This document shows positions 1 to 64,000 of a DNA stretch of 64,000 bases, in pieces. A model generated the notes under the pieces. The model worked only from the letters and a program-made list of their open reading frames with translations. It was not told the origin of the DNA and ran no database searches. The DNA is taken from contig NZ_VSLG01000015.1 of NCBI RefSeq assembly GCF_008919445.1, positions 1 through 64,000 on the forward strand, read 5' to 3'. The translations under genes and the position numbers were made by a program. This stretch comes from Serinicoccus kebangsaanensis. Its GTDB lineage: Bacteria > Actinomycetota > Actinomycetes > Actinomycetales > Dermatophilaceae. Position 1 is the stretch's first letter; each line of letters opens with the position of its first letter.

Positions 1-2
1 CC

Positions 3-68
3 ACCCCCGCCGAGGCCATGGCCGAGCTACTCTCACTCACACCACCCGGTGTTGCAACCACGCTCTGA
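3..68 (+). CDS. C-terminal tail of an unidentified gene (partial)
   Basis: An open frame runs in from the left edge and stops at TGA 66-68. It would encode about 21 residues ending in PPGVATTL. Codons such as CTA, TCA and ACA are unusual for this genome, so it may be noncoding sequence that happens to be open. The product cannot be named. If real, it lies about 160 nt upstream of the dihydroxyacetone kinase operon on the same strand. Confidence 0.3.
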   Translation, partial: TPAEAMAELLSLTPPGVATTL

Positions 69-229
69 GACCGCCACACCTGGGCCGGTCGGGCCGGGCG
101 CGTCGTCAGCCGTGGCGTCCACGGAGGTGACCCGGGGAAGGGGCACCGCGCTGTGCGCTGCTGACGGGCGGGGCGCCGACCGGCGGCGGGGCATACCCGG
201 GAGCACCTTTCCATGGCAGAGTGACGCCT

Positions 230-1231
230 ATGAAGAAGCTGCTGAACGACCCCGCTGACGTGGTCGTCGAGGCCCTGGCCGGGATGGCCGCGGCCCACCC
301 CGACCACCTGCGCGTCGACCTCGACCACAAGCTCGTGCTGCGGGCCGACGCGCCGGTCTCCGGCAAGGTCGCCCTCGTCTCCGGCGGAGGCTCCGGTCAC
401 GAGCCCCTCCACGGCGGGTTCGTCGGGCGAGGGATGCTCGACGCCGCCTGCGCGGGAGAGGTCTTCACCTCGCCCGTCCCCGACCAGATCCTCGCGGCGA
501 CGACCGCCGTCGACGGTGGGGCCGGGGTGCTGCACATCGTCAAGAACTACACCGGCGACGTGATGAACTTCGAGATGGCCGCGGAGCTGGCCGGCGAGTC
601 GGGCATCCAGGTCGAGGCGGTCGTCACCGACGACGACGTCGCGGTCCAGGACAGCCTCTACACCGCCGGCCGCCGCGGCGTCGGCGTCACGGTCCTGCTG
701 GAGAAGATCGTCGGCGCCGCCGCCGAGGAGGGGCAGGACCTCGCCGCCTGCGCCGAGCTCGCGCGTCGGGTCAACGCCGGCGGTCGCTCGATGGGGATCG
801 CCCTCACCTCCTGCACCGTCCCGGCGGCCGGCAAGCCGACCTTCGAGCTCGCCGAGGACGAGATGGAGATCGGGATCGGCATCCACGGTGAGCCCGGCCG
901 GTCGACGGAGAAGCTCGCGCCGGCCCAAGAGGTCGCGGCCCGGCTCGTGGAGCCGGTCCTGGCGGACCTGTCGGTGGAGCGCGGCGAGTCGGTCATCGCC
1001 TTCGTCAACGGCATGGGCGGGACCCCGCTGCTGGAGCTCTACCTCATGTACGGCGAGGTGAAGCGGCTGCTGGACGAGGCAGGGGTGACGGTGGCCCGGT
1101 CCCTGGTGGGCAACTACATCACCTCCCTCGAGATGGCCGGGTGCTCGGTCACGCTGCTGCGCGCCGACGAGGAGATGGTGCGGCTCTGGGACGCCCCTGT
1201 GGACACTCCCGGCCTGCGATGGGGAGGATGA
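230..1231 (+). CDS. dhaK: Dihydroxyacetone kinase subunit DhaK
   Basis: This is the substrate-binding subunit of the PEP-dependent dihydroxyacetone kinase (333 aa, normal family length). It holds dihydroxyacetone as a hemiaminal on a histidine while DhaL transfers the phosphate. Visible signs are the N-terminal [16 protein letters not shown] start, the glycine-rich [16 protein letters not shown] loop and the GIHGEPGRS segment expected to carry the substrate-binding His. I chose ATG 230 because family members begin MKKL; an in-frame GTG at 221 would add three residues. It is followed at 4 nt by dhaL and then dhaM, clearly one operon. The 160 nt upstream contain small inverted repeats (for example CCGTG/CACGG near 110-125) but no riboswitch I recognise. 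Confidence 0.95.
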
Positions 1232-1235
1232 GCAC

Positions 1236-1862
1236 ATGGCTGACCTGACCGCATTCCAGTCCTGGATCACCACCTGCGCCACCGCGATCGCGGACCGTGC
1301 CGACGACCTCACCGAGCTGGACCGCGCGATCGGTGACGCCGACCACGGCAGCAACATGAAGCGTGGGATGAGCGCCTGCGCGCAGCTCGCCGAGCAGGAG
1401 GACTTCAGCAGCATCGACGCCTACCTCAAGAAGGTCGGTATGACGCTGGTCAGCACCGTCGGTGGCGCGTCCGGCCCGCTCTACGGCACCTTCTTCCTCC
1501 GGCTCGCGGGGCCGCTGGCGGCGAGCGAGCAGGTCGGTGCCCACGAGTTCGGCCAGGCGCTGCGCGCCGGGGTCGAGGGCATCGTCGCGCGGGGCAAGGC
1601 CGAGCTGGGTGACAAGACCATGTATGACGCGCTCTCGCCGGCGCTGGACGCCTTCGAGGAGGCGGCTGGCGCCGGTTCCGACCTCGCCGACGCGCTGCAG
1701 GCGGCCGCCCGGGCGGCCGCGGAGGGACGGGACGCGACGGAGCCGATGGTCGCGCGCAAGGGTCGCGCGTCCTACCTCGGCGAGCGCAGCGTCGGTCACC
1801 AGGACCCCGGCGCCACGAGTGCCACCCTGCTCGTCGAGGCCGCCGCACAGACGCTGACGTGA
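1236..1862 (+). CDS. dhaL: Dihydroxyacetone kinase ADP-binding subunit DhaL
   Basis: DhaL (208 aa) carries a permanently bound Mg-ADP that accepts phosphate from DhaM and passes it to dihydroxyacetone on DhaK, giving dihydroxyacetone phosphate for glycolysis. The nucleotide/metal motif AIGDADHGSNMKRGM lies near residue 30. The SGPLYGTFFLR segment and a C-terminal DPGATSATLLVEA stretch are typical. It starts 4 nt after dhaK and ends 10 nt before dhaM. The presence of dhaM next door indicates the PEP-driven type rather than the ATP-driven single-chain kinase. Confidence 0.95.
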   Translation: MADLTAFQSWITTCATAIADRADDLTELDRAIGDADHGSNMKRGMSACAQLAEQEDFSSIDAYLKKVGMTLVSTVGGASGPLYGTFFLRLAGPLAASEQVGAHEFGQALRAGVEGIVARGKAELGDKTMYDALSPALDAFEEAAGAGSDLADALQAAARAAAEGRDATEPMVARKGRASYLGERSVGHQDPGATSATLLVEAAAQTLT

Positions 1863-1872
1863 GGGCGATGCG

Positions 1873-4347
1873 ATGATCTCCCTGGTCGTCGTCTCGCACA
1901 GCCGACCGCTCGCCCGGGCGGCTGCGGCCCTCGCTGCCGAGATGGGCACCGGCGGCGGACCACGGGTCGAGATCGCCGCCGGGCTGGACGAGGAGACCAC
2001 CGGCACCGACGGGGTGGCCATCGCGGAGGCGATCGGTCGGGCCGACGAGGCGTCCGGGGGAGACGGGGTGCTCGTCCTGCTCGACCTCGGCAGCGCGGTG
2101 CTCTCGGCGGAGATGGCGCTGGAGATGGTGGACCCGGAGGTCGCCGACAGGGTGCGGCTCAGCGCCGCCCCGCTGGTGGAGGGACTGGTCGCGGCCACCG
2201 TCGCCGCCGGCGCGGGAGGCGACCTCGAGCGCTGCGCCGAGGAGGCGCGGAGGGGCACCGAGGCCAAGCGGACGCACCTCGGCGAGCCGGACGGGGCGCA
2301 GCCCTCCGCCCCGAAGGACGACGGGGACCAGCCCTGCGAGTGGGACTGCATCGAGGTCTCGGTCACGATGGAGCACGGCCTGCACGCGCGCCCGGCCGCG
2401 CGGCTGGTGGCCGCCGCGGGCTCGGTGGCGCCGGACACCCGGGTGCGGGTGCGCAACCAGACGACCGGGACCGGGCCGGTGGACGCGTTGAGCCTCTCGT
2501 CGGTGGCCACCCTGGCCGCCCGGCAGGGCCACGTCCTGCGGGTCGAGGCGACCGGCGACCGCGCAGGTGCGGTGCTCCAGGAGATCGAGCACCTGGCCAG
2601 GACCGCCTTCGGTGACGAGCCCGGCCCGGCGCAGCCGCTCGCGGACGTCGAGGTCCCCGCGCCGGCGGTGTCCGACCAGCCGGGGGTGGCAGGGTCCGGG
2701 CTGGAGGCGGCGATGGGTCCGGCGGTGCTGGACCGCACCGTGCCCGAGCCGGAGGAGCGGGAGGCCGACACCCCCCAGGTGGAGCAGGAGCGGCTGGACG
2801 CGGCGGTCCACGAGGCCTTGGCGCGACTCGGGGAGCTGGCGCAGCACGCGCGACGGCACCTCGGGCAGGGGCAGGCGGAGGTCTTCGACGCGCACGCCAC
2901 GTTGGTGCGTGACCCCGAGCTGGCGCGCGACGTGGGCTCCCGGATCCAGCAGGGACAGACCGCGGCCGTGGCCTGGCAGGGTGCCGTCGGGGACGTGGCG
3001 GAGCGCTTCGAGCGGCTGCCGGACCCCTACCTCCAGCAGCGGGCGCAGGACGTGCGCAGCGTCGGGGACCGGGTGATGCGGATCCTGCTCGGGGTCGCCG
3101 AGCCGGAGTCGCTCGGCGAGGGCGTGCTCGTGGTCGACGAGCTCGACCCGGCGATCGCCATCTCGCTGGACGCGGCTGCCGTCCAGGGGGTGGTGACTCG
3201 GCGGGGTGGTGCGCTGGGGCACGGGGTGCTCATCGCCCGGGCCCGCGGTGTGCCGGTGCTGACCGGCGCCGGGGAGCTCCCCGACGTGGCGGCCGGCACG
3301 ATGATCGCCTTCGACGTCCGGGCCGGGAGGCTCGAGATCGACCCGGCCCCCGAGGTCCAGGCGGCTTTCACCGAGATGCTCGACCGCCGCCGGCGCGAGC
3401 GGGAGCACGCCCTGGCCGACACCCACCTGCCGGTGGTGACCCGCGACGGTGCCCGGATCACGGTCAAGGCCAACGTGTCCTCGGTCGCGGTCGCCCGCCT
3501 CGGTGCCGGTCTCGGTGCCGAGGGCTCGGGACTGGTGCGCACCGAGGCGGTCTTCGCACAGTGGCACCGGGCGCCGACGGTGGACCAGCAGGTCGAGGTC
3601 TACACCGCCATCGCCGACGCCTTCGCACCGCACGCCGTGACCATCCGGACCTGGGACGTCGGCGGTGACAAGCCCCTCGACTTCATCCCCATCGCCGAGG
3701 AGGCCAACCCCTTCCTCGGGGTGCGGGGGATCCGCGCCTTCCGGGACGACCCCGCCCTGCTGCTGGACCAGCTCGAGGCCCTCTGCCGGGTGGGTCGGAC
3801 CCACCGGCTGAACGTGCTCTTCCCGATGGTCACCTCGGTGGACGACGTCGACTGGGCCAGGTCCCGGCTGCAGGAGGCGGCCCGCCGGGTCGGCCTCTCC
3901 GCACCCCCGCGCCAGCTCGGGGTCGGCATCATGGTGGAGGTGCCCGCGGTGGCGGTCCGCCTCGCCCGGCTGGCCCGGGGGCTGGACTTCATCTCGATCG
4001 GCAGCAACGACCTCAGCCAGTACACCCTCGCCGCCGAGCGCGGCAACCCGCAGGTGGCGCCGTGGTCGGACGCCCTGGACCCCGCCATCCTGCAGCTGAT
4101 CCGCACCATCTGCGACCGTGCGCCAGAGGGAGTCGTCGTCAGCCTGTGCGGGGAGCTGACCAGCGACCCCGACGTCGCCGGGCTCCTGGTCGGGCTTGGC
4201 GTGCGGGAGCTGAGCGCCTCCCCGAGCGCAGTGCCGACGGTCAAGGCGCGACTGCGGGCGGCCTCGCTGCGGGACCTGCAGGACCTCGCCGCCGGAGCGG
4301 TCGCGGCGCGCGACGCCGCGGCCGTGCGGGACCTGCTGCTCACCTGA
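1873..4347 (+). CDS. dhaM: DhaM-HPr-enzyme I triple fusion phosphotransferase
   Basis: This 824-aa protein joins three PTS modules. Residues 1 to about 135 are the DhaM EIIA-type domain with its active His in VVSHSRPLA. Residues about 158-247 are an HPr domain with EHGLHARPAAR around the active His. Residues about 275-824 are enzyme I: a phosphohistidine segment RRGGALGHGVLIAR near 444, the RTWDVGGDKPLDF and LGVRGIR regions, SIGSNDLSQYTLAAERGN, and the acid/base Cys in SLCGELTSDP near 757. All catalytic residues appear present, so the chain should carry phosphate from PEP to DhaL alone. E. coli DhaM has the same order but, from what I know, a truncated enzyme I part. An ATG at 1868 is out of frame. 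The gene converges on the alkB-like gene with a 7-nt gap and no evident terminator. Confidence 0.93.
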   Translation: MISLVVVSHSRPLARAAAALAAEMGTGGGPRVEIAAGLDEETTGTDGVAIAEAIGRADEASGGDGVLVLLDLGSAVLSAEMALEMVDPEVADRVRLSAAPLVEGLVAATVAAGAGGDLERCAEEARRGTEAKRTHLGEPDGAQPSAPKDDGDQPCEWDCIEVSVTMEHGLHARPAARLVAAAGSVAPDTRVRVRNQTTGTGPVDALSLSSVATLAARQGHVLRVEATGDRAGAVLQEIEHLARTAFGDEPGPAQPLADVEVPAPAVSDQPGVAGSGLEAAMGPAVLDRTVPEPEEREADTPQVEQERLDAAVHEALARLGELAQHARRHLGQGQAEVFDAHATLVRDPELARDVGSRIQQGQTAAVAWQGAVGDVAERFERLPDPYLQQRAQDVRSVGDRVMRILLGVAEPESLGEGVLVVDELDPAIAISLDAAAVQGVVTRRGGALGHGVLIARARGVPVLTGAGELPDVAAGTMIAFDVRAGRLEIDPAPEVQAAFTEMLDRRRREREHALADTHLPVVTRDGARITVKANVSSVAVARLGAGLGAEGSGLVRTEAVFAQWHRAPTVDQQVEVYTAIADAFAPHAVTIRTWDVGGDKPLDFIPIAEEANPFLGVRGIRAFRDDPALLLDQLEALCRVGRTHRLNVLFPMVTSVDDVDWARSRLQEAARRVGLSAPPRQLGVGIMVEVPAVAVRLARLARGLDFISIGSNDLSQYTLAAERGNPQVAPWSDALDPAILQLIRTICDRAPEGVVVSLCGELTSDPDVAGLLVGLGVRELSASPSAVPTVKARLRAASLRDLQDLAAGAVAARDAAAVRDLLLT

Positions 4348-4354
4348 GTGCCGC

Positions 4355-4990
4355 TCAGCGCACCCCACGCGGGCGGAACTGGATGCTGATCCTCGGGCCG
4401 ACGGGGGTGCTGGTCTTCGGCACGCAGTGGTCCCACGTGCGCTGGCAGGACCCGCCCATGACGAGCAGGTCGCCGTGGCCCACGACGTGCCGGATGCTGC
4501 GGCCGCCACCCCGGGGCCGCAGCAGCAGCGCTCGCGGCGCCCCCAGCGAGACGATGGCCACCATCGTGTCGTGCTCCTTGCTCCGACCGATGCGGTCGCC
4601 GTGCCAGGCGACGCTGTCCCGGCCGTCGCGGTAGAGGCACATCCCCGCGGTGACGAAGGGTTCACCGAGCTCACCGGCATACCTCGCGCCCAGGTCCAAC
4701 CGTGCCTGCTCGAGGACCGGGTCCGGCAGGCGCTCGCCCTCGGCGTAGAAGCGGAGCAGTCGCGGCGTGGTCACCTGCTTGTCCCACATCTGACGCTGCT
4801 CGCCGTGCCACTCGACGCCCGCGGGGCCGCCGAGCGCGAGCCGGGAGAAGAGCTCGTCGGAGCCGGTGAGCCACCCGGGCCGCAGGTCGATCCAGGCGCC
4901 GTGGTCCAGGGTGGTGCGGCGGACCGCGTCCCCGAGCGGGCGCAGGCCGACCTCGTCGACCTGGTCGAGCAGCGACCCTTGCAGCATCAT
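4355..4990 (-). CDS. AlkB-like 2-oxoglutarate/Fe(II) dioxygenase
   Basis: This 211-aa protein resembles the AlkB family, which removes alkyl lesions from DNA or RNA bases by oxidative demethylation. The iron triad starts with His-x-Asp in SVAWHGDRIGRS. A later His lies in the TWDHCVPKT region, and the C-terminal RISIQFRPR supplies the arginines expected to bind 2-oxoglutarate. Two consecutive ATGs occur at 4990 and 4987, and I give the first. It is transcribed toward dhaM and away from recO, with about 90 nt between its start and recO. Substrate preference cannot be judged. Confidence 0.85.
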   Translation of the reverse strand: MMLQGSLLDQVDEVGLRPLGDAVRRTTLDHGAWIDLRPGWLTGSDELFSRLALGGPAGVEWHGEQRQMWDKQVTTPRLLRFYAEGERLPDPVLEQARLDLGARYAGELGEPFVTAGMCLYRDGRDSVAWHGDRIGRSKEHDTMVAIVSLGAPRALLLRPRGGGRSIRHVVGHGDLLVMGGSCQRTWDHCVPKTSTPVGPRISIQFRPRGVR

Positions 4991-5083
4991 GGGACCAGCA
5001 TAGAACAGGTGTTCGACATCCACCAGTGCTCGCGCCGGTGCGCCGCGCCGGGCGACCGTGCCCCGTGGTGGGACACTGGACGT

Positions 5084-5815
5084 ATGCCCACCTACCGTGA
5101 CGCCGCGATCGTGCTGCGGACCTACAAGCTGGGCGAGGCCGACCGGATCGTCATCCTGCTCGGTCGCACGAGGGGGCGGATCCGGGCGGTCGCCAAGGGC
5201 GTGCGGCGCACCTCCAGCAAGTTCGGGGCGCGACTGGAGCCGGGGATGGTCGTCGACGTCCAGTGCTACGAGGGGCGCAACCTGGACACCATCACCCAGG
5301 CCGACGGGTTGGCTCCCTACGGCGAGGCCATCTCCCACGACTACCCGTCCTACACCTCGGCCAGCGTCATGCTCGAGACCTGCGAGCAGCTCACCGAGGA
5401 GGGCGCGCCCGCGCTGCAGCACTTCCGGCTGCTGGCGGGGGGCCTGGCGGCGCTGGCCGCCGCCGAGCACGACCCTCGGCTGGTCCTCGACTCCTACCTG
5501 CTGCGTGCCCTGGCGATCGCCGGGTGGCGCGCCAGCTTCGCCGACTGCGCCCGGTGCGGGATGACCGGGCCGCACCGCGCCTTCCACGTGCCCTCCGGAG
5601 GCGTGGTCTGCCCGGTATGCCGTCCGCCCGGCTCGACCGCGCCCGCGCCGGAGACCCTGGCGCTGCTGTCGGCCCTGTTCACCAGCGACTGGTCGGTCGC
5701 CGACGCCAGCCAGCGGCGTCACCGGAGCGAGGCGAGCGGGATGGTCGCGGCATACCTGCAGTGGCACCTGGAGCGAGGCGTGCGCTCGCTGCGGCACCTG
5801 GAAAGGACGCCGTAG
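5084..5815 (+). CDS. recO: DNA repair protein RecO
   Basis: RecO (243 aa) helps load RecA on SSB-coated single strands in the RecFOR recombinational repair pathway. An N-terminal OB fold starts at MPTYRDAAIVLRTYKLGE. A zinc finger is visible as CARCG near residue 165 and CPVC about 20 residues later. A -10-like GACACT ends 6 nt before the ATG and there is no Shine-Dalgarno, so the message may be leaderless. It is followed without spacing by uppS (stop TAG then ATG), a pairing often seen in actinobacteria. Confidence 0.95.
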   Translation: MPTYRDAAIVLRTYKLGEADRIVILLGRTRGRIRAVAKGVRRTSSKFGARLEPGMVVDVQCYEGRNLDTITQADGLAPYGEAISHDYPSYTSASVMLETCEQLTEEGAPALQHFRLLAGGLAALAAAEHDPRLVLDSYLLRALAIAGWRASFADCARCGMTGPHRAFHVPSGGVVCPVCRPPGSTAPAPETLALLSALFTSDWSVADASQRRHRSEASGMVAAYLQWHLERGVRSLRHLERTP

Positions 5816-6598
5816 ATGCCCCGCGCACCCTTCGCCCACCCCTCGGGTGCGCGGCCTCCGGCGATCCCCACCGAGCTGGTGCCGCGGCACGTGGCGATCG
5901 TCATGGACGGCAACGGGCGCTGGGCCAACCAGCGCGGGCTGAAGCGCACCCAGGGGCACGAGGCGGGGGAGGCCTCGCTGCTGGACGTCATCGCCGGCGG
6001 GATCGAGATCGGCGTGAAGTGCATCAGCGCCTACGCCTTCTCGACCGAGAACTGGCGCCGCAGCCCGGACGAGGTGCGTTTCCTCATGGGGTTCAACCGG
6101 GCCGTCATCCACCGTCGCCGCGAGGAGCTCGACTCCTGGGGGGTGCGGGTCGTGTGGTCCGGGCGCCGGCCGCGGCTCTGGAAGTCGGTCATCTCCGAGC
6201 TGGAGTCCGCCGAGCGCCAGACCCGCGACAACGACGTGATCACGCTCAACTTCTGCGTCAACTACGGCGGCCGGGCCGAGCTGGCCGACGCCGTGCGCCG
6301 GATCGCGGACGACGTCAAGTCCGGCCGGCTCGCGCCCCGCGGGGTGGACGAGCGCACGATCGGCCGCTACCTCTACCACCCCGACGTCCCCGACGTGGAC
6401 CTCTTCCTGCGCAGCTCGGGGGAGCAGCGCACCTCCAACTTCCTGCTGTGGCAGAGCGCCTATGCCGAGATGGTCTTCCAGGACGTGCTCTGGCCGGACT
6501 ACGACCGGCGCGACCTGTGGGCGGCGATCGAGCAGTATGCCTCGCGCGACCGCCGCTACGGCGGCGCCGTGGACACCCCCGACCCCACGCGGGAGTGA
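5816..6598 (+). CDS. uppS: Isoprenyl transferase (undecaprenyl/decaprenyl diphosphate synthase family)
   Basis: This cis-prenyltransferase (260 aa) extends allylic diphosphates with isopentenyl diphosphate to make the lipid carrier for cell-wall synthesis. The signature [17 protein letters not shown] near residue 22 includes the catalytic Asp. A later [18 protein letters not shown] motif binds the homoallylic substrate. Chain length cannot be told from sequence. The ATG directly follows the recO stop, so the two are co-translated. The last codons lie inside the left arm of the long palindrome at 6583-6674. Confidence 0.95.
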
Positions 6599-6674
6599 CC
6601 ACGGGATAGCACAACCCTCATCGGCGAACTTCCCGATGAAGGTTGTGCTATGCCGTGGTCACTCCCGGGTGGGG
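6583..6674. repeat. Long palindrome, family A copy 1 (42-nt arms)
   Basis: Arms 6583-6624 and 6633-6674 are inverted copies with only 3 mismatches in 42, around an 8-nt loop. The left arm includes the uppS stop codon. The core ACCACGGGATAGCACAACC recurs in the palindrome at 51329-51392. Both copies sit between convergent genes, which suggests a bidirectional terminator or a dispersed palindromic repeat. No transposase is nearby. Confidence 0.9.
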
Positions 6675-6728
6675 TCGGTGCCGGCGGGGGGAGGGAGTGC
6701 CGGCCGGGAGCAGGGGGAGCGGGGGAGG

Positions 6729-8111
6729 TCAGCGACGGCGGGCGAGGACGATGTGCTCCGGCGAGTCCGGCCGCGCCGCGGAGCCGTCCCAGTCGCCGGC
6801 GACCTCGAGGACCTCGAAGCCGGTCCGGGCGAGGCTCTCCTCGAGCTCGGCACGGGTGCGGAAGCGCAGGGTCTCCGGGTAGGCGAGGTGGCCGTCCTCC
6901 AGCACGGTGTGCCCGACGTGCGTCACGACCGGCCCGCGGGGCTCCCCGCCGACCTCGCCGGGCGGCTGCTCGACCCGGTCGACCTGCGCCCACGCGGTGA
7001 CCTCCCCGCCGCGCGGGTGGGGGTATGTCGTGCGCGTCGCCTCGGGCGTCCATCCTTCCCACGCCCGCGCCGCCGGGTTGCGGGAGTCGAAGGCCAGATG
7101 GCCGCCCGGGGCGAGATGCCGGTGGAGGTGCCCGAGCGTCGCCTCCCAGTCCTCGTCGGTGGTGAGGTACTGCGCCACGTGGGCCGTCATCACGACCAGG
7201 TCAGCGGCTTCGTCCGGGAGGGCGTCGGCATACCCGTGCACCCAGGTCACCCGCTCCGCGCCAGGCTTGCGGCGGGCCACGTCGAGACTGGCGCGGGCGG
7301 GCTCCAGCCCCGTGACGTCGTGCCCGTCGGCCGCAAGGGCGACCGCCAACGTGCCCGTGCCGCACCCGACGTCGGTGACCCGGTGCGCCGCGAGCCGGGC
7401 GGCCAGGCCACGGAAGTAGTCGTGGTCCCAGGTCCCGGCGTTCTCCACGTCGTAGAGCTCGGCCAGGCGCGGGTCCTCCGGCCAGGCGGTGACGTCCAGC
7501 CGGCGCAGGTAGCGGCGGCACTGGTGCACCCTGGCGAAACGCGCTCGCCAGACCTGCGGGTCCTCGTCCGGGCCGTGGAAGAAGCCCTTGACCGGCGCCC
7601 CGAGCCCGTAGGGCGCGTCGAAGCCCTCGTCGCCGTGGGCGTCGGCGCGCTGCTCGTCCCCACCGCGGTAGACGTGCAGGTAGGTCTGGTCGACGAGGAA
7701 GCCCTGCGCGGCATACCAGCCGCACGCCTCGGGGTCCTCCCGGGTCCAGGCGTCGATCCAGGCGAGGCCGCGGCCGCGCAGCCGACCCAGCGCCTCGTCG
7801 AGCAGTGCGCCCGCGACCCCGGCGCGCTGGTGGTCCGGGTGCACGGCGACGGTGTCGATCGTCGCGACCGACGCCCCGCCCTCGTCCTCCCAGAGCTCGA
7901 CGTCGAGGACGCCGACCACCTCCTCCTCCCCGGGGGTGCTCATGCCCTCCGGCCTGGGCGCGACGGCGACCAGCTGCACGGACGGCCCGTCGAAGGTCGT
8001 GCGCCGGTCCTTGACGTCGTCGAAGTAGGAGGAGCCGAGGAAGGACAGCGCCCGGCAGCGCAGCCAGGACGGCTCGTCGACGTCGGCGTAGTCGCGGATG
8101 GTGAACCCCAT
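6729..8111 (-). CDS. GNAT acetyltransferase fused to SAM-dependent methyltransferase
   Basis: This 460-aa protein has two enzymatic halves. Roughly residues 1-165 look like a GNAT acetyltransferase, with a DTVAVHPDHQRAGVAGALL acetyl-CoA loop. After a linker, residues about 235-460 form a class I methyltransferase with motif I DVGCGTGTLAVALA and a LHRHLAPGGHLAFDSRNP segment. Neither substrate can be inferred. A split into two genes is not supported because the frame is continuous with no internal ribosome site evident. It lies downstream of zur on the same strand, separated by 177 nt containing a palindrome and a G-rich tract. It converges on uppS. Confidence 0.8.
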   Translation of the reverse strand: MGFTIRDYADVDEPSWLRCRALSFLGSSYFDDVKDRRTTFDGPSVQLVAVAPRPEGMSTPGEEEVVGVLDVELWEDEGGASVATIDTVAVHPDHQRAGVAGALLDEALGRLRGRGLAWIDAWTREDPEACGWYAAQGFLVDQTYLHVYRGGDEQRADAHGDEGFDAPYGLGAPVKGFFHGPDEDPQVWRARFARVHQCRRYLRRLDVTAWPEDPRLAELYDVENAGTWDHDYFRGLAARLAAHRVTDVGCGTGTLAVALAADGHDVTGLEPARASLDVARRKPGAERVTWVHGYADALPDEAADLVVMTAHVAQYLTTDEDWEATLGHLHRHLAPGGHLAFDSRNPAARAWEGWTPEATRTTYPHPRGGEVTAWAQVDRVEQPPGEVGGEPRGPVVTHVGHTVLEDGHLAYPETLRFRTRAELEESLARTGFEVLEVAGDWDGSAARPDSPEHIVLARRR

Positions 8112-8151
8112 GGTGCTGGTGAGGCTAGGGAGTCGGCGATCGTGGCCGCAA

Positions 8152-8209
8152 CCGGATTTCGACCTCTGTTTCTCGTGCCATGGCAGCAGAAGCAGTAGTC
8201 GAATTCCGG
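8152..8209. repeat. Imperfect 58-nt palindrome centred on GCCATGGC
   Basis: Arms of 29 nt meet with no loop at 8180/8181 and pair at 23 of 29 positions. It lies about 80 nt past the 3' end of zur and just before the start of the GNAT-methyltransferase gene. Its sequence is unrelated to the palindromes at 6583 and 51329. It may be a terminator for the znu-zur message or an operator. Confidence 0.7.
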
Positions 8210-8230
8210 TGGCTGGAGGGGGGCCGAGGA

Positions 8231-8256
8231 GGGGCCGGGGAGGGGCCGGAGAGGGG
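8231..8256 (+). other. Potential G-quadruplex tract
   Basis: Four runs of GGGG separated by CC, A and CCGGAGA meet the usual G4 pattern of four guanine runs with short loops. The tract sits in a purine-rich stretch (about 8213-8290) directly after the zur stop codon. The plus strand is the template for zur read-through, so a quadruplex there could hinder RNA polymerase. Such tracts arise easily at this GC content. Confidence 0.5.
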
Positions 8257-8288
8257 CTGAGGAGGGATGAGGCCGCAAGAGGGAGGGG

Positions 8289-8672
8289 TCAGGAGCAGGC
8301 TCGGCAGGTGCCGAAGATCTCCAGCGTGTGCGCCACGTCGGTGAAGCCGTGCTCGGCGGCGACCGCGTCGGTCCAGCGCTCGACGGTCGGACCCTCGACC
8401 TCGACGGTGCGGCCGCACGAGCGACAGACCAGGTGGTGGTGGTGTCCGGTCGAGCACCTGCGGTAGACGGCCTCACCGTCCGCGGTGCGGAGCACGTCGA
8501 CGTCCCCGGCGTCGGCCAGCGTCGACAGCGTGCGGTAGACGGTGGCCAGACCGACCTTGTCGCCCGAGGCGCGCAGCTGGGCATGCAGGTCCTGGGCGCT
8601 GGTGAAGTCCCCGCCCGAACCCAGGGCGTCGATCACGGCGTTCTGCTGCCGGGTGGGGCGTCGGGTCGTCAT
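8289..8672 (-). CDS. zur: Fur-family zinc uptake regulator Zur
   Basis: This 127-aa Fur-family repressor has a winged-helix N-terminal half (VGLATVYRTLSTLADAGDVD) and a metal-binding C-terminal half. The latter has a HHHH cluster and two CxxC pairs, CRSC and CRAC, expected to hold structural zinc. Its start overlaps the znuB stop by 4 nt, so it is the last gene of znuA-znuC-znuB-zur. Zinc specificity rests on that context and on the Zur-like box upstream of znuA (11401-11415). Zur with zinc should repress its own operon. Confidence 0.9.
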   Translation of the reverse strand: MTTRRPTRQQNAVIDALGSGGDFTSAQDLHAQLRASGDKVGLATVYRTLSTLADAGDVDVLRTADGEAVYRRCSTGHHHHLVCRSCGRTVEVEGPTVERWTDAVAAEHGFTDVAHTLEIFGTCRACS

Positions 8673-9685
8673 CGTGGCACCTCCTCGCGGTCCTCCAGGG
8701 TATGCGCCGCGTCCGGCGGGTCTGCGGAGTGCTCGTCGTAGTGGCCCTCGTGGGCGGCGTGCCGGTGCCCGTCGTGCAGGTAGTCCACGTGGTCCCCGTG
8801 CGTGACCGCCTCGTGTCCGCACCCGGGTCCGTGCTCGTGCGGGTGCCGCTCGGCGTGCCGGTGACGACTGCCGGCGATCGCCCGCCGTGCCGCCCCGGCC
8901 AGCGCCGCGGCGACGAAGATGCCGATGGCCAGCAGCACGACCGTGCCGCCGGAGGCGGTGTCGGCGTAGTAGCTCGTGACCACCCCGCCCACCGACGACA
9001 CGATCCCGAGGACGACGCCCCACCAGCTCGCGGCCCGGAAGCTGCGCGAGACCTGCTGGGCGGCGGCGTTGGGGATGATCATCAGGGCGCTGATGAGCAG
9101 CAGCCCGATGACCCGCATGGCCACCACGATGGTCACGGCGGTGAGGATCGACAGCGCGATGTTGAGGGCGAGGACCGGCAGCCCGGAGGCGCGGGCATAC
9201 TCCTCGTCGCCCGCGACGGCGAAGAGCCGCTGGCGCAGCACCGTCACCACGACGACGACCACGGCGCACAGCACCGCGAAGAGCACGACGTCGGCGCGGG
9301 TGGTCGTCGTGATGGCGCCGAAGAGGTAGCCGGTCAGGTTGGCGGTCTGGGTGCCGTCGACCTTGTTGATGACGACCACACCGGCGGCGATGCCGCCGTA
9401 GAACATCAGCGCCAGCGCGATGTCGCCGGAGGTCCGACCCCGCGCCCGGACGAGCTCGATGGCGGCGCCGCCGAGGACCGCGGCGACGAGCGCGGTCCAG
9501 ACAGGGGCGCTGTCGGTGATGACACCGATCGCGACACCGGCCAGGGCGACGTGCCCCAGCCCGTCCCCGATGAGCGAGAGCCGCCGCTGCACCAGGAAGA
9601 TGCCGACCATCGGCGCCGCCAGCCCCACCACCAGGGCGGCGAGCAGGGCGTTGCGCATGAAGTCCAGGGCCAGCATCTCGCTCAT
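8669..9685 (-). CDS. znuB: Zinc ABC transporter permease ZnuB with His-rich tail
   Basis: This 338-aa integral membrane permease of the metal ABC-3 family forms the zinc channel across the inner membrane with ZnuC. About eight hydrophobic segments run from MSEMLALDFMRNALLAAL onward, and the conserved RRLSLIGDGLGHVALAG is near residue 33. The last 60 residues form a hydrophilic tail very rich in His, Asp and Glu (HRHAERHPHEHGPGCGH and onward). It probably faces the cytoplasm and buffers or senses zinc. The gene overlaps znuC and zur by 4 nt each. Confidence 0.93.
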   Translation of the reverse strand: MSEMLALDFMRNALLAALVVGLAAPMVGIFLVQRRLSLIGDGLGHVALAGVAIGVITDSAPVWTALVAAVLGGAAIELVRARGRTSGDIALALMFYGGIAAGVVVINKVDGTQTANLTGYLFGAITTTTRADVVLFAVLCAVVVVVVTVLRQRLFAVAGDEEYARASGLPVLALNIALSILTAVTIVVAMRVIGLLLISALMIIPNAAAQQVSRSFRAASWWGVVLGIVSSVGGVVTSYYADTASGGTVVLLAIGIFVAAALAGAARRAIAGSRHRHAERHPHEHGPGCGHEAVTHGDHVDYLHDGHRHAAHEGHYDEHSADPPDAAHTLEDREEVPR

Positions 9686-10422
9686 GCCGCACCCCGCCCC
9701 GCCGAGCGCGCGTACCTGGCCCGGTGCTCGGCATACCCCTGCGGCGGGCCGTCGAAGGTCACCCGTCCCGTGTCGATCTCGACGATCCGGTCGACGACGC
9801 CACGCAGCGCGGCGAGCTCGTGGGTGACGACGAGCATGGTGGTGCCTCCCCGGCCCAGGCGCTGCAGCACCCCGGCCAGCACCCGCTGGCTCGCGCGGTC
9901 CACCCCCGCCGTCGGCTCGTCCATGACGATCACCTCGGGGCGCGCCACGAGCGCGCGGGCGATGAGGACACGGCGTCGTTGCCCGCCGGACAGGGTCTCG
10001 ACGTCGAACCGGGCGCGGTCGGCCAGGCCGACGGCCTCCAGCGCCTCCTGCACCGCCTTGCGGTCGGCTCGGCCGGCCGGTCGCCACCACGGCCGTCCGG
10101 CCAGCAGCCCGGTCGAGACCACCTCGGTCACGGTGGCGCGCACCCCGCCGCTGAGGGTATGCCGCTGCGGCACGTAGCCGAGGCGGGTCCGGTCGGTGAG
10201 CCGGGCCAGCGGCGTGCCGAGCACCTGCACGTCGCCGGAGAGGTGCTGTGACAGGCCGAGCAGGCCGGTCACCAGCGTGGTCTTGCCCGACCCGTTCGGC
10301 CCCAGCACGGCGACCACCTCGCCACGTGCGACGGTGAGGTCCACATGGGAGATGACCGGCCTGCCGTCGTAGCCGAAGGCGGCGTCGGACAGCTCGAGGA
10401 CCGGGGGTGCGGCGGTGCTCAT
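9682..10422 (-). CDS. znuC: Zinc ABC transporter ATP-binding protein ZnuC
   Basis: This 246-aa ATPase powers zinc import through ZnuB. Walker A is GPNGSGKTT near residue 40, the signature is LSGGQRRR, Walker B is VIVMDEPTAGVD, and the switch His is in VVTHEL. It overlaps znuA upstream and znuB downstream by 4 nt, so translation is likely coupled. Metal specificity is inferred from ZnuA and the Zur box. Confidence 0.95.
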   Translation of the reverse strand: MSTAAPPVLELSDAAFGYDGRPVISHVDLTVARGEVVAVLGPNGSGKTTLVTGLLGLSQHLSGDVQVLGTPLARLTDRTRLGYVPQRHTLSGGVRATVTEVVSTGLLAGRPWWRPAGRADRKAVQEALEAVGLADRARFDVETLSGGQRRRVLIARALVARPEVIVMDEPTAGVDRASQRVLAGVLQRLGRGGTTMLVVTHELAALRGVVDRIVEIDTGRVTFDGPPQGYAEHRARYARSAGRGAA

Positions 10423-11381
10423 GAGCAGCCGAGACCCTCGCCGAGGGCCTGCAGGTTGGCGCGCATCACCTCGAGGTAGTCCGCCCCCGCGGAGTCCTCG
10501 GTGATCGCCTCCAGCGGGTCGAGAGTGAGGACCTGGGCGCCGGTCTCCTGGGCCACCGTCTGCGCGATCGCGTCGGTGAGGATCGGCTCGGCGTAGATGG
10601 TGCTCACCCCGAGCTCCTCGACCTGGGCGCTGATCTGGGCGAGCCGGGCGGCGGACGGCTCGGCCTCGGGGGAGATGCCGGTGATGCCCAGCTGGTGCAG
10701 GTCGTAGCGCTGCGCCAGGTAGCCGAACGCCTCGTGCGTCGTCACCAGGTCACGGCTGGTGCACTCGGCGAGCCCGTCGGCATACTCCTCGTCCAGCACC
10801 TGCAGCTCCTCGACCAGGGCGGCGGCGTTGGCCTCGTAGTCGGCGGCGTGGTCCGGGTCGACCTCGCCGAGCCGGTCGGCGACCGTCTCGGCGACGTGCC
10901 CGTAGCGCTCAGGGTCGAGCCAGAAGTGCGGGTCCTCAGACCCGTGGTCGTGCCCCTCCTCGTCGTCGTGGCCCTCTTCGTGCTCGTCGTGCTCCTCCTC
11001 GGACTCGCCGGTCTCGAGCAGGTCTGCGGCCGGGGCCACGTCCAGCGCGGTGTCGCCCACCTGGCTGGCGACGGCATCGTCCACGGCGGCCTGCATCCCG
11101 GCGGAGTAGACGACGAGGTCCGCCGACCCGAGGGAGCCGACCGCGCGCGGGGACAGCTCGAGGCTGTGCGGGTCCACACCGGGGCTGGTGAGCGTCTCGA
11201 CCTCGGCGTGCTCCCCGGCGACCCGCTCGGTGACGAACTGCAGCGGGTAGAAGCTGGTCATCACCTGCAGACCGTCCTCCGACGCGCCCGCCCCCGCGTC
11301 GTCCCCCGCGGCGGCGCCGCAGGCGGAGAGCCCGAGGGTCAGCGTCGAGGCGAGCGCGAGGGCACGGGAGAAGCGGGGCAT
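10419..11381 (-). CDS. znuA: Zinc-binding lipoprotein ZnuA
   Basis: This 320-aa solute-binding lipoprotein captures zinc outside the cell. The signal peptide ends in a lipobox LSAC near residue 21. The cluster A-I metal ligands are visible as DPHSLELSPR, FWLDPE and TTHEAFGYLA. An acidic His loop (EEEHDEHEEGHDDEEGHDHG, near 130-150) is typical of zinc rather than manganese binders. It is the first gene of the operon. The start ATG follows GGAGGT closely. A -10-like GACACT (11388-11393, minus strand) ends 6 nt before the ATG, and a palindromic Zur box lies just upstream. Confidence 0.95.
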   Translation of the reverse strand: MPRFSRALALASTLTLGLSACGAAAGDDAGAGASEDGLQVMTSFYPLQFVTERVAGEHAEVETLTSPGVDPHSLELSPRAVGSLGSADLVVYSAGMQAAVDDAVASQVGDTALDVAPAADLLETGESEEEHDEHEEGHDDEEGHDHGSEDPHFWLDPERYGHVAETVADRLGEVDPDHAADYEANAAALVEELQVLDEEYADGLAECTSRDLVTTHEAFGYLAQRYDLHQLGITGISPEAEPSAARLAQISAQVEELGVSTIYAEPILTDAIAQTVAQETGAQVLTLDPLEAITEDSAGADYLEVMRANLQALGEGLGCS

Positions 11382-11400
11382 ACCTCCAGTGTCGACGGAG

Positions 11401-11415
11401 TGATAATGATTGTCA
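11401..11415 (-). promoter_or_regulatory. Zur operator upstream of znuA
   Basis: TGATAATGATTGTCA is a near-perfect inverted repeat matching the actinobacterial Zur/Fur box form TGAnAATnATTnTCA. It starts 20 nt before the znuA ATG, upstream of the putative -10 (11388-11393), so bound Zur would block RNA polymerase. It is the only such AT-rich palindrome I noticed in the window. The gene on its other side ends at 11422 and points the same way, so znuA is the target. Confidence 0.85.
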
Positions 11416-11421
11416 AAACGG

Positions 11422-11802
11422 TCAGCGGGGGACGAGCTGGATGATCGTGAGGGCCAGGAAGAGCAGCAGCACGGCCAGCCGCATCACCCGCTCCACCCCG
11501 GTCAGCCGCGGCCACGACAGGTAGAGCAGCCAGCCCACGAAGAGCAGCGCGATGCCGACCATCACCCACCCGACGGGACCCCCGACGAGCCCGCCGCCGA
11601 GGATGAGCAGCAGCAGGGCGAGGAACGGCAGCCAGACCGGAAGCCGGGCCAGGCGCTCCAGCATCGGGCGGCTGGCCTGCTCGATCGTGAGCCGCAGCCG
11701 CCCGGGCATCGCCTGCTCCGGTATGCCCTCGCCCCGGCCGGTGCCGGCCTCGCCCTCGGGGCGCTCACCGGCGGGCTGGGACGGCTGCTCGGAACTGCTC
11801 AC
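11422..11802 (-). CDS. Small membrane protein, DUF6703-like
   Basis: This 126-aa protein has a polar N-terminus of about 30 residues, then RLTIEQASRPMLERLARLP and three hydrophobic segments (WLPFLALLLLILGGGLVG, VMVGIALLFVGWLLYLSW, VMRLAVLLLFLALTIIQL). It resembles uncharacterised actinobacterial proteins I know as DUF6703, though I am not sure of the family number. GTG at 11802 is preceded 6 nt away by TAGGGT, a leaderless layout. It is divergent from glyS. Function unknown. Confidence 0.7.
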   Translation of the reverse strand: MSSSEQPSQPAGERPEGEAGTGRGEGIPEQAMPGRLRLTIEQASRPMLERLARLPVWLPFLALLLLILGGGLVGGPVGWVMVGIALLFVGWLLYLSWPRLTGVERVMRLAVLLLFLALTIIQLVPR

Positions 11803-11877
11803 CGGCCCACCCTAAACCGCCGTGCCGGGCGGGATCCGCGTGCGGGTGGCGAGGGCGATCGGGGCGTTCACGCCGCT

Positions 11878-11883
11878 TAGACT
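11878..11883 (+). promoter_or_regulatory. -10 element of leaderless glyS promoter
   Basis: TAGACT is followed by 7 nt and then the glyS ATG at 11891. This TANNNT-N7-start spacing places the transcription start at or next to the start codon. No Shine-Dalgarno is present. It is a clean example of the arrangement repeated through the window. Confidence 0.6.
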
Positions 11884-11890
11884 GACCCGC

Positions 11891-13291
11891 ATGGCTCCCA
11901 CCTCCACCGTCGATACCGTCGTGTCCCTGTGCAAGCGCCGTGGCTTCGTCTTCCCCTCCGGAGACATCTACGGCGGCACCCGGTCGGCCTGGGACTACGG
12001 ACCCCTCGGGGTGGCGCTGAAGGAGAACATCAAGCGCCAGTGGTGGCGCGCGATGGTGCAGACCCGGGACGACGTCGTGGGGCTGGACTCCTCGATCATC
12101 CTGCCGCGTCAGACCTGGGTCGCCTCGGGTCACGTCGGTGAGTTCTCCGACCCGCTGACCGAGTGCCAGTCCTGCCACAAGCGCTTCCGCGTCGACCACA
12201 TGCAGGAGGCGGTGGCCGAGAAGGCGGCGAAGAAGGGGAAGGAGATCGACCCCGACGACGTCCCGCTGGACGACATCACCTGCCCCAGCTGCGGCAACAA
12301 GGCGTGGACCGAGCCGCGCGAGTTCAACATGATGCTCAAGACCTACCTGGGTGTCATCGAGGACGAGTCCGGGCTGCACTACCTGCGGCCGGAGACCGCG
12401 CAGGGCATCTTCGTCAACTTCTCCAACGTGCTCGGCACGTCCCGCAAGAAGCCGCCGTTCGGCATCGCGCAGACGGGCAAGAGCTTCCGCAACGAGATCA
12501 CCCCCGGCAACTTCATCTTCCGCACGCGCGAGTTCGAGCAGATGGAGATGGAGTTCTTCGTCAAGCCCGGCGAGGACGAGACCTGGCACCAGTACTGGAT
12601 CGACGAGCGGACCCGCTGGTACACCGACCTCGGCATCGCCAGCGACAACCTCCGGCACTTCGAGCACCCGGCGGACAAGCTGTCGCACTACTCCAAGCGC
12701 ACCGTGGACATCGAGTACCGCTTCAACTTCGCCGGCAGCGAGTGGGGCGAGCTCGAGGGCATCGCCAACCGGACCGACTTCGACCTGTCCACGCACAGCG
12801 AGCACTCCGGTCAGGACCTCACCTACTTCGACCAGGCCAGCGGCGAGCGCTACACGCCCTACGTCATCGAGCCCGCAGCCGGGCTGTCCCGGTCGCTCAT
12901 GACCTTCCTCGTGGACGCCTACGCCGAGGACGAGGCCCCGAACACCAAGGGCGGGGTCGACAAGCGGGTCGTGCTGCGGCTGGACCCGCGGCTCGCCCCG
13001 GTGAAGGTGGCCGTGCTGCCGCTGTCGCGCAACGCCGACCTCACCCCGAAGGCCAAGGACCTGGCCGCACGGCTGCGCCAGCACTGGATGGTCGACGTCG
13101 ACGACGCCGGCGCCATCGGCAAGCGCTACCGCCGGCAGGACGAGATCGGCACCCCCTACTGCGTGACCGTCGACTTCGACACCCTGGAGGATCAGGCCGT
13201 CACCATCCGCGACCGGGACTCCATGGGGCAGGAGCGGGTGTCGCTGGACCAGGTCGAGGCATACCTGGCGCAGCGGCTGATCGGCTGCTGA
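11891..13291 (+). CDS. glyS: Glycyl-tRNA synthetase (homodimeric type)
   Basis: This 466-aa class II synthetase charges tRNA-Gly. The single-chain type is used by actinobacteria, in contrast to the two-subunit enzyme of E. coli. Class II motif 1 lies in the [18 protein letters not shown] region, motif 2 is [19 protein letters not shown], and motif 3 includes a GLSRSLM segment. A zinc-binding insertion has CQSCHKRF and CPSCGNK. I chose ATG 11891 ([10 protein letters not shown]) because it matches the family start and follows the -10 at 11878. Earlier in-frame codons would add unrelated residues. It stands alone transcriptionally. Confidence 0.96.
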
Positions 13292-13354
13292 GACACCCCG
13301 GTCGTCCTGACCAGGTGCGGGGAACCGTCAGCGCGCGGGCGGCGTCGCAGCAGG

Positions 13355-14008
13355 GTGAACCGAGGCCGGTATGCCGCTGCGCTGGCGGTCGTCTGCGTCG
13401 CCGGGTGCAGCGTCGCCGAGCCGTCGCACCCGTCCGCGGAGGTCACGGCTGGTGGTACCCGGGTGATGACCACCGTCGACCAGGTCGTGCCCTTCCCCCC
13501 GGCCATCGCCCTCGCGCCTGACGCGCCAGCAGCAGAGGACACCTCAGGACGTCTGGACGTGGAGAGCGGGTCGTGGCGGTTGCTCGATCCGGAGGCGGAC
13601 CTGGAGCCCTTCTACCCGGCGAGCGACACCTTCGTCACCCTGCGGCTCGCTGACCGGACGTGGACCGTGCGTGACTGCGGGTTGCGCATGACGGCACCGG
13701 GCCGCCGGGAGGACGGTGTCGTGCAGGTCACCGGCCCCTGGATCCAGGCTGTCGATCCCGACCCCGCGGCCTCCTGCGTCGGCACCGCCAACGCGGGCGG
13801 GTGGGCCGAGTTCCTGGAGTCCGAACCCGTGGCCTCGACCTCTGAGGGGGTCCTGCTGCTGCGCCGGCCGGGTGCCGCGCCGTCGACGGTCGGCGACCTT
13901 CTGCCGGTGCCGGTGGCTCTGCCGACCGTCGACCGTGCCGTGGCGGATGACCCGCGCTCGTGGACCGACGCCGCCCGCAGCCCCACTCGCCTCAGCCGCC
14001 GAGGATGA
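13355..14008 (+). CDS. Putative secreted lipoprotein
   Basis: I do not recognise this 217-aa protein. GTG 13355 gives a signal peptide with a lipobox VVCVAGC near residue 18, so the mature protein should be anchored outside the membrane. The rest is a soluble domain of mixed composition with three further Cys (CGLRM, SCVGT). The last 17 nt overlap the 3' end of the convergent argO gene. Ribosome binding is weak (AGCAGGG about 5 nt before). Coding bias is a little less extreme than in neighbours. Confidence 0.65.
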   Translation: MNRGRYAAALAVVCVAGCSVAEPSHPSAEVTAGGTRVMTTVDQVVPFPPAIALAPDAPAAEDTSGRLDVESGSWRLLDPEADLEPFYPASDTFVTLRLADRTWTVRDCGLRMTAPGRREDGVVQVTGPWIQAVDPDPAASCVGTANAGGWAEFLESEPVASTSEGVLLLRRPGAAPSTVGDLLPVPVALPTVDRAVADDPRSWTDAARSPTRLSRRG

Positions 14009-14600
14009 GGCCGGCGCCGATGGCCAGCATGACGACCGCGATCAGGCCGTCCAGCACCTGCCACGAGCGCGGCCGGGAGAGCAACGGAGCCAGCCCTCGG
14101 GAGCCGAAGCCGAGCAGGCTGAACCACAGCACGCTCGCGGCCACGAGACCGGCGTAGTACCACCACCGCCCGTCCGGCCCGTGGGTGTTCGCGATCGAGC
14201 CGAGCACGATGATGTCGAGGTAGAGGTGCGGGTTCAGCCAGGTGAGTGCCGCCATCGTCGTCAGGGCCCGCCGCAGGGTCAGCTCGCCGCCGCGGGCCGC
14301 GGTCAGGGCCTGACCCGGCCGCAGGGCACGCCACCCGACGTGCAACCCGTAGCCGATGACGAAGGCGGCCCCGCCCCACCGCGCGACGTCGAGGAAGGCC
14401 GGCCACTCCTGCACCGCCGCGCCCACGCCGAGCACCGCCAGGCCGATGAGCACCACGTCGGAGGCGGCGCAGAGCAGCACCAGCGGCGCGACGTGCTGAC
14501 GCCGCAGCCCGGCGCGCAGCAGGTAGGCGTTCTGCGCGCCGACGGCGGCGATGAGTCCGATCCCGGTCAGCAGACCGGTGAGCACGAGCGTGAGGGGCAT
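13992..14600 (-). CDS. argO: LysE/ArgO family amino acid exporter
   Basis: This 202-aa membrane protein of the LysE family exports basic amino acids (arginine or lysine) when they accumulate. Family features are the N-terminal GIGLIAAVGAQNAYLLRAGL stretch and the TWLNPHLYLDIIVLGS motif, with five to six hydrophobic segments. It is divergent from a LysR-type gene of the ArgP/LysG group, the classic exporter-regulator pair. The ATG is preceded 7 nt away by TACCGT (14608-14613, minus strand), so the mRNA may be leaderless. Arg versus Lys preference is not decided. Confidence 0.9.
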   Translation of the reverse strand: MPLTLVLTGLLTGIGLIAAVGAQNAYLLRAGLRRQHVAPLVLLCAASDVVLIGLAVLGVGAAVQEWPAFLDVARWGGAAFVIGYGLHVGWRALRPGQALTAARGGELTLRRALTTMAALTWLNPHLYLDIIVLGSIANTHGPDGRWWYYAGLVAASVLWFSLLGFGSRGLAPLLSRPRSWQVLDGLIAVVMLAIGAGLILGG

Positions 14601-14654
14601 GAGATCAACGGTAGGGCCTGGACGGGCTGGACAAGTCCGAAACAGCACGAAGGA

Positions 14655-14664
14655 TTCTGCAGAA
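14655..14664. promoter_or_regulatory. Candidate ArgP/LysG operator between argO and argP
   Basis: TTCTGCAGAA is a perfect 10-bp palindrome in the 82-nt divergent spacer, 42 nt upstream of the argO -10 and 5 nt before the argP -10 (TAGCAT, 14669-14674). LysR-type regulators typically bind such an AT-flanked inverted repeat between the divergent genes. Assignment is by position only. Confidence 0.4.
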
Positions 14665-14682
14665 CCATTAGCATCACTTCAC

Positions 14683-15597
14683 ATGGACCTGGACCCTGCC
14701 GCCCTCGACACCCTGGCCTGCGTCGTGCGCGAGGGCACCTTCGACCGGGCCGCGGCACGGCTGCGGGTCACGCCGTCCGCGGTGTCGCAGCGGATCCGTG
14801 CGCTGGAGCAGTCGCTGGGGCGGGTGGTGGTGACCCGGAGCAAGCCGGTCGTCCCCACGCCTGCCGGTGAGGTGCTGCTGCGCCTCGCCGGCCACTGGGA
14901 GGTCCTGGTGGGCGACGCGCTGGCCGAGCTCGTCCCCGAGGCGAGCGGGACGGCATACCCCCGCGTCTCGGTGGTCGTCAACGCGGACTCCCTGGCGACC
15001 TGGTTGCTCCCGGCGCTGGCCCGGGCCCAGGAGGAGCTCGGGGTGGTCCTGGACCTGGTCCGCGAGGACGAGGAGTATGCCTCCGAGCGGGTCCGCGCCG
15101 GCACCGCGCTCGCGGCGGTCACCGCCGACCCCACGCCGGTCCCCGGGTGCCGGATCACCGCGCTCGGGTCGATGCGCTACGTGGCGGCCTGCACCCCCGC
15201 CTTCCACGAGCGCTGGTTCGCCGACGGTCCGCGGGCCGGCGCGCTGGACACGGCACCGATCGTGCGCTTCGACGACAAGGACCGGATGCAGCACCGGGTG
15301 GCACGCCGCTGGGCGCGGCGCGAGATCGACCCACCGGCCCACGTGGTCGGGTCCAGCCACGGCTTCGCCGAGGCGGTCCGGCTGGGCATGGGGTGGGGGA
15401 TGATCCCCCTGGAGTGGGCCGAGCCGTGGCTGGCCGACGGTGAGATCGTGGAGCTGGGTCCGCGGTCGGACGTCGACGTGCCCTTGCACTGGCTCAGCGC
15501 GCGGCTCTCCTCGAGGACCCTGGAGGTGCTCACCCGCTGCGTCACCGAGACGGCCGCCACGGCGCTGCACCAACGGCGCGGCGCACGGCGCGGATGA
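14683..15597 (+). CDS. argP: LysR-type regulator, ArgP/LysG family
   Basis: This 304-aa LysR regulator has an N-terminal helix-turn-helix (TFDRAAARLRVTPSAVSQRI, near residues 19-38) and a C-terminal co-inducer domain. Its first 80 residues match the ArgP/LysG group. The divergent LysE-type exporter at 13992-14600 is the expected target, activated when intracellular lysine or arginine rises. The ATG follows TAGCAT by 8 nt with no Shine-Dalgarno. dusB follows 43 nt downstream and is probably separate. Confidence 0.9.
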   Translation: MDLDPAALDTLACVVREGTFDRAAARLRVTPSAVSQRIRALEQSLGRVVVTRSKPVVPTPAGEVLLRLAGHWEVLVGDALAELVPEASGTAYPRVSVVVNADSLATWLLPALARAQEELGVVLDLVREDEEYASERVRAGTALAAVTADPTPVPGCRITALGSMRYVAACTPAFHERWFADGPRAGALDTAPIVRFDDKDRMQHRVARRWARREIDPPAHVVGSSHGFAEAVRLGMGWGMIPLEWAEPWLADGEIVELGPRSDVDVPLHWLSARLSSRTLEVLTRCVTETAATALHQRRGARRG

Positions 15598-15640
15598 GGT
15601 GGACCGGGGGCGCTGACCGCGGTGGGAGAATGGAGGCGCC

Positions 15641-16858
15641 ATGACCGTGACCTCACCCCTGCTCCCGCCCCTGCAGATCGGGCCGCACACCATCGACTCC
15701 CCGGTGGTGCTGGCCCCGATGGCCGGCATCACCAACCGTGCCTTCCGCCAGCTGTGCCGGGAGTACGGCGAGGACGGGCTCGAGCTGGCCGCGACCGGGA
15801 GCGGCGCGGACGCCGCGACGGGGTCGGGGTGCCTGTTCGTCAGCGAGATGATCACCTCCCGCGCGCTGGTGGAGCGGACGCCGATCTCGATGAAGCTCAT
15901 CGAGCACGGACCGGGTGAGTCGCCGCGGTCGATCCAGCTCTACGGCGTGGACCCGGCCACCGTCGGGGCGGCCGTGCGGATGCTCGTGGAGGAGGACCGC
16001 GCGGACCACGTCGACCTCAACTTCGGCTGCCCGGTCCCCAAGGTCACCCGCAAGGGTGGTGGCGCGGCGCTGCCGTGGAAGAGCGACCTCTTCCGCGGGA
16101 TCGTCCGTGCCGCCGTGCGCGAGGCGACGCCCGCCGGCATACCCGTCACCGTGAAGATGCGCGTCGGGATCGACGCCGACCACGAGACCTTCCTGGACGC
16201 GGGCCGCACCGCCGAGCAGGAGGGGGCGGCCGCGGTCGCCCTGCACGCCCGCACCGCCGCGCAGGCCTACTCCGGGGAGGCCGACTGGTCCCGGATCGGG
16301 GAGCTGAAGCAGGCCGTGACCTCGATCCCGGTGCTGGGCAACGGCGACATCTGGTCGGCCGACGACGCGCTCGCGATGGTCGAGCAGACCGGATGCGACG
16401 GCGTGGTCGTGGGTCGTGGCTGCCTCGGGCGGCCGTGGTTGTTCACCGACCTCGCCGCGGCCTTCGCCGGGTCGCGGGTGCGGGTCGAGCCCACCCTCCG
16501 CGAGGTATGCCGGGTGCTGAGGCGGCACGCCGAGCTCCTGGTCGAGTTCCACGAGGACGAGGGTCGCGGCTGCCGCGACATCCGCAAGCACATCGCGTGG
16601 TACACCAAGGGCTTCCGCGTCGGGGGCCAGCTGCGGCACCAGCTGGGCCTGGTGGACTCGCTGGCCGCCCTGGACGCGCTCATCGGCACCCTGGACCTGG
16701 ACCAGCCGTGGCCCGGGGAGGCGGCCGACGGCCAGCGTGGTCGGGCCGGGTCCGCCCGGGTGGTCGCGCTGCCCGACCGGTGGCTGGTCTCCCGCGAGCT
16801 CGACGGCGCCCAGCAGGCGGAGGTCGCCCAGGCCGAGCTGTCGGTCAGCGGGGGCTGA
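15641..16858 (+). CDS. dusB: tRNA-dihydrouridine synthase DusB
   Basis: This 405-aa FMN enzyme reduces uridines to dihydrouridine in tRNA D-loops. The start APMAGITNRAFRQLCREYG and the catalytic Cys in NFGCPVPKVTRKGGGAAL are diagnostic. FMN contacts VKMRVGID, HARTAAQAYSG and GNGDIWSADDA follow, and the helical C-terminal domain includes HIAWYTKGFRVGGQLR. The length is larger than E. coli DusB, as usual in actinobacteria. ATG 15641 is preceded by GGAGG at about 7 nt. Confidence 0.95.
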   Translation: MTVTSPLLPPLQIGPHTIDSPVVLAPMAGITNRAFRQLCREYGEDGLELAATGSGADAATGSGCLFVSEMITSRALVERTPISMKLIEHGPGESPRSIQLYGVDPATVGAAVRMLVEEDRADHVDLNFGCPVPKVTRKGGGAALPWKSDLFRGIVRAAVREATPAGIPVTVKMRVGIDADHETFLDAGRTAEQEGAAAVALHARTAAQAYSGEADWSRIGELKQAVTSIPVLGNGDIWSADDALAMVEQTGCDGVVVGRGCLGRPWLFTDLAAAFAGSRVRVEPTLREVCRVLRRHAELLVEFHEDEGRGCRDIRKHIAWYTKGFRVGGQLRHQLGLVDSLAALDALIGTLDLDQPWPGEAADGQRGRAGSARVVALPDRWLVSRELDGAQQAEVAQAELSVSGG

Positions 16859-16904
16859 CCGGTTCCACCTGCGAGGTCGGCCCTCGCCTCCTACCGTGGG
16901 CCGT

Positions 16905-17429
16905 ATGGGACAACTCGACGGAAAGACAGTGGCCTTCCTGGCGACGGACGGCTTCGAGGACAGCGAGCTGACCAGCCCCTGGAACACCGTGGTGGAGGCG
17001 GGCGGGACCGCCCACCTCATCGCGCCCGAGGGCGGGTCGCTGAGCGGCAAGAAGGGGCACACCCAGGACGTCGACGTGGTCGTGGCGGACGCCGACCCGG
17101 CCGACTACGACGCGCTGGTGCTCCCGGGCGGCACGGGCAACGCGGACGCGCTGCGGATGGACGCCGACGCGGTCGCCTTCGCCCGGCACTTCGGCCAGCA
17201 GGCGAAGCCCGTCTCGGTCATCTGCCACGGTGCGTGGATCCTCACCGATGCGGACGTGCTGGACGGGCGCCGGATGACCTCCTTCCCCTCGCTGCAGACG
17301 GACCTGCGCAACGCCGGCGCGACCTGGGTCGACGAGGAGGTCGTGGTCGACGGGTGGCTGGTGTCCAGCCGCACGCCGGCCGACCTGGCGGCCTTCAACC
17401 GGGAGATGGTCCAGGCCTTCGCCTCCTGA
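16905..17429 (+). CDS. DJ-1/PfpI family protein
   Basis: This 174-aa protein of the DJ-1/PfpI/YhbO group belongs to a family given roles as glyoxalase III-like or protein repair enzymes in stress. The nucleophile elbow VICHGAWIL with Cys near residue 105 is intact, and the conserved Glu lies in ATDGFEDSEL near residue 17. ATG 16905 follows TACCGT by exactly 7 nt, so it is probably leaderless. It ends directly next to the convergent sulfurtransferase with no terminator between. Confidence 0.9.
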   Translation: MGQLDGKTVAFLATDGFEDSELTSPWNTVVEAGGTAHLIAPEGGSLSGKKGHTQDVDVVVADADPADYDALVLPGGTGNADALRMDADAVAFARHFGQQAKPVSVICHGAWILTDADVLDGRRMTSFPSLQTDLRNAGATWVDEEVVVDGWLVSSRTPADLAAFNREMVQAFAS

Positions 17430-18281
17430 TCAGCGCTCGACCGGGCGCGAGGGGTCGCTGATCCAGTCGCTCCACGAGCCGACGTAGACCGCCGGGCGCG
17501 GTCCGACCCCCCGCGCCTCCAGCGCCAGGGCCAGGTGGGCGGCCTGCACACCGGAGCCGCAGTAGACCGCGGTGGGTCGGTCGGTATGCCCGCCCGCCCG
17601 GGTCAGCGCGCCGACGACGTGCTCGGCGTCGACGAAGCCCTCGTCGGTGACCAGAGACAGGGCCGGCAGGCTGAGCGCGCCGGGGATGTGGCCGGCCACC
17701 GGGTCGATGGTCTCGTTCTCCCCGCGGTAGCGCTCGGCGGGCCGGGCGTCCAGCAGCTGACCGCCACCGGCGAGGTGCTCCTGCACGCCGTCCGCGTCCA
17801 GCAGCTCGCGGCCTCCGGGCTCCAGCACGACGTCGCCCGGCTCGGGCTGCACCGTGCCACCCTCGACGGGCAGACCGGCGGCGGTCCACGCCGCGAGCCC
17901 TCCGTCGAGCACCGCCGCCCGCTCCAGGCCGTGGTAGGCCGCGACCCACCAGGCCCGCGCCGCGCCCAGGCCCGGGCCGGCGTCGTAGAACACGACCGGA
18001 CGCCCGGCGCGGACGCCGGCGGCACGCAGCCCCTCCTGCACCCGCTGCACCGACGGCATCGGGTGCCGCCCGCCGCGACCGTCGCCGGGGAGCGGGTCCG
18101 ACAGGACGCTCTCCAGGTCGAGGAAGGCCGCCCCGGGCAGGTGCAGCTCCAGGTAGGCCGCGCGGTTGGCTGCCGGGCCGGCACCGAGCGCCCAGCGCAC
18201 GTCCACGAGCACCGGACGGTTCGGCTCCGGCCCGACGCGCATCGCCTGCAGCTGCGTGGTCGTGAGCAGCGGGTCGTTCAT
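17430..18281 (-). CDS. sseA: Thiosulfate/3-mercaptopyruvate sulfurtransferase
   Basis: This 283-aa protein has two rhodanese domains, the first degenerate and the second with the active-site loop YCGSGVQAAH. It moves sulfane sulfur from thiosulfate or mercaptopyruvate to acceptors such as cyanide or thiols. The loop CGSGV is closer to the mercaptopyruvate type, but I do not claim the substrate. Its start overlaps the stop of the class III aminotransferase by 4 nt, so the two form an operon. Confidence 0.88.
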   Translation of the reverse strand: MNDPLLTTTQLQAMRVGPEPNRPVLVDVRWALGAGPAANRAAYLELHLPGAAFLDLESVLSDPLPGDGRGGRHPMPSVQRVQEGLRAAGVRAGRPVVFYDAGPGLGAARAWWVAAYHGLERAAVLDGGLAAWTAAGLPVEGGTVQPEPGDVVLEPGGRELLDADGVQEHLAGGGQLLDARPAERYRGENETIDPVAGHIPGALSLPALSLVTDEGFVDAEHVVGALTRAGGHTDRPTAVYCGSGVQAAHLALALEARGVGPRPAVYVGSWSDWISDPSRPVER

Positions 18282-19525
18282 GCCGCGGCCCGCAGCTCGT
18301 CCAGGCCGGCCCGCAGGCGCCCGGCGAGCTCCTGCACCTGCTCGTCGGTCATGACGAACGCGGGGGAGACCTGGATCGCCCCGGCCCCGCAGGCCCGGGT
18401 GGCGACGCCGTGGCGACGGACCTCGGTGGCGAAGCGCATGGCGGTGGGCGGGTCGGCCAGCTGGACCGCCGCGACCGCACCCAGGCCGGAGCGCACCTCG
18501 ACGACACCGTCGTGCTCGGCGAGCGGCGCGAGCTCGCGGTGCAGGCTGCCCGCCAGCCGGGCCGCCTCGTCGAGCAGTCCCTCACGCTCGATGAGGTCCA
18601 GGTTCGCCAGGGCGACGGCGGCCGCCATGGCGTGCCCGGAGTAGGTGTAGCCGTGCCGGAACCACACGCCGCGCTCGGGACCGAAGAACGGCTCCCACAC
18701 GCGGGGTGCCACGAGGACGGCGCCCATCGGGGCATACCCGCTGGTCAAGCCCTTGGCCGTGGCCACGAGGTCGGGCTCCAGGCCGAGTGCGGAGCTGGCG
18801 AACCAGCTGCCGCCGAAGCGGCCGTAGCCGGTGATCACCTCGTCGGCGACGAAGAGGATGTCGTGCTCGGTGCAGATCTTGCGGACCTCGGCCAGGTAGC
18901 CGTCCGGCGGCAGGTAGACCCCGCCCGCGCCGATGATCGGCTCGCAGAAGAAGGCGGCGACCCGGTCCGCACCGACCTGCTCGATCGTCGCGCGCAGCCG
19001 CTCGGCCGAGTCCCACTCCACCTGGGCGGTGTCCGGGACCAGCTCGCCGTAGCCCTCGCGGTTGCCGGGGATCCCGGCCAGCGCGGTGCCGGCGTAGTGC
19101 ATGCCGTGGTAGGCCTTGGACCGGGACAGCAGCACCGTCTTGTCCGGCCTGCCCTGCTCGACCCAGTAGCGCCGGGCCATCTTGGCGGCCGTGTCGATCG
19201 AGTCCGAGCCGCCCGAGGTGAAGAAGACCTTGCTGCCGGGCACCGGGGCGATGCCCTCCAGCCGGTCGGCCAGCGCGAGCGTGGTGTCGGTGGCGTAGTC
19301 GCCGAACGTGGAGTATGCCGCGATCCGGCGCATCTGCTCGGCGGCCGCGTCGGCGAGCTCGCCCCGCCCGTGCCCCACGTTGGTGAACCACAGCCCGGCC
19401 GTCGCGTCGAGGTAGCGCCGACCGTCGGTGTCGTAGACGTGCACCCCCTCACCGTGGGTGAGGACGAGCTCGCCGGCCTGCTCGACGGCGGCCATGTCGG
19501 AGAACGGATGCCACAAGGTGCCCAT
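18278..19525 (-). CDS. Class III PLP-dependent aminotransferase
   Basis: This 415-aa enzyme transfers amino groups from omega-amino acids or amines to a keto acid. PLP-binding features are SGGSDSIDTAAKMAR, the aspartate in DEVITGYGRFG and the Schiff-base lysine in ATAKGLTSGYAPMG near residue 250. It resembles omega-aminotransferases of the beta-alanine or aspartate family; the substrate is open. The ATG lies 7 nt after TAAGGT (19533-19538, minus strand), a leaderless layout. Co-translation with the sulfurtransferase gene hints at a sulfur amino acid role, but this is inference. Confidence 0.88.
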   Translation of the reverse strand: MGTLWHPFSDMAAVEQAGELVLTHGEGVHVYDTDGRRYLDATAGLWFTNVGHGRGELADAAAEQMRRIAAYSTFGDYATDTTLALADRLEGIAPVPGSKVFFTSGGSDSIDTAAKMARRYWVEQGRPDKTVLLSRSKAYHGMHYAGTALAGIPGNREGYGELVPDTAQVEWDSAERLRATIEQVGADRVAAFFCEPIIGAGGVYLPPDGYLAEVRKICTEHDILFVADEVITGYGRFGGSWFASSALGLEPDLVATAKGLTSGYAPMGAVLVAPRVWEPFFGPERGVWFRHGYTYSGHAMAAAVALANLDLIEREGLLDEAARLAGSLHRELAPLAEHDGVVEVRSGLGAVAAVQLADPPTAMRFATEVRRHGVATRACGAGAIQVSPAFVMTDEQVQELAGRLRAGLDELRAAA

Positions 19526-19585
19526 GCGCCCGACCTTAGCCGCAGCACCGGGCGGGGACGACGCGGTCGTGGCAGAGTGGACGGC

Positions 19586-19858
19586 ATGTGCCGCAACATC
19601 CGCCCGCTCAACAACTTCGAGCCGCCCGCGACCCGCACCGAGGTGCAGGCGGCCGCGCTGCAGTACGTCCGCAAGGTGGGCGGCGGCAGCAAGCCCTCGC
19701 AGGCCAACGAAGCGGCCTACGCCACCGCCGTCGCGGCGGTGACGATGGCGACCCAGGAGCTGCTGGACGCGCTGGTCACGACGGCACCGCCCAAGGACCG
19801 CGAGACCGAGGCGGCGAAGGCCAAGGCCCGCGCGGCCAAGCGCTACGCCTCCGCCTGA
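19586..19858 (+). CDS. DUF2277 family small protein
   Basis: This 90-aa protein begins MCRNIRPLNNFEPPATRTEV, the conserved start of DUF2277. The helical remainder (ALQYVRKVGGGSKPSQANE) is also typical. The function of the family is unknown to me. A -10-like CAGAGT precedes the ATG by 7 nt. The stop overlaps the start of the next gene by 1 nt, suggesting translational coupling. Confidence 0.88.
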   Translation: MCRNIRPLNNFEPPATRTEVQAAALQYVRKVGGGSKPSQANEAAYATAVAAVTMATQELLDALVTTAPPKDRETEAAKAKARAAKRYASA

Positions 19859-20385
19859 TGGCCTCCCGGGCGGACCGGGTCCGGCACCTGCTCAACTGGG
19901 TCAACCTGTCCACCCCGCTGGGGCTCGGGATCGCCGCCGCCGGTGGCGCACGGATCCGCCGCGGTCCGGCCCGCAGCTTCCTCGCCGACCACTACCGCTG
20001 GCGCTTCCCGGCGGCCGGGGCCTTCACCGTCGGCGATGTCGTCATCAGCCGCCACGACCGGGACACGCTGCGCGCCCGGCGCCCCGGGCTGCTCGACCAC
20101 GAGCTGGCGCACAGCCGCCAGTGGGCGGCGTGCCTGGGCCTGCCCTTCCTGCCGCTGTACGTCGCCTCGATGGGCTGGTCGTGGCTGCGCACCGGCGACC
20201 GGGCGGCGCGCAGCGTGTTCGAGCGGCACGCCGGCCTGGCGCTGGGTGGCTACGTCGACGTGCCCACCCGACCCGTCGGACCGGTGCTCGCCGACGGTGC
20301 GCGGGCGCTGCGGGCGATCGTCACCGGGCGCCGCGGACTGGATGCGGGACTCGACGTGGGCACGGCGCCCGACCCGCGAGGATGA
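19858..20385 (+). CDS. Hypothetical protein with HELAH (HExxH) motif
   Basis: This is a 175-aa protein of unknown function. It has an early hydrophobic stretch (LSTPLGLGIAAAGGARI) and then DHELAHSRQW near residue 80, followed by a hydrophobic segment LGLPFLPLYVASMGWSW. HExxH is the zinc site of many metallopeptidases, and here a third ligand is not obvious. A small membrane-associated metalloprotein is a fair guess. The motif could also be structural. It starts inside the DUF2277 stop and is followed by dgt at 29 nt. Confidence 0.7.
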   Translation: MASRADRVRHLLNWVNLSTPLGLGIAAAGGARIRRGPARSFLADHYRWRFPAAGAFTVGDVVISRHDRDTLRARRPGLLDHELAHSRQWAACLGLPFLPLYVASMGWSWLRTGDRAARSVFERHAGLALGGYVDVPTRPVGPVLADGARALRAIVTGRRGLDAGLDVGTAPDPRG

Positions 20386-20413
20386 GGTGACGGGCACGGC
20401 ATACCCTGCGGGT

Positions 20414-21691
20414 GTGACGAGCGAGGCCAGCGGCGGGTATGCCCCACCCGACCGGGAGAGGTGGGTCGCCGAGGACCCGGCGCAGAGGCGCTCCGACCGG
20501 CAGGACTTCGCCCGCGACCGCGCCCGGGTGCTGCACTCGGCGGCGCTGCGGCGGCTGGCCGCGACCACCCAGGTCGTGGCACCCACCAGTGACGACTTCG
20601 TCCGCAACCGCCTCACGCACTCCCTCGAGGTCGCCCAGATCGGGCGGGAGTTCGGCGCTGCGCTCGGCTGCGACGCCGACGTGGTGGACACCGCCTGCCT
20701 GGCGCACGACATCGGCCATCCGCCGTTCGGCCACAACGGGGAGTCGGTGCTGGACCGGATCGCGGCCGCGGCCGGCGGGTTCGAGGGCAACGCGCAGACC
20801 CTGCGGGTGCTCACCCGGTTGGAGGCCAAGCGCAGCCACGAGGACGGCCGGCCGGCCGGGCTGAACCTCACCAGGGCCAGCCTGGACGCCGCCATGAAGT
20901 ACCCGTGGACCCGGGGCGGGGGACCGGCCGGGTCGCCCGAGCACAAGTTCGGGGTCTATCCCGACGACACGGACGTCTTCGCCTGGGTCAGGTCGGGCGC
21001 TCCGGACGCGCAGCCGCACCGGCGCTGCCTGGAGGCGCAGGTCATGGACTGGTCCGACGACGTCGCCTACTGCGTGCACGACGTCGAGGACGCCATCGCC
21101 TCGCGGCGGATCGACCCCCGGGCGCTGCGCTCCGCGGACGTCCAGCAGCAGGTCGCCGCCGTGGCGCACGAGTGGTATGCCGCGGACCTCCCGGTCGACG
21201 CGCTCCACGCCGCCCTGCAGGAGATCCTGGCCACCGGGTGGGTCCCGACCGAGCACACCGGGACCCGCGCCGACCTGGCCGCGCTCAAGGACATGACCTC
21301 GCGCCTCATCGGCCACTTCGTGCATACCGTCGAGCTGGCCACGCGCGAGCGGCACGGCCCGGGCCGGCTCACCCGCTTCGCCGCCGACCTGGTCGTCCCA
21401 GACCGGATCCGGGCACAGGCGGCGGCGCTCAAGGCGGTGGCCGCCCACTTCGTCATGCTCAGCGACGAGCGCCGCTCGACACTGGACGTCCAGCACCAGG
21501 TGATCGCCGAGCTGGTCGAGTACTACGGGTCCGACGCCCGGCGGGTGGACCCCCTGCACGCCGAGGCGGTCGGCGCGGCCGAGCGGGCCGGTGACGACCG
21601 TGCGCGGCTGCGCGCGGTGATCGACCAGGTGGCGAGCCTCTCCGACGCCAGGGCGCTCGCCGTGCACCAGCGGATCGAGACGGGCGGGTGA
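20414..21691 (+). CDS. dgt: Deoxyguanosinetriphosphate triphosphohydrolase-like protein
   Basis: This 425-aa HD-domain enzyme hydrolyses dNTPs to the nucleoside and triphosphate and so trims dNTP pools. The HD metal site is seen as NRLTHSLEVAQIGREFG and AHDIGHPPFGHNGE. A conserved MDWSDDVAYCVHDVEDA segment follows near residue 215. GTG 20414 lies 6 nt after TACCCT, consistent with leaderless expression. Its TGA overlaps the GTG of the next gene. dnaG lies about 7 kb downstream; the two are adjacent in many actinobacteria, so an insertion between them is possible. Confidence 0.92.
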   Translation: MTSEASGGYAPPDRERWVAEDPAQRRSDRQDFARDRARVLHSAALRRLAATTQVVAPTSDDFVRNRLTHSLEVAQIGREFGAALGCDADVVDTACLAHDIGHPPFGHNGESVLDRIAAAAGGFEGNAQTLRVLTRLEAKRSHEDGRPAGLNLTRASLDAAMKYPWTRGGGPAGSPEHKFGVYPDDTDVFAWVRSGAPDAQPHRRCLEAQVMDWSDDVAYCVHDVEDAIASRRIDPRALRSADVQQQVAAVAHEWYAADLPVDALHAALQEILATGWVPTEHTGTRADLAALKDMTSRLIGHFVHTVELATRERHGPGRLTRFAADLVVPDRIRAQAAALKAVAAHFVMLSDERRSTLDVQHQVIAELVEYYGSDARRVDPLHAEAVGAAERAGDDRARLRAVIDQVASLSDARALAVHQRIETGG

Positions 21692-22707
21692 GCGTGCTGT
21701 CCCGGCTGGGACGGCCGATCGTCGGTGCCCCGATGGCCGGTGGCGTGTCCACCCCCCTGCTGGTCGCCGCGGTCAGCGACGCCGGCGGGCTGGGGATGCT
21801 GGCGGCGGGATACCAGACGCCGGAGGGGCTGGCGGCCGACCTCGTGCACGTGCGGGACCTCACCGACCGGCCGTTCGGGGTCAACCTCTTCGTGCCGGTC
21901 CCCGTCGACCGTGCCGCCCTCCAGGCACAGGTGGACGACTTCACCGCACGCATCGCGGGGGACGCGCGGGCCCTCGGGACCGCCCCGGGCCAGGTCAGCT
22001 GGGGGGACACGGACCACTGGGAGGCCAAGGTCGCGCTGGTCGAGACGTTGGCGCCGCCGGTCGTGTCCTGCACCTTCGGCGTCCCCGACGCCTCGACGGT
22101 GGACCGGTGGAGGAAGGTCGGCTGCGAGGTGCACGTCACGGCGACCTGCGTGCCCGAGGCGGACGCGGCGGCGGCGTGCGGCGCCGACGTGATCGTGCTG
22201 CAGGGTCAGGAGGCCGGCGGGCACCGGGGCACCCACGACCCGTCCGCGCACCCGCAGCCGGTGGACCACCTCGGGCTGCTGGAGACCGTGCGGAGCAGGA
22301 CCGACCTGCCGCTGGTCGCGGCCGGCGGGATCACGACCGCCGGCGACGTGCGCCGAGCCGTAGCGGCCGGGGCGGCGGCCGTGCAGGTCGGGACCGCACT
22401 GCTGCTGTCGACCGAGTCAGGGGCGTCCGCCACCTACCGCGCCGCGCTGCGCAGCCCGCAGCACACGGAGCGGGTGCTCACCCGTGCCTTCTCGGGCCGG
22501 GTCGCGGGTGCGGTGGCGAACAGGTGGATCAGGGAGCATGCCGACGCGCCCGCCGCCTTCCCCGTGGTCGACCAGCTGACCAAGCCGCTGCGGCGGGCCG
22601 CCGCCGAGCGCGGTGACGTCGAGGCGATCCACATCTGGGCCGGGTCCGGGTGGCGGGCGGCGCAGGAGCGTCCGGCCGGCGAGATCGTCCGGGAGCTGGC
22701 CGGGTGA
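21688..22707 (+). CDS. Nitronate monooxygenase family protein
   Basis: This 339-aa TIM-barrel flavoprotein resembles class I nitronate monooxygenases, which oxidise alkyl nitronates with FMN and oxygen. Visible motifs are PIVGAPMAGGVSTPLLVAAV at the start, GQEAGGHRGTH near residue 173 with the expected catalytic His, and the FMN phosphate loop AAGGITTAGDVRRAVAAGA. Starts and stops overlap neighbours by 4 nt, so it is in an operon with dgt and the kinase-like gene. Detoxification of propionate 3-nitronate is the likely role by homology only. Confidence 0.85.
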   Translation: MSVLSRLGRPIVGAPMAGGVSTPLLVAAVSDAGGLGMLAAGYQTPEGLAADLVHVRDLTDRPFGVNLFVPVPVDRAALQAQVDDFTARIAGDARALGTAPGQVSWGDTDHWEAKVALVETLAPPVVSCTFGVPDASTVDRWRKVGCEVHVTATCVPEADAAAACGADVIVLQGQEAGGHRGTHDPSAHPQPVDHLGLLETVRSRTDLPLVAAGGITTAGDVRRAVAAGAAAVQVGTALLLSTESGASATYRAALRSPQHTERVLTRAFSGRVAGAVANRWIREHADAPAAFPVVDQLTKPLRRAAAERGDVEAIHIWAGSGWRAAQERPAGEIVRELAG

Positions 22708-23816
22708 GCGAGCTGCGGGCGGTCCTGCCCCCTGGCACCGACCTCGGCGCCGGGGTCCCGCTGGGCGGGTCGGGCCGGTCCACGGTCCACCGGCACGAGG
22801 TGGTGCATGGGCCGCCTGAGTGGGGCGGCTCGGTGGTGGTGAAGCGGTTCCTGCCGCAGCCGGAAGGGCGGCGGGCCGCCATGGGGTGGCGTCGCGAGCT
22901 CACCGGGTTGCGGCACCTGGAGGGGGCGCCGCGCCTGCTCGCGGCGGACGCGGACACCCAGGTGCTGGTGATGGAGGACCTCGGCCCGCACCCGACGCTG
23001 GCCGATGCCCTGCTGGGCGCGGACGGGGCGGACGCCTGGCGGAACACCGTCGCCTGGGCCGGCACCCTCGGCGGCTCCGTGGTCGCCGACGGAGCTGCGC
23101 TGGAGCGGGTCCGGCGCGATCTCGGCACCGAGCTGCTGGCGGAGGACCGGAGGTGGCAGGTGGACTACCCGCGCCGCGGGGTGGACCGGCTGGTCGAGGT
23201 CGCGGGCATCCGGTCGGGGAGGGCCGCGGCCGCGCAGGCCAGGGACGTCGTCGACGAGCTGCAGCACGACACCGGCCGGCACGTGCTCGGTCCGGGTGAC
23301 TCCTGCCCGGACAACGCGGTGCTCACGCCGGGCGGCGTCCGCCTGCTCGACCTGGAGGGCGCCGGGGTGCGGCACCTGGCCTTCGACGCGGCCTACGCCG
23401 CCGAGCCGTTCAGCACCTGCTGGTGCGTCTTCACCCCACCGGACGGCCTGACGGCCGCGGCCGCGGCCGCCTTCACCGACGCCGCCCAGGGCGCGCTGCC
23501 CGGCCTCGCGGACGACCCCGCGTGGCCGCGCCAGGTCCGGTCCGCCGTGGCGTTGTGGGTGCTGGCGGGCAGCCTGTGGTTGCTGGACGGGGCGGTCGCC
23601 GATCGCACGATGGGCCCCGAGGGCCGGATCGGTCCGGCGTTCCGAGCCCTCCTGCTGAGCCGGTGGGGGTGGGTGGCGCGGGAGTGCGCCACCGAGCTGC
23701 CGGACATCGCCGCGGCGTGCGAGGAGGCGACGGTCTGGGCCCGGAGGTCGTGGGCGGGCAGCCCGCTCGAGCTGCCCGGCTACCCCGCCTTCGGTGAGCG
23801 CCCTGCGCCCGCGTGA
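22704..23816 (+). CDS. Aminoglycoside phosphotransferase-like kinase fold protein
   Basis: This 370-aa protein has the outline of an APH/choline kinase fold: a nucleotide lobe with VVVKRFL and a Glu-containing helix, and a possible catalytic loop GPGDSCPDNAVL near 197. The metal Asp lies in LLDLEGAG. The usual HGD of the loop is replaced by PGD, so activity is uncertain. The substrate is unknown, and resistance is not implied. GTG overlaps the preceding stop by 4 nt. It converges on glgC with a 15-nt gap. Confidence 0.65.
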   Translation: MSELRAVLPPGTDLGAGVPLGGSGRSTVHRHEVVHGPPEWGGSVVVKRFLPQPEGRRAAMGWRRELTGLRHLEGAPRLLAADADTQVLVMEDLGPHPTLADALLGADGADAWRNTVAWAGTLGGSVVADGAALERVRRDLGTELLAEDRRWQVDYPRRGVDRLVEVAGIRSGRAAAAQARDVVDELQHDTGRHVLGPGDSCPDNAVLTPGGVRLLDLEGAGVRHLAFDAAYAAEPFSTCWCVFTPPDGLTAAAAAAFTDAAQGALPGLADDPAWPRQVRSAVALWVLAGSLWLLDGAVADRTMGPEGRIGPAFRALLLSRWGWVARECATELPDIAAACEEATVWARRSWAGSPLELPGYPAFGERPAPA

Positions 23817-23831
23817 CCAGGCACGAGCAGG

Positions 23832-25076
23832 TCAGGTCGTGCTGCCCGGCTCCAGGCGGGCACCGGGAGGGACCGTCGTGCCCCGACCGACGCGGCTGTC
23901 CTGACCGATGAGCGCGATGGCGGCGTCGGTGACCCGGGTTCCGGGTGGTGCCGCGCCGACCACGGCGCCCCGGCCGACCCATACCCCGCGGTCCACGACG
24001 GCCGAGCGCACCGTCGCGTGCGCCTCGACCACGACCCCCGACAGCAGCACGCTGTCCTCGACGACCGCGCCCCGCTGCACCTCGACGTCGGGGCCGAGGA
24101 CCGACCGCACCACCCGGCCCCGGACGCGCGAACCCGGCCCGACCATGGCGTCCACCAGCTCACCGCCGTCCCCGACCCAGCCGGGCACACCCGGGAGCGC
24201 GGGGCCGAGCACCGGCCGGTCGGGATGGTCGAAGACGTCGACCTTGCCCGCCAGCAGGTCGCGGTGGGCCTGGAGGTATGCCTGGGGTCGACCCACGTCC
24301 TTCCAGTACCCCGTCATCGGCGCCGCGTAGACGCGTCCGCGCCGGACCAGCGCCGGCACCAGGTGGTCCGCGAAGTCGCCGAGACCCGTGTCGTGACTGT
24401 CCTCACCGGTCCGGCTCAGCTCACGTCGCAGGTGGTCGAGCTCGTCGAGCAGCACGTCGGGGCGGTAGAGGAAGATCTCGGTCGCCACCGTGCCGGACCT
24501 CGGCCGGCTCGGCTTGTTCCAGACCTCGGTCACCCGCCCGTGCCCGTCCTGCGCGACCACCATCTTGTGCCGCGCCTCCTGCCGGCCGATCTGCGCCGTC
24601 ACGAGGGTGCACTCCGCCTCACGTGCCAGGTGCTCCGCCGTCACCGAGCGCAGGTCCAGGCTGAAGATGTGGTCGGCGGAGAGCACCAGCAGCACGTCCG
24701 GCTGCTCCAGCCGGATGGCCTCCCGCATCCGGAAGAGACCGTCGGCGTTGCCGTGGCTGAAGCCGTCCTCGTGGGCCGTCCCGGACCCCTCCTCGGGCGT
24801 CACCCGGCGGAAGCCGCCGCGCGTGCGGTCCAGGTCCCACGGCCGTCCGCCAGCGAGGTAGCTGTCCAACGAGCTGGACTGGAACTGCACCGAGACCCAC
24901 ACATCGCTGACACCGGCGGCGGCGAGCGCGGAGAGGGGGAAGTCGACGAGCGCGTGGCTGGCCGCGAAGGGGAGGGCGGGCTTGGCCCGCTCCCGGGTCA
25001 GCACGTCCATCCGACTGCCCCGGCCACCGGCCTGGACGACGGCGAGGACCCGCAGGTCCGCGGGGAGCGTGGTCAC
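23832..25076 (-). CDS. glgC: Glucose-1-phosphate adenylyltransferase (ADP-glucose synthase)
   Basis: This 414-aa nucleotidyltransferase makes ADP-glucose from ATP and glucose 1-phosphate for glycogen or alpha-glucan synthesis. The nucleotide loop is QAGGRGSRMDVLTRERAKPA, and DHIFSLDLRSV carries a substrate/metal Asp. YWKDVGRPQAYLQAH is followed by a C-terminal left-handed beta helix with hexapeptide-like repeats. The GlgC assignment is by overall resemblance; other sugar nucleotidyltransferases share parts. GTG 25076 follows TACGGT by 6 nt. Confidence 0.82.
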   Translation of the reverse strand: MTTLPADLRVLAVVQAGGRGSRMDVLTRERAKPALPFAASHALVDFPLSALAAAGVSDVWVSVQFQSSSLDSYLAGGRPWDLDRTRGGFRRVTPEEGSGTAHEDGFSHGNADGLFRMREAIRLEQPDVLLVLSADHIFSLDLRSVTAEHLAREAECTLVTAQIGRQEARHKMVVAQDGHGRVTEVWNKPSRPRSGTVATEIFLYRPDVLLDELDHLRRELSRTGEDSHDTGLGDFADHLVPALVRRGRVYAAPMTGYWKDVGRPQAYLQAHRDLLAGKVDVFDHPDRPVLGPALPGVPGWVGDGGELVDAMVGPGSRVRGRVVRSVLGPDVEVQRGAVVEDSVLLSGVVVEAHATVRSAVVDRGVWVGRGAVVGAAPPGTRVTDAAIALIGQDSRVGRGTTVPPGARLEPGSTT

Positions 25077-25185
25077 CGCTCGACCGTACCTGCCCGGCGC
25101 GGCACGGGCGACCCGGAACAGTCGATCTGAACCTTTTCGCCTCCGGATGCGACATCCTGGTGTGCAGCGCGAGAGGAGGCCTGCA

Positions 25186-25695
25186 GTGCTGACGGCTGAC
25201 CCTGCCTACAGCGAGTTCGTGGAGGCCCGTGGGCCGCGCCTGCGCCGCGCCGCGTACCTGCTGTGCGGTGACGCCGACCTGGCCGAGGATCTGCTGCAGG
25301 AGGCCCTGATCGCGTTGGCGGAGAAGTGGGAGAGCGTGGACAACCCCGACGGTTTCGTGCGCCGGGTCATCTACCGCAAGCGCGTCTCGTGGTGGCGCAA
25401 GACACGTCGTGAGGTGGCGGTGGAGCGGATGCCGGAGCGCGGCACACCCGACGGTGCCGACGACCGGGCCCGCGACGACGAGGTGCACACGGCGCTGCGC
25501 GCGCTGCCACCGCGGCAGCGCGCGGCCCTGGTGCTTCGCTACTTCGAGGACCTGACCGAGGCGCAGACGGCCGAGGTCATGGGCGTGCGGCCCGGGACCG
25601 TGAAGAGCCTGTCGCACCACGCGATCGCCCGGCTGCGCGAGGAGCTGGGCACGCGGGCCACCGGTGGCGTGCAGGAGAAGGAGAGCCTGGGATGA
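25186..25695 (+). CDS. ECF RNA polymerase sigma factor (SigE-like family)
   Basis: This 169-aa ECF sigma factor has region 2 (YLLCGDADLAEDLLQEALIAL, residues about 18-40, then SVDNPDGFVRRVIYRKRVSW) and region 4 (LPPRQRAALVLRYFEDLTE then TAEVMGVRPGTVKSLSHHA). It redirects RNA polymerase to a small regulon. GTG 25186 was chosen because GAGGAGG lies 7-13 nt before it. Upstream, GAACC (near 25128) and CGACAT (near 25150) at about 17 bp could be an ECF-type autoregulated promoter, a weak inference. The ATG of the membrane partner overlaps its stop, the usual place for an anti-sigma factor. Confidence 0.9.
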   Translation: MLTADPAYSEFVEARGPRLRRAAYLLCGDADLAEDLLQEALIALAEKWESVDNPDGFVRRVIYRKRVSWWRKTRREVAVERMPERGTPDGADDRARDDEVHTALRALPPRQRAALVLRYFEDLTEAQTAEVMGVRPGTVKSLSHHAIARLREELGTRATGGVQEKESLG

Positions 25696-27125
25696 ACGGC
25701 GAGCCCGAGGTCCGCGACCTGCTCGAGGGTGCGTCCAGGATCGGCGGCGACGAGCGGGTCGCCCCGGACGCGGCCTGGGGCGCGGGGCGGCGTCGCCGCG
25801 CCCGCAAGCGGGTCGGCGGGGCGGTCGCCAGCGGTGTCGCGACCCTGGCGGCGGCAGTCCTCGTCTGGCAGACGGGCTTCCTCGGCGGCGGGGACGACCT
25901 GCAGGACGGGGTCGCGGCCGAGTTCCCGCGGGGCGGGACCACCTTCGTCTTCGCGGAGGTCGGCTCCGGGCAGGACGCCGAGCCGGCGACCATCTCGGCG
26001 GTGGCGCCAGTCGAGGCGGACGAGCTGACCGGCACCAGGTGGGAGTTGCAGGACGAGCTGTGGCGTGGCGGCGAGGCCGCCGGCGTCGTCGGGTCCGGCC
26101 CGGCCACCGAGCTCTCCTTCCCGGCGATCGGCGGCGGCTGGGGCATCTCCGTGGACGGCTGCGGGGAGGCGTCCGCCCAGGGCAGCCTGGTGCTCGAGCC
26201 GGACGGCGCCTTCGCGCCGCAGCAGATGGGCACGACCGACATCGGCTGCGCCGACGAGGTGCAGCAGGCGGAGGACTTCTGGATGGAGGCGCTCGCCGGC
26301 GGCGGGTCGATCCACCGGCTCGGCGGTGAGGACAGCGGGCTGCTGCTGCTCACCGTGGTCGGCCCCGTGGTCGACGACCCGGTCGCGGTGACCACGCCCG
26401 CACCGGAGCCCACGCGCCCCGAGGACGAGGCAACGGAGAGTGAGTCGCCGGCCCCCGCGGAGACGGGCCAGGCCGAGCAACCGGCGCCGGCGCCGACGAG
26501 CGAGGAGCCGCCCGTCGCGCAGCCCGAGCCGCCGCCGACCACCGAGCCGGTCGACCCGCCGGAGACCGAGCCCGATCCGGTCGAGCCAGAGCCGGAGCCG
26601 GCCCCGCCGGTCGTGGACCCGGGGACCGGGGTGGACCCGGGGGAGGGCGAGGGTCCGGAGCTCCCGTGGACGACACCGGGCGAGCCGACCGAGGGTGGGG
26701 GCGGGGTCAGCGCCGGTGGGCAGCTCCTCGCGCCGTCCCTGCGCGCCGGCCTGCACGAGGGCTTCGACCGGGTGGTGGTCGACCTCACCGGGCCTGCGGG
26801 ATCGGCGGGACCGGGATGGGTCGCGTCCTACGAGGCGGCCCCCACCCGGGCCGGGTCGGGCGCACCGGCCGGGGTCGCGGGCGACAGCGTGCTCCAGCTG
26901 GTCCTCGCCGGGATGGCCTATCCCGAGCCGGGCGACCCGGTCTACGACGCGGGCGACGCCGGGCTGGACACGCACTCCCTGGGCGCCGTCGTGGAGGTCA
27001 TCCGGACCACACCGTTCGAGGGCCAGCTCCAGGTCTTCGTGGGGATGGGCGGCGAGCCCCGGCCATACCGGGTGTTCACCCTGCAGGACCCCCTGCGGCT
27101 GGTGATCGACGTCCAGACCGGGTGA
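25692..27125 (+). CDS. Membrane-anchored META/AMIN-like domain protein, possible anti-sigma partner
   Basis: This 477-aa protein has a short cytoplasmic part (1-40, ending RRRRARKR), one membrane helix (about 41-59), a META/HslJ-like domain (about 111-225, beginning TGTRWELQDELW), a Pro/Glu-rich linker of about 100 residues and a C-terminal AMIN-like domain (about 345-477, with FDRVVVDLTGP and LVIDVQTG). It is translationally coupled to the sigma gene by ATGA. By position it may sense the envelope and control the sigma factor, but no classical zinc anti-sigma motif (HxxxCxxC) is present. Domain names are by eye. Confidence 0.75.
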   Translation: MNGEPEVRDLLEGASRIGGDERVAPDAAWGAGRRRRARKRVGGAVASGVATLAAAVLVWQTGFLGGGDDLQDGVAAEFPRGGTTFVFAEVGSGQDAEPATISAVAPVEADELTGTRWELQDELWRGGEAAGVVGSGPATELSFPAIGGGWGISVDGCGEASAQGSLVLEPDGAFAPQQMGTTDIGCADEVQQAEDFWMEALAGGGSIHRLGGEDSGLLLLTVVGPVVDDPVAVTTPAPEPTRPEDEATESESPAPAETGQAEQPAPAPTSEEPPVAQPEPPPTTEPVDPPETEPDPVEPEPEPAPPVVDPGTGVDPGEGEGPELPWTTPGEPTEGGGGVSAGGQLLAPSLRAGLHEGFDRVVVDLTGPAGSAGPGWVASYEAAPTRAGSGAPAGVAGDSVLQLVLAGMAYPEPGDPVYDAGDAGLDTHSLGAVVEVIRTTPFEGQLQVFVGMGGEPRPYRVFTLQDPLRLVIDVQTG

Positions 27126-27128
27126 GGG

Positions 27129-28658
27129 TCAGACCGCGGGCTCGGGGTATGCCGTGCCCCCGGTCGCGCGCGCCGGCTCACCATCGCGCACCTCGGGGTC
27201 TGCCGACCCGTCCCCGCTCTCGGGCAGCGGAGCGCGCACGAAGAGCGCGAGCACGAGCGCGCCCACGGTGATCCCGGTCGCGACCACCAGGCCGGACACG
27301 ATCCCGCCGGACAGCGCCTCGAGCTCGGGGGTCCCGCCGAGGCCCAGCTGGTGGGCGCGTGTCTCCATGACGGTGACGACCAGTGCCGTGCCCGCGGCCG
27401 CGGCGACCTGCTGGCCGGTGCCGAGCATGGCGCTGCCGTGCGAGTAGAGGCGGTGCGGCAGGGCACCCAGCCCCGCGGTGAAGCTGGGCGTGAAGAGGAA
27501 GGCGAGCGAGATGCTCACCAGCACGTGCAGCCCCACCAGGCCCCACCAGGGCACCTCGGTGGCCAGCAGCGCCATCCCCGCCATGCCGGTCACGAGGCCG
27601 ACACCACCGGGCACGACGAGCGGGCGCGGGCCGAACCGGTCGTAGAGCCGTCCGACGGTCGGGCCGAGCAGCCCCATCGCCAGGCCTCCGGGCATGAGCA
27701 TCAGCCCCGAGGCGAGGGTGCTGAAGCCGCGCACCTGCTGGAGCAGGATCGGCAGTAGCAGCATGGCGCCGATGAGCGCCATGAAGGCGAGGCACATGAG
27801 CGCGAGCGGCACGGCATACCGCGTCACCTGGAGCGCGCGCAGGTCGAGGAACACCAGGGTCTCGTCCCGACGCGCGAGGCTGAGCTGACGCCAGACGAAG
27901 AGCGCCAGCGCGACGCCGGCGACGGCGAGCGACGTGCCGGGCCCGACCGGGCCGGGGGCACCCTCGCCGAGCGCGCTCAGGCCGTAGACCAGGCCGCCGA
28001 AGCCGAGCGCGGTGAGCAGGGCGCTGAGCACGTCCAGCCGCGCCTCGCACCCCGGGTCGCTGCCACGCAGCAGCCGTGCTCCGCCGATCAGCATCGCCGC
28101 GGCGATTGGGAGCACGAGGAGGAAGAGCCAGCGCCAGGAGGCGACCTGCAGGATGAGGCCGGAGACCGGCGGTCCCATCGCCGGGGCCACCGAGATGGCC
28201 AGCGTCAGGTTGCCCATGACGCGGCCCCGGCGCTGCGGCGGCACCATCGTCATGATGGTGGTCATGAGCAGGGGCATCATCACGGCGGTGCCGCTGGCCT
28301 GGATGACCCGGCCGAGGAGCAGGATGGAGAAGGTCGGGGCCAGGGCGGCGGTCGCCGTGCCCACGATGAAGACGCTCATCGCCAGCAGGAACGCGGCGCG
28401 GATCGACAGCCGCTTGAGCAGCCACCCCGTCATCGGTATGACCACCGCCATCGTCAGCATGAAGCCGGTCGTCAGCCACTGACCCGCGCCGGCGTCCACG
28501 CCGAAGGCCGCCATCAGCGGCGGCAGCGCGTTGAGCATGAGGGTCTCGTTGAGGATGACCACGAAGGCGGCCGCCGTGAGCACCCGCAGCACGAGACGCA
28601 CCCGCGCGTCGTCAGCGGCGGGGGCGGGGGTCGCGCTCGGGGTCGACACGGACGACAC
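27129..28658 (-). CDS. MFS drug efflux transporter (DHA2/EmrB type)
   Basis: This 509-aa protein should have 14 transmembrane helices, as in the DHA2 family of proton-driven multidrug exporters. Motif A-like sequences are GWLLKRLSIRAAFLL and VGRLYDRFGPRPL. A motif C-like region is APAMGPPVSGLILQ, specific to antiporters. I chose GTG 28658 because GAGGAG lies exactly 6 nt upstream; in-frame codons at 28679 and 28700 have no ribosome site. It is divergent from dnaG with about 180 nt between. Drug range cannot be predicted. Confidence 0.88.
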   Translation of the reverse strand: MSSVSTPSATPAPAADDARVRLVLRVLTAAAFVVILNETLMLNALPPLMAAFGVDAGAGQWLTTGFMLTMAVVIPMTGWLLKRLSIRAAFLLAMSVFIVGTATAALAPTFSILLLGRVIQASGTAVMMPLLMTTIMTMVPPQRRGRVMGNLTLAISVAPAMGPPVSGLILQVASWRWLFLLVLPIAAAMLIGGARLLRGSDPGCEARLDVLSALLTALGFGGLVYGLSALGEGAPGPVGPGTSLAVAGVALALFVWRQLSLARRDETLVFLDLRALQVTRYAVPLALMCLAFMALIGAMLLLPILLQQVRGFSTLASGLMLMPGGLAMGLLGPTVGRLYDRFGPRPLVVPGGVGLVTGMAGMALLATEVPWWGLVGLHVLVSISLAFLFTPSFTAGLGALPHRLYSHGSAMLGTGQQVAAAAGTALVVTVMETRAHQLGLGGTPELEALSGGIVSGLVVATGITVGALVLALFVRAPLPESGDGSADPEVRDGEPARATGGTAYPEPAV

Positions 28659-28841
28659 AGGGATCTCCTCGCGGATCATGGGGGGTGGACTCACCGTCAC
28701 CGGGTGAACTCATCGGTGGGTCGAGGCACTCCATGATATCCGCCCCTGACCTGCCCGTCCCCAGGTTTTCCCCGGCGGGCGCAGCGAGGTCGGTCGGCCG
28801 ACCTAGACTCGGGCAGCAACAGGTGTGAGGAGGAGGTGCGG

Positions 28842-30794
28842 GTGCCGCGGATCAAGGACGAGGACGTCAAGGCGGTCAAGGAGCGTGCCTCGATCGAGGA
28901 GGTCGTGCGGGAGCACGTGACGCTGCGCACCGCCGGGGTGGGTGCGATGAAGGGGCTGTGCCCCTTCCACGACGAGAAGACCCCGTCGTTCCAGATCCGC
29001 ACCGCGCTGGGCACCTACCACTGCTTCGGCTGCGGGGTGGGTGGTGACGTCATCTCCTTCCTCATGGAGATCGACCACCTGACCTTCGCCGAGGCGGTGG
29101 AGCGGCTCGCGGACAAGCTCGGGATCACCCTGCGCTACGAGGACACCGGCCCGGGCACGGGGCGTGGCGAGCAGGCGCCGGTCGGGCAGCGCACCCGACT
29201 GATGGAGGCGCACCGGGTCGCCGAGGAGTTCTACCACGAGGCGCTGCTGCGCTCGGGCGAGGGACGAGCGGGGCGGGACTTCCTGCGCGACAAGGGATTC
29301 ACCGGCGCGCACGCCGGGCAGTTCATGGTGGGGTATGCCCCGCGCGAGGGGACCGCGCTGGTCACCCACCTGCGGGGGCGCGGCTTCACCGAGGAGGAGC
29401 TGGTGCTCGGTGGGCTCGCGAACCGTCGCGGCCGCGGGCTGTCGGACCGGTTCCAGGGGCGGGTGCTGTGGCCGATCCGGGCCATCACCGGGGACACCGT
29501 GGGCTTCGGCGCGCGGCGCCTCTTCGACGACGACTGGAGCCCGGCGAAGTACCTCAACACCTCCGAGACGCCGATCTACAAGAAGACGGGAGTGCTCTAC
29601 GGCCTGGACCTGGCCAAGAAGCCGATTGCCACCGAGCGCACCGCGGTGGTGGTGGAGGGCTACACCGACGTCATGGCGGCGCACCTGTCCGGGGTGGAGA
29701 CCGCCGTCGCCACCTGCGGCACCGCCTTCGGCGCCGACCACATCTCCATCCTGCGGCGGATCCTGCGGGACGAGGCGGGGCGGGCACCGGCCAGGGTGAT
29801 CTTCACCTTCGACGGCGACGCGGCGGGGCAGAAGGCGGCGATGAAGGCCTTCGAGCAGGACCAGCGGTGGGCGGCCCAGTCCTACGTGGCGGTGGCCGCC
29901 GACGGCCAGGACCCGAACGACCTGTGGATCGCGACCAAGGACGCCGAGGGGGAGGAGAGGGGCCGCGCGGTGCGCGAGCTGGTGGAGGGCGCTGAGCCTC
30001 TGCTGGAATTCGCTGTTCGCTCGGTAGTTGACCAGTATGACCTCAGCCAGTCGACGCAGCGAGCCTCTGTGTTGCGGCAAATCGTGCCCCTGCTGGCCAA
30101 ACTCAAGGATGAGTCATTGCTCACTGAACTGGCCAGGTACGCCGACCGGCTAGTGGGCTCGCCGAACACTGACGTGATCTTGATGGCGATTCGGCGTGAG
30201 AGGCGGAAGCCGTCGACCAGTCGGCACGCGACAGCGCCGGGGGGACGAGGCCATGATGTCCACGCAGGGGAAGACGACAACCCTGCTGTTCCGACGCTGC
30301 CGCAACCGGACCTGCGGGACCCGGTGCAGATGGCCGAGCGTCACCTGGTCCAGGTGGCGCTGCAGTATCCGCTGGCGATCGTCGCCGAGGACATGGACGA
30401 GCTCGAGCCCGACGCCCTCCGAGCCCCCATGCACCGGGCGGTCTGGCACGCCATGCGCGAGGCGGGAGGCGTGCAGGGGGCGGCCCAGCGCAGCGCCCGC
30501 TCCTGGGTGGAGACGGTGCTGGCCGGGACGCCTCCGCCCGTGCACCCGCTCGTCCACGAGCTGTCGGTCGCCAGCCTGCCGGACCGGCTCGACCCGGAGA
30601 CCGCGATGCCGCGCGAGGCCTTCGTCGACTGGCTCGTGCTGCGGGTGCGTCTGGCGGGCGTCGAGCAGGAGGTGGCCGAGCTGCTGGGCCGTCAGGCCCG
30701 GGCGGCCGAGGGCAGTCCGGACAAGCGGCAGCTGGACGAGCGGCTGATGGCGCTGCACCGCGAGCGGGCCCGGTTGCGGGCCAGGATGGAGTAG
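28842..30794 (+). CDS. dnaG: DNA primase DnaG
   Basis: This 650-aa primase makes RNA primers for replication. The N-terminal CHC2 zinc finger is LCPFHDEKTPSF with HCFGCGVGGD. A Toprim domain carries VVEGYTDVMAAHLSG and FTFDGDAAGQKAA, and the C-terminal helicase-binding part is from about 450 on. GTG 28842 sits 5 nt after AGGAGG; the in-frame GTG at 28836 is too close to that site. TAGACT near 28804 is a plausible -10. Odd: about 29990-30300 has much lower GC and A/T-ending codons while the frame stays intact (see separate entry). The hypothetical gene at 30798 follows after 3 nt. Confidence 0.96.
   Translation: MPRIKDEDVKAVKERASIEEVVREHVTLRTAGVGAMKGLCPFHDEKTPSFQIRTALGTYHCFGCGVGGDVISFLMEIDHLTFAEAVERLADKLGITLRYEDTGPGTGRGEQAPVGQRTRLMEAHRVAEEFYHEALLRSGEGRAGRDFLRDKGFTGAHAGQFMVGYAPREGTALVTHLRGRGFTEEELVLGGLANRRGRGLSDRFQGRVLWPIRAITGDTVGFGARRLFDDDWSPAKYLNTSETPIYKKTGVLYGLDLAKKPIATERTAVVVEGYTDVMAAHLSGVETAVATCGTAFGADHISILRRILRDEAGRAPARVIFTFDGDAAGQKAAMKAFEQDQRWAAQSYVAVAADGQDPNDLWIATKDAEGEERGRAVRELVEGAEPLLEFAVRSVVDQYDLSQSTQRASVLRQIVPLLAKLKDESLLTELARYADRLVGSPNTDVILMAIRRERRKPSTSRHATAPGGRGHDVHAGEDDNPAVPTLPQPDLRDPVQMAERHLVQVALQYPLAIVAEDMDELEPDALRAPMHRAVWHAMREAGGVQGAAQRSARSWVETVLAGTPPPVHPLVHELSVASLPDRLDPETAMPREAFVDWLVLRVRLAGVEQEVAELLGRQARAAEGSPDKRQLDERLMALHRERARLRARME
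29990..30300 (+). other. Low-GC, atypical-codon patch inside dnaG
   Basis: From 30001 to 30180 I count 105 G or C in 180 bases (58%), while flanking dnaG is in the low 70s. Codons such as GAA, GTT, GCT, CAA, AAA, TCA and TTG cluster here and are rare elsewhere in the window. The frame is uninterrupted. It covers the region between the Toprim core and the C-terminal domain. Edges are approximate. A short recombination tract from a lower-GC relative is one explanation; relaxed selection on a linker is another. Confidence 0.7.
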
Positions 30795-30797
30795 GCC

Positions 30798-31367
30798 GTG
30801 CGGTTCTCGCGCACCCGGCGCATCGGGGCGACACCACGCCCGGAGCGCTCACCCGGAGATCTCCCGGCCCCGGCCCGGCCGCGGATGCAGCAGGGCGAGC
30901 AGCTGCTCGCCACCGCCCAGGAGGACGCGGGCGGGCTGTGGCTGGCGCTCACCACGTACCGCCTCATCGAGGTCGACGAGAGCGGGGCCGTGACGCTGGA
31001 GCGGCCGTGGCACGAGGTCGACACCGGCGCCTGGGATCCCGACCTGTGGGCGTTGACCGTCGCCTTCGTCGACCGGCTCGACGGCAGGCAGTGGGTGCTG
31101 CAGCGCCGGACCGGCCCGGGGATGGTGCCGCAGGTCTTCCGGGAGCGCACGTCGGCCAGCGTGGTGCTGCTGCGGGCGGTCGACCTCGGCCCCCGGCGCA
31201 GCGCGCGGGTGACGATCCGCAAGGTCCTGCCGACGCGAGAGCTGGTGGAGCAGGTGCTGTGGGGCCGTGGCGCGGGGGAGTCGGACGTCGAGCTGGCGGC
31301 GCGCGTCCGCGCGGCGCGGATCGAGGTGCGGGACATGGTCGGCCTGCCGCCGAACCCTCCCGCCTGA
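30798..31367 (+). CDS. Conserved hypothetical protein downstream of dnaG
   Basis: I do not recognise this 189-aa protein. It has no signal peptide or membrane segment. The middle (QQGEQLLATAQEDAGGLWL, ALTTYRLIEVDE) with alternating hydrophobics looks like a small beta-rich, PH-like domain. The C-terminus is helical (VELAARVRAARIEVRDMVG). GTG 30798 starts 3 nt after dnaG, so it is co-transcribed. Similar genes follow dnaG in other actinobacteria as far as I recall, with no assigned role. Confidence 0.7.
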   Translation: MRFSRTRRIGATPRPERSPGDLPAPARPRMQQGEQLLATAQEDAGGLWLALTTYRLIEVDESGAVTLERPWHEVDTGAWDPDLWALTVAFVDRLDGRQWVLQRRTGPGMVPQVFRERTSASVVLLRAVDLGPRRSARVTIRKVLPTRELVEQVLWGRGAGESDVELAARVRAARIEVRDMVGLPPNPPA

Positions 31368-31390
31368 CCCGGCATACCCCCCTGACCCCG

Positions 31391-31444
31391 CGTTCTGGAC
31401 ATCGGTTCTTGGGGGACGGGCCCCAGGAACCGATGTCCAGAACG
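31391..31444. repeat. Long palindrome with 24-nt arms upstream of tRNA-Asn
   Basis: Arms CGTTCTGGACATCGGTTCTT... (31391-31414) and their complement (31421-31444) differ at one position, with a 6-nt loop. It lies 23 nt after the stop of the hypothetical gene and 59 nt before tRNA-Asn. A terminator for the dnaG operon is likely. Its sequence is unrelated to the palindromes at 6583, 8152 and 51329. Confidence 0.85.
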
Positions 31445-31503
31445 GGACGTCGGCGAGGATTTCGGCGGCCGGGGCTGCTCTTGCTAGAGTGCCTGCTGCA
31501 CGA

Positions 31504-31579
31504 TCCCCTGTAGCTCAATTGGCAGAGCAGCCGGCTGTTAACCGGCAGGTTACTGGTTCGAGTCCAGTCGGGGGAGCCA
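31504..31579 (+). tRNA. tRNA-Asn (GTT)
   Basis: A full cloverleaf is present. The acceptor stem TCCCCTG pairs with CGGGGGA, the D arm is GCTCAATTGGCAGAGC, the anticodon loop CTGTTAACC has GTT, the T arm is CTGGTTCGAGTCCAG, the discriminator is G and CCA is encoded (31577-31579). TAGAGT at 31485-31490 is a probable -10. A strong hairpin follows at 31591. Confidence 0.97.
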
Positions 31580-31590
31580 ATCCCCAGACC

Positions 31591-31621
31591 GAAGGCCCGG
31601 AGCACCATGCTCCGGGCCTTC
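31591..31621. terminator. Bidirectional terminator between tRNA-Asn and gluD
   Basis: GAAGGCCCGGAGC (31591-31603) pairs perfectly with GCTCCGGGCCTTC (31609-31621) around a 5-nt loop. There is no U tract, as is common at this GC content. It lies 12 nt after the tRNA and 18 nt beyond the 3' end of the convergent gluD, so it can serve both. Confidence 0.85.
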
Positions 31622-31638
31622 GTCGTGCGGTGCGCGTC

Positions 31639-32547
31639 TCAGAGCTTGGTGTTGTGCTCCACCAGCGGGTCCACCGCCGGGCCAGCGACACCGGTGGGCC
31701 CTGCTCCGTCCGTGGTCTGCCCACCCGTGGCCCGACGCTTGCGGCGCTGCCGGCTCTCCAACGTCTCGGCGACCTTGCTGATGGAGTAGTTGATCAGGAT
31801 GTAGATCACGGCCGCGACGATGTAGGCCGGCACCACGTTGCTGAACGCGGACGAGAGCTGCTGGCTCCGGGTGAGCAGGTCGTAGTAGAGGATGATCGAC
31901 CCGAGCGCCGTGTCCTTGACGATGACGACCAGCTGACTCACCAGCGACGGCATCATCGCCGTGAGCGCCTGGGGGATGAGGATCGACCGGCGCACCTGCA
32001 CCGTCGACAGGCCGATGGACAGCCCGGCCTCGCGCTGCCCGCTGGGCAGGGAGGCGACACCGTTGCGGATGACCTCGCACAGGACGCTGGCGTTGTAGAG
32101 CACCAGGCCGGTGACGACGCCGATGAGCGGGTTCCACCGATCGACCGACCACTCCTGCTGGGACAGCCAGAAGTAGGTGAAGATCATCATGATCAGCACC
32201 GGGACGGCGCGGAAGAACTCGACGAAGACCGAGGCGACCCAGCGCACCGGCGCGACGTCCGACATGCGCAGCATGGCCAGCCCCAGGGCCAGCGGGGAGG
32301 CGATGAGGATGGCGATGAGCGCGGCCAGCAGGGTGCCACCGATGCCGGGGATCAGATAGGTGGTCCAGGTTCGCCACTGGAGGAAGGGCATCCACTTGTT
32401 CGCGTCCAGCTGGCCGCCGGCGCGCAGCTGGATCAGCAACCAGACGGCCACGGCCACGAAGAGGGCCAGCGTCAGGACCGCCAGCACCCGGTGCCGGACC
32501 CGGGCGCGAGGACCGGGGATGTCGAAGAGGACCTGCTGCGTGCTCAT
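31639..32547 (-). CDS. gluD: Glutamate ABC transporter permease GluD
   Basis: This 302-aa polar amino acid permease is the second channel subunit of the glutamate importer. An N-terminal membrane segment (VLAVLTLALFVAVAVWLLI) is followed by the binding-protein-dependent transport domain. The EAA loop GQREAGLSIGLSTVQVRRSI contacts the ATPase. The C-terminus is a polar tail of about 40 residues. Its ATG overlaps the gluC stop by 4 nt. It is the last gene of gluA-gluB-gluC-gluD and ends near a strong terminator. Confidence 0.93.
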   Translation of the reverse strand: MSTQQVLFDIPGPRARVRHRVLAVLTLALFVAVAVWLLIQLRAGGQLDANKWMPFLQWRTWTTYLIPGIGGTLLAALIAILIASPLALGLAMLRMSDVAPVRWVASVFVEFFRAVPVLIMMIFTYFWLSQQEWSVDRWNPLIGVVTGLVLYNASVLCEVIRNGVASLPSGQREAGLSIGLSTVQVRRSILIPQALTAMMPSLVSQLVVIVKDTALGSIILYYDLLTRSQQLSSAFSNVVPAYIVAAVIYILINYSISKVAETLESRQRRKRRATGGQTTDGAGPTGVAGPAVDPLVEHNTKL

Positions 32548-33224
32548 CGCTTCACCGCCAGTCGGGAGGCCAGCCAGGAGGTGGCGAGCCCGGTCGGCAG
32601 CGTGAGGATGACGAAGCCGATCGCGATGAGCAGGAAGTTCAGCAGCATGACGTCGGGGCGGAACTCGATCATGTTCCGCAACGCGTAGGCCGCCTCGGCG
32701 ACCCCGATGGCAACGGCCACCGTGGTGTTCTTGGTCAGCGCGATGAGCGTGTTGCCCAGCGGCGTGATCGCCCCGCGGAAGGCCTGCGGCAGGATCACGT
32801 GGCGCAGCCCCTGGCCGAACGTCAGCCCCAGGGAGCGGGACGCCTCGGCCTGGCCGACCGGGATGGTGTTCACCCCGCTGCGGAGGGCCTCGCACACGAA
32901 GGCGGCGTGATAGACCGACAGACCGATCACGGCGAGCCGGAAGTTGAGGTCGACGATGAAGGTGGGGGAGTCGCGCGACGCCGGCTCGATGCCGAACTGC
33001 CCCCACAGCCCGATGCTGCAGAAGACGATGATGAGAGTGAGCGGGGTATTACGGATCAGGGTCACGTAGCTGCCACCCAGCCACCGGAGGAAGCCCACCG
33101 GGGACAGGCGCATGATCGCCACCACCGTGCCGAGGAGCAGCGAGAAGAGGGCCGACCACAGGGTCAGCTTGATGGTGGTCCAGAACGCGTCGAAGACGTT
33201 GAACTGGTCGATCAGCTCGAGCAT
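32544..33224 (-). CDS. gluC: Glutamate ABC transporter permease GluC
   Basis: This 226-aa permease pairs with GluD to form the glutamate channel. It has about five hydrophobic segments and the EAA loop GQAEASRSLGLTFGQGLRHV. The RNTPLTLIIVFCSIG segment is typical of the HisM/GlnP group. It begins 87 nt after gluB, with a strong hairpin between, so the binding protein is probably made in excess. Confidence 0.93.
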   Translation of the reverse strand: MLELIDQFNVFDAFWTTIKLTLWSALFSLLLGTVVAIMRLSPVGFLRWLGGSYVTLIRNTPLTLIIVFCSIGLWGQFGIEPASRDSPTFIVDLNFRLAVIGLSVYHAAFVCEALRSGVNTIPVGQAEASRSLGLTFGQGLRHVILPQAFRGAITPLGNTLIALTKNTTVAVAIGVAEAAYALRNMIEFRPDVMLLNFLLIAIGFVILTLPTGLATSWLASRLAVKR

Positions 33225-33261
33225 CGCTCTCCTTCCGTGACGGGCCGGGGCCCGACCGGCG

Positions 33262-33293
33262 ACGGCGGCGCACCCTGCCGGGAGCGCCGCCGT
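33262..33293 (-). other. Stem-loop between gluB and gluC
   Basis: ACGGCGGCGC (33262-33271) and GCGCCGCCGT (33284-33293) form a perfect 10-bp stem with a 12-nt loop, 18 nt after the gluB stop. In binding-protein operons such hairpins commonly stabilise the upstream message or partly terminate transcription. This would raise GluB over the permeases. Confidence 0.75.
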
Positions 33294-33311
33294 GCCGACG
33301 AGTGGGCGCGG

Positions 33312-34160
33312 TCAGCCGCAGTGCCCGCCGATCTCCGGCGGGTTGAGGTCGGCGTTCGGGGTGTAGTCGGCGGCACCGAGGTTGTCGGAGATGATCTGCT
33401 CCATCGTGCCGTCGTCCCACAGGCCCTGGAGGATCTCGTTGATCTCCTCGCACCGGTCGGAGTCCTTGTTCAGCCCGACCCCGTAGTTCTCCTCGGAGAA
33501 GGTGTTGCCGACCACCTTGAGCTGACCGGCGTACTGGTCCTGCGCGGCATAGCCGGCGAGGATGGTGTCGTCGGTGGTCAGGGCGTCGATGGTGCCGTTG
33601 GCCAGCTGCTCCACGCACTCCGAGTAGCGGCCGTACTCCTGCAGCTGGACGCCCGGCACCTCCTCCTGGACGTTGGTGGCCGACGTCGACCCGGTGACCG
33701 AGCACAGGATCTGCCCGTCGAGGTCCTCCGGGCCGGCGATGTCCGAGTCGGCCGCGACCAGCAGGTCCTGGCCCGCGACGAAGTACGGACCGGCGAACTG
33801 CACCTGCTCCTTGCGCTCGTCGGTGATCGAGTAGGTCGCGAAGATCATGTCCACCTGGTTGGTGGTCAGCAGGTTCTCCCGCTGCGGGGTCGGTGCCTCC
33901 TGGAAGGTGATGTCGTCCTCGCTGACGCCGAGCTGCTCGGCGACGGCGCGGGCGACGTCGACGTCCATGCCGGAGTAGCTGTCGCCGTCCTGCACCCCCA
34001 GGCCGGGCTGGTCGATCTTGACGCCGATCGTCAGCGGCTCACTGCCGCCCTCCTCCCCGCCGGAGCCGGAGTCCGTGCTCTCGCCGCCACCGCCGCACGC
34101 GGCGAGGGTGAGCGTGGTGGCCGCTGCCAGGGCCGCGATCTTGAAGGTGCTGGAACGCAT
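33312..34160 (-). CDS. gluB: Glutamate-binding lipoprotein GluB
   Basis: This 282-aa extracellular solute-binding protein (family 3) has a signal peptide ending in the lipobox LAAC near residue 22. A Gly/Ser/Glu linker follows, then a bilobal domain with TIGVKIDQPGLG, FATYSITDERKEQVQFAGPY and YGVGLNKDSDRC. It binds glutamate and delivers it to GluCD. Its ATG lies 27 nt after gluA with AGGAG 6 nt upstream. A Cys pair (ILCSV, YSECV) may form a disulfide. Confidence 0.93.
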   Translation of the reverse strand: MRSSTFKIAALAAATTLTLAACGGGGESTDSGSGGEEGGSEPLTIGVKIDQPGLGVQDGDSYSGMDVDVARAVAEQLGVSEDDITFQEAPTPQRENLLTTNQVDMIFATYSITDERKEQVQFAGPYFVAGQDLLVAADSDIAGPEDLDGQILCSVTGSTSATNVQEEVPGVQLQEYGRYSECVEQLANGTIDALTTDDTILAGYAAQDQYAGQLKVVGNTFSEENYGVGLNKDSDRCEEINEILQGLWDDGTMEQIISDNLGAADYTPNADLNPPEIGGHCG

Positions 34161-34187
34161 GTGGTGCTCCTGTCGTGGTTTCAGGTT

Positions 34188-34961
34188 TCAGTGGGTCAGG
34201 ATCTTGCCGAGGAAGTCCTTGGCACGGTGGGACTGGGGGTTGGTGAAGAACTCCTCCGGGGTGTTCTCCTCGACGATGGCGCCGTCGGACATGAAGACGA
34301 CGCGGTCGGCCGCCTTGCGCGCGAAGCCCATCTCGTGGGTGACCACGATCATCGTCATGCCCGACTTCGCGAGCTGGGTCATGACGTCCAGCACCTCGTT
34401 GATCATCTCCGGATCCAGCGCGGAGGTCGGCTCGTCGAAGAGCATGACGGTGGGGTCCATCGCCAGCGAGCGGGCGATCGCGACGCGCTGCTGCTGGCCG
34501 CCGGAGAGCTGTGCGGGGTACTTCTCGGCCTGGTGGTCCACGCCCACCCGCTTCAGCAGCTCCATCGCCCGTGCCTTGGCCTCGGCGCTCTTCTTCTTGC
34601 GCACCTTGATCGGGCCCATGGTGACGTTCTCGAGGATCGTCTTGTGGCTGAACAGGTTGAAGCTCTGGAAGACCATGCCCACGTCGGCCCGCAGCTTCGC
34701 GAGCGCCTTGCCCTCGCTCGGCAGCTCGTCGCCGTGGATGGTGATGCGCCCGGACTCGTAGGACTCCAGCCGGTTGATGGTCCGGCACAGGGTCGACTTG
34801 CCGGACCCGGACGGGCCGATCACGACGACGACCTCGCCCTCGTGCACGGTGAGGTTGATGTCCTTGAGCACGTGCAGGTCGCCGAAGTGCTTGTTGACGT
34901 CCTCGAGCACGACCAGAGGTGCGCCCAGGCCAGAGCCCGGCGACTCACGGGTGTCGGTCAT
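34188..34961 (-). CDS. gluA: Glutamate ABC transporter ATP-binding protein GluA
   Basis: This 257-aa ATPase drives the glutamate importer. Walker A is [10 protein letters not shown], the Q loop is MVFQSFNLF, the signature is LSGGQQQR, Walker B is [14 protein letters not shown] and the switch His is in [10 protein letters not shown] place the start at ATG 34961 (MTDTRESP) because TAGGGT lies exactly 7 nt upstream; a longer in-frame extension is unrelated to the family. It is the first gene of the operon, the same order as corynebacterial gluABCD. Confidence 0.94.
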
Positions 34962-35063
34962 GTCGCGCACCCTAGACGGGTATGCCCGCGCTGGGCAGCA
35001 ACTTCGCGTGGTTGTCACCGCATTGTGACCTTTGCGCCGGTGCGGGTTCTCGCGCGAGGGGAG

Positions 35064-35137
35064 TGGGCCAGGCGGGGCTTGAACCCGCGACCGACGGATT
35101 ATGAGTCCGCTGCTCTGACCGGCTGAGCTACTGGCCC
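35064..35137 (-). tRNA. tRNA with CAT anticodon (elongator Met or Ile2)
   Basis: On the minus strand the acceptor stem GGGCCAG pairs with CTGGCCC. The D arm is GCTCAGCCGGTCAGAGC, the anticodon loop is ACTCATAAT and the T arm is GCGGGTTCAAGCCCCGC. The discriminator is A and CCA is not encoded. It is not the initiator tRNA, since the first acceptor pair is matched. CAT may be read as Met or, with lysidine, as Ile for AUA; the sequence alone does not settle this. Confidence 0.93.
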
Positions 35138-35198
35138 TCGGCGGGTCAGTCTAGGTGTCGCGCCGGGTGCATCCGGCACGGGCGGTGCCGCAGGCCCG

Positions 35199-35618
35199 TC
35201 ACTGGCGCAGGTAGGACTCCAGGTGGTCGCGCTCGGCCTCCAGGGCGTCCAGCCGCGCCTTGACCACGTCACCGATCGAGACGATGCCCTCCAGCCGGCC
35301 GTCCTGGACGACCGGCAGGTGGCGGAACCGGCCCTCGGTCATCGTGGTCGCCAGGTGGGTGAGGTCGTCCTCGAGCGTGCAGGTCTTGACGTCGGTGGTC
35401 ATCAGGTCGGTCAGGGCGGCGCTCTGGTCGCGCCCGCCGCGCAGGTGGTGGACGACGTCCCGCTCGGAGACGATGCCCGCGACGTCGTCACCGTCGAGCA
35501 CGACGACGGCCCCGATCTTGGCGTCGTCGAGCGTCTCCAGCAGCTCGGCCACCGTGGCCGTCGCCGGCAGCGTGGTGACGGTGCTGCCCTTCTTCTTGAT
35601 CAGGTCGGCGACGCGCAT
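35199..35618 (-). CDS. Tandem CBS domain protein
   Basis: This 139-aa protein consists almost entirely of two CBS domains: MRVADLIKKKGSTVTTL onward with GIVSERDVVHHL, and LMTTDVKTC onward with GIVSIGDVVKARL. CBS pairs bind adenosine nucleotides and act as energy sensors. Such stand-alone proteins resemble hypoxic response protein 1 of mycobacteria, but the role here is unknown. TATTTT ends 6 nt before the ATG, a leaderless arrangement. Confidence 0.88.
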   Translation of the reverse strand: MRVADLIKKKGSTVTTLPATATVAELLETLDDAKIGAVVVLDGDDVAGIVSERDVVHHLRGGRDQSAALTDLMTTDVKTCTLEDDLTHLATTMTEGRFRHLPVVQDGRLEGIVSIGDVVKARLDALEAERDHLESYLRQ

Positions 35619-35816
35619 GGCGTGAAAATAGCAGACCGGGTGACGCGACGTCACCCGATCGTTGCCGCACTCCTGCGACGGGTGGGACGCCACGAGTTCG
35701 GTGTGGCACTTGCTCCCTGCGTGACAAGAGAGCACAATGTGACTCAGCACGCGGCATACCGCTCGCTGTGGTCGAGGTCGTTGGGGAAGACGTCCCTCAC
35801 CACACAGGAGGCCAGG

Positions 35817-36332
35817 ATGTCCGCTGTCATGCCACGAGTCATGACTCGCGGGGTGGTGTTCATACACTCCACCCCCACTGCGCTGTGCCCGCACATCGCC
35901 TGGGCGCTGGAGGGTGTCCTCGACACCCGCGTCGCCCTCGACTGGGTGGGTCAGCCCGCCGAGCCCGGCACGATGCGCACCGAGTTCGCCTGGACCGGCG
36001 AGGCCGGCACGGGTGCCACCATCGCCAGCGCCATGCGCGGCTGGGACGGCCTGCGGTACGAGGTCGTCGAGGAAGCCAGCCGAGGCAGCGACGGCGTGCG
36101 CTGGACGCACACCCCCGGCCTGGGCCTGCACACGGCGCGGCTGTCGGCCAACGGTGACGTCGTCGTCAACGAGGACCGACTGCGGCACATCATGGACGAG
36201 GCCGCCGGGTCGGCGGCCACGCTGACCGCCGAGCTGGACCGTGCCCTCGGCGCCGCCTGGGACGCCGAGCTCGAGGCCTACCGGCACGCCGGTGAGGGTG
36301 CCCCGGCCACCTGGCTGCACAAGGTCGGCTGA
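35817..36332 (+). CDS. DUF3145 family protein
   Basis: This 171-aa soluble protein matches the actinobacterial DUF3145 family in length and in RGVVFIHSTPTALCPHIAWA near the start. No enzymatic motif is recognised. ATG 35817 was chosen because AGGAG lies 7 nt upstream. The 200 nt between its start and the divergent CBS gene contain an AT-richer stretch (35630-35760) likely holding both promoters. Confidence 0.88.
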   Translation: MSAVMPRVMTRGVVFIHSTPTALCPHIAWALEGVLDTRVALDWVGQPAEPGTMRTEFAWTGEAGTGATIASAMRGWDGLRYEVVEEASRGSDGVRWTHTPGLGLHTARLSANGDVVVNEDRLRHIMDEAAGSAATLTAELDRALGAAWDAELEAYRHAGEGAPATWLHKVG

Positions 36333-36377
36333 GCCGGCCGGGTGCGACCGCCTGTGAGGTCGCGCCCGCCCGCGCGC

Positions 36378-37490
36378 TCAGCGCCGCAGGTCTGCGGCGA
36401 CCCGCTGGTGCACCTCCAGCATCCGCTGCGCGCTCACGGGCCAGTTGAAGCGCTCCGCCGCCGCCCGGGCACGCGCACGGGCGTGCGGTCGTGCCATGAG
36501 CTGCTCCACCCCGTCCGCGAAGGCGGCGGGCGTCGAGGGCAGCACGACGCCGCCGTCGCCCACGACCTCGTGCAGCGCGCCCTCGTCGCAGCAGACGACG
36601 GGTATGCCGCAGGCCAGGATCTCCAGGGCGGCCAGGCCGAAGGTCTCCAGCGGCCCGGGTGAGATCGCCAGGTCAGCGCGCCCGAGCTCGCCGGCCAGCT
36701 CGCGGCGGTCGGTGATGTAGGAGTGGAAGGTCACCGGGAGGTTGCGCGCCCGGTCCACCAGCTCGTCCAGCATCGGACCGGCGCCGAAGACGGTCAGCTC
36801 GACCTCGTGACCGCGACGCACCAGCTCGCGCACCGTCTCGATCGAGAGCGCGGGGTTCTTCTCCCGGGACAGCCGGCTGCAGTGCGCGATCCGCATGGGG
36901 CCGTCCTGACCCGGCGGCGGTCCGTCGGCGAGGTCGCGCACCGGGGTGAAGACGTCCAGGTCGACGCCGAGCGGCACGACGTCGGCGTCCAGCCCGTTGC
37001 GGTGGAACTCCTCGGCGGCGAACCGGCTCGGGCAGGCGATGGCGTCGTAGTCGCGGGCGCTGCGCTGGTTGATGACGTCGGCCGCCCAGTGCGAGGGACG
37101 CTCGGGCACGGGGGTCCGCCGCACCATGATCCCGGTCATGTTCTCGTGGCTGATCATCACCGAGCCGATGCCGCGGCGACGGGCCCACCGACCCATCCAC
37201 CGCGTCGTCGAACGGTCCGAGACCTCGATCGCGTCCGGCGCGATGGCGTCCATCAGCCGGGACATCCCCACCCTGCTCCAGATGAGGGAGTAGCCGGTCC
37301 CGGGCACCGGACGGGCCGGCACCCGGTAGATCAGGCCCTGCTCCTCCTCGGTGATCTCCTGGCCGGGGCCGGGGATGATGAGGGACGCGCGGTGCCCGGC
37401 CTGCTGGTAGAGCTCGCCCCAGTGGCGCAGCGCGGTCTTGATCCCGCCGGAGGTGGGGCTGACGAAGTTGGCGACGCGCAGGATGTGCAT
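36378..37490 (-). CDS. GT4-type glycosyltransferase
   Basis: This 370-aa enzyme has two Rossmann-like halves: MHILRVANFVSPTSGGIKTA at the start with the acceptor-site glycines, and the donor half with HCSRLSREKNPALSIE and the E-x7-E motif in SPGPLETFGLAALEILACG. It transfers a sugar from an NDP or GDP donor, retaining configuration. The acceptor is unknown. Some GT4 members of this type make mannosylated lipids. It lies 3' of fabF with a 29-nt gap on the same strand, so it could be read from the fab operon. Confidence 0.85.
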   Translation of the reverse strand: MHILRVANFVSPTSGGIKTALRHWGELYQQAGHRASLIIPGPGQEITEEEQGLIYRVPARPVPGTGYSLIWSRVGMSRLMDAIAPDAIEVSDRSTTRWMGRWARRRGIGSVMISHENMTGIMVRRTPVPERPSHWAADVINQRSARDYDAIACPSRFAAEEFHRNGLDADVVPLGVDLDVFTPVRDLADGPPPGQDGPMRIAHCSRLSREKNPALSIETVRELVRRGHEVELTVFGAGPMLDELVDRARNLPVTFHSYITDRRELAGELGRADLAISPGPLETFGLAALEILACGIPVVCCDEGALHEVVGDGGVVLPSTPAAFADGVEQLMARPHARARARAAAERFNWPVSAQRMLEVHQRVAADLRR

Positions 37491-37519
37491 GACGCGGGCA
37501 GCCTATGCCGCCGGGGCGA

Positions 37520-38779
37520 TCAGGACGCGGAGGTGAAGGTCAGCGCCACGTTGACGCCGCCGAAGCCGAAGGCGTTGTTGACCGCCGCCACCTGCCCGTC
37601 GGGCAGGGTGCGCGGCTCCCCGGTCACCACGTCGAGGTCGATCTCCGGGTCCTGCTCGTCCAGGTTGATGGTCGGGGGCACCTGCCGGTGGTGCAGGGTC
37701 AGGACGGTGAGCACCGCCTCCAGCGCTCCGGCCGCGCCGAGCAGGTGCCCGGTCATCGACTTGGTGGCGGTCACCGCGATGTCGCCGGTATGCCCGCCGA
37801 AGGCCCGGTGGATCGCCCGCGTCTCGGCCACGTCGCCGACCGGGGTCGACGTGGCGTGCGCGTTGATGTGGGCGATGTCGTCGGTGCCGAGGCCGGCGTC
37901 CGCCACGGCCTCCTCCATGGCGCGGGCGGCCCCGGCTCCCTCGGGCTCGCCGGCCGTGATGTGGTACGCGTCCGAGGACATCCCCACGCCGTCGAGGTAG
38001 GCGTAGATCCGGGCGCCGCGGGCCACGGCGTGCTCCTCGGCCTCGAGCACCATGACGCCCGAACCTTCGCCCATGACGAAGCCGTCCCGGTTGACGTCGT
38101 AGGGCCGGGAGGCGGCCTGCGGGTCGTCGTTGCGGTCCGACAGGGCGGTCATCGCGGCGAACGCGGCGATGCAGACCGGGTGGATGGCCGCCTCGGTGCC
38201 CCCGGCGACCATCATGTCCGCGCGGCCGGTGCGGATCATGTTCAGCGCCAGGCCCATCCCCTCGGCGCCGGAGGCGCAGGCGCTCACCGGGCAGTGGGCA
38301 CCGGCGCGGGCGCTAAGGTCGAGGGAGACCGCCGCCGCGGGGCCGTTGGGCATGAGCATCGGCACGGTGAGGGGGAAGACCCGGCGCGGGCCCTTCTCCT
38401 TCAGGACGTCCCACTGGCTCAGCAGCGTGTGCACGCCACCGATGCCCGAACCGATCGCCACACCGAGCCGCTCCGGCGCCACCTCGGGCGCGCCCGCGTC
38501 GGCCCACGCCTCCCGGGCGGCGATGAGCGCATACTGCCCGGACGGGTCGTTCCGCCGCACCTCGACCTTGGCCAGCACCTCGAGCGGGTCGGTGTGGATC
38601 GACCCGGCGAAGGTCACCGGCAGCTCGTGCTCGGCGACCCAGTCCTGGGTCAGCGTGTCGATCCCCGAGCGCCCAGCCAGGATCGCCTCCCACGTCTGCG
38701 GTGCGGTGCCGCCCACCGGGGTGGTGGCACCGAGTCCGGTGACGACGACGCGGCGCGAGGTCTGGGTGGTGTCGGTCAT
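37520..38779 (-). CDS. fabF: 3-oxoacyl-ACP synthase II FabF
   Basis: This 419-aa condensing enzyme elongates acyl-ACP with malonyl-ACP. The active Cys is in VSACASGAEG near residue 170. The two His are in NAHATSTPVGD and KSMTGHLLGAAG, and the C-terminal glycine-rich loop is NNAFGFGGVNVAL. AGGAGG precedes the ATG by about 9 nt. It is the last gene of fabD-fabH-acpP-fabF. Confidence 0.96.
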   Translation of the reverse strand: MTDTTQTSRRVVVTGLGATTPVGGTAPQTWEAILAGRSGIDTLTQDWVAEHELPVTFAGSIHTDPLEVLAKVEVRRNDPSGQYALIAAREAWADAGAPEVAPERLGVAIGSGIGGVHTLLSQWDVLKEKGPRRVFPLTVPMLMPNGPAAAVSLDLSARAGAHCPVSACASGAEGMGLALNMIRTGRADMMVAGGTEAAIHPVCIAAFAAMTALSDRNDDPQAASRPYDVNRDGFVMGEGSGVMVLEAEEHAVARGARIYAYLDGVGMSSDAYHITAGEPEGAGAARAMEEAVADAGLGTDDIAHINAHATSTPVGDVAETRAIHRAFGGHTGDIAVTATKSMTGHLLGAAGALEAVLTVLTLHHRQVPPTINLDEQDPEIDLDVVTGEPRTLPDGQVAAVNNAFGFGGVNVALTFTSAS

Positions 38780-38886
38780 GGGCGGCAGCCTCCTGGTGGC
38801 AGTCGGGTGGTGGTGGCGGCTTCCTCGAGGGTATGCCGCCGGCTGGGCCGACCCGGCGCGCCGCGGGGGGCGCCGGGTCGGACGGA

Positions 38887-39135
38887 TCAGCCCTGGTTGT
38901 TCGCGATGTAGGACACCGCGTCCTTGACGTGCGTGAGGTTCTTGACCTCGTCGTCCGGGATGCGCACGCCGAACTTGTCCTCGGCGTTGACGACGATCGT
39001 CATCATGGACAGGGAGTCGATGTCGAGGTCCTCGGTGAAGGACTTGTCCATCTGGACCTCCTCGGCCTCCAGCCCCGTCTCCTCGTTGACGATCTCGGCC
39101 AGACCCTCGAGGATCTCCTGCTCACTGCGTGCCAT
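38887..39135 (-). CDS. acpP: Acyl carrier protein
   Basis: This 82-aa acidic helical protein carries the growing acyl chain on phosphopantetheine. The modified Ser is in DLDIDSLSMMT near residue 41. The C-terminus has DEVKNLTHVKDAVSYI. It sits between fabH and fabF, the standard actinobacterial order. Confidence 0.96.
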   Translation of the reverse strand: MARSEQEILEGLAEIVNEETGLEAEEVQMDKSFTEDLDIDSLSMMTIVVNAEDKFGVRIPDDEVKNLTHVKDAVSYIANNQG

Positions 39136-39215
39136 GTGTCTTCTCCTTGTGTCGGTGGCGATCCTGACCCGGAATCCTGCTCACCCGCCGGGCCACGGGA
39201 GTCAGTGTGCACCGA

Positions 39216-40247
39216 TCAGGGCATCTCCACGACCTGGGCCGCGTAGACCAGACCGGCCCCGAAGCCGATCTGCAGCGCCAGGGCGCCGTGCTGCGCCTCG
39301 CCCTCGTCCAGCATCCGGCTCATCGCGAGCGGGATGGAGGCGGCCGAGGTGTTGCCCGTCTCGGCGATGTCGCGGGCCACCGGCACGTGCGCGGGCAGCT
39401 CCAGCGCCTTCACCATGGCGTCGGTGATCCGCATGTTGGCCTGGTGCGGGACGAAGGCGCCCAGGTCGGAGGGGGTGATGCCGGCGGCCTCGACCGCCTG
39501 CAGCGCCACCGGGGCCATCGAGAAGACGGCCCAGCGGAAGACCGTCTGGCCCTGCATGACGAAGGCCGGCCACGCGATCCCCGCCTCGCGACCCGCGGCC
39601 TCCATGTCCGGCCGCAGGTCGGTCCAGGACTCGCGCTGGGTGATGGCGTCGGCGCGCTCCCCGAGGCTGCCCCACACGGTGGGTCCGATGCCGGGACGGT
39701 CGGACACGCCCACGACCGCCGCGCCCGCGCCGTCGCCGAAGATGAAGGCGGACCCGCGGTCGTGCTTGTCGGTGAAGTCGGAGAGCTTCTCCACGCCGAC
39801 CACGAGGACCGTGTCGGCCGACCCCGCGCGCACCATGTCGTTCGCGAGGCTGATCGCGTAGCAGTAGCCCGCGCAGGCGGCCGACAGGTCCATGGCGGCA
39901 GGGTCCTCGATCCCCAGCCGGTCGGCCAGGATCGGGGCGGCGGCGGGTGTCTGCAGCGGGTGGGTGACGGTGGCCATGAGGATGGCGTCGACCTGCCCCG
40001 GCTCCAGCCCCGCGCGCTCCAGGGCCTGCAGGGACGCGGCCTCAGCCATGTCGACGACGCTCTCGTCCTCCCGGGCGATCCGGCGGGTGACGATCCCGGA
40101 GCGCTGCCGGATCCACTCGTCGCTGGAGTCGATGAACTGCAGCACCTCCTCGTTGGTCACCACCCGTTCGGGTCGGTAGCCGCCGAGCCCGAGGATCCGG
40201 GCGTGGCGCAGCGTGGTCGGGGCCGACAGGGTGGGGCTGGTGCTCAC
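39216..40247 (-). CDS. fabH: 3-oxoacyl-ACP synthase III FabH
   Basis: This 343-aa enzyme starts fatty acid synthesis by joining an acyl-CoA primer to malonyl-ACP. In actinobacteria the primers are often branched. The Cys is in DLSAACAGYCYAI, the His in PHQANMRI and the Asn in ETGNTSAASIP, so the triad is complete. GTG 40247 has a strong AGGAGGT about 8 nt upstream. Confidence 0.96.
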   Translation of the reverse strand: MSTSPTLSAPTTLRHARILGLGGYRPERVVTNEEVLQFIDSSDEWIRQRSGIVTRRIAREDESVVDMAEAASLQALERAGLEPGQVDAILMATVTHPLQTPAAAPILADRLGIEDPAAMDLSAACAGYCYAISLANDMVRAGSADTVLVVGVEKLSDFTDKHDRGSAFIFGDGAGAAVVGVSDRPGIGPTVWGSLGERADAITQRESWTDLRPDMEAAGREAGIAWPAFVMQGQTVFRWAVFSMAPVALQAVEAAGITPSDLGAFVPHQANMRITDAMVKALELPAHVPVARDIAETGNTSAASIPLAMSRMLDEGEAQHGALALQIGFGAGLVYAAQVVEMP

Positions 40248-40295
40248 GGTCGGGACCTCCTGGGGGGCGGGGAGTGGGTGGGTCGGTGGTGCGTC

Positions 40296-41225
40296 TCAGG
40301 CGGTGCCGTGCTCACGCACCATGCGGGCCGCGGCCTCGAGGTCGTCCGGCGTCTTGAGCGCGAGCGTCTCGACGCCGCGCAGGCCTCTCTTGGCCAGACC
40401 GACGAGGGTTCCGGCGGGCGGGAGCTCGATCAGGCCGGTCACGCCCATGGCGGTGAACGCCTCCATCGTCAGGTCCCACCGGACCGGTCCGGCGACCTGG
40501 GCGATGAGGCGGCGCAGCACCTCGCCGCCGTCGGCGACCACCTGGCCGTCGGCGTTGGACAGCAAGGGGATGCGCGGGTCGTGCGGTCCCAACGTCTCGG
40601 CGTGGCGGGTGAGGCGGTCCGCGGCGGGCTGCATGTGGGTCGTGTGGAAGGCGCCGGCCACGGGCAGGGGCACCACCCGGGCACGGTGCGGCGGGTCCTG
40701 CTCCAGCGCGGACAGCTGCTCGGTGGTGCCGGCGGCGACGACCTGGCCGGCGCCGTTCATGTTGGCGGCGGTCAGGCCGTGCCGCTCCAGGGTCTCGGCG
40801 ACCTCGGTGGGATCGCCGCCGAGGACGGCGGCCATGCCGGTCGGGGTGAGGGCCGCGGCCTCGGCCATGCCGAGTCCGCGCTCGCGGACGAAGCTCATCG
40901 CGTCGTCGGCGTCGAGCACCCCGGCGATCGCGGCCGCGGTGATCTCGCCGACCGAGTGACCGGCGGTGGCCGACACGTGCCGGGGGAGTGCCTCACCCTC
41001 CAGCACCAGGGGAAGCGTGGCCAGGCCGGCGCCGACGATGAGCGGCTGGGCCACGGCGGTGTCCTTGATGGTCGCCGCGTCCGAGGTCGTGCCGTGCGTC
41101 ACCAGGTCCAGCGAGGCGGCGGCCGCGAGGGCGTCGATGCGGCTGCGCACGCCCTGGTCCTCGAGCCAGGGGGCGAGAAATCCGGGTGTCTGGGAGCCCT
41201 GTCCGGGCGCGACGATGACAAGCAC
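40296..41225 (-). CDS. fabD: Malonyl-CoA:ACP transacylase FabD
   Basis: This 309-aa enzyme loads malonate on ACP. It begins MLVIVAPGQGSQTPGFL. The nucleophile is in GHSVGEITAAAIAGV near residue 90, and the catalytic His lies in VAGAFHTTHM. GTG 41225 was chosen because the family starts here; an upstream in-frame extension is unrelated. A -10-like CACAGT lies about 6 nt before the GTG. It is the first gene of the fab operon. Confidence 0.94.
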   Translation of the reverse strand: MLVIVAPGQGSQTPGFLAPWLEDQGVRSRIDALAAAASLDLVTHGTTSDAATIKDTAVAQPLIVGAGLATLPLVLEGEALPRHVSATAGHSVGEITAAAIAGVLDADDAMSFVRERGLGMAEAAALTPTGMAAVLGGDPTEVAETLERHGLTAANMNGAGQVVAAGTTEQLSALEQDPPHRARVVPLPVAGAFHTTHMQPAADRLTRHAETLGPHDPRIPLLSNADGQVVADGGEVLRRLIAQVAGPVRWDLTMEAFTAMGVTGLIELPPAGTLVGLAKRGLRGVETLALKTPDDLEAAARMVREHGTA

Positions 41226-41292
41226 CCCCCTACTGTGCCGGTGAGACCCTCCAGATCGCGACACCAAGACGCACCAGGATCCGCGGCCTTCT

Positions 41293-41309
41293 TTGGAGGA
41301 ACCCTCCAA
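41293..41309. promoter_or_regulatory. Candidate FasR operator upstream of fabD
   Basis: TTGGAGGAACCCTCCAA is a perfect inverted repeat (7-bp arms, 3-nt centre) in the spacer between fasR and fabD. A half-site ACCCTCCA recurs at 41246-41253, 55 bp closer to fabD. Both lie upstream of the probable fabD transcription start, as expected for an activator. Assignment to FasR is by position only. Confidence 0.5.
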
Positions 41310-41315
41310 CCCGCA

Positions 41316-41368
41316 GACCGGACAGGCCTTCGGGGACGTGCCTCGACCCCCGCAGGGCCTGTCCGGTC
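41316..41368 (-). terminator. Hairpin terminator after fasR
   Basis: GACCGGACAGGCC (41316-41328) pairs with GGCCTGTCCGGTC (41356-41368), and the inner parts CGGGG/CCCCG also pair. It starts 4 nt past the fasR stop codon. It should reduce read-through from fasR into fabD, giving the fab operon its own control. Confidence 0.75.
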
Positions 41369-41372
41369 GGGC

Positions 41373-42551
41373 TCAGCGGGTGCCGCGCCACAGCCGGGGC
41401 CCGCCGCCCATCCGGCCGAGCGCCAGCGCCACCTGGAGCACCCAGGCGTCCCGGGCGGTGTGCGGGTCGAGACCGACGAGCTCCTCCACCCGGCGCAGGC
41501 GGTAGCGCACGGTGTTGGGGTGCAGGAAGAGCAGCCGGGCGCTCGCCTCCAGCACCATCCCCTGGTCGAGGTAGGCCTGCACCGTGTCCAGCAGCGCGGA
41601 CGGGTGGTCCCGCAGCGGGGCGTAGACCCGGTCCACCAGCATGCGCCGCGCCGGCCCCTCGCCCAGCAGGGCACGCTCGGGGAGCAGCTCGTCGGCGGCC
41701 ACCGGACGCGGGGCCGCACCCCACGCCGGGGCCGCGTCCACGCCGGACAGGGCCGCCCGGGCGCTCCGCCCGGCCGCGAAGAGGTGGGGCACCCGTGGCC
41801 CGACGACGACAGGCCCCTCGCCGAAGGCTCCCACCAGCCGCTCCGCGTCCTCGACCGGCCGGGTCGACCCCCCGAGGACGCACACGATGCGCCGGTCGTG
41901 CGCGGCGGTGAGGCACCGGCGTCCCAGCACCCCGGCGGCGGCGCGCAGCTCCTCGACCACCGGGGTGGGGTCACCCTGCGGCAGCACCCCGGCGACGACC
42001 GCGACGTCGGTGACTCCCTCCCAGCCGAGCTCGGCCGCCCGGGACGCCATCGCGTCGTTGGCCTCCCCACGGACCACGGCGTGGACCACGAGGGTCTCCA
42101 GCCGGGTGTCCCAGCCGCCGCGGTGGTCGGCCGAGCGGGCATACACCCCCGCGGCCGCGAAGGCGAGGTCGCGGGAGTAGCGCAGCACCGCCTCCCGGAG
42201 CGCCTGGGTCTCGTCCGCCGCCACCAGCTCGGGCACGGCCTCCTCGACCGTGACGATCGCGGTGCGCGTCAGGTCCAGGGTCTGGGCGAGGGTGATCGTG
42301 CCCGCCAGGCTGGGCGGTGCGGCCGCGAAGATCTGCCCGGGCGGGCCGGCCCGGGACCCGTCGGCATACCACCCCAGGAGCGATCCGATCCCGGCCTGGG
42401 CCACCAGCGCCACCCAGGAGCGGTCGGCGGCGCCGAGCTCCCGGAACCACTGGTGCTCCGCCTCCATCCGCCGCGTCGCCCGGGTCGCGAGCTCTCCCGC
42501 ACGACGGGTCAGGCTCTCGCGCGGCGCCGGGGAGGAGGTGGGCTGCGGCAC
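41373..42551 (-). CDS. fasR: PucR-family transcriptional activator, FasR-like
   Basis: This 392-aa regulator has a C-terminal PucR-type helix-turn-helix (ASARLLFLHPNTVRYRLRRV, near 335-354) preceded by a GGDEF-like divergent domain. Placement directly upstream of fabD matches FasR of Streptomyces, an activator of fabD-fabH-acpP-fabF. GTG 42551 lies 6 nt after TAGGCT. It is divergent from the GDPD gene. Confidence 0.85.
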   Translation of the reverse strand: MPQPTSSPAPRESLTRRAGELATRATRRMEAEHQWFRELGAADRSWVALVAQAGIGSLLGWYADGSRAGPPGQIFAAAPPSLAGTITLAQTLDLTRTAIVTVEEAVPELVAADETQALREAVLRYSRDLAFAAAGVYARSADHRGGWDTRLETLVVHAVVRGEANDAMASRAAELGWEGVTDVAVVAGVLPQGDPTPVVEELRAAAGVLGRRCLTAAHDRRIVCVLGGSTRPVEDAERLVGAFGEGPVVVGPRVPHLFAAGRSARAALSGVDAAPAWGAAPRPVAADELLPERALLGEGPARRMLVDRVYAPLRDHPSALLDTVQAYLDQGMVLEASARLLFLHPNTVRYRLRRVEELVGLDPHTARDAWVLQVALALGRMGGGPRLWRGTR

Positions 42552-42602
42552 TCCGCGAGCCTAACCCCGCGGCGAGCCGGTCGATGGGTGAGGATCGGGG
42601 GT

Positions 42603-43643
42603 ATGCCGACCCACGCACCTCTCGTCCTCGGTCACCGCGGCGCCAGCGGTCACCTCCCGGAGCACACCCTCGCCGCCTACGAGCTCGCGGCCCGCCAGGG
42701 TGCCGACTACCTGGAGCTCGACCTCGTCGCCACGCAGGACGGCGTGCTCGTCGCCCGGCACGAGAACAACATCTGGGGCACGACCGACGTGGCCGACCGC
42801 CCGGAGCTGGCCACCCGCCGGCGGACGTCGACGGTCGACGGCAGGCAGGTGGACGGCGTCTTCACCGAGGACCTCACCCTCGAGGAGCTGCAGTCGCTGC
42901 TGGCGCGGGAGCGCCTCCCCGCGCTGCGCGACACCCGCCACGACGACACCTGGAGGGTGCCGACCTTCGCCGAGATCATCGACCTCCGGGCCTCGCTGAG
43001 CGCCGAGCTGGGGCGCGAGATCGGGCTCTACGTCGAGCTCAAGCACCCCACCCACTTCGCCTCGGTCGGCCTGCCGCTGGAGGAGCGGATGCTGGCCGAC
43101 CTGGACGCGGCCGGCCTCGCCTCCGGCGACGGGGCGGACGCGGTCTACGTGCAGTGCTTCGAGCCGGGCAGCCTGCGGCGGATCCGCACCGAGCTCGGCT
43201 CACCGTTGCGGCAGGTGCTCCTGGCGACCGCCTTCGACGACGTCCCCTACGACCTCGTCGCGGCGGGGGAGCGGCGCACCTACGCCGAGCTCATGTCGCC
43301 GGTCGGCCTGCACGAGCTGGAGGGCGTGATCGACGGCGTCGGCCCCAGCAAGACCATGGTGCTGCCGTGGGACGCGGACGCGTCGCTGGGCGCGCCGACC
43401 TCGCTGGTCGACGACGCGCACGACGCCGGGCTGGTGGTGCACGCGTGGACCTTCCGCGCGGAGAACCGGTTCCTCCCCGCGCCGTGGCGCAGCGACAACC
43501 CCGGCGACCCGCAGGACGCCGCCCACGGCGACCTCGCGGCCGAGGTGCGGGCGCATCTGGACGCCGGGGTGGACGGCATCTTCACCGACCACCCCGACCT
43601 GGTGGTCCAGGCGCTGCGCGGCGGGCAGGCCGCCGGCGGCTGA
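42603..43643 (+). CDS. Glycerophosphodiester phosphodiesterase
   Basis: This 346-aa GDPD-family TIM barrel hydrolyses deacylated phospholipids to glycerol 3-phosphate and an alcohol. The signature LGHRGASGHLPEHTLAAYE has the two catalytic His. The metal Glu/Asp pair lies in DYLELDLVATQDGVLV, and a later ELKHP is also typical. No signal peptide is seen, so it is probably cytoplasmic. A -10-like GAGGAT lies 7 nt before the ATG. It converges on aceE with an 11-nt gap. Confidence 0.92.
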   Translation: MPTHAPLVLGHRGASGHLPEHTLAAYELAARQGADYLELDLVATQDGVLVARHENNIWGTTDVADRPELATRRRTSTVDGRQVDGVFTEDLTLEELQSLLARERLPALRDTRHDDTWRVPTFAEIIDLRASLSAELGREIGLYVELKHPTHFASVGLPLEERMLADLDAAGLASGDGADAVYVQCFEPGSLRRIRTELGSPLRQVLLATAFDDVPYDLVAAGERRTYAELMSPVGLHELEGVIDGVGPSKTMVLPWDADASLGAPTSLVDDAHDAGLVVHAWTFRAENRFLPAPWRSDNPGDPQDAAHGDLAAEVRAHLDAGVDGIFTDHPDLVVQALRGGQAAGG

Positions 43644-43654
43644 GCGCCGGTGGC

Positions 43655-46408
43655 TCAGGCGTCGCCGCCCGCCGTGCCGGACGTGCCGGCGGTGACGTCG
43701 AGCAGGCGGTACTTCTCGGCCGCGTCCCGAGGCACCTGCGGGTCCAGCTCGCCCCGGTCGGCCAGCATCTGCAGCGCCTTGACCGCCATCGACGGGCCGT
43801 CGATGTGGAAGAAGCGCCGCGCCGCCGCGCGGGTGTCGGCGAAGCCGAAGCCGTCGGCCCCGAGGGCGTAGTAGTCCTCCGGCACCCAGGGGGCGATCTG
43901 GTCCTGCACGGCGCGCATGTAGTCGCTCGTCGCCACGATCGGGCCGGTCCCCTCGGACAGCCGTCGGGTGACGTAGGGCACCCGACGCTCCTGCTCCGGG
44001 TGCAGGAAGGCGTCGTCGTCGCACGCCATCGCCTCGCGGCGCAGCTCGGACCACGAGGTGACCGACCACACGTCGGAGCTGACGCCCCAGTCCTCGCGCA
44101 GCAGCTCGGCCGCCTCCAGCGCCCACGGCACCCCGACGCCCGAGCCGAGCAGCCGCACGTGCTTGCCCTCCTGCGGCTCCTCCGCGGCGATCCGGTGCAT
44201 ACCCGCGAGGATGCCCTCGACGTCGACGTCCTCGGGCTGCGCCGGCTGGACCATCGGCTCGTTGTAGACGGTGAGGTAGTAGATGATCTCCTCGGGGTTC
44301 TCGCCGTACATCCGCTCCAGCGCGTCCGGGAGGATGTGTGCCAGCTCGTAGGCGTAGGCCGGGTCGTAGGCGACGACCGCGGGGTTGGTCGAGGCCAGCA
44401 GCGGCGAGTGGCCGTCCGCGTGCTGCAGACCCTCCCCGGTGAGCGTCGTGCGACCGGCCGTCGCGCCGATCATGAAGCCCTTGGCCAGCTGGTCGGCCGC
44501 GGCCCAGATGCCGTCACCGGTGCGCTGGAAGCCGAACATCGAGTAGAAGATGTAGAACGGCACCATCGGCACCTGCTGGGTGTCGTAAGAGGTCCCGGCG
44601 GCGCTGAACGCCGCCACCGATCCCGCCTCGTTGATGCCGACGTGAAGGATCTGGCCCTGCTCGGACTCCTTGTAGGCCAGCATCAGGTCGGCGTCCACGG
44701 ACGTGTAGTTCTGCCCGTGCACGTTGTAGATCTTGGCGGTGGGGAAGAAGCTGTCCATCCCGAAGGTGCGGGCCTCGTCCGGGATGATCGGCACGATGTG
44801 CTTGCCGAACTCCTTGTCCCTCATCCACTCCTTGAAGATGCGGACCAGCGCCATCGTGGTCGCGACCTCCTGCTTGCCCGACCCCTTCTTCGCGACGTCG
44901 TAGGTCTTCTCGGCGGGCAGCGGCAGCCGCGCGTCGGAGGGCTGGCGCCTGGGCAGGTAGCCACCGAGGGTCTCCCGGCGCTGGTGGAGGTATCTGATCG
45001 CCTCGTCGTCCTGGCCCGGGTGGTAGTACGGCGGCTTGTAGGGGTCGGCCTCGAGCTGCTCGTCGGTGATCGGGATCTGCAGGCCGTCCCGGAACGCCTT
45101 GAGGTCGTCCAGGCTGAGCTTCTTCATCTGGTGGGTGGCGTTGCGGCCCGCGAAGCGGGTGCCGAGGGAGTAGCCCTTGATCGTGTGCGCCAGGATCACC
45201 GTCGGCTGACCGGTGTGGTCCATCGCCGCCTGGTAGGCGGCGAAGACCTTGCGGTAGTCGTGGCCGCCGCGCTTGAGCTTCCACCAGATGTCCTCGTCGC
45301 TCCAGTCCTTGACCAGCTCCTTGGTGCGGGGGTCCCGCCCGAAGAAGTGGTCCCGGATCCAGGCGCCGTCGTTGGCGCGGAAGGTCTGGAAGTCGCCGTC
45401 CGGCGTGGTGTTCATGAGGTTGACGAGCGCGCCGGAGGTGTCGTTCTCGATGAGGCTGTCCCAGCCACGGCCCCAGAGGACCTTGATGACGTTCCACCCG
45501 GCACCGCGGAAGAAGCTCTCCAGCTCCTGGACGATCTTGCCGTTGCCGCGCACCGGGCCGTCGAGCCGCTGCAGGTTGCAGTTCACCACGAAGGTGAGGT
45601 TGTCGAGCTCGTCGTTGGCGGCGACCTGGAGCAGCCCACGCGACTCGGGCTCGTCCATCTCGCCGTCGCCGAGGAAGGCCCACACGTGCTGCTGGCTGGT
45701 GTCCTTCAGCCCGCGGTTGTGGAGGTACTTGTTGAACGACGCCTGGTAGATCGCGTTCATCGGGCCCAGCCCCATGGACACGGTGGGGAACTGCCAGAAG
45801 TCCGGCATGGAGCGGGGGTGCGGGTAGGACGGGACGGTCTTGACGTCGTCCCGCAGCCCCTTGCTCTTCTCCTGCCGGAAGCCGTCGAGGTCGGCCTCGG
45901 TGAGCCGACCCTCGAGGAAGGCCCGGGCGTAGATCCCCGGCGAGGCGTGACCCTGGAAGAAGACCTGGTCGCCGCCGCCCTCGTGGTCCCGGCCGCGCCA
46001 GAAGTGGTTGAAGCCGACCTCCGTGAGGGTGGCCTGCGAGGCATACGTCGAGATGTGTCCGCCCACCGAGATGTCGGGGTGCTGCGCGCGGTGCACCATC
46101 ACCGCGGCGTTCCACCGCATCCAGGCGCGGTAGCGGCGCTCGACGTCCTCGTCGCCGGGGAAGTCCGCCTCCTGCTCCGGCGTGATCGTGTTGATGTAGT
46201 CGGTGGTCACCAGCGAGGGGATGCCGACCTGGGAGTCACGTGCCCGTTCCAGCATCCTGAGCATGAGGTAACGGGCCCGCTGCCGACCGCCGCTGTCGAT
46301 GGCGGCGTCCAACGAGTCCAGCCACTCCTGCGTCTCCTCGGGGTCCGTGTCCGGGACCTGGGTCGGGAGACCGTTCAGGATGGGGCCGGTGGAGCGCTCC
46401 TCGGTCAT
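43655..46408 (-). CDS. aceE: Pyruvate dehydrogenase E1 component (homodimeric)
   Basis: This 917-aa thiamine diphosphate enzyme decarboxylates pyruvate and passes the acetyl group to E2 lipoyl domains. The ThDP motif [10 protein letters not shown] ... NCNLQRLDG is near 250-285. [15 protein letters not shown] and the C-terminal [16 protein letters not shown] are AceE-specific. No E2 or E3 gene is nearby, as usual for actinobacteria. The ATG has GGAGGAAGG about 10 nt upstream. It is divergent from the DUF3052 gene, a conserved neighbour. Confidence 0.97.
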
Positions 46409-46533
46409 CAGGTGTGATCCTTCCTCCAGGGGGTGACCCGCTCAGTCTGTCACGCCCGGTGACGTAGCGTCCGCCGCGGCCGGTCGGGGGTGCCTTTACC
46501 TCGCGGGGCGGCTTCTGCTTGTCTAGTCACACC

Positions 46534-46980
46534 ATGGACGGGCAGAACAGGACGGAGCAGCAGCCGGGTGCGGACGACGAGGGAACCGACCCGCTGGTCG
46601 GACCGATGCGCAAGCTCGGGCTGCGCGAGGGGCAGATCGTCGTCGAGTACGGCGACGACGAGGACGTCGAGCCCGGTGTCCGGCCCGCGACCGAGACCGT
46701 GGTCGGCAGCCCTGTCGAGCCCGACGGCTACGACGGCGTCGTGGACGTGGTGCTCCTCTGGTGGCGCGACGGCGAGGGCGACCTGGCCGACGAGCTGATG
46801 GACACCCTCACCACGCTCGAGGAGGGTGGCTGCGTCGTGCTGCTCACCCCCGGGGCCGGCCGTGAGGACCGCGTGCCGGCCGCGGACGTGCAGGACGCCT
46901 GCACCACGTGCTCGATGATCGCCTCCGGCGCCGTGAACCTCGGCGGCTGGATCGGGCAGCGCCTGGTGGGGCGGAAGTGA
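46534..46980 (+). CDS. DUF3052 family protein
   Basis: This 148-aa acidic cytoplasmic protein contains MRKLGLREGQIVVEYG and DVVLLWWRDGEGDLADELMD, typical of DUF3052, which is found next to aceE in actinobacteria. Its function is unknown. A Cys pair (CTTC) near residue 130 stands out. Its TGA overlaps the GTG of the peroxiredoxin gene, so the two are coupled. Confidence 0.88.
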   Translation: MDGQNRTEQQPGADDEGTDPLVGPMRKLGLREGQIVVEYGDDEDVEPGVRPATETVVGSPVEPDGYDGVVDVVLLWWRDGEGDLADELMDTLTTLEEGGCVVLLTPGAGREDRVPAADVQDACTTCSMIASGAVNLGGWIGQRLVGRK

Positions 46981-47453
46981 GCGCGACCCTGGCGACCTGC
47001 CCGCAGGTGGGGGAGCGGGCACCCGACCTGACGCTGACCGACCAGGCCGGCGACCGGCATACCCTCTCCCGGGCGGTGGCCGACCGGCACGCGCTGCTCG
47101 TCTTCTACCCCTTCGCCTTCTCCTCCATCTGCACCGGTGAGCTGCTGGAGATCCAGCTCAACATCGACGAGTTCGTCAACGACCGGGTCCAGGTCTACGG
47201 CGTCTCCTGCGACCCGGTCCACGCCATCCGCGCCTGGGCGGCGCGCGAGGGCTACCGCTTCCCGCTGCTGTCCGACTTCTGGCCGCACGGGGAGGCCGCC
47301 CGGGCCTACGGCGTCTTCGACGAGGACTCCGGTATGTCTGTGCGCGGCACCTTCCTCGTCGACCCCTCGATGACCGTGCGCTGGAACCTCGTCCACCCGG
47401 CCGGGGAGGCGCGGGAGATCGGCGCGCTGCACCAGGCGGTCCGCGACCTGTAA
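46977..47453 (+). CDS. AhpE-like peroxiredoxin
   Basis: This 158-aa thiol peroxidase reduces hydrogen peroxide, organic peroxides or peroxynitrite. The peroxidatic Cys is in YPFAFSSICTGELLEI near residue 46, with the motif Thr replaced by Ser. The conserved Arg is in RGTFLVDP. A further Cys (SCDPV, near 82) could resolve, so one-Cys versus two-Cys is open. It is co-translated with DUF3052. Its stop codon lies in TAACAAT, which may be the -10 of tRNA-Val. Confidence 0.9.
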   Translation: MSATLATCPQVGERAPDLTLTDQAGDRHTLSRAVADRHALLVFYPFAFSSICTGELLEIQLNIDEFVNDRVQVYGVSCDPVHAIRAWAAREGYRFPLLSDFWPHGEAARAYGVFDEDSGMSVRGTFLVDPSMTVRWNLVHPAGEAREIGALHQAVRDL

Positions 47454-47479
47454 CAATGGCGCGCACACACCCGTGTGAG

Positions 47480-47552
47480 GGGCCTGTAGCTCAGTTGGTA
47501 GAGCGCCGCGTTTACACCGCGTAGGTCGTCGGTTCGAGCCCGGCCGGGCCCA
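47480..47552 (+). tRNA. tRNA-Val (TAC)
   Basis: The acceptor stem GGGCCTG pairs with CGGGCCC. The D arm is GCTCAGTTGGTAGAGC, the anticodon stem-loop is CGCGTTTACACCGCG with TAC, the T arm is TCGGTTCGAGCCCGG and the discriminator is A. CCA is not encoded: after the discriminator comes CGTG, of which GTG is the apparent start of the next CDS. Confidence 0.97.
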
Positions 47553-47553
47553 C

Positions 47554-48465
47554 GTGAAAGGCAGCACAGCCGAGGTCGGCGTCCCCCTGGCCGACGTGAT
47601 CGCCTCCCTGGAGGAGCTCTACCCTCCCGGCACCGCCCAGTCGTGGGACCGCGTGGGCCTGGTCACCGGTGACCCGGAGCAGAGCGTGCGCCGCGTGCTC
47701 GTCGCGGTCGACCCGACGCTCGAGGTCGTCGCCGAGGCGGTGCGCACGGGTGCCGACCTCATCGTCACCCACCACCCGCTGCTGCTGCGTGGTGTCCACT
47801 CCGTGGCCACCACCAGCGCCAAGGGCGCCACCGTCACCGAGCTCGTGGTCAACGACATCGCGCTCTACTGCGCGCACACCAACGCCGACGTGGCCGACCC
47901 CGGGGTGGGCCAGGCGCTGGCCGCCGCCTGCGGGCTCGCGGCGACCGAGCCGCTCACCGTGACCGAGGAGCAGGAGCTGGGCCGGGTCGGCGAGCTGGCC
48001 GAGCCGGTCACGCTGCGTGCCTTCGCCTCCCGGCTGGCCGCGGCTCTCCCGCCGACCGCGGGGGGTGTGCGGGTGAGCGGAGACCCGGAGGGGCAGGTCC
48101 GCCGCGTCGCCGTCCTCGGGGGAGCGGGCGACGGGGAGTTCGGGGCCGTCCGGCGCTCCGGCGCGGACGTCTACGTGACCGCGGACCTGCGCCACCACCC
48201 CGCGCTGGAGGCCCGGGAGGAGGCGTATGCCGCCGCCCGCGCCGGGCGGCCGGCGACGCCCTACCTCGTCGACGCCGGGCACTACGCGAGCGAGTGGCTC
48301 TGGCTGCCAGGGTTGCGCGAGCTCCTGCGCAGCAGGCTCGACGTCGACGTGGACATCTCGACGGTGTCCACCGACCCCTGGGACTTCGTCGTCGGCGCCA
48401 CGAGCACGTCGGACGAGCCCTCCGTTGCCTCCCCCGCCCACCCGTCCGAAGGAGACCGAACGTGA
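47554..48465 (+). CDS. NIF3/YbgI-like dinuclear metal center protein
   Basis: This 303-aa protein has the NIF3 fold with metal ligands in IVTHHPLLLRGVHS near residue 70, in CAHTNADVADPG and in VDAGHYASEW near the end. Many are annotated as GTP cyclohydrolase 1 type 2 homologs, but that activity is not established in general. GTG 47554 begins one base after the tRNA-Val discriminator and has no Shine-Dalgarno outside the tRNA. A later in-frame GTG at 47599 would drop 15 residues, including a plausible VPLADVIASLEELYPP start, so I prefer 47554. Its stop overlaps the next GTG. Confidence 0.88.
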   Translation: MKGSTAEVGVPLADVIASLEELYPPGTAQSWDRVGLVTGDPEQSVRRVLVAVDPTLEVVAEAVRTGADLIVTHHPLLLRGVHSVATTSAKGATVTELVVNDIALYCAHTNADVADPGVGQALAAACGLAATEPLTVTEEQELGRVGELAEPVTLRAFASRLAAALPPTAGGVRVSGDPEGQVRRVAVLGGAGDGEFGAVRRSGADVYVTADLRHHPALEAREEAYAAARAGRPATPYLVDAGHYASEWLWLPGLRELLRSRLDVDVDISTVSTDPWDFVVGATSTSDEPSVASPAHPSEGDRT

Positions 48466-49199
48466 AGGCCACCCCCGAGATGCAGGCCCGGCTGCTGGAG
48501 CTGCAGGACCTGGACACCCGGATCGCCCAGCTCGAGCACCGGCTCGCGAGCCTGCCCGAGCAGGTCGACATCAGCCGGATGGAGGGCGAGGAGCCCGGCC
48601 TCCAGGCGGACGTGGTGCGCACCGGCACCGAGGTGAGCGACCTCGAGCGGGAGGTCGCGAAGGCCGAGGCGGCGGTGCAGCAGGTCCGTGACCGGGCCGC
48701 GCGGGACCAGCAGCGGCTGGAGGCCGGCACCGGGAGCGCCAAGGACCTGCAGGGGCTGCAGCACGAGCTGGAGTCGCTCGCGCGGCGGCAGACGGTGCTG
48801 GAGGACGAGGAGCTCGAGGTGATGGAGCGGGTCGAGCAGGCCCAGGAGGCCGAGCGGGCCGCGACCGCCGCCCGGGACGAGCACGCCTCCCGGCTGGGTG
48901 AGCTGCGGTCCGTGCGCGACGAGAAGTCCGCCGCCATCGGCAGCGAGCGGGACGACGTGGCCGCCGGGCGCGAGGCGATCGTCGCCGACCTGTCCGCCGA
49001 GCTGCTCGCGCTCTACGAGCGGCTCCGGACCCAGCTGGGCTCGGGCGCGGCACAGCTGCAGCAGCGCCGGTGCGGCGGGTGCCGCCTGGAGCTCAACGCG
49101 GTCGACCTCGGACGGATCAGGGCGGCCGCCGAGGACGAGGTGGTCCGCTGCGAGGAGTGCGGGCGGATCCTGGTCCGCACGGCGGAGTCCGGCCTGTGA
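48462..49199 (+). CDS. Coiled-coil protein with C4-type zinc ribbon
   Basis: This 245-aa protein is mostly long coiled coil (residues about 5-190, rich in Glu, Gln, Arg). It ends in a zinc ribbon with CGGC near 208 and CEEC near 232 (zf-RING_7 type). It probably binds nucleic acid or partner proteins; no enzymatic role is known. A GGAGA precedes GTG 48462. It overlaps NIF3 and the RNase H gene by 4 nt each. The trio is a conserved actinobacterial block. Confidence 0.9.
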   Translation: MKATPEMQARLLELQDLDTRIAQLEHRLASLPEQVDISRMEGEEPGLQADVVRTGTEVSDLEREVAKAEAAVQQVRDRAARDQQRLEAGTGSAKDLQGLQHELESLARRQTVLEDEELEVMERVEQAQEAERAATAARDEHASRLGELRSVRDEKSAAIGSERDDVAAGREAIVADLSAELLALYERLRTQLGSGAAQLQQRRCGGCRLELNAVDLGRIRAAAEDEVVRCEECGRILVRTAESGL

Positions 49200-50386
49200 C
49201 GCCGCGCGCCCTGGTCGTCGAGGCCGACGGCGGGTCGCGCGGGAACCCCGGGGTCGCGGGCTACGGCGCCCTCGTCCGGGACGCCAGGACCGGGGAGCTG
49301 CTCGCCGAGCGTGCGGCCCCCCTGGGCAAGGCGTCCAACAACGTCGCGGAGTACACCGGGCTGATCGAAGGGCTGCGCGCGGTGCTCGAGCTCGACCTGG
49401 CCACCGACGCCTCCGTGGAGGTCAGGATGGACTCCAAGCTGGTCGTCGAGCAGATGGCCGGCCGGTGGAAGATCAAGCACGAGGACATGCGCCGGCTGGC
49501 GCTGGACGCGCGCCGGCTGGTGCAGGACATCCAGAGCCGGGGCGGAGCGGTCGACTTCACCTGGATCCCCCGCGGCGAGAACGCGGCCGCGGACGCGCTC
49601 TCCAACGACGGCATGGACGGGCATACCGTCCGCCGCGACCACACCGGCGCACCGGGAGTGGCCGGGTCGACGGATGACGCTGCGGAGGACGCCCGGACCG
49701 AGGCCTACATCTCGGACGAGACCGTGCCGGTCCTGGAGGGGCCCACCCGCCTCGTCCTGGTCCGGCACGGCGTCACGGACTTCACCGTGCAGCACCGGAT
49801 GGACGGTCGGGGTGGGGCCGACCCGAGCCTCAACGACGACGGAGTCCGCCAGGCGGAGGCGGCGGCCGGTGCGGTGCGGGCGCTGCTGTCCCGCTCGGAC
49901 GGCGGGACCCCCCGGGTGGTGTCCTCCTCGCTGAGCCGCGCGCGGCAGACGGGCGAGGCCGTCGCCGCGGCGCTCGGCGTGCGGCGTGAGGAGGACCGCG
50001 ACTGGGACGAGCAGTCCTTCGGCGACTGGGACGGGCGGGCGATGCCGGCCCTCGCCGCCCGGGAGCCGGACGACGTGGCGCGGCTGCGCAGCGACCTCGA
50101 CTTCGCCCGGCCCGGGGGTGAGTCGCGCCGGGAGCTGGACGAGCGCGTGGCTCAGGCCCTGGACCGGGCGCTCGAGCCTGGTGGCACGGTCGTGGTGGCG
50201 ACCCACCGGGTGGCGATCATGTCGGTGCTGTGCCGGGTGCTCGGGGTCGACCACGAGCGCGGCTGGAGCATCGCCACCGGCCCGGCCTCGCTCACCGCGG
50301 TCGAGTTCTGGCCCGACGGCGGGGTGCAGGTGGCCTTCGTCAACGACACCCAGCACCTGCACGACCTGCGCCGGACCGATCCCTAG
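49196..50386 (+). CDS. Bifunctional RNase H / histidine phosphatase
   Basis: This 396-aa fusion has an N-terminal RNase HI domain (VEADGGSRGNPGVAGYG with the first Asp, NNVAEYTGLIEGL with the Glu, RMDSKLVVEQM with the next Asp, and a final Asp in NAAADALSN). Its C-terminal histidine phosphatase domain has LVLVRHGVTDF with the phospho-His near 190 and a second His in ATHRVAIM. It resembles mycobacterial Rv2228c, which has RNase H and acid phosphatase/CobC-like activity. Its stop TAG is also the start of a likely -10 (TAGGCT) for the next gene. Confidence 0.92.
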   Translation: MTPRALVVEADGGSRGNPGVAGYGALVRDARTGELLAERAAPLGKASNNVAEYTGLIEGLRAVLELDLATDASVEVRMDSKLVVEQMAGRWKIKHEDMRRLALDARRLVQDIQSRGGAVDFTWIPRGENAAADALSNDGMDGHTVRRDHTGAPGVAGSTDDAAEDARTEAYISDETVPVLEGPTRLVLVRHGVTDFTVQHRMDGRGGADPSLNDDGVRQAEAAAGAVRALLSRSDGGTPRVVSSSLSRARQTGEAVAAALGVRREEDRDWDEQSFGDWDGRAMPALAAREPDDVARLRSDLDFARPGGESRRELDERVAQALDRALEPGGTVVVATHRVAIMSVLCRVLGVDHERGWSIATGPASLTAVEFWPDGGVQVAFVNDTQHLHDLRRTDP

Positions 50387-50396
50387 GCTGGCCGCC

Positions 50397-51341
50397 GTGG
50401 AGGTCTTCCCCGAGGGTCTGGAGCCCATGAGCCGCAGCCGGGCGACGCCGGAGGAGGCCTACGCCGCGAACCGGGACAACTGGGACGGCCGGGCCCAGGT
50501 GCACGCCGCCAGCGCGACCTACGACCTCGACGGCCTGGTCTCCGACCCCACCCGGGTGAGCGCCGTCGTGCGCCGGGACCTCGAGATCCTGGCGCCGCAC
50601 CTGCCCGACGCCGACCGTCGGCAGGGCAGCGACGGCATACCCCGGCTGGACGGGCTCGACCTGTGCCACCTGCAGTGCCACATCGGGACCGACACCCTCG
50701 GCCTGGCGCGCCGCGGCGCGCGATGCACCGGCGTCGACCTCTCGCCCCGGTCGCTCCGGATCGCCCGTGACCTCGCCGCCCGCGCCGGGCAGGAGATCAG
50801 GTATGTCGAGGCCAACGTGCTGGACGCCGCGGCGGCGGTCGGCACGCAGTTCGACCTCGTGCACACCTCCATCGGGACCATCTGCTGGCTCCAGGACCTG
50901 GCGGGGTGGGGCAGACAGGTCGCCGGGCTGCTGCGCCCGGGTGGGACGTTCTTCTTCCGCGACAGCCATCCGATGTCGAACCTCATGCTGGACACGGACC
51001 CGTCGGTGATGACCCCGGCCTACGGCTACTTCCCGCTCCCCCCGGGTGAGGTCTTCACCCACGACGACGGCGTGACCTACACCGACGGGGACACCTCGCC
51101 CATCACGCAGCCGCGCAACTACGAGTGGTCCCACCCGGTCTCGGAGACCCTCATGGCCCTGGTCGACGCCGGTCTGCAGCTCGTGGAGGTCGGTGAGCAC
51201 CAGGACCTGCCGTGGCCGCAGCACCCGTCGATGACGGTGGAGGGCGAGGCCTGGGTGCTGCCGGAGCCGTGGCGCAGCCAGGTGCCGGTGGCGCTCAGCG
51301 TGGTGGCCCGCAGGCCCCCGCTCCGACCGACCACGGGATAG
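50397..51341 (+). CDS. SAM-dependent methyltransferase
   Basis: This 314-aa class I methyltransferase has a variant motif I in LCHLQCHIGTDTLGLARRGA and an acidic ribose contact in CTGVDLSPRSL. The GLLRPGGTFFFRDSHPMSN segment is typical. The substrate is unknown. GTG 50397 sits 7 nt after TAGGCT, which supports a leaderless start. An alternative ATG at 50427 has GGAG upstream and fits the usual start MSRSRATPEEAYAANRDNW. It converges on yaaA with a palindrome between. Confidence 0.82.
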   Translation: MEVFPEGLEPMSRSRATPEEAYAANRDNWDGRAQVHAASATYDLDGLVSDPTRVSAVVRRDLEILAPHLPDADRRQGSDGIPRLDGLDLCHLQCHIGTDTLGLARRGARCTGVDLSPRSLRIARDLAARAGQEIRYVEANVLDAAAAVGTQFDLVHTSIGTICWLQDLAGWGRQVAGLLRPGGTFFFRDSHPMSNLMLDTDPSVMTPAYGYFPLPPGEVFTHDDGVTYTDGDTSPITQPRNYEWSHPVSETLMALVDAGLQLVEVGEHQDLPWPQHPSMTVEGEAWVLPEPWRSQVPVALSVVARRPPLRPTTG

Positions 51342-51392
51342 CACAAGCTTCATCGGGATGTATGCCGATGAAGGTTGTGCTATCCCGTGGTC
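51329..51392. repeat. Long palindrome, family A copy 2 (28-nt arms)
   Basis: Arms 51329-51356 and 51365-51392 differ at one position around an 8-nt loop. The core ACCACGGGATAGCACAA and the right arm CCGATGAAGGTTGTGCTAT are shared with the palindrome at 6583-6674, although the loops differ. The left arm includes the stop codon of the methyltransferase, and the right arm ends 9 nt before the yaaA stop. It probably terminates both convergent genes. Confidence 0.9.
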
Positions 51393-51400
51393 ACTCCCGG

Positions 51401-52147
51401 TCAGGCGGGCTGGACGTCGAGGACCCAGGGGCGGCCGGGGCGGCTCGGCTCGTGCAACTGAACCTCGAAGTCCGGTGCGAGCAGGTCGGTCAGGGCCTGC
51501 GGACGGCGCGGGTCGCCCGGCGCCTGGCACAGCGCCCGTGCCACGAGCCCGCGCGTGTGCTTGGCCATGTGCGTCGCCCCCGGCACCCGGACCTGGACCC
51601 AGCGCGCGGCTGCCGGTCCGGACGGCGACCAGGCGGCGGCATACGTGCTGGAGCGGGTGTCGACCACGAGGCCGCGGCCGGCCGCCTCGGTGAGCACGGG
51701 ATCCAGGTGCGGCCTCCAGAAGCCGGCGAGCGGGCCGACACCGGGCAGGTTCACCCCCATCGAGAGGCGATAGGGCGCGACCCGGTCGGTCATCCGGACG
51801 ACCCCGTAGAGGGCCGAGACGACCCGGAGCCGTGAGGTGGCGCGGCGTGAGGCGCCCGCGTCCAGGGAGGGCAGGTCGAGGGCGTCGTAGAGCACCCCGG
51901 AGTAGAGCTCGCGGGCGGGCAGCGTCGGCGCCGACCAGAGCCGCGTGTTCCGGGAGATCTCCTCGCCCAGGTTGGGGCTGACCCCGAGGGCCGCCGGGGC
52001 ATCGGCACCCGCGCTGACCTGGGCGAGCGCGCTGGCCACCTGCTGTCGTGGCCCGGTGAGCCCGGGGGCGCTCAGCCCCTCCCACCGCAGCGCCGCCCCC
52101 CGCACGCGGGTCGCCTTGGTCTCGGACGGCGGCAGCAGGATCAGCAC
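51401..52147 (-). CDS. yaaA: Peroxide stress protein YaaA family
   Basis: This 248-aa DUF328 protein begins MLILLPPSETKATRVRG, the diagnostic start. It continues with LYSGVLYDALDL and RVVSALYGVVRMTDRVAPYRL. In E. coli YaaA lowers intracellular iron and limits oxidative DNA damage. GTG 52147 lies 6 nt after TACCCT on the minus strand. It is divergent from the RNB gene with only 48 nt between start codons. Confidence 0.93.
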   Translation of the reverse strand: MLILLPPSETKATRVRGAALRWEGLSAPGLTGPRQQVASALAQVSAGADAPAALGVSPNLGEEISRNTRLWSAPTLPARELYSGVLYDALDLPSLDAGASRRATSRLRVVSALYGVVRMTDRVAPYRLSMGVNLPGVGPLAGFWRPHLDPVLTEAAGRGLVVDTRSSTYAAAWSPSGPAAARWVQVRVPGATHMAKHTRGLVARALCQAPGDPRRPQALTDLLAPDFEVQLHEPSRPGRPWVLDVQPA

Positions 52148-52153
52148 CGCGCC

Positions 52154-52188
52154 AGGGTAGGGCAGCGGTCGGAGCGGACACGTAGGGT
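52154..52188. promoter_or_regulatory. Divergent leaderless promoters for yaaA and the RNB gene
   Basis: TACCCT (minus strand, 52159 to 52154) ends 6 nt before the yaaA GTG. TAGGGT (52183-52188) ends 7 nt before the RNB ATG. The two -10 boxes are 24 bp apart, so each -35 region would overlap the other promoter's core. Simultaneous occupancy by two polymerases seems impossible. Confidence 0.6.
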
Positions 52189-52195
52189 GTGCGCC

Positions 52196-53665
52196 ATGGT
52201 CGATCGCGCAACCACCCTCACCTGCGACCCGTCCGCGACGGAGACGGGGCAGCTGCTGACCCGGGCGTTCGAGCGGATCCGCGAGGAGCAGGAGGTCCGC
52301 GAGACCTTCCCCGAGGCGGCCCTGGCCGAGGCCGAGCAGGCCGTGGACTCACCGGAGCTGCCGGACCGGGACGAGACGTCGGTCGACTTCATCACCATCG
52401 ATCCACCCGGCTCGATGGACCTGGACCAGGCGATGCACATTGCCCGGGACGGCGAGGGCTACCGGGTGCGGTATGCCATCGCCGACGTGCCTGCGTTCCT
52501 CGCCGAGGGCGGTGCCCTGGACGCCGAGACCCGGCTCCGCGGCCAGACCATCTACTGCCCCGACAGGCGCGTGCCGCTGCACCCGCCCGTGCTGAGCGAG
52601 GAGGCGGCGAGCCTGCTGCCGGACGCCGACCGGCCGGCATACGTCTGGGACATCCGGCTCACCGACCAGGGGGAGCGGGGCAGCGCCGAGATCTACCGAG
52701 CGATGGTCCGCTCGCGCCGGCGCTACACCTACACCGAGGTGCAGCAGCTGGTGGACGACGGCGAGGGGGAGGAGACGCTGCTGCTGCTCAAGGAGGTGGG
52801 CGAGCTGCGCATCGCGCGGGAGATCGCGCGGGGTGGCGCCAGCCTGCCGATGCCGGAGCAGGAGGTCGGCGTCGGCAGTCCGGAGAGCGGGTGCGAGTAC
52901 CAGCTCTCGCTGAGGCCGCTGCTCCCGGCGGAGGACTGGAACGCCCAGATCTCGTTGCTCACCGGCATGGTCGCCGCGCGGATCATGCTGGACGGCGCGG
53001 TGGGCATCCTGCGCACCATGCCCGAGCCGACGGACGGTGCGGTGGCCCGCTTCCGGCGTGAGGTCGAGGCGCTGGGGGCGCAGTGGCCGGCCGGTATGCC
53101 CTACGGCGAGTTCCTCCGCACGCTTGACAAGACCGACACCCGTCACCTGGCGATCGTCAACGCCGCGACGTTCCTCTTCCGCGGCGCCGGGTACACCGCC
53201 TTCGACGGTGAGCTGCCCCGCGAGGACGAGCAGGTGCAGTCGGCGATCGCCGCACCCTACGCCCACGTCACCGCGCCGCTGCGCCGCCTCGTCGACCGCT
53301 TCGGGCTGGCCGTCTGCGAGGCGCTCAGCGCCGGCAGGGACGTGCCCGCCTGGGCCCGGGAGGCGCTGCCGGGACTGCCGGACGTCATGCAGGAGACGGG
53401 GGCCCGTGCCAACGCCGTCGACCGGGCGTGCGTGACGGCGGTCGAGGCCGCGGTCCTGCGGGACCGGGTCGGCGAGGACTTCGAGGCCGTCGTCGTCGAC
53501 GGTGTGGACGGCGGCAGGGTGGAGGTCCAGCTGGTGGACCCGCCGGTGAGCGATGTCGCCACCGGCAGTGCCCGGCTGGGGAGCGCGGTCACGGTGCGCG
53601 TGGAGCGCGCGGACGTCCTGGAGGGCGAGGTCGACCTGCGGATCGTGGGGCAGGAAGACCGATGA
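52196..53665 (+). CDS. RNB-domain exoribonuclease (RNase II-like)
   Basis: This 489-aa protein is mainly an RNB catalytic domain: TIDPPGSMDLDQAMHIAR near residue 67 holds the metal Asp residues, and IYCPDRRVPLHPPVLSEE and APYAHVTAPLRRLVDRF are further family motifs. It degrades single-stranded RNA from the 3' end. It lacks an obvious N-terminal cold-shock domain pair and is shorter than RNase R, as in actinobacterial homologs. ATG 52196 fits the -10 at 52183; an in-frame GTG at 52187 lies within the expected promoter. The next gene overlaps by 4 nt. Confidence 0.92.
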   Translation: MVDRATTLTCDPSATETGQLLTRAFERIREEQEVRETFPEAALAEAEQAVDSPELPDRDETSVDFITIDPPGSMDLDQAMHIARDGEGYRVRYAIADVPAFLAEGGALDAETRLRGQTIYCPDRRVPLHPPVLSEEAASLLPDADRPAYVWDIRLTDQGERGSAEIYRAMVRSRRRYTYTEVQQLVDDGEGEETLLLLKEVGELRIAREIARGGASLPMPEQEVGVGSPESGCEYQLSLRPLLPAEDWNAQISLLTGMVAARIMLDGAVGILRTMPEPTDGAVARFRREVEALGAQWPAGMPYGEFLRTLDKTDTRHLAIVNAATFLFRGAGYTAFDGELPREDEQVQSAIAAPYAHVTAPLRRLVDRFGLAVCEALSAGRDVPAWAREALPGLPDVMQETGARANAVDRACVTAVEAAVLRDRVGEDFEAVVVDGVDGGRVEVQLVDPPVSDVATGSARLGSAVTVRVERADVLEGEVDLRIVGQEDR

Positions 53666-54468
53666 CGCAGGTGCGCGTCGTCGCGACCGACTGCGACGGC
53701 ACCCTGCTGCGCACCGACGGCACCGTGTCGGCATACACCCGCGCCGTGCTGGCCCGGTGCGACCGCGAGGGGCTGGACGTGGTCCTCGTGACCGCGCGGC
53801 CGCCGCGGTGGATGGACGAGCTGGCCGATCTCGGGGTGAGCGGCCTGGCGCTCTGCGGCAACGGCGCCTTCACCTACGACATGGCGACGCGGGAGATCGT
53901 GGGACACCGCCTCATGGGTCGCGCCCTCGTGTCGGACCTGCTGGACGAGCTGAAGCGCGAGCTGCCCGGGGTGCAGCTGGCCACCGAGTCGCTGCGCGGC
54001 TTCGCCCGTGAGCCCGACTTCGAGCGGGCGACCGGGCGCGCGGACGGACAGTGGCTGGTCGGCACCGTCGAGGAGATCGCGAGCGAGCCCGCCGGGAAGA
54101 TCCTGGTGCGGCACAGCGAGTGGAGCACCGAGGAGATCTTCCGGCAGGTGTCACGCGTCGTCCGCGGTCGGGCGGAGGTGTCGCACTCCGGTGCGATCCA
54201 GCTGGGTGAGGTCAGTGCGGTGGGGGTGACCAAGGCCCTGGCCCTCTCGACCTGGTGCGCCGAGCAGCATCCGCCGGTGCTGCCCGAGGAGGTCTGGGCC
54301 TTCGGCGACATGCCGAACGACCTGCCGATGCTGGAGTGGGTCGGTCGGGCCCACGCCGTCGCGAACGCGCACACCGACGTGCTGGAGCTGGCGGACGTGG
54401 TGGTCGCCAGCAACGACCAGGACGGGGTGGCACGGACGCTCGAGGAGCTGCTCGCGGCCCGTGCCTGA
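53662..54468 (+). CDS. HAD-superfamily hydrolase, Cof type (IIB)
   Basis: This 268-aa phosphatase has HAD motif I VATDCDGTLLRTDG near residue 8, motif II VLVTARPP, a motif III Lys in ITKAL-like VTKALALSTW and motif IV FGDMPNDLPML near 215. A type IIB cap lies between II and III. Cof-type enzymes hydrolyse sugar phosphates or nucleotides; this substrate is unknown. ATG overlaps the RNB stop, so they are co-translated. Confidence 0.92.
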   Translation: MTQVRVVATDCDGTLLRTDGTVSAYTRAVLARCDREGLDVVLVTARPPRWMDELADLGVSGLALCGNGAFTYDMATREIVGHRLMGRALVSDLLDELKRELPGVQLATESLRGFAREPDFERATGRADGQWLVGTVEEIASEPAGKILVRHSEWSTEEIFRQVSRVVRGRAEVSHSGAIQLGEVSAVGVTKALALSTWCAEQHPPVLPEEVWAFGDMPNDLPMLEWVGRAHAVANAHTDVLELADVVVASNDQDGVARTLEELLAARA

Positions 54469-54555
54469 CGAGCCGGTCGCGAGGTGGTCCGCCGGGGGCC
54501 TCGCCGGGCGCCCTATCGTGGTCTGACACGCGTGCGTCGACGAAGGGACTCGGTC

Positions 54556-54924
54556 ATGGACATCGCGGTGTGGGTGGTCTCCGTGCTGCTCGCCGCCGTC
54601 TTCGCCCTGGCAGGTGGGATCAAGCTCGCCACGCCCCGGGAGAAGCTGCTGGAGAACCCGGCGATGGGATGGGCGGTGGACTTCTCGGCCGGCCAGATCA
54701 AGACCATCGCCGCGCTCGAGCTGGCCGGAGCGGTCGGTCTGGTGCTCCCGGTGCTGACCGGCATCGCGACCTGGCTGACGCCGGCCGCGGCGATCGGCCT
54801 GGCGGTGACCATGGTCGGCGCCGTCGTGGTGCACGGACGGCGCAGGGAGTGGCAGCCGGCCGGCACCAACGTCGTGCTGCTGGCGCTGGCCGTCTTCGTC
54901 GCGGTCGCGCGGATGGGTGGATGA
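54556..54924 (+). CDS. DoxX-like small membrane protein
   Basis: This 122-aa protein has four hydrophobic segments in the DoxX/SURF4-like pattern, starting WVVSVLLAAVFALAGGIKL and with a conserved AALELAGAVGLVLPVL. The role of such proteins is not settled; some link to thiol or respiratory redox. GAAGGGA lies about 8 nt before the ATG. Its stop TGA directly abuts the 3' end of the RNase P RNA gene on the other strand. Confidence 0.88.
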   Translation: MDIAVWVVSVLLAAVFALAGGIKLATPREKLLENPAMGWAVDFSAGQIKTIAALELAGAVGLVLPVLTGIATWLTPAAAIGLAVTMVGAVVVHGRRREWQPAGTNVVLLALAVFVAVARMGG

Positions 54925-55302
54925 GCCGGCCGGTACGCCGGGTTCTGTCCCCTCGCGCCGTCACCGGCCCTGCGAGGGTGGCGACCATCCATCTCGGGTC
55001 TGCGTTGCCGCAGACCTCCAGCGACCTACCCGTGCGCTCGGGCGGGCAGCCCTCGGGCGCGCACTGTCTGGTCTTGCTCCAGGTGGGGTTTACCGAGCCA
55101 CGCCAGTCGCCTGGCGCGCTGGTGGTCTCTTACACCACCGTTTCACCCTGACCCACCGCCGAGGCGGCGGGCGGTCTGCTTTCTGTGGCACTGTCCCGCG
55201 GGTCACCCCGGGTGGCCGTTAGCCATCACCTTGCCCTGTGGAGCCCGGACGTTCCTCGGCGGGTCGCCGCTGGGGCGCCCGACGCGGCCGCCTGGCCGAC
55301 TC
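54925..55302 (-). ncRNA. rnpB: RNase P RNA (type A)
   Basis: The catalytic RNA of RNase P, which trims tRNA 5' leaders, lies on the minus strand. The conserved motif GAGGAACGTCCGGGCT maps to 55242-55257. It is followed by CACAGGGCAAGGTGATGGCTA and later AGGGTGAAACGGTG, the P-loop ACAGAAAGCAGACCGCC and a closing CCGGCGTACCGGC near 54930. A length of about 378 nt suits an actinobacterial type A RNA. TATCCT at 55320-55315 is a likely -10, so the exact 5' end may be a few bases upstream. No protein is coded in this 490-nt gap between doxX and the VIT1 gene. Confidence 0.95.
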
Positions 55303-55419
55303 ATCCACAGCGGCAGGATACCGGCAGACGACCGTCCGCGGAATTACGTCATACCACTGTTGGCGAAGGAAGCATCACCTTCCTGGCGCACGTCCGTCGG
55401 ATCCGTAGACTCCCCGCAC

Positions 55420-56514
55420 ATGACGACCCGCGAGCCCGCTGCTGCCGACGTCCGGCGATGGCGCCGCCACCTGGCGGACGAGCACGCGAACATCCGCGTG
55501 TTCCGGGACCTGGCCGCGCGGCGACAGGGCGAGGAGCGTGACATCCTCACCGGCCTCGCTGACGCCGAGGAGCGGCACGCGCAGCACTGGGTCGGCCTGC
55601 TGGGCCCGCGTGCCGACCCGCCGCCCCGGCCGACCCTGGGCCACCGGGTGCAGGCCTGGCTCGCCCGTCGCTTCGGCATGGTCTTCGTCCTGGCGCTGCT
55701 GCAGCGCTCCAAGTCCGACAACCAGTATGCGGAGGAGCAGGACGCCTCGTCGTCGATGGCGGCGGACGAGCAGGTGCACGAAGAGGTGCTGCGCGGCCTG
55801 GCGGCACGTGGGCGGCTGCAGCTCTCCGGCAACTTCCGCGCCGCGGTCTTCGGGGCCAACGACGGCCTGGTGTCCAACCTCGCGCTGGTCATGGGGATGG
55901 CCGCGACCGGTGTCTCCAGCGCGATCGTGCTGGCCGCCGGGCTCGCCGGGCTGCTGTCCGGTGCCCTGTCGATGGGCGCGGGGGAGTACATCTCCGTGCG
56001 GTCGGCGCGTGAGCTGCTCTCCGCCTCCCAGCCCGCCCGTGGCACGCGGGCCGCGCTGGGGGAGCTGGACCTGCAGACCAACGAGCTGGAGCTGGTCTAC
56101 CGGGCGCGCGGCATGGACCGGGACCATGCGCGCAGCCGGGCCGCCGAGGTGCTGGGTCAGGTGCAGAGCGCCGGGCGGGTGCCCGAGGACGCGGTCCCGG
56201 CCGTGGCCGCCGAGGCGGCGGAGGACGATGCGGTCCTCAACCCGTGGGGCGCGGCGGTGGCGAGCTTCGGGTTCTTCGCCTCGGGTGCGCTGGTGCCGGT
56301 GCTGCCCTACCTGGTCGGGATGGGCGGCTGGCAGGCGGTGACGCTGGCGCTCGCCCTCGTCGGTGTGGCGCTGCTCGTCACCGGGGCGGTGGTCGGGCTG
56401 CTCTCCGGCGCCTCGCCGGCGGCACGCGGTCTGCGGCAGCTGCTCATCGGGTATGCCGCGGCCGGGGCCACCTACCTGCTCGGCCTCGCGTTCGGCACCA
56501 TCGGTCTCGGCTGA
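55420..56514 (+). CDS. Ferritin-like/VIT1 fusion, MbfA-like iron or manganese exporter
   Basis: This 364-aa protein joins an N-terminal rubrerythrin-like four-helix domain (about 1-130; HLADEHANIRVF, DAEERHAQHWVGL, DEQVHEEVLRGL supply Glu/His ligands) to a C-terminal VIT1/CCC1 domain (from GNFRAAVFGANDGLVSNLAL near 133; five membrane helices, the SMGAGEYISVRSARELL motif). In MbfA of rhizobia such a fusion exports iron under stress. Manganese is also possible. ATG 55420 lies 8 nt after TAGACT, so it may be leaderless; earlier in-frame codons fall in the rnpB upstream region. Confidence 0.9.
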   Translation: MTTREPAAADVRRWRRHLADEHANIRVFRDLAARRQGEERDILTGLADAEERHAQHWVGLLGPRADPPPRPTLGHRVQAWLARRFGMVFVLALLQRSKSDNQYAEEQDASSSMAADEQVHEEVLRGLAARGRLQLSGNFRAAVFGANDGLVSNLALVMGMAATGVSSAIVLAAGLAGLLSGALSMGAGEYISVRSARELLSASQPARGTRAALGELDLQTNELELVYRARGMDRDHARSRAAEVLGQVQSAGRVPEDAVPAVAAEAAEDDAVLNPWGAAVASFGFFASGALVPVLPYLVGMGGWQAVTLALALVGVALLVTGAVVGLLSGASPAARGLRQLLIGYAAAGATYLLGLAFGTIGLG

Positions 56515-56516
56515 GC

Positions 56517-56627
56517 GCGTCGACCGGCCGCACGGTCTTGCGTCGACCGGCCGCACGGTCTGCGTCGACCGGCCGCACGGTCTGCGTCGACCGGCCGCAC
56601 GGTCTGCGTCGACCGGCCGCACGGTCT
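56517..56627. repeat. Tandem array of five 22-nt hairpin units
   Basis: Five head-to-tail units begin at 56517, 56540, 56562, 56584 and 56606. All are identical, and the first has one extra T. Each starts GCGTCGACC and ends CACGGTCT, and contains GACCG ... CGGTC, a 5-bp stem with a 6-nt loop. The array fills the gap between the convergent VIT1 gene (stop 2 nt before) and the MBL gene (stop 2 nt after). There are no spacers, so it is not CRISPR. Confidence 0.95.
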
Positions 56628-56629
56628 GC

Positions 56630-58791
<2,162 letters not shown>

Positions 58792-58830
58792 GGGACAGGC
58801 GGATGGTCTGCGCGCGGTTTCGTCATCTCT

Positions 58831-58878
58831 GAGCCGGTTCGTCATCTGAGAGCCTCCTCGAGCAGGCTCTGCAGTGAC
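58831..58878 (+). repeat. 48-nt repeat, left copy flanking the DUF559 gene
   Basis: It begins GAGCCGGTTCGTCA and contains AGAGCC (10-nt loop) GGCTCT, ending GTGAC. A direct copy lies at 59957-60004, 1126 bp away, with about seven differences. A partial third copy (TTTCGTCATCTCTGAG) precedes it at 58818-58833. It follows the guaB1 stop by 39 nt and may also terminate guaB1 transcription. Confidence 0.85.
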
Positions 58879-58901
58879 ATGGCGGCTCGAAGACGTCTCG
58901 C

Positions 58902-59858
58902 TCAGGCGGGCCGACCGCTCGCGATCAACGTCGGCCTCGCCCCGCGGGCTGCTTGACGCACGATCGCGTCGACCGCCGAGGAGTGCTCCAGGTCCGACCA
59001 CGCGACACGACCCACGCCATATCCCAAGGCGCGGATCTGGTCCTCGCGTCGCTTCTCCGCCGCCAGCGCCGCCGCACCGTCGAGACCGTCGTACTTGACC
59101 TTGCCGTCGAACTCCAGCACGACACCGATCTCGGGCAGGTAGAAATCGACCCGTGCTAGGACTCGCCCGTCGTGCACGATGCGGTACTGCGGGATCGCCG
59201 TCAGCCCGAGGTCGGCCAGGATCAACCGCAGGAGCGTCTCGCCGGGTGACTCGCTGCTGGCGTCAGCGGAGCGGATCGCCGACCGTGCGACCCCGACGCC
59301 GGGCACGTGCGCGTGCCGCACCAGCGCCGCGTCGAGCTGGGCCCCGGTGACCAGCTGCCGGTGGAGTGCAGCGTCCGCCGCCACGACGCAGGAGCGCATG
59401 GGCGCGACCAGGCCCATTCCGACGACGGCTGTGGCGACGTCGACCCGTCTCGGGTCGGCGTCGGCGTGCACGTGCTCCGCACCCGGGAAGGTGTGGACGG
59501 TGTAGCTCTCGTGCCGACGCGTGCTTCCCTTGGCGCTCGCATGGCAGAGGTGCACCCGCTCCAGGCCATCGTTCAGGACGGGCAGCCGCCACAGCAGGGC
59601 GGCCGTCGTATGGCTCGCGGCCCACCCGTCCGGGTGCCGGCGGAGCAGAGCGCGAGCGCGGAGGAGGTGTCTGTCCGCCAGGTGGTGGTGGCCCAGGAGC
59701 ACCGAGGTCTGGACATAGGCTCCACGGGCCACCCTGGTCAGGACCCTTCGCTGCACGAGGCGACGAAGCACCTCGCGGTTGAAGCCCAGAGCCGAGGCCT
59801 CCTGGGAGGTGACGACGTGGTGATGCGTGGTGAGGAACGCCGCGAGCTCGGGATGCAT
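58902..59858 (-). CDS. AbiEi-like DNA-binding plus DUF559 nuclease-fold protein
   Basis: This 318-aa protein has an N-terminal winged-helix region like the AbiEi antitoxin domain (VTSQEASALGFNREVLRRLV, VARGAYVQ). Its C-terminal DUF559/Vsr-like PD-(D/E)xK fold has RVDFYLPEIGVVLEFDGKVK near 245-265 (Asp and Glu-x-Asp-Gly-Lys) and EKRREDQIRALGYGV. It may be a small endonuclease or a regulator. No AbiEii toxin is adjacent, so a classic type IV toxin-antitoxin pair is not supported. Base composition is a little lower in GC than the neighbours. It is bracketed by 48-nt direct repeats, suggesting a mobile or exchanged cassette. Confidence 0.8.
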   Translation of the reverse strand: MHPELAAFLTTHHHVVTSQEASALGFNREVLRRLVQRRVLTRVARGAYVQTSVLLGHHHLADRHLLRARALLRRHPDGWAASHTTAALLWRLPVLNDGLERVHLCHASAKGSTRRHESYTVHTFPGAEHVHADADPRRVDVATAVVGMGLVAPMRSCVVAADAALHRQLVTGAQLDAALVRHAHVPGVGVARSAIRSADASSESPGETLLRLILADLGLTAIPQYRIVHDGRVLARVDFYLPEIGVVLEFDGKVKYDGLDGAAALAAEKRREDQIRALGYGVGRVAWSDLEHSSAVDAIVRQAARGARPTLIASGRPA

Positions 59859-59956
59859 GACTCAACGCTGACCCATCGCACGCGAGCGCGGGGCGTCTGG
59901 AGGACATCTGTGGATAACTGTCCGGCGAGCCCGGTCGGTGCCACCGCCAGCACTTC

Positions 59957-60004
59957 GAGCCGGTTCGTCACCCGAGAGCCCCCTCGAACAGGCTCTCGAG
60001 TGAC
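59957..60004 (+). repeat. 48-nt repeat, right copy flanking the DUF559 gene
   Basis: This copy matches 58831-58878 in the same orientation: GAGCCGGTTCGTCA is identical, the AGAGCC/GGCTCT stem is kept, and the loop differs at three positions. It ends 52 nt before the ppgK stop codon and about 100 nt upstream of the DUF559 gene start. Conserved stem with altered loop suggests selection for the hairpin. Confidence 0.85.
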
Positions 60005-60056
60005 GTCGAGGCGTGCAGAGGCGGAGCGAGGACGGCTGAGGGTCCGCGGCGCGGGG

Positions 60057-60815
60057 TCAGCCGAGGTGCTTCGCCTGCCAGGCCGCGCCGATGATGCCCG
60101 CGTCGTTGCGCAGCTGCGCGGGGACGATGGGCGCGCGGGTGTGCAGCAGCGGGAGGTACTTGTCCGCCTTCTTGGAGATGCCGCCACCCACGATGATCAG
60201 GTCCGGCCAGAAGAGATCCTCGACGTGCGAGTAGTACCGCTGCAGCCGGTCGGCCCAGTCCTCCCAGGAGAGGTCCTCGCGCTCCCGGGCGCTGCTGGCC
60301 GCCTGCGTCTCGGCGTCGTGGCCGTCGATCTCCAGGTGGCCGAGCTCGGTGTTCGGGAGCAGCTCACCGTTCATGAACAGGGCGGTGCCGATGCCGGTGC
60401 CCAGGGTCGTGAGCAGCACCACCCCGTCGTTCCCGCGCCCCGCGCCGTAGTGCACCTCGGCGACCCCGGCGGCGTCCGCGTCGTTGACGACGTGGACCTG
60501 TCGGCCGATCCGCTCGGTGAACATCGCGTCCGCGTCGGCCCCGATCCACGACGGGTCGATGTTGGCGGCCGTGCGGACCACGCCGTGGTGCACCACGGCC
60601 GGCACGGTGATCCCGACCGGTGAGCTCGAGCCGATCTCGTCCGTGAAGTGGTCGACGATCTCGGCCACGACCTCGGCGACCGCGTGAGGGGTCGACTCCT
60701 CCGGCGTGGGGATCCGCTGGCGCTCGGTGGCGAACTCGCCCTTCTTCAGGTCGACCGGTGCCCCCTTGATGCCGCTGCCGCCGATGTCGATCCCGAGGGT
60801 GTGCTTGCCTGCCAT
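60057..60815 (-). CDS. ppgK: Polyphosphate glucokinase
   Basis: This 252-aa ROK-like kinase phosphorylates glucose with polyphosphate (or ATP). The phosphate loop is [17 protein letters not shown] near residue 6. The catalytic Asp lies in [15 protein letters not shown], the second nucleotide motif is [11 protein letters not shown], and GHLEIDG and [17 protein letters not shown] are typical of PPGK. It suggests polyphosphate metabolism. map lies 58 nt upstream on the same strand. Confidence 0.94.
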
Positions 60816-60873
60816 CGTTGGTCCTTTCCGCCGCGTCCCTGGGGGCGAGTATGCCCGTCCCCGGCCGCCGGCG

Positions 60874-61734
60874 TCAGGGCAGGGTGAGGATCTCGGCGCC
60901 GTCGTCGGTGATGAGCAGGGTGTGCTCGAACTGTGCGGAGGGGCGTCCGTCGGCCGTGAGGATGGTCCACCCGTCGTCCCACTCGGTCCAGTCCGGGGTG
61001 CCCAGGTTGAGCATCGGCTCGATGGTGAAGGTCATGCCGGGCTCGATGATCGTGGCGTAGTCCGGCGCGGCGTCGTAGTGGGGGATGACCAGGCCCGAGT
61101 GGAAGGCCTCGCCGACGCCGTGACCGGTGTACTCGCGCACCACGCCGTAGCCGAACCGGCTCGCGTAGCTCTCGATCACCCGGCCGATGACGTTGATCTC
61201 GCGCCCAGGGCGGGCGGCCCGGATGGCGCGATCCAGCGCCTCGCGGGTGCGCTCGACGAGCAGCCGCGTCTCCTCGACCACCTCTCCCACCAGGAAGGTC
61301 GCGTTGTTGTCGCCGTGGACCCCGCCGAGGTATGCCGTGATGTCGATGTTGCAGATGTCACCCTCGCGCAGCTCGCGGTCGTCGGGGATGCCGTGGCAGA
61401 TCACCTCGTTGACCGAGGTGCACAACGACTTGGGGAAGCCCCGGTAGCCCAGGGTCGAGGGGTAGGCGCCGTGGTCCAGGAGGAACTCGTGGCCGACGCG
61501 GTCGATCTCGTCGGTGCGCACGCCGGGCCGCACCAGCTCACCGCACGCCTGCAGCGCCTGGGCGGCGAGCCGGCCGGCGACGCGCATCGCCTCGATGGTC
61601 TCGGCGTCCTTGACCTCGGAGCCCCGGAACGGTGCGGGCGCCGGGCGGTCGACGTACTCCGGCCGCCGGATCGAGGCGGGCACCGGGCGTCGGGGGCTGA
61701 CCTGTCCGGGGGCGATCGGGGCGAGGGTGGGCAT
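60874..61734 (-). CDS. map: Methionine aminopeptidase type I
   Basis: This 286-aa enzyme removes N-terminal Met. Metal ligands occur in [19 protein letters not shown] (two Asp), GHGVGEAFH (His), [10 protein letters not shown] (Glu) and a last Glu in [10 protein letters not shown]. An N-terminal extension of about 35 residues ([20 protein letters not shown]) resembles the SH3-ligand-like extension of mycobacterial MapB. ATG 61734 lies exactly 7 nt after TAGACT, so I prefer it over an in-frame start further upstream. Confidence 0.95.
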
Positions 61735-61802
61735 AGGCTGAAGTCTAGGTGCCGCCCGATCGACCGGGGCACGCACGTCGTCGACGCAGGGAAGGTGTGC
61801 AG

Positions 61803-62012
61803 ATGCAGTACTGGTACAACACCAAGTCCGGCCGGGTGCAGCGGGGCGACGACCCCGAGCTCGCGCGCAGCGGCGACCTCATGGGTCCCTACACGAGCGA
61901 GGACGAGGCCTCTCGCGCCTACGAGATCGCGGCGGCCAAGACCGAGGCGTGGGACGAGCAGGAGCGCGAGGACGACAACTGGGACAACAACCCCCTCAAC
62001 GACGAGAACTGA
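61803..62012 (+). CDS. Small acidic SPOR-like protein next to map
   Basis: This 69-aa acidic protein ([38 protein letters not shown], ending in Asp/Asn-rich [12 protein letters not shown]) is conserved in actinobacteria near map as far as I recall. It has a fold resembling the SPOR-type beta-alpha unit. Its function is unknown. AGGGAAGG lies 7 nt upstream of ATG 61803; an in-frame GTG at 61797 is too close to that site. Confidence 0.82.
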
Positions 62013-62059
62013 CGGTCGGCGTCGCGGCATCACCACGGTGCCGTGATCCCGGTGTCGGC

Positions 62060-63061
62060 TCAGCGGTGCAAGCGGGGCAGCACCTCGCGGCCGAAGACCT
62101 CGAGCCACTCCTGCTGGTTGCGCCCCACGTTGTGCAGGTAGACCCGGTCGAAGCCCAGGTCCAGCAGGCTCTGGATGTGCGCCCGGTGCTCGTCCGGGTC
62201 GGAGGAGATCACCATCCGGCCCTCGAAGTCCTCGGGCCGGACGAGCTGGGCCATCGCGGCGAAGTCGTGCGGCGACCGGATGTCCGCCTTGCCGAACTTC
62301 ATGCCGCCGTTGGGCCACTCGGTCATCGCGTTGTGCAGCGCCTCCTCGTCGGTGGGCGCCCAGGACAGGTGGAGCTGCAGCACCTTCGGCATCGTGTCGG
62401 GGTCCTTGCCCGCCTCGCGCGCCCCGTCGGCGAACTTCCCGAGCAGCATCTCGATCTTCTCCGGCGGCGCCCCGACGGTGATGATGCCGTCGGCCAGCCG
62501 CCCGGTCCGCTTCGCGTTGACCGGTCCCGCCGTCGCCACCAGGATCGGCGGCGCGGTCTCCGGCATGGTCCAGAGGCGGGTGGTCTCCATCCGGAAGAAC
62601 TCGCCGGAGAACTTCGTGTCCTTGCCCTCGACGGAGGAGTCGAACAGCTGCCGGATCAGCTCGACCGCCTCGAACATCCGGCGGGACCGCTCGCCGGCCT
62701 CGGGCCAGTAGCCCCCGAGGACGTGCTCGTTGAGCGCCTCCCCGGCGCCCACCCCCAGCCAGGACCGCCCGGGATACATCGCCTCCAGCGTGGCGGCCGC
62801 CTGCGCCACCACGGCCGGGTGCCAGCGGAAGCTCGGGCACACGACCCCCGGGCCCAGGTCGCCGGTGGTGCGTTCGCCCACCGCGGTGAGCACGTTCCAG
62901 ACGAAGGCGGACTGGCCCTGGTCGGGCACCCAGGGGGCGAAGTGGTCGGCCGCCATGCAGCCGGAGAAGCCGTGCTGCTCGGCCGCCTCGGTGAGTGCCA
63001 CGGCCTCGGTGGGGTGGAACTGCTCCAGCATCGCGGCATAGCCGATCGTCAGCTCGCTCAT
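62060..63061 (-). CDS. F420-dependent LLM-class oxidoreductase (FGD-like)
   Basis: This 333-aa TIM-barrel enzyme resembles F420-dependent glucose-6-phosphate dehydrogenase and related TIGR03557 proteins. Key stretches are AADHFAPWVPDQGQSAFVW, RTTGDLGPGVVCPSFRWHPA and WLGVGAGEALNEHVLGGYW. The Asp-His pair (DHF) near 39 fits the F420-binding site. The family suggests the organism makes F420. The substrate is not certain. ATG 63061 lies 6 nt after TAGGCT and 38 nt from the divergent start at 63100. Confidence 0.88.
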   Translation of the reverse strand: MSELTIGYAAMLEQFHPTEAVALTEAAEQHGFSGCMAADHFAPWVPDQGQSAFVWNVLTAVGERTTGDLGPGVVCPSFRWHPAVVAQAAATLEAMYPGRSWLGVGAGEALNEHVLGGYWPEAGERSRRMFEAVELIRQLFDSSVEGKDTKFSGEFFRMETTRLWTMPETAPPILVATAGPVNAKRTGRLADGIITVGAPPEKIEMLLGKFADGAREAGKDPDTMPKVLQLHLSWAPTDEEALHNAMTEWPNGGMKFGKADIRSPHDFAAMAQLVRPEDFEGRMVISSDPDEHRAHIQSLLDLGFDRVYLHNVGRNQQEWLEVFGREVLPRLHR

Positions 63062-63067
63062 GAGGGC

Positions 63068-63092
63068 AGCCTACGCACGCGCCGGGTAGCCT
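63068..63092. promoter_or_regulatory. Divergent promoters for the LLM oxidoreductase and ATL genes
   Basis: TAGGCT (minus strand, 63073 to 63068) precedes the LLM gene by 6 nt and TAGCCT (63087-63092) precedes the ATL GTG by 7 nt. The boxes are 13 bp apart and nearly symmetrical. This leaves room for only one polymerase. Confidence 0.6.
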
Positions 63093-63099
63093 GCGCGAG

Positions 63100-63447
63100 G
63101 TGGACGAGGTGCTGGTGGAGCGGGTGCTGCGAGCCGTGGAGCAGGTCCCGGCCGGGCACGTCGTCTGCTACGGCGACCTGGCGGCGCTGGTGGGCATCGG
63201 ACCGCGCCAGGTCGGCTCGATCATGCGGCACTGGGGCGGCAACGTCACGTGGTGGCGGGTGACCAACCGGGACGGGGACCTCCCGGCCGAGCTGCTCGCG
63301 CGGGCCAGGCCGCACTGGCGGCGGGAGGGGATCGCGCTCAAGGCGTCCGGCTCGGGCTGCCGCTTCGCCGACCACCGGGCCGACCTCGAGCGGCTCGGCG
63401 GCGACTACGCCCGTGCGGCGGCCGACCTGGACGATGCGGCAGGATGA
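63100..63447 (+). CDS. Alkyltransferase-like protein (MGMT fold, no acceptor Cys)
   Basis: This 115-aa protein matches the DNA-binding domain of O6-alkylguanine-DNA alkyltransferases (VPAGHVVCYGDLAALVGI, PRQVGSIMRH). The PCHR active site is replaced by TWWRV, so the acceptor Cys is gone, as in ATL proteins that bind O6-alkylguanine and hand it to nucleotide excision repair. ATL proteins often have PWHR; the second W here instead of H is unusual. GTG 63100 lies 7 nt after TAGCCT. Confidence 0.85.
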   Translation: MDEVLVERVLRAVEQVPAGHVVCYGDLAALVGIGPRQVGSIMRHWGGNVTWWRVTNRDGDLPAELLARARPHWRREGIALKASGSGCRFADHRADLERLGGDYARAAADLDDAAG

Positions 63448-63451
63448 ACCC

Positions 63452-64000
63452 ATGAACCGCCAGCAGGAGTACGTCCTCCGCACCATCGAGGAGAGGGACA
63501 TCCGCTTCGTCCGGCTCTGGTTCACCGACCTGATGGGCACGCTGAAGTCGGTGGCGGTGGCGCCGGCGGAGCTGGAGCAGGCCTTCACCGAGGGCATCGG
63601 GATCGACGGCAGCGTGATCGAGGGCTTCACCCGGGTCTACGAGGCGGACATGATCGTGCAGCCCGACGCCGACACCTTCCAGGTGCTGCCGTGGCGCGAC
63701 CGGACCGCCCGGATGTTCTGCGACATCAACATGCCCGACGGCACCCCTGCGGCGACCGACTCGCGCAACATCCTGCGCCGCACCCTGGACCGCGCCGGCC
63801 AGGAGGGCTTCACCTTCTACACCCACCCCGAGATCGAGTTCTACCTCTTCAAGGAGCCCTACGACCCGGCCGTGGGGCCGGCGCCGGTGGACCAGGCCGG
63901 CTACTTCGACCACGTCGCCCGCGGCGACGGGCACGACTTCCGGCGGGCGGCCATCGAGATGCTCGAGCAGATGGGCATCTCGGTGGAGTTCAGCCACCAC
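63452..64000 (+). CDS. Glutamine synthetase-like protein, GlnA2 group (partial)
   Basis: The first 183 residues are present; the right edge cuts the gene. MNRQQEYVLRTIEERDIRFVR, GSVIEGFTRVYEADM and HPEIEFYLFKEP (first metal Glu) match class I glutamine synthetase-like enzymes of the actinobacterial GlnA2 type. In Streptomyces, GlnA2/GlnA3 have been reported to ligate glutamate to polyamines rather than ammonia, so the substrate is open here. The ATG is 4 nt after the ATL stop with AGGATG just upstream. Confidence 0.85.
   Translation, partial: MNRQQEYVLRTIEERDIRFVRLWFTDLMGTLKSVAVAPAELEQAFTEGIGIDGSVIEGFTRVYEADMIVQPDADTFQVLPWRDRTARMFCDINMPDGTPAATDSRNILRRTLDRAGQEGFTFYTHPEIEFYLFKEPYDPAVGPAPVDQAGYFDHVARGDGHDFRRAAIEMLEQMGISVEFSHH

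Follow-up and report, generated by a model that had tools for sequence, protein, structure and literature searches.

A gene for an AbiEi/Vsr-fold protein bracketed by its own palindromes: a possible REPIN-RAYT-like partnership in Serinicoccus and other Actinobacteria

Does a gene that lies precisely between two copies of a repeat belong with that repeat, and might its protein act on it? The question is raised by a locus in the window analysed here, a 64,000-nt stretch of the genome of Serinicoccus kebangsaanensis (NZ_VSLG01000015.1; the genome is G000 below). A first-pass annotation, made from the letters alone, had described an AbiEi/DUF559 gene framed by 48-nt direct repeats with a conserved hairpin. 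The two copies do stand in one orientation, at 58831 and 59957, with the gene precisely between them; the hairpin is present too, but the full unit is longer, a 66-nt imperfect palindrome that we call R1. The gene and its two palindromes lie between an IMP dehydrogenase gene, presumably guaB1, and a ROK family gene that we take to be ppgK:

57325..58791, + strand: left host gene, IMP dehydrogenase/GMP reductase with CBS domains, guaB1-like
58827..58892, + strand: R1 palindrome downstream of the gene, 66 nt, imperfect; covariance model score 80.6 bits
58902..59858, - strand: gene for a 318-aa protein with an AbiEi-type module (residues ~1-199) and a Vsr/homing-endonuclease-fold domain (~200-310) with PD-(D/E)xK-like conserved residues
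59859..59952, no strand: 94-bp gap from the start codon to the upstream palindrome, presumed promoter
59953..60018, + strand: R1 palindrome upstream of the gene, 66 nt; 80.0 bits
60057..60815, - strand: right host gene, ROK family, ppgK-like

The sequence GAGCCGGTTCGTCA occurs at 58831 and 59957 in identical orientation, the copies are 81% identical over 63 nt, and a single open reading frame (58902-59858, - strand) lies exactly between the palindromes. Chance does not account for the matched flanks: when 950-bp intervals were drawn at random from the window, none of 95 had flanks sharing a repeat at the score reached here. An exact 14-mer of R1 occurs six times in the 3.5-Mb genome and its reversed pattern not once. 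As single strands, both window palindromes fold better than shuffled sequence (z -3.7 and -3.3), and some copies elsewhere in the genome are better paired, among them one on contig C24 with nearly complete pairing (z -8.0). Covariation of R1 base pairs gave only a weak signal from six copies, and no known RNA family reached its gathering score in six loci. A separate repeat, the 15-mer GACCGGCCGCACGGT, occurs five times exactly at 56522-56625 of the window, spaced 22-23 bp; six copies lie beside a distant paralog of the gene (L014), and it is also found near guaB1 in the relatives G007 (L044) and G022 (L043).

The AbiEi half of the first-pass name holds, since the Pfam model AbiEi_4 matches the N-terminus of the window protein above its cut-off. 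For the DUF559 half the picture is mixed: at E<=0.01, across 37 aligned family members, AbiEi_4 matches 29, DUF559 17 and MTES_1575 14, and the window protein itself, whose predicted fold is of Vsr type, has no match to DUF559 or MTES_1575. The structure predicted from 37 sequences has a mean pLDDT of 94 and a pTM of 0.90. In this predicted fold, residues 1-199 match the AbiEi antitoxin of Streptococcus agalactiae (6y8q; Z 10.1, rmsd 6.2, 181 residues aligned), and residues ~200-308 match the catalytic domain of the homing endonuclease I-Bth0305I (Z 10.6, rmsd 3.4, 96 aligned), mitoribosomal proteins that we take to be RAP proteins (Z 10.0), Vsr (Z 9.6) and Tn7 TnsA (Z 6.3). These values rank only the matches listed, those within 1 of each other count as tied, and the TnsA value may mean no more than a common arrangement; the predicted fold was also compared by Foldseek. 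D238, E249, D251 and G252 do not vary in either alignment (22 and 37 homologs), and neither does K255 in the 22. A predicted Vsr-type fold would allow cutting but does not prove it, because RAP-type proteins match as well. By sequence, the best match among solved homologs had an E value of 0.17, and library models label these homologs antitoxins or proteins of unknown function.

Bracketing is not confined to this locus. We compared the 350 bp to the left of each match with the 350 bp to the right, counting a shared direct or inverted repeat with a score of at least 40, for 91 homologs from 35 genomes (four in S. kebangsaanensis itself); these are all the protein-search matches listed, without the gene remnant of G022 and with a broken G003 gene, listed in two rows, counted once. 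Both flanks have a repeat in common in 61 of the 91 homologs, as against none of 30 guaB1 genes from the same genomes and none of the 95 random intervals; the other 30 homologs have no shared flank repeat at this threshold. Some of the shared repeats may be of other kinds, L180 (score 419) being a long direct duplication. Outside the genus, nine of 12 homologs have a shared flank repeat. Both flanks are palindromic in 35 of the 91 homologs and in no guaB1 gene or random interval, whereas a palindrome on at least one side (70 of 91 homologs, 11 of 30 guaB1 genes, 13 of 95 intervals) is not telling. A second sample, drawn from a scan of 84,980 species with a single genome apiece, comprised the best 80 of 180 relatives, with 77 testable loci; 41 of these share a flank repeat and 36 do not, and among 152 control intervals taken from those loci none does. 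The two samples overlap, several Serinicoccus, Ornithinimicrobium, Nostocoides and Ornithinicoccus loci being in both. Bracketed genes occur in Janibacter, Kribbella, Phycicoccus, Cellulomonas, Pseudonocardia, Microlunatus, Rhodococcus, Skermania, Antrihabitans and Cryobacterium, among others; Rhodococcus and Nocardia loci are mostly without a shared flank repeat. The window protein found no match among 72,556 plasmid records. Nine homologs are present in the genome of S. kebangsaanensis, and six each in G007 and G031 at E<=1e-20. The three nearest paralogs of its own genome (L008, L009 and L010) each have palindromes of their own, and some of five more distant ones have unrelated repeats or none.

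A covariance model built from the six R1 copies with the 14-mer found 16 distinct places in the S. kebangsaanensis genome (32 strand-wise matches, with 150 of 2257 first-look candidates scored) and matches at E<=0.001 in 13 of the 58 genomes searched. Of the 31 genus genomes, ten show at least nine matches, G006 and G015 have one each, and 19 have none. At the same E value, the distinct places number 20 in G007, 19 in G022, 15 in G030, 14 in G011, 13 in G012, 11 in G028, 8 in G002, 6 in G004 and 5 in G018. Nine genus genomes encode a homolog at least 53% identical to the window protein (G000, G007, G011, G018, G012, G030, G028, G004 and G002), a close line given that the next protein, in G026, is 51% identical, and G022 retains a deleted remnant of the gene at the guaB1 site. 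The ten R1-rich genomes are exactly the ten with the ortholog or its remnant, and the other 21 have no more than one match. Under independence this coincidence would have a chance of 1 in C(31,10), or about 2e-8, a figure that is overstated because the genomes are related. Nonetheless, the link between gene and R1 goes beyond relatedness: G029, whose guaB1 is 90% identical and which identity places among the carriers, lacks both this ortholog and R1, while the more distant G004 and G002 (guaB1 82 and 81% identical) have both. A DUF559-like gene adjoins the repeat at five loci (L018, L019, L092, L093 and L110) in a test of 60 repeat loci of relatives and 17 of the genome itself, which leaves aside places outside guaB1 in G012, G030 and G028 and a few in G011 and G031. 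The first-pass annotation had thought a self-associated repeat plausible, and had set against it repeats that are common genome-wide and not linked to such genes. R1 is indeed spread over the genome, at 16 places, but it is linked to the gene: in the genus it abounds only where the gene or a remnant of it is present, and the bracketed gene is found at three different loci.

These loci bear on the suggestion, also made at first pass, that the unit could move as a block. We inspected the gap between guaB1 and ppgK in S. kebangsaanensis and 20 relatives. Seven genomes have the unit there with a palindrome on each side (G000, G007, G011, G012, G018, G028 and G030), and in G022 the gene is a remnant with both palindromes kept. 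The gap contains no DUF559-like gene in G029, G004, G002, G017, G027, G026, G003, G025, G016 and G015, that of G026 having one weak solo palindrome. G004 and G002 carry the ortholog elsewhere, and there it is again bracketed: in L092 (G004) by palindromes at 2001-2066 and 3177-3242 around a gene at 2137-3096, and in L093 (G002) by palindromes at 1999-2064 and 3222-3286 around a gene at 2179-3132. In a blastn comparison, similarity between these two loci is confined to the gene. In G002 the unit is flanked by M24 peptidase and adenylate kinase genes and, at its other end, by genes for ribosomal proteins S13 and S11, and since these usually form one ribosomal cluster, the unit interrupts that cluster. 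Seven genomes carry the unit at guaB1-ppgK and an eighth keeps its remnant, G029, G004 and G002 lack it there, and the last two have it at other sites, all of which strongly suggests that the unit could move as a block.

A selfish homing-type nuclease would produce part of this pattern. The protein would cut the chromosome at or near its target and be copied in by repair, with the palindromes as recognition or protection sites. I-Bth0305I is the best match by Z for the nuclease domain among those listed (10.6, tied with the others within 1), and one intergenic place is filled in many relatives and empty in others, as homing would have it. However, solo palindromes lie at many unrelated places, unlike one cognate site, and the unit itself occurs at different loci, so that we regard homing as distinctly unlikely. 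The guaB1-ppgK gap is perhaps a recurrent landing site, since in G014 (on the other strand), G001 and G013 it contains diverged DUF559-like members of the family. Two observations made by eye concern the same gap. That of G015 contains a different palindromic sequence (the gap loci of these relatives are L080, L081, L091 and L090), and at L075, L076 and L078 (guaB1 in G012, G028 and G018) the R1 palindromes are lengthened by iterated ~19-nt units and look as if they had grown by unit addition.

The first-pass annotation had not foreseen that R1 is one of many private palindrome families. To keep plain synteny out of the comparison, we set each gene's upstream flank against the downstream flanks of other genes. 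No palindrome is shared in any of 108 pairs of paralogs from the same genome. Between genomes, sharing depends on protein identity: 46 of 79 pairs at 0.6 or above share a palindrome, as do 20 of 925 at 0.4-0.6 and nine of 2893 below 0.4, all of these pairs being mutually related and not independent. The palindrome sequence thus follows the protein, not the genome. This result largely refutes the possibility that the palindromes are structural or regulatory hairpins, such as bidirectional terminators or insulators, that bear no particular relation to the protein. Such hairpins would fit the strong folding and the mostly intergenic positions, but the guaB1 genes of the same genomes have no matched flanks (0 of 30), and we consider this explanation exceedingly improbable. 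Identity of the wHTH domain predicts palindrome sharing (AUC 0.87) no better than identity of the other domains (0.91 and 0.90).

Two further families, R2 (the L008 type) and R3 (the L009 type), were followed in a sample of 38 genomes. R2 occupies 10, 12 and 6 places in the gene carriers G000, G007 and G022, three in G012, one each in G001, G005 and G015, and none in the other 31; the R2 sample excludes the gene carriers G029 and G030. R3 occupies 27 and 28 places in its two gene carriers, G000 and G011, 13 in G022, three in G007, one in G012 and none in the other 33. Both models were made from gene-flanking copies, which makes the scores favour those genomes. No cognate gene is among the hits at E<=1e-20 in G022, with its 13 R3 places, or in G012, with its three R2 places, and gene loss could explain both. 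R2 shows compensatory pairing, in which changes on both sides keep the pairs (10 cells, reached in none of 500 shuffles). The palindromes of R1-R3 are 66-73 bp long, and each family has about 5-28 places in genomes with the gene.

Other copies stand alone. Two solo copies of R3 lie in the window itself, and the gene that R3 brackets in this genome is a paralog at G000:C36:121170:

6593..6665, - strand: solo R3 palindrome; R3 brackets paralog L009 elsewhere in the genome
51325..51397, - strand: solo R3 palindrome; R3 brackets paralog L009 elsewhere in the genome

By a simple test of open reading frames the solos are mostly intergenic, with two of 18 R3 solos and five of 54 R1 solos inside a coding-like frame, compared with 342 and 332, respectively, of 400 random window places. 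Their presence differs among relatives. Four of nine joined sites were searched for empty counterparts, those of L241 and L247 giving alignments too poor to judge; at the R3 site L249 the element is present in G000 and G011, and a clean alignment shows a flush empty site in G012, G028 and G029, while the R3 site L240 is occupied in G000 and G012, with the element absent from G028 and G011. No target-site duplication was detected at 20 R3 solos in G000, where matched flanks are no better than permuted ones (p 0.88), and no excision product was seen. The same 20 solos have ~15 bp that are C-rich to the left and G-rich to the right, with no pairwise complementarity beyond composition. This composition gave the idea that R3 inserts into the loops of terminator hairpins, which we rejected because pairing across 25 sites is no better than permuted (p 0.29).

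An unrelated transposase might move the palindromes, the gene being a passenger caught between two copies. Palindrome pairs without such a gene accord with this: four of R3 (L242, L256, L257 and L258) and two of R1 (L094 and L095), in all six of which a search for a DUF559-like gene, run with two positive controls, found none. L242 (contig C24 of G000) frames an alcohol dehydrogenase-like gene and L256 (G011) a methyltransferase-like gene; judged by eye from the neighbours, L242 and L258 (G011) seem to have one copy in common and another private to each genome. A passenger, however, would not explain why palindromes are common to close homologs and never to paralogs of the same genome, or why R1 abundance tracks the gene in the genus. 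In addition, the Y1 transposase model Y1_Tnp (PF01797), the sole transposase family searched genome-wide, matches none of 38 genomes, including that of S. kebangsaanensis, and five of 14 control genomes. We therefore consider a passenger gene very improbable.

The AbiEi-type module suggests another alternative, that the protein is a regulator only. The flanking palindromes would be autoregulatory operators and the scattered ones a regulon, and the Vsr-type domain would be vestigial or have another role. AbiEi binds palindromes in its own promoter, as shown by EMSA (PMC11062541). Across a tree of 90 proteins, with start codons set by rule, the distance from the upstream palindrome to the start codon is mostly 50-150 bp, as might be expected of an operator. 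Against this, a palindrome is also present downstream, where it mostly starts within ~100 bp past the stop codon or overlaps it; D238, E249 and D251 are invariant in the 22 and the 37 homologs and K255 in the 22; and solo copies come and go among relatives. Regulation alone is thus an unlikely explanation. The AbiE type IV toxin-antitoxin system has the same AbiEi-type N-terminal module; it differs from the locus described here, where no gene for an AbiEii nucleotidyltransferase toxin adjoins (the neighbours encode IMPDH and a ROK kinase), the protein has an additional C-terminal Vsr-fold domain, and palindromes lie on both sides and scattered.

Other known elements resemble the unit in part. 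MITEs are miniature inverted-repeat elements with a parent transposon; like them, the solos are short palindromes present or absent among relatives, but there is no target-site duplication at the 20 R3 solos, and we know of no transposase encoded by the gene-carrying form. Vsr and I-Bth0305I have the C-terminal fold in common with the window protein, as far as the prediction goes, and the DUF559 and MTES_1575 models match 17 and 14, respectively, of the 37 family members. Here, unlike in Vsr-like nucleases, that domain is joined to an AbiEi module, cognate palindromes bracket the gene, and an intact host gene stands on either side. One DUF559 study concerns a Vsr-like protein of Caulobacter (PMC12907096). 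In REPIN-RAYT systems (PMC3116915 and PMC3733652), a single gene has adjoining palindromes, solo copies are extragenic, each protein has its own repeat class, and the closest relatives of a protein are in other genomes, all of which apply here. The enzyme differs, being a Y1/HUH transposase there and an AbiEi plus Vsr-fold protein here, and REPs are 20-40 bp long, as against 66-73 bp for R1-R3; by eye, we recognised neither of the end tags of REPIN-RAYT, GTAG or CGTC, in R1, R2 or R3. TIRtrons/TIRYT, as outlined in PMC3733652, likewise have a gene framed by long inverted repeats, some in repeated families, but the gene is for a RAYT-like tyrosine transposase, which the Y1 search did not find in the 38 genomes. 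Since both the RAYT enzyme and the partner toxin of AbiE are missing, we assign the locus to neither group, while holding that it probably works as RAYT does.

Because the palindromes track the protein, and because the predicted fold joins an AbiEi-type module to a Vsr-type domain, we infer that the protein acts on the palindrome, as the first-pass annotation had suggested it might. We propose a unit made up of a palindrome, a putative promoter, a nuclease-like gene and a second palindrome. The protein would recognise its own private palindrome, binding it and probably nicking or cutting at or beside it. Repair or replication of the cut ends would then generate further palindromes and, at times, a further copy of the unit, such that palindromes would be kept and spread as small non-autonomous elements and the whole bracketed unit would spread more rarely. 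On balance, we think it probable that this is a partnership of the REPIN-RAYT kind with an unrelated enzyme, in which an AbiEi module and a Vsr-fold nuclease domain work on the protein's own palindrome. To the wider proposal we give about an even chance: that AbiEi-Vsr fusions mobilise private palindromes of ~60-90 bp across Actinobacteria as a PD-(D/E)xK-type counterpart of REPIN-RAYT, and that many or most actinobacterial AbiEi/DUF559 genes are such units, not toxin-antitoxin or repair genes.

By title and the start of the abstract, we found no description of AbiEi-DUF559 proteins paired with private palindromes in the open-access literature, and within the literature so searched the pairing is new. 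Through bracketing, each gene points to a testable substrate in the palindrome of its own. Should the protein turn out to move or process it, another fold, which to our knowledge has not been associated with such work, would be added to the few enzymes that underlie dispersed palindromes in bacteria. Bracketing also suggests where the missing enzymes of other palindromic repeats could be sought, such as those of the CGTC REPs, which "apparently lack a dedicated transposase" in the words of PMC3733652.
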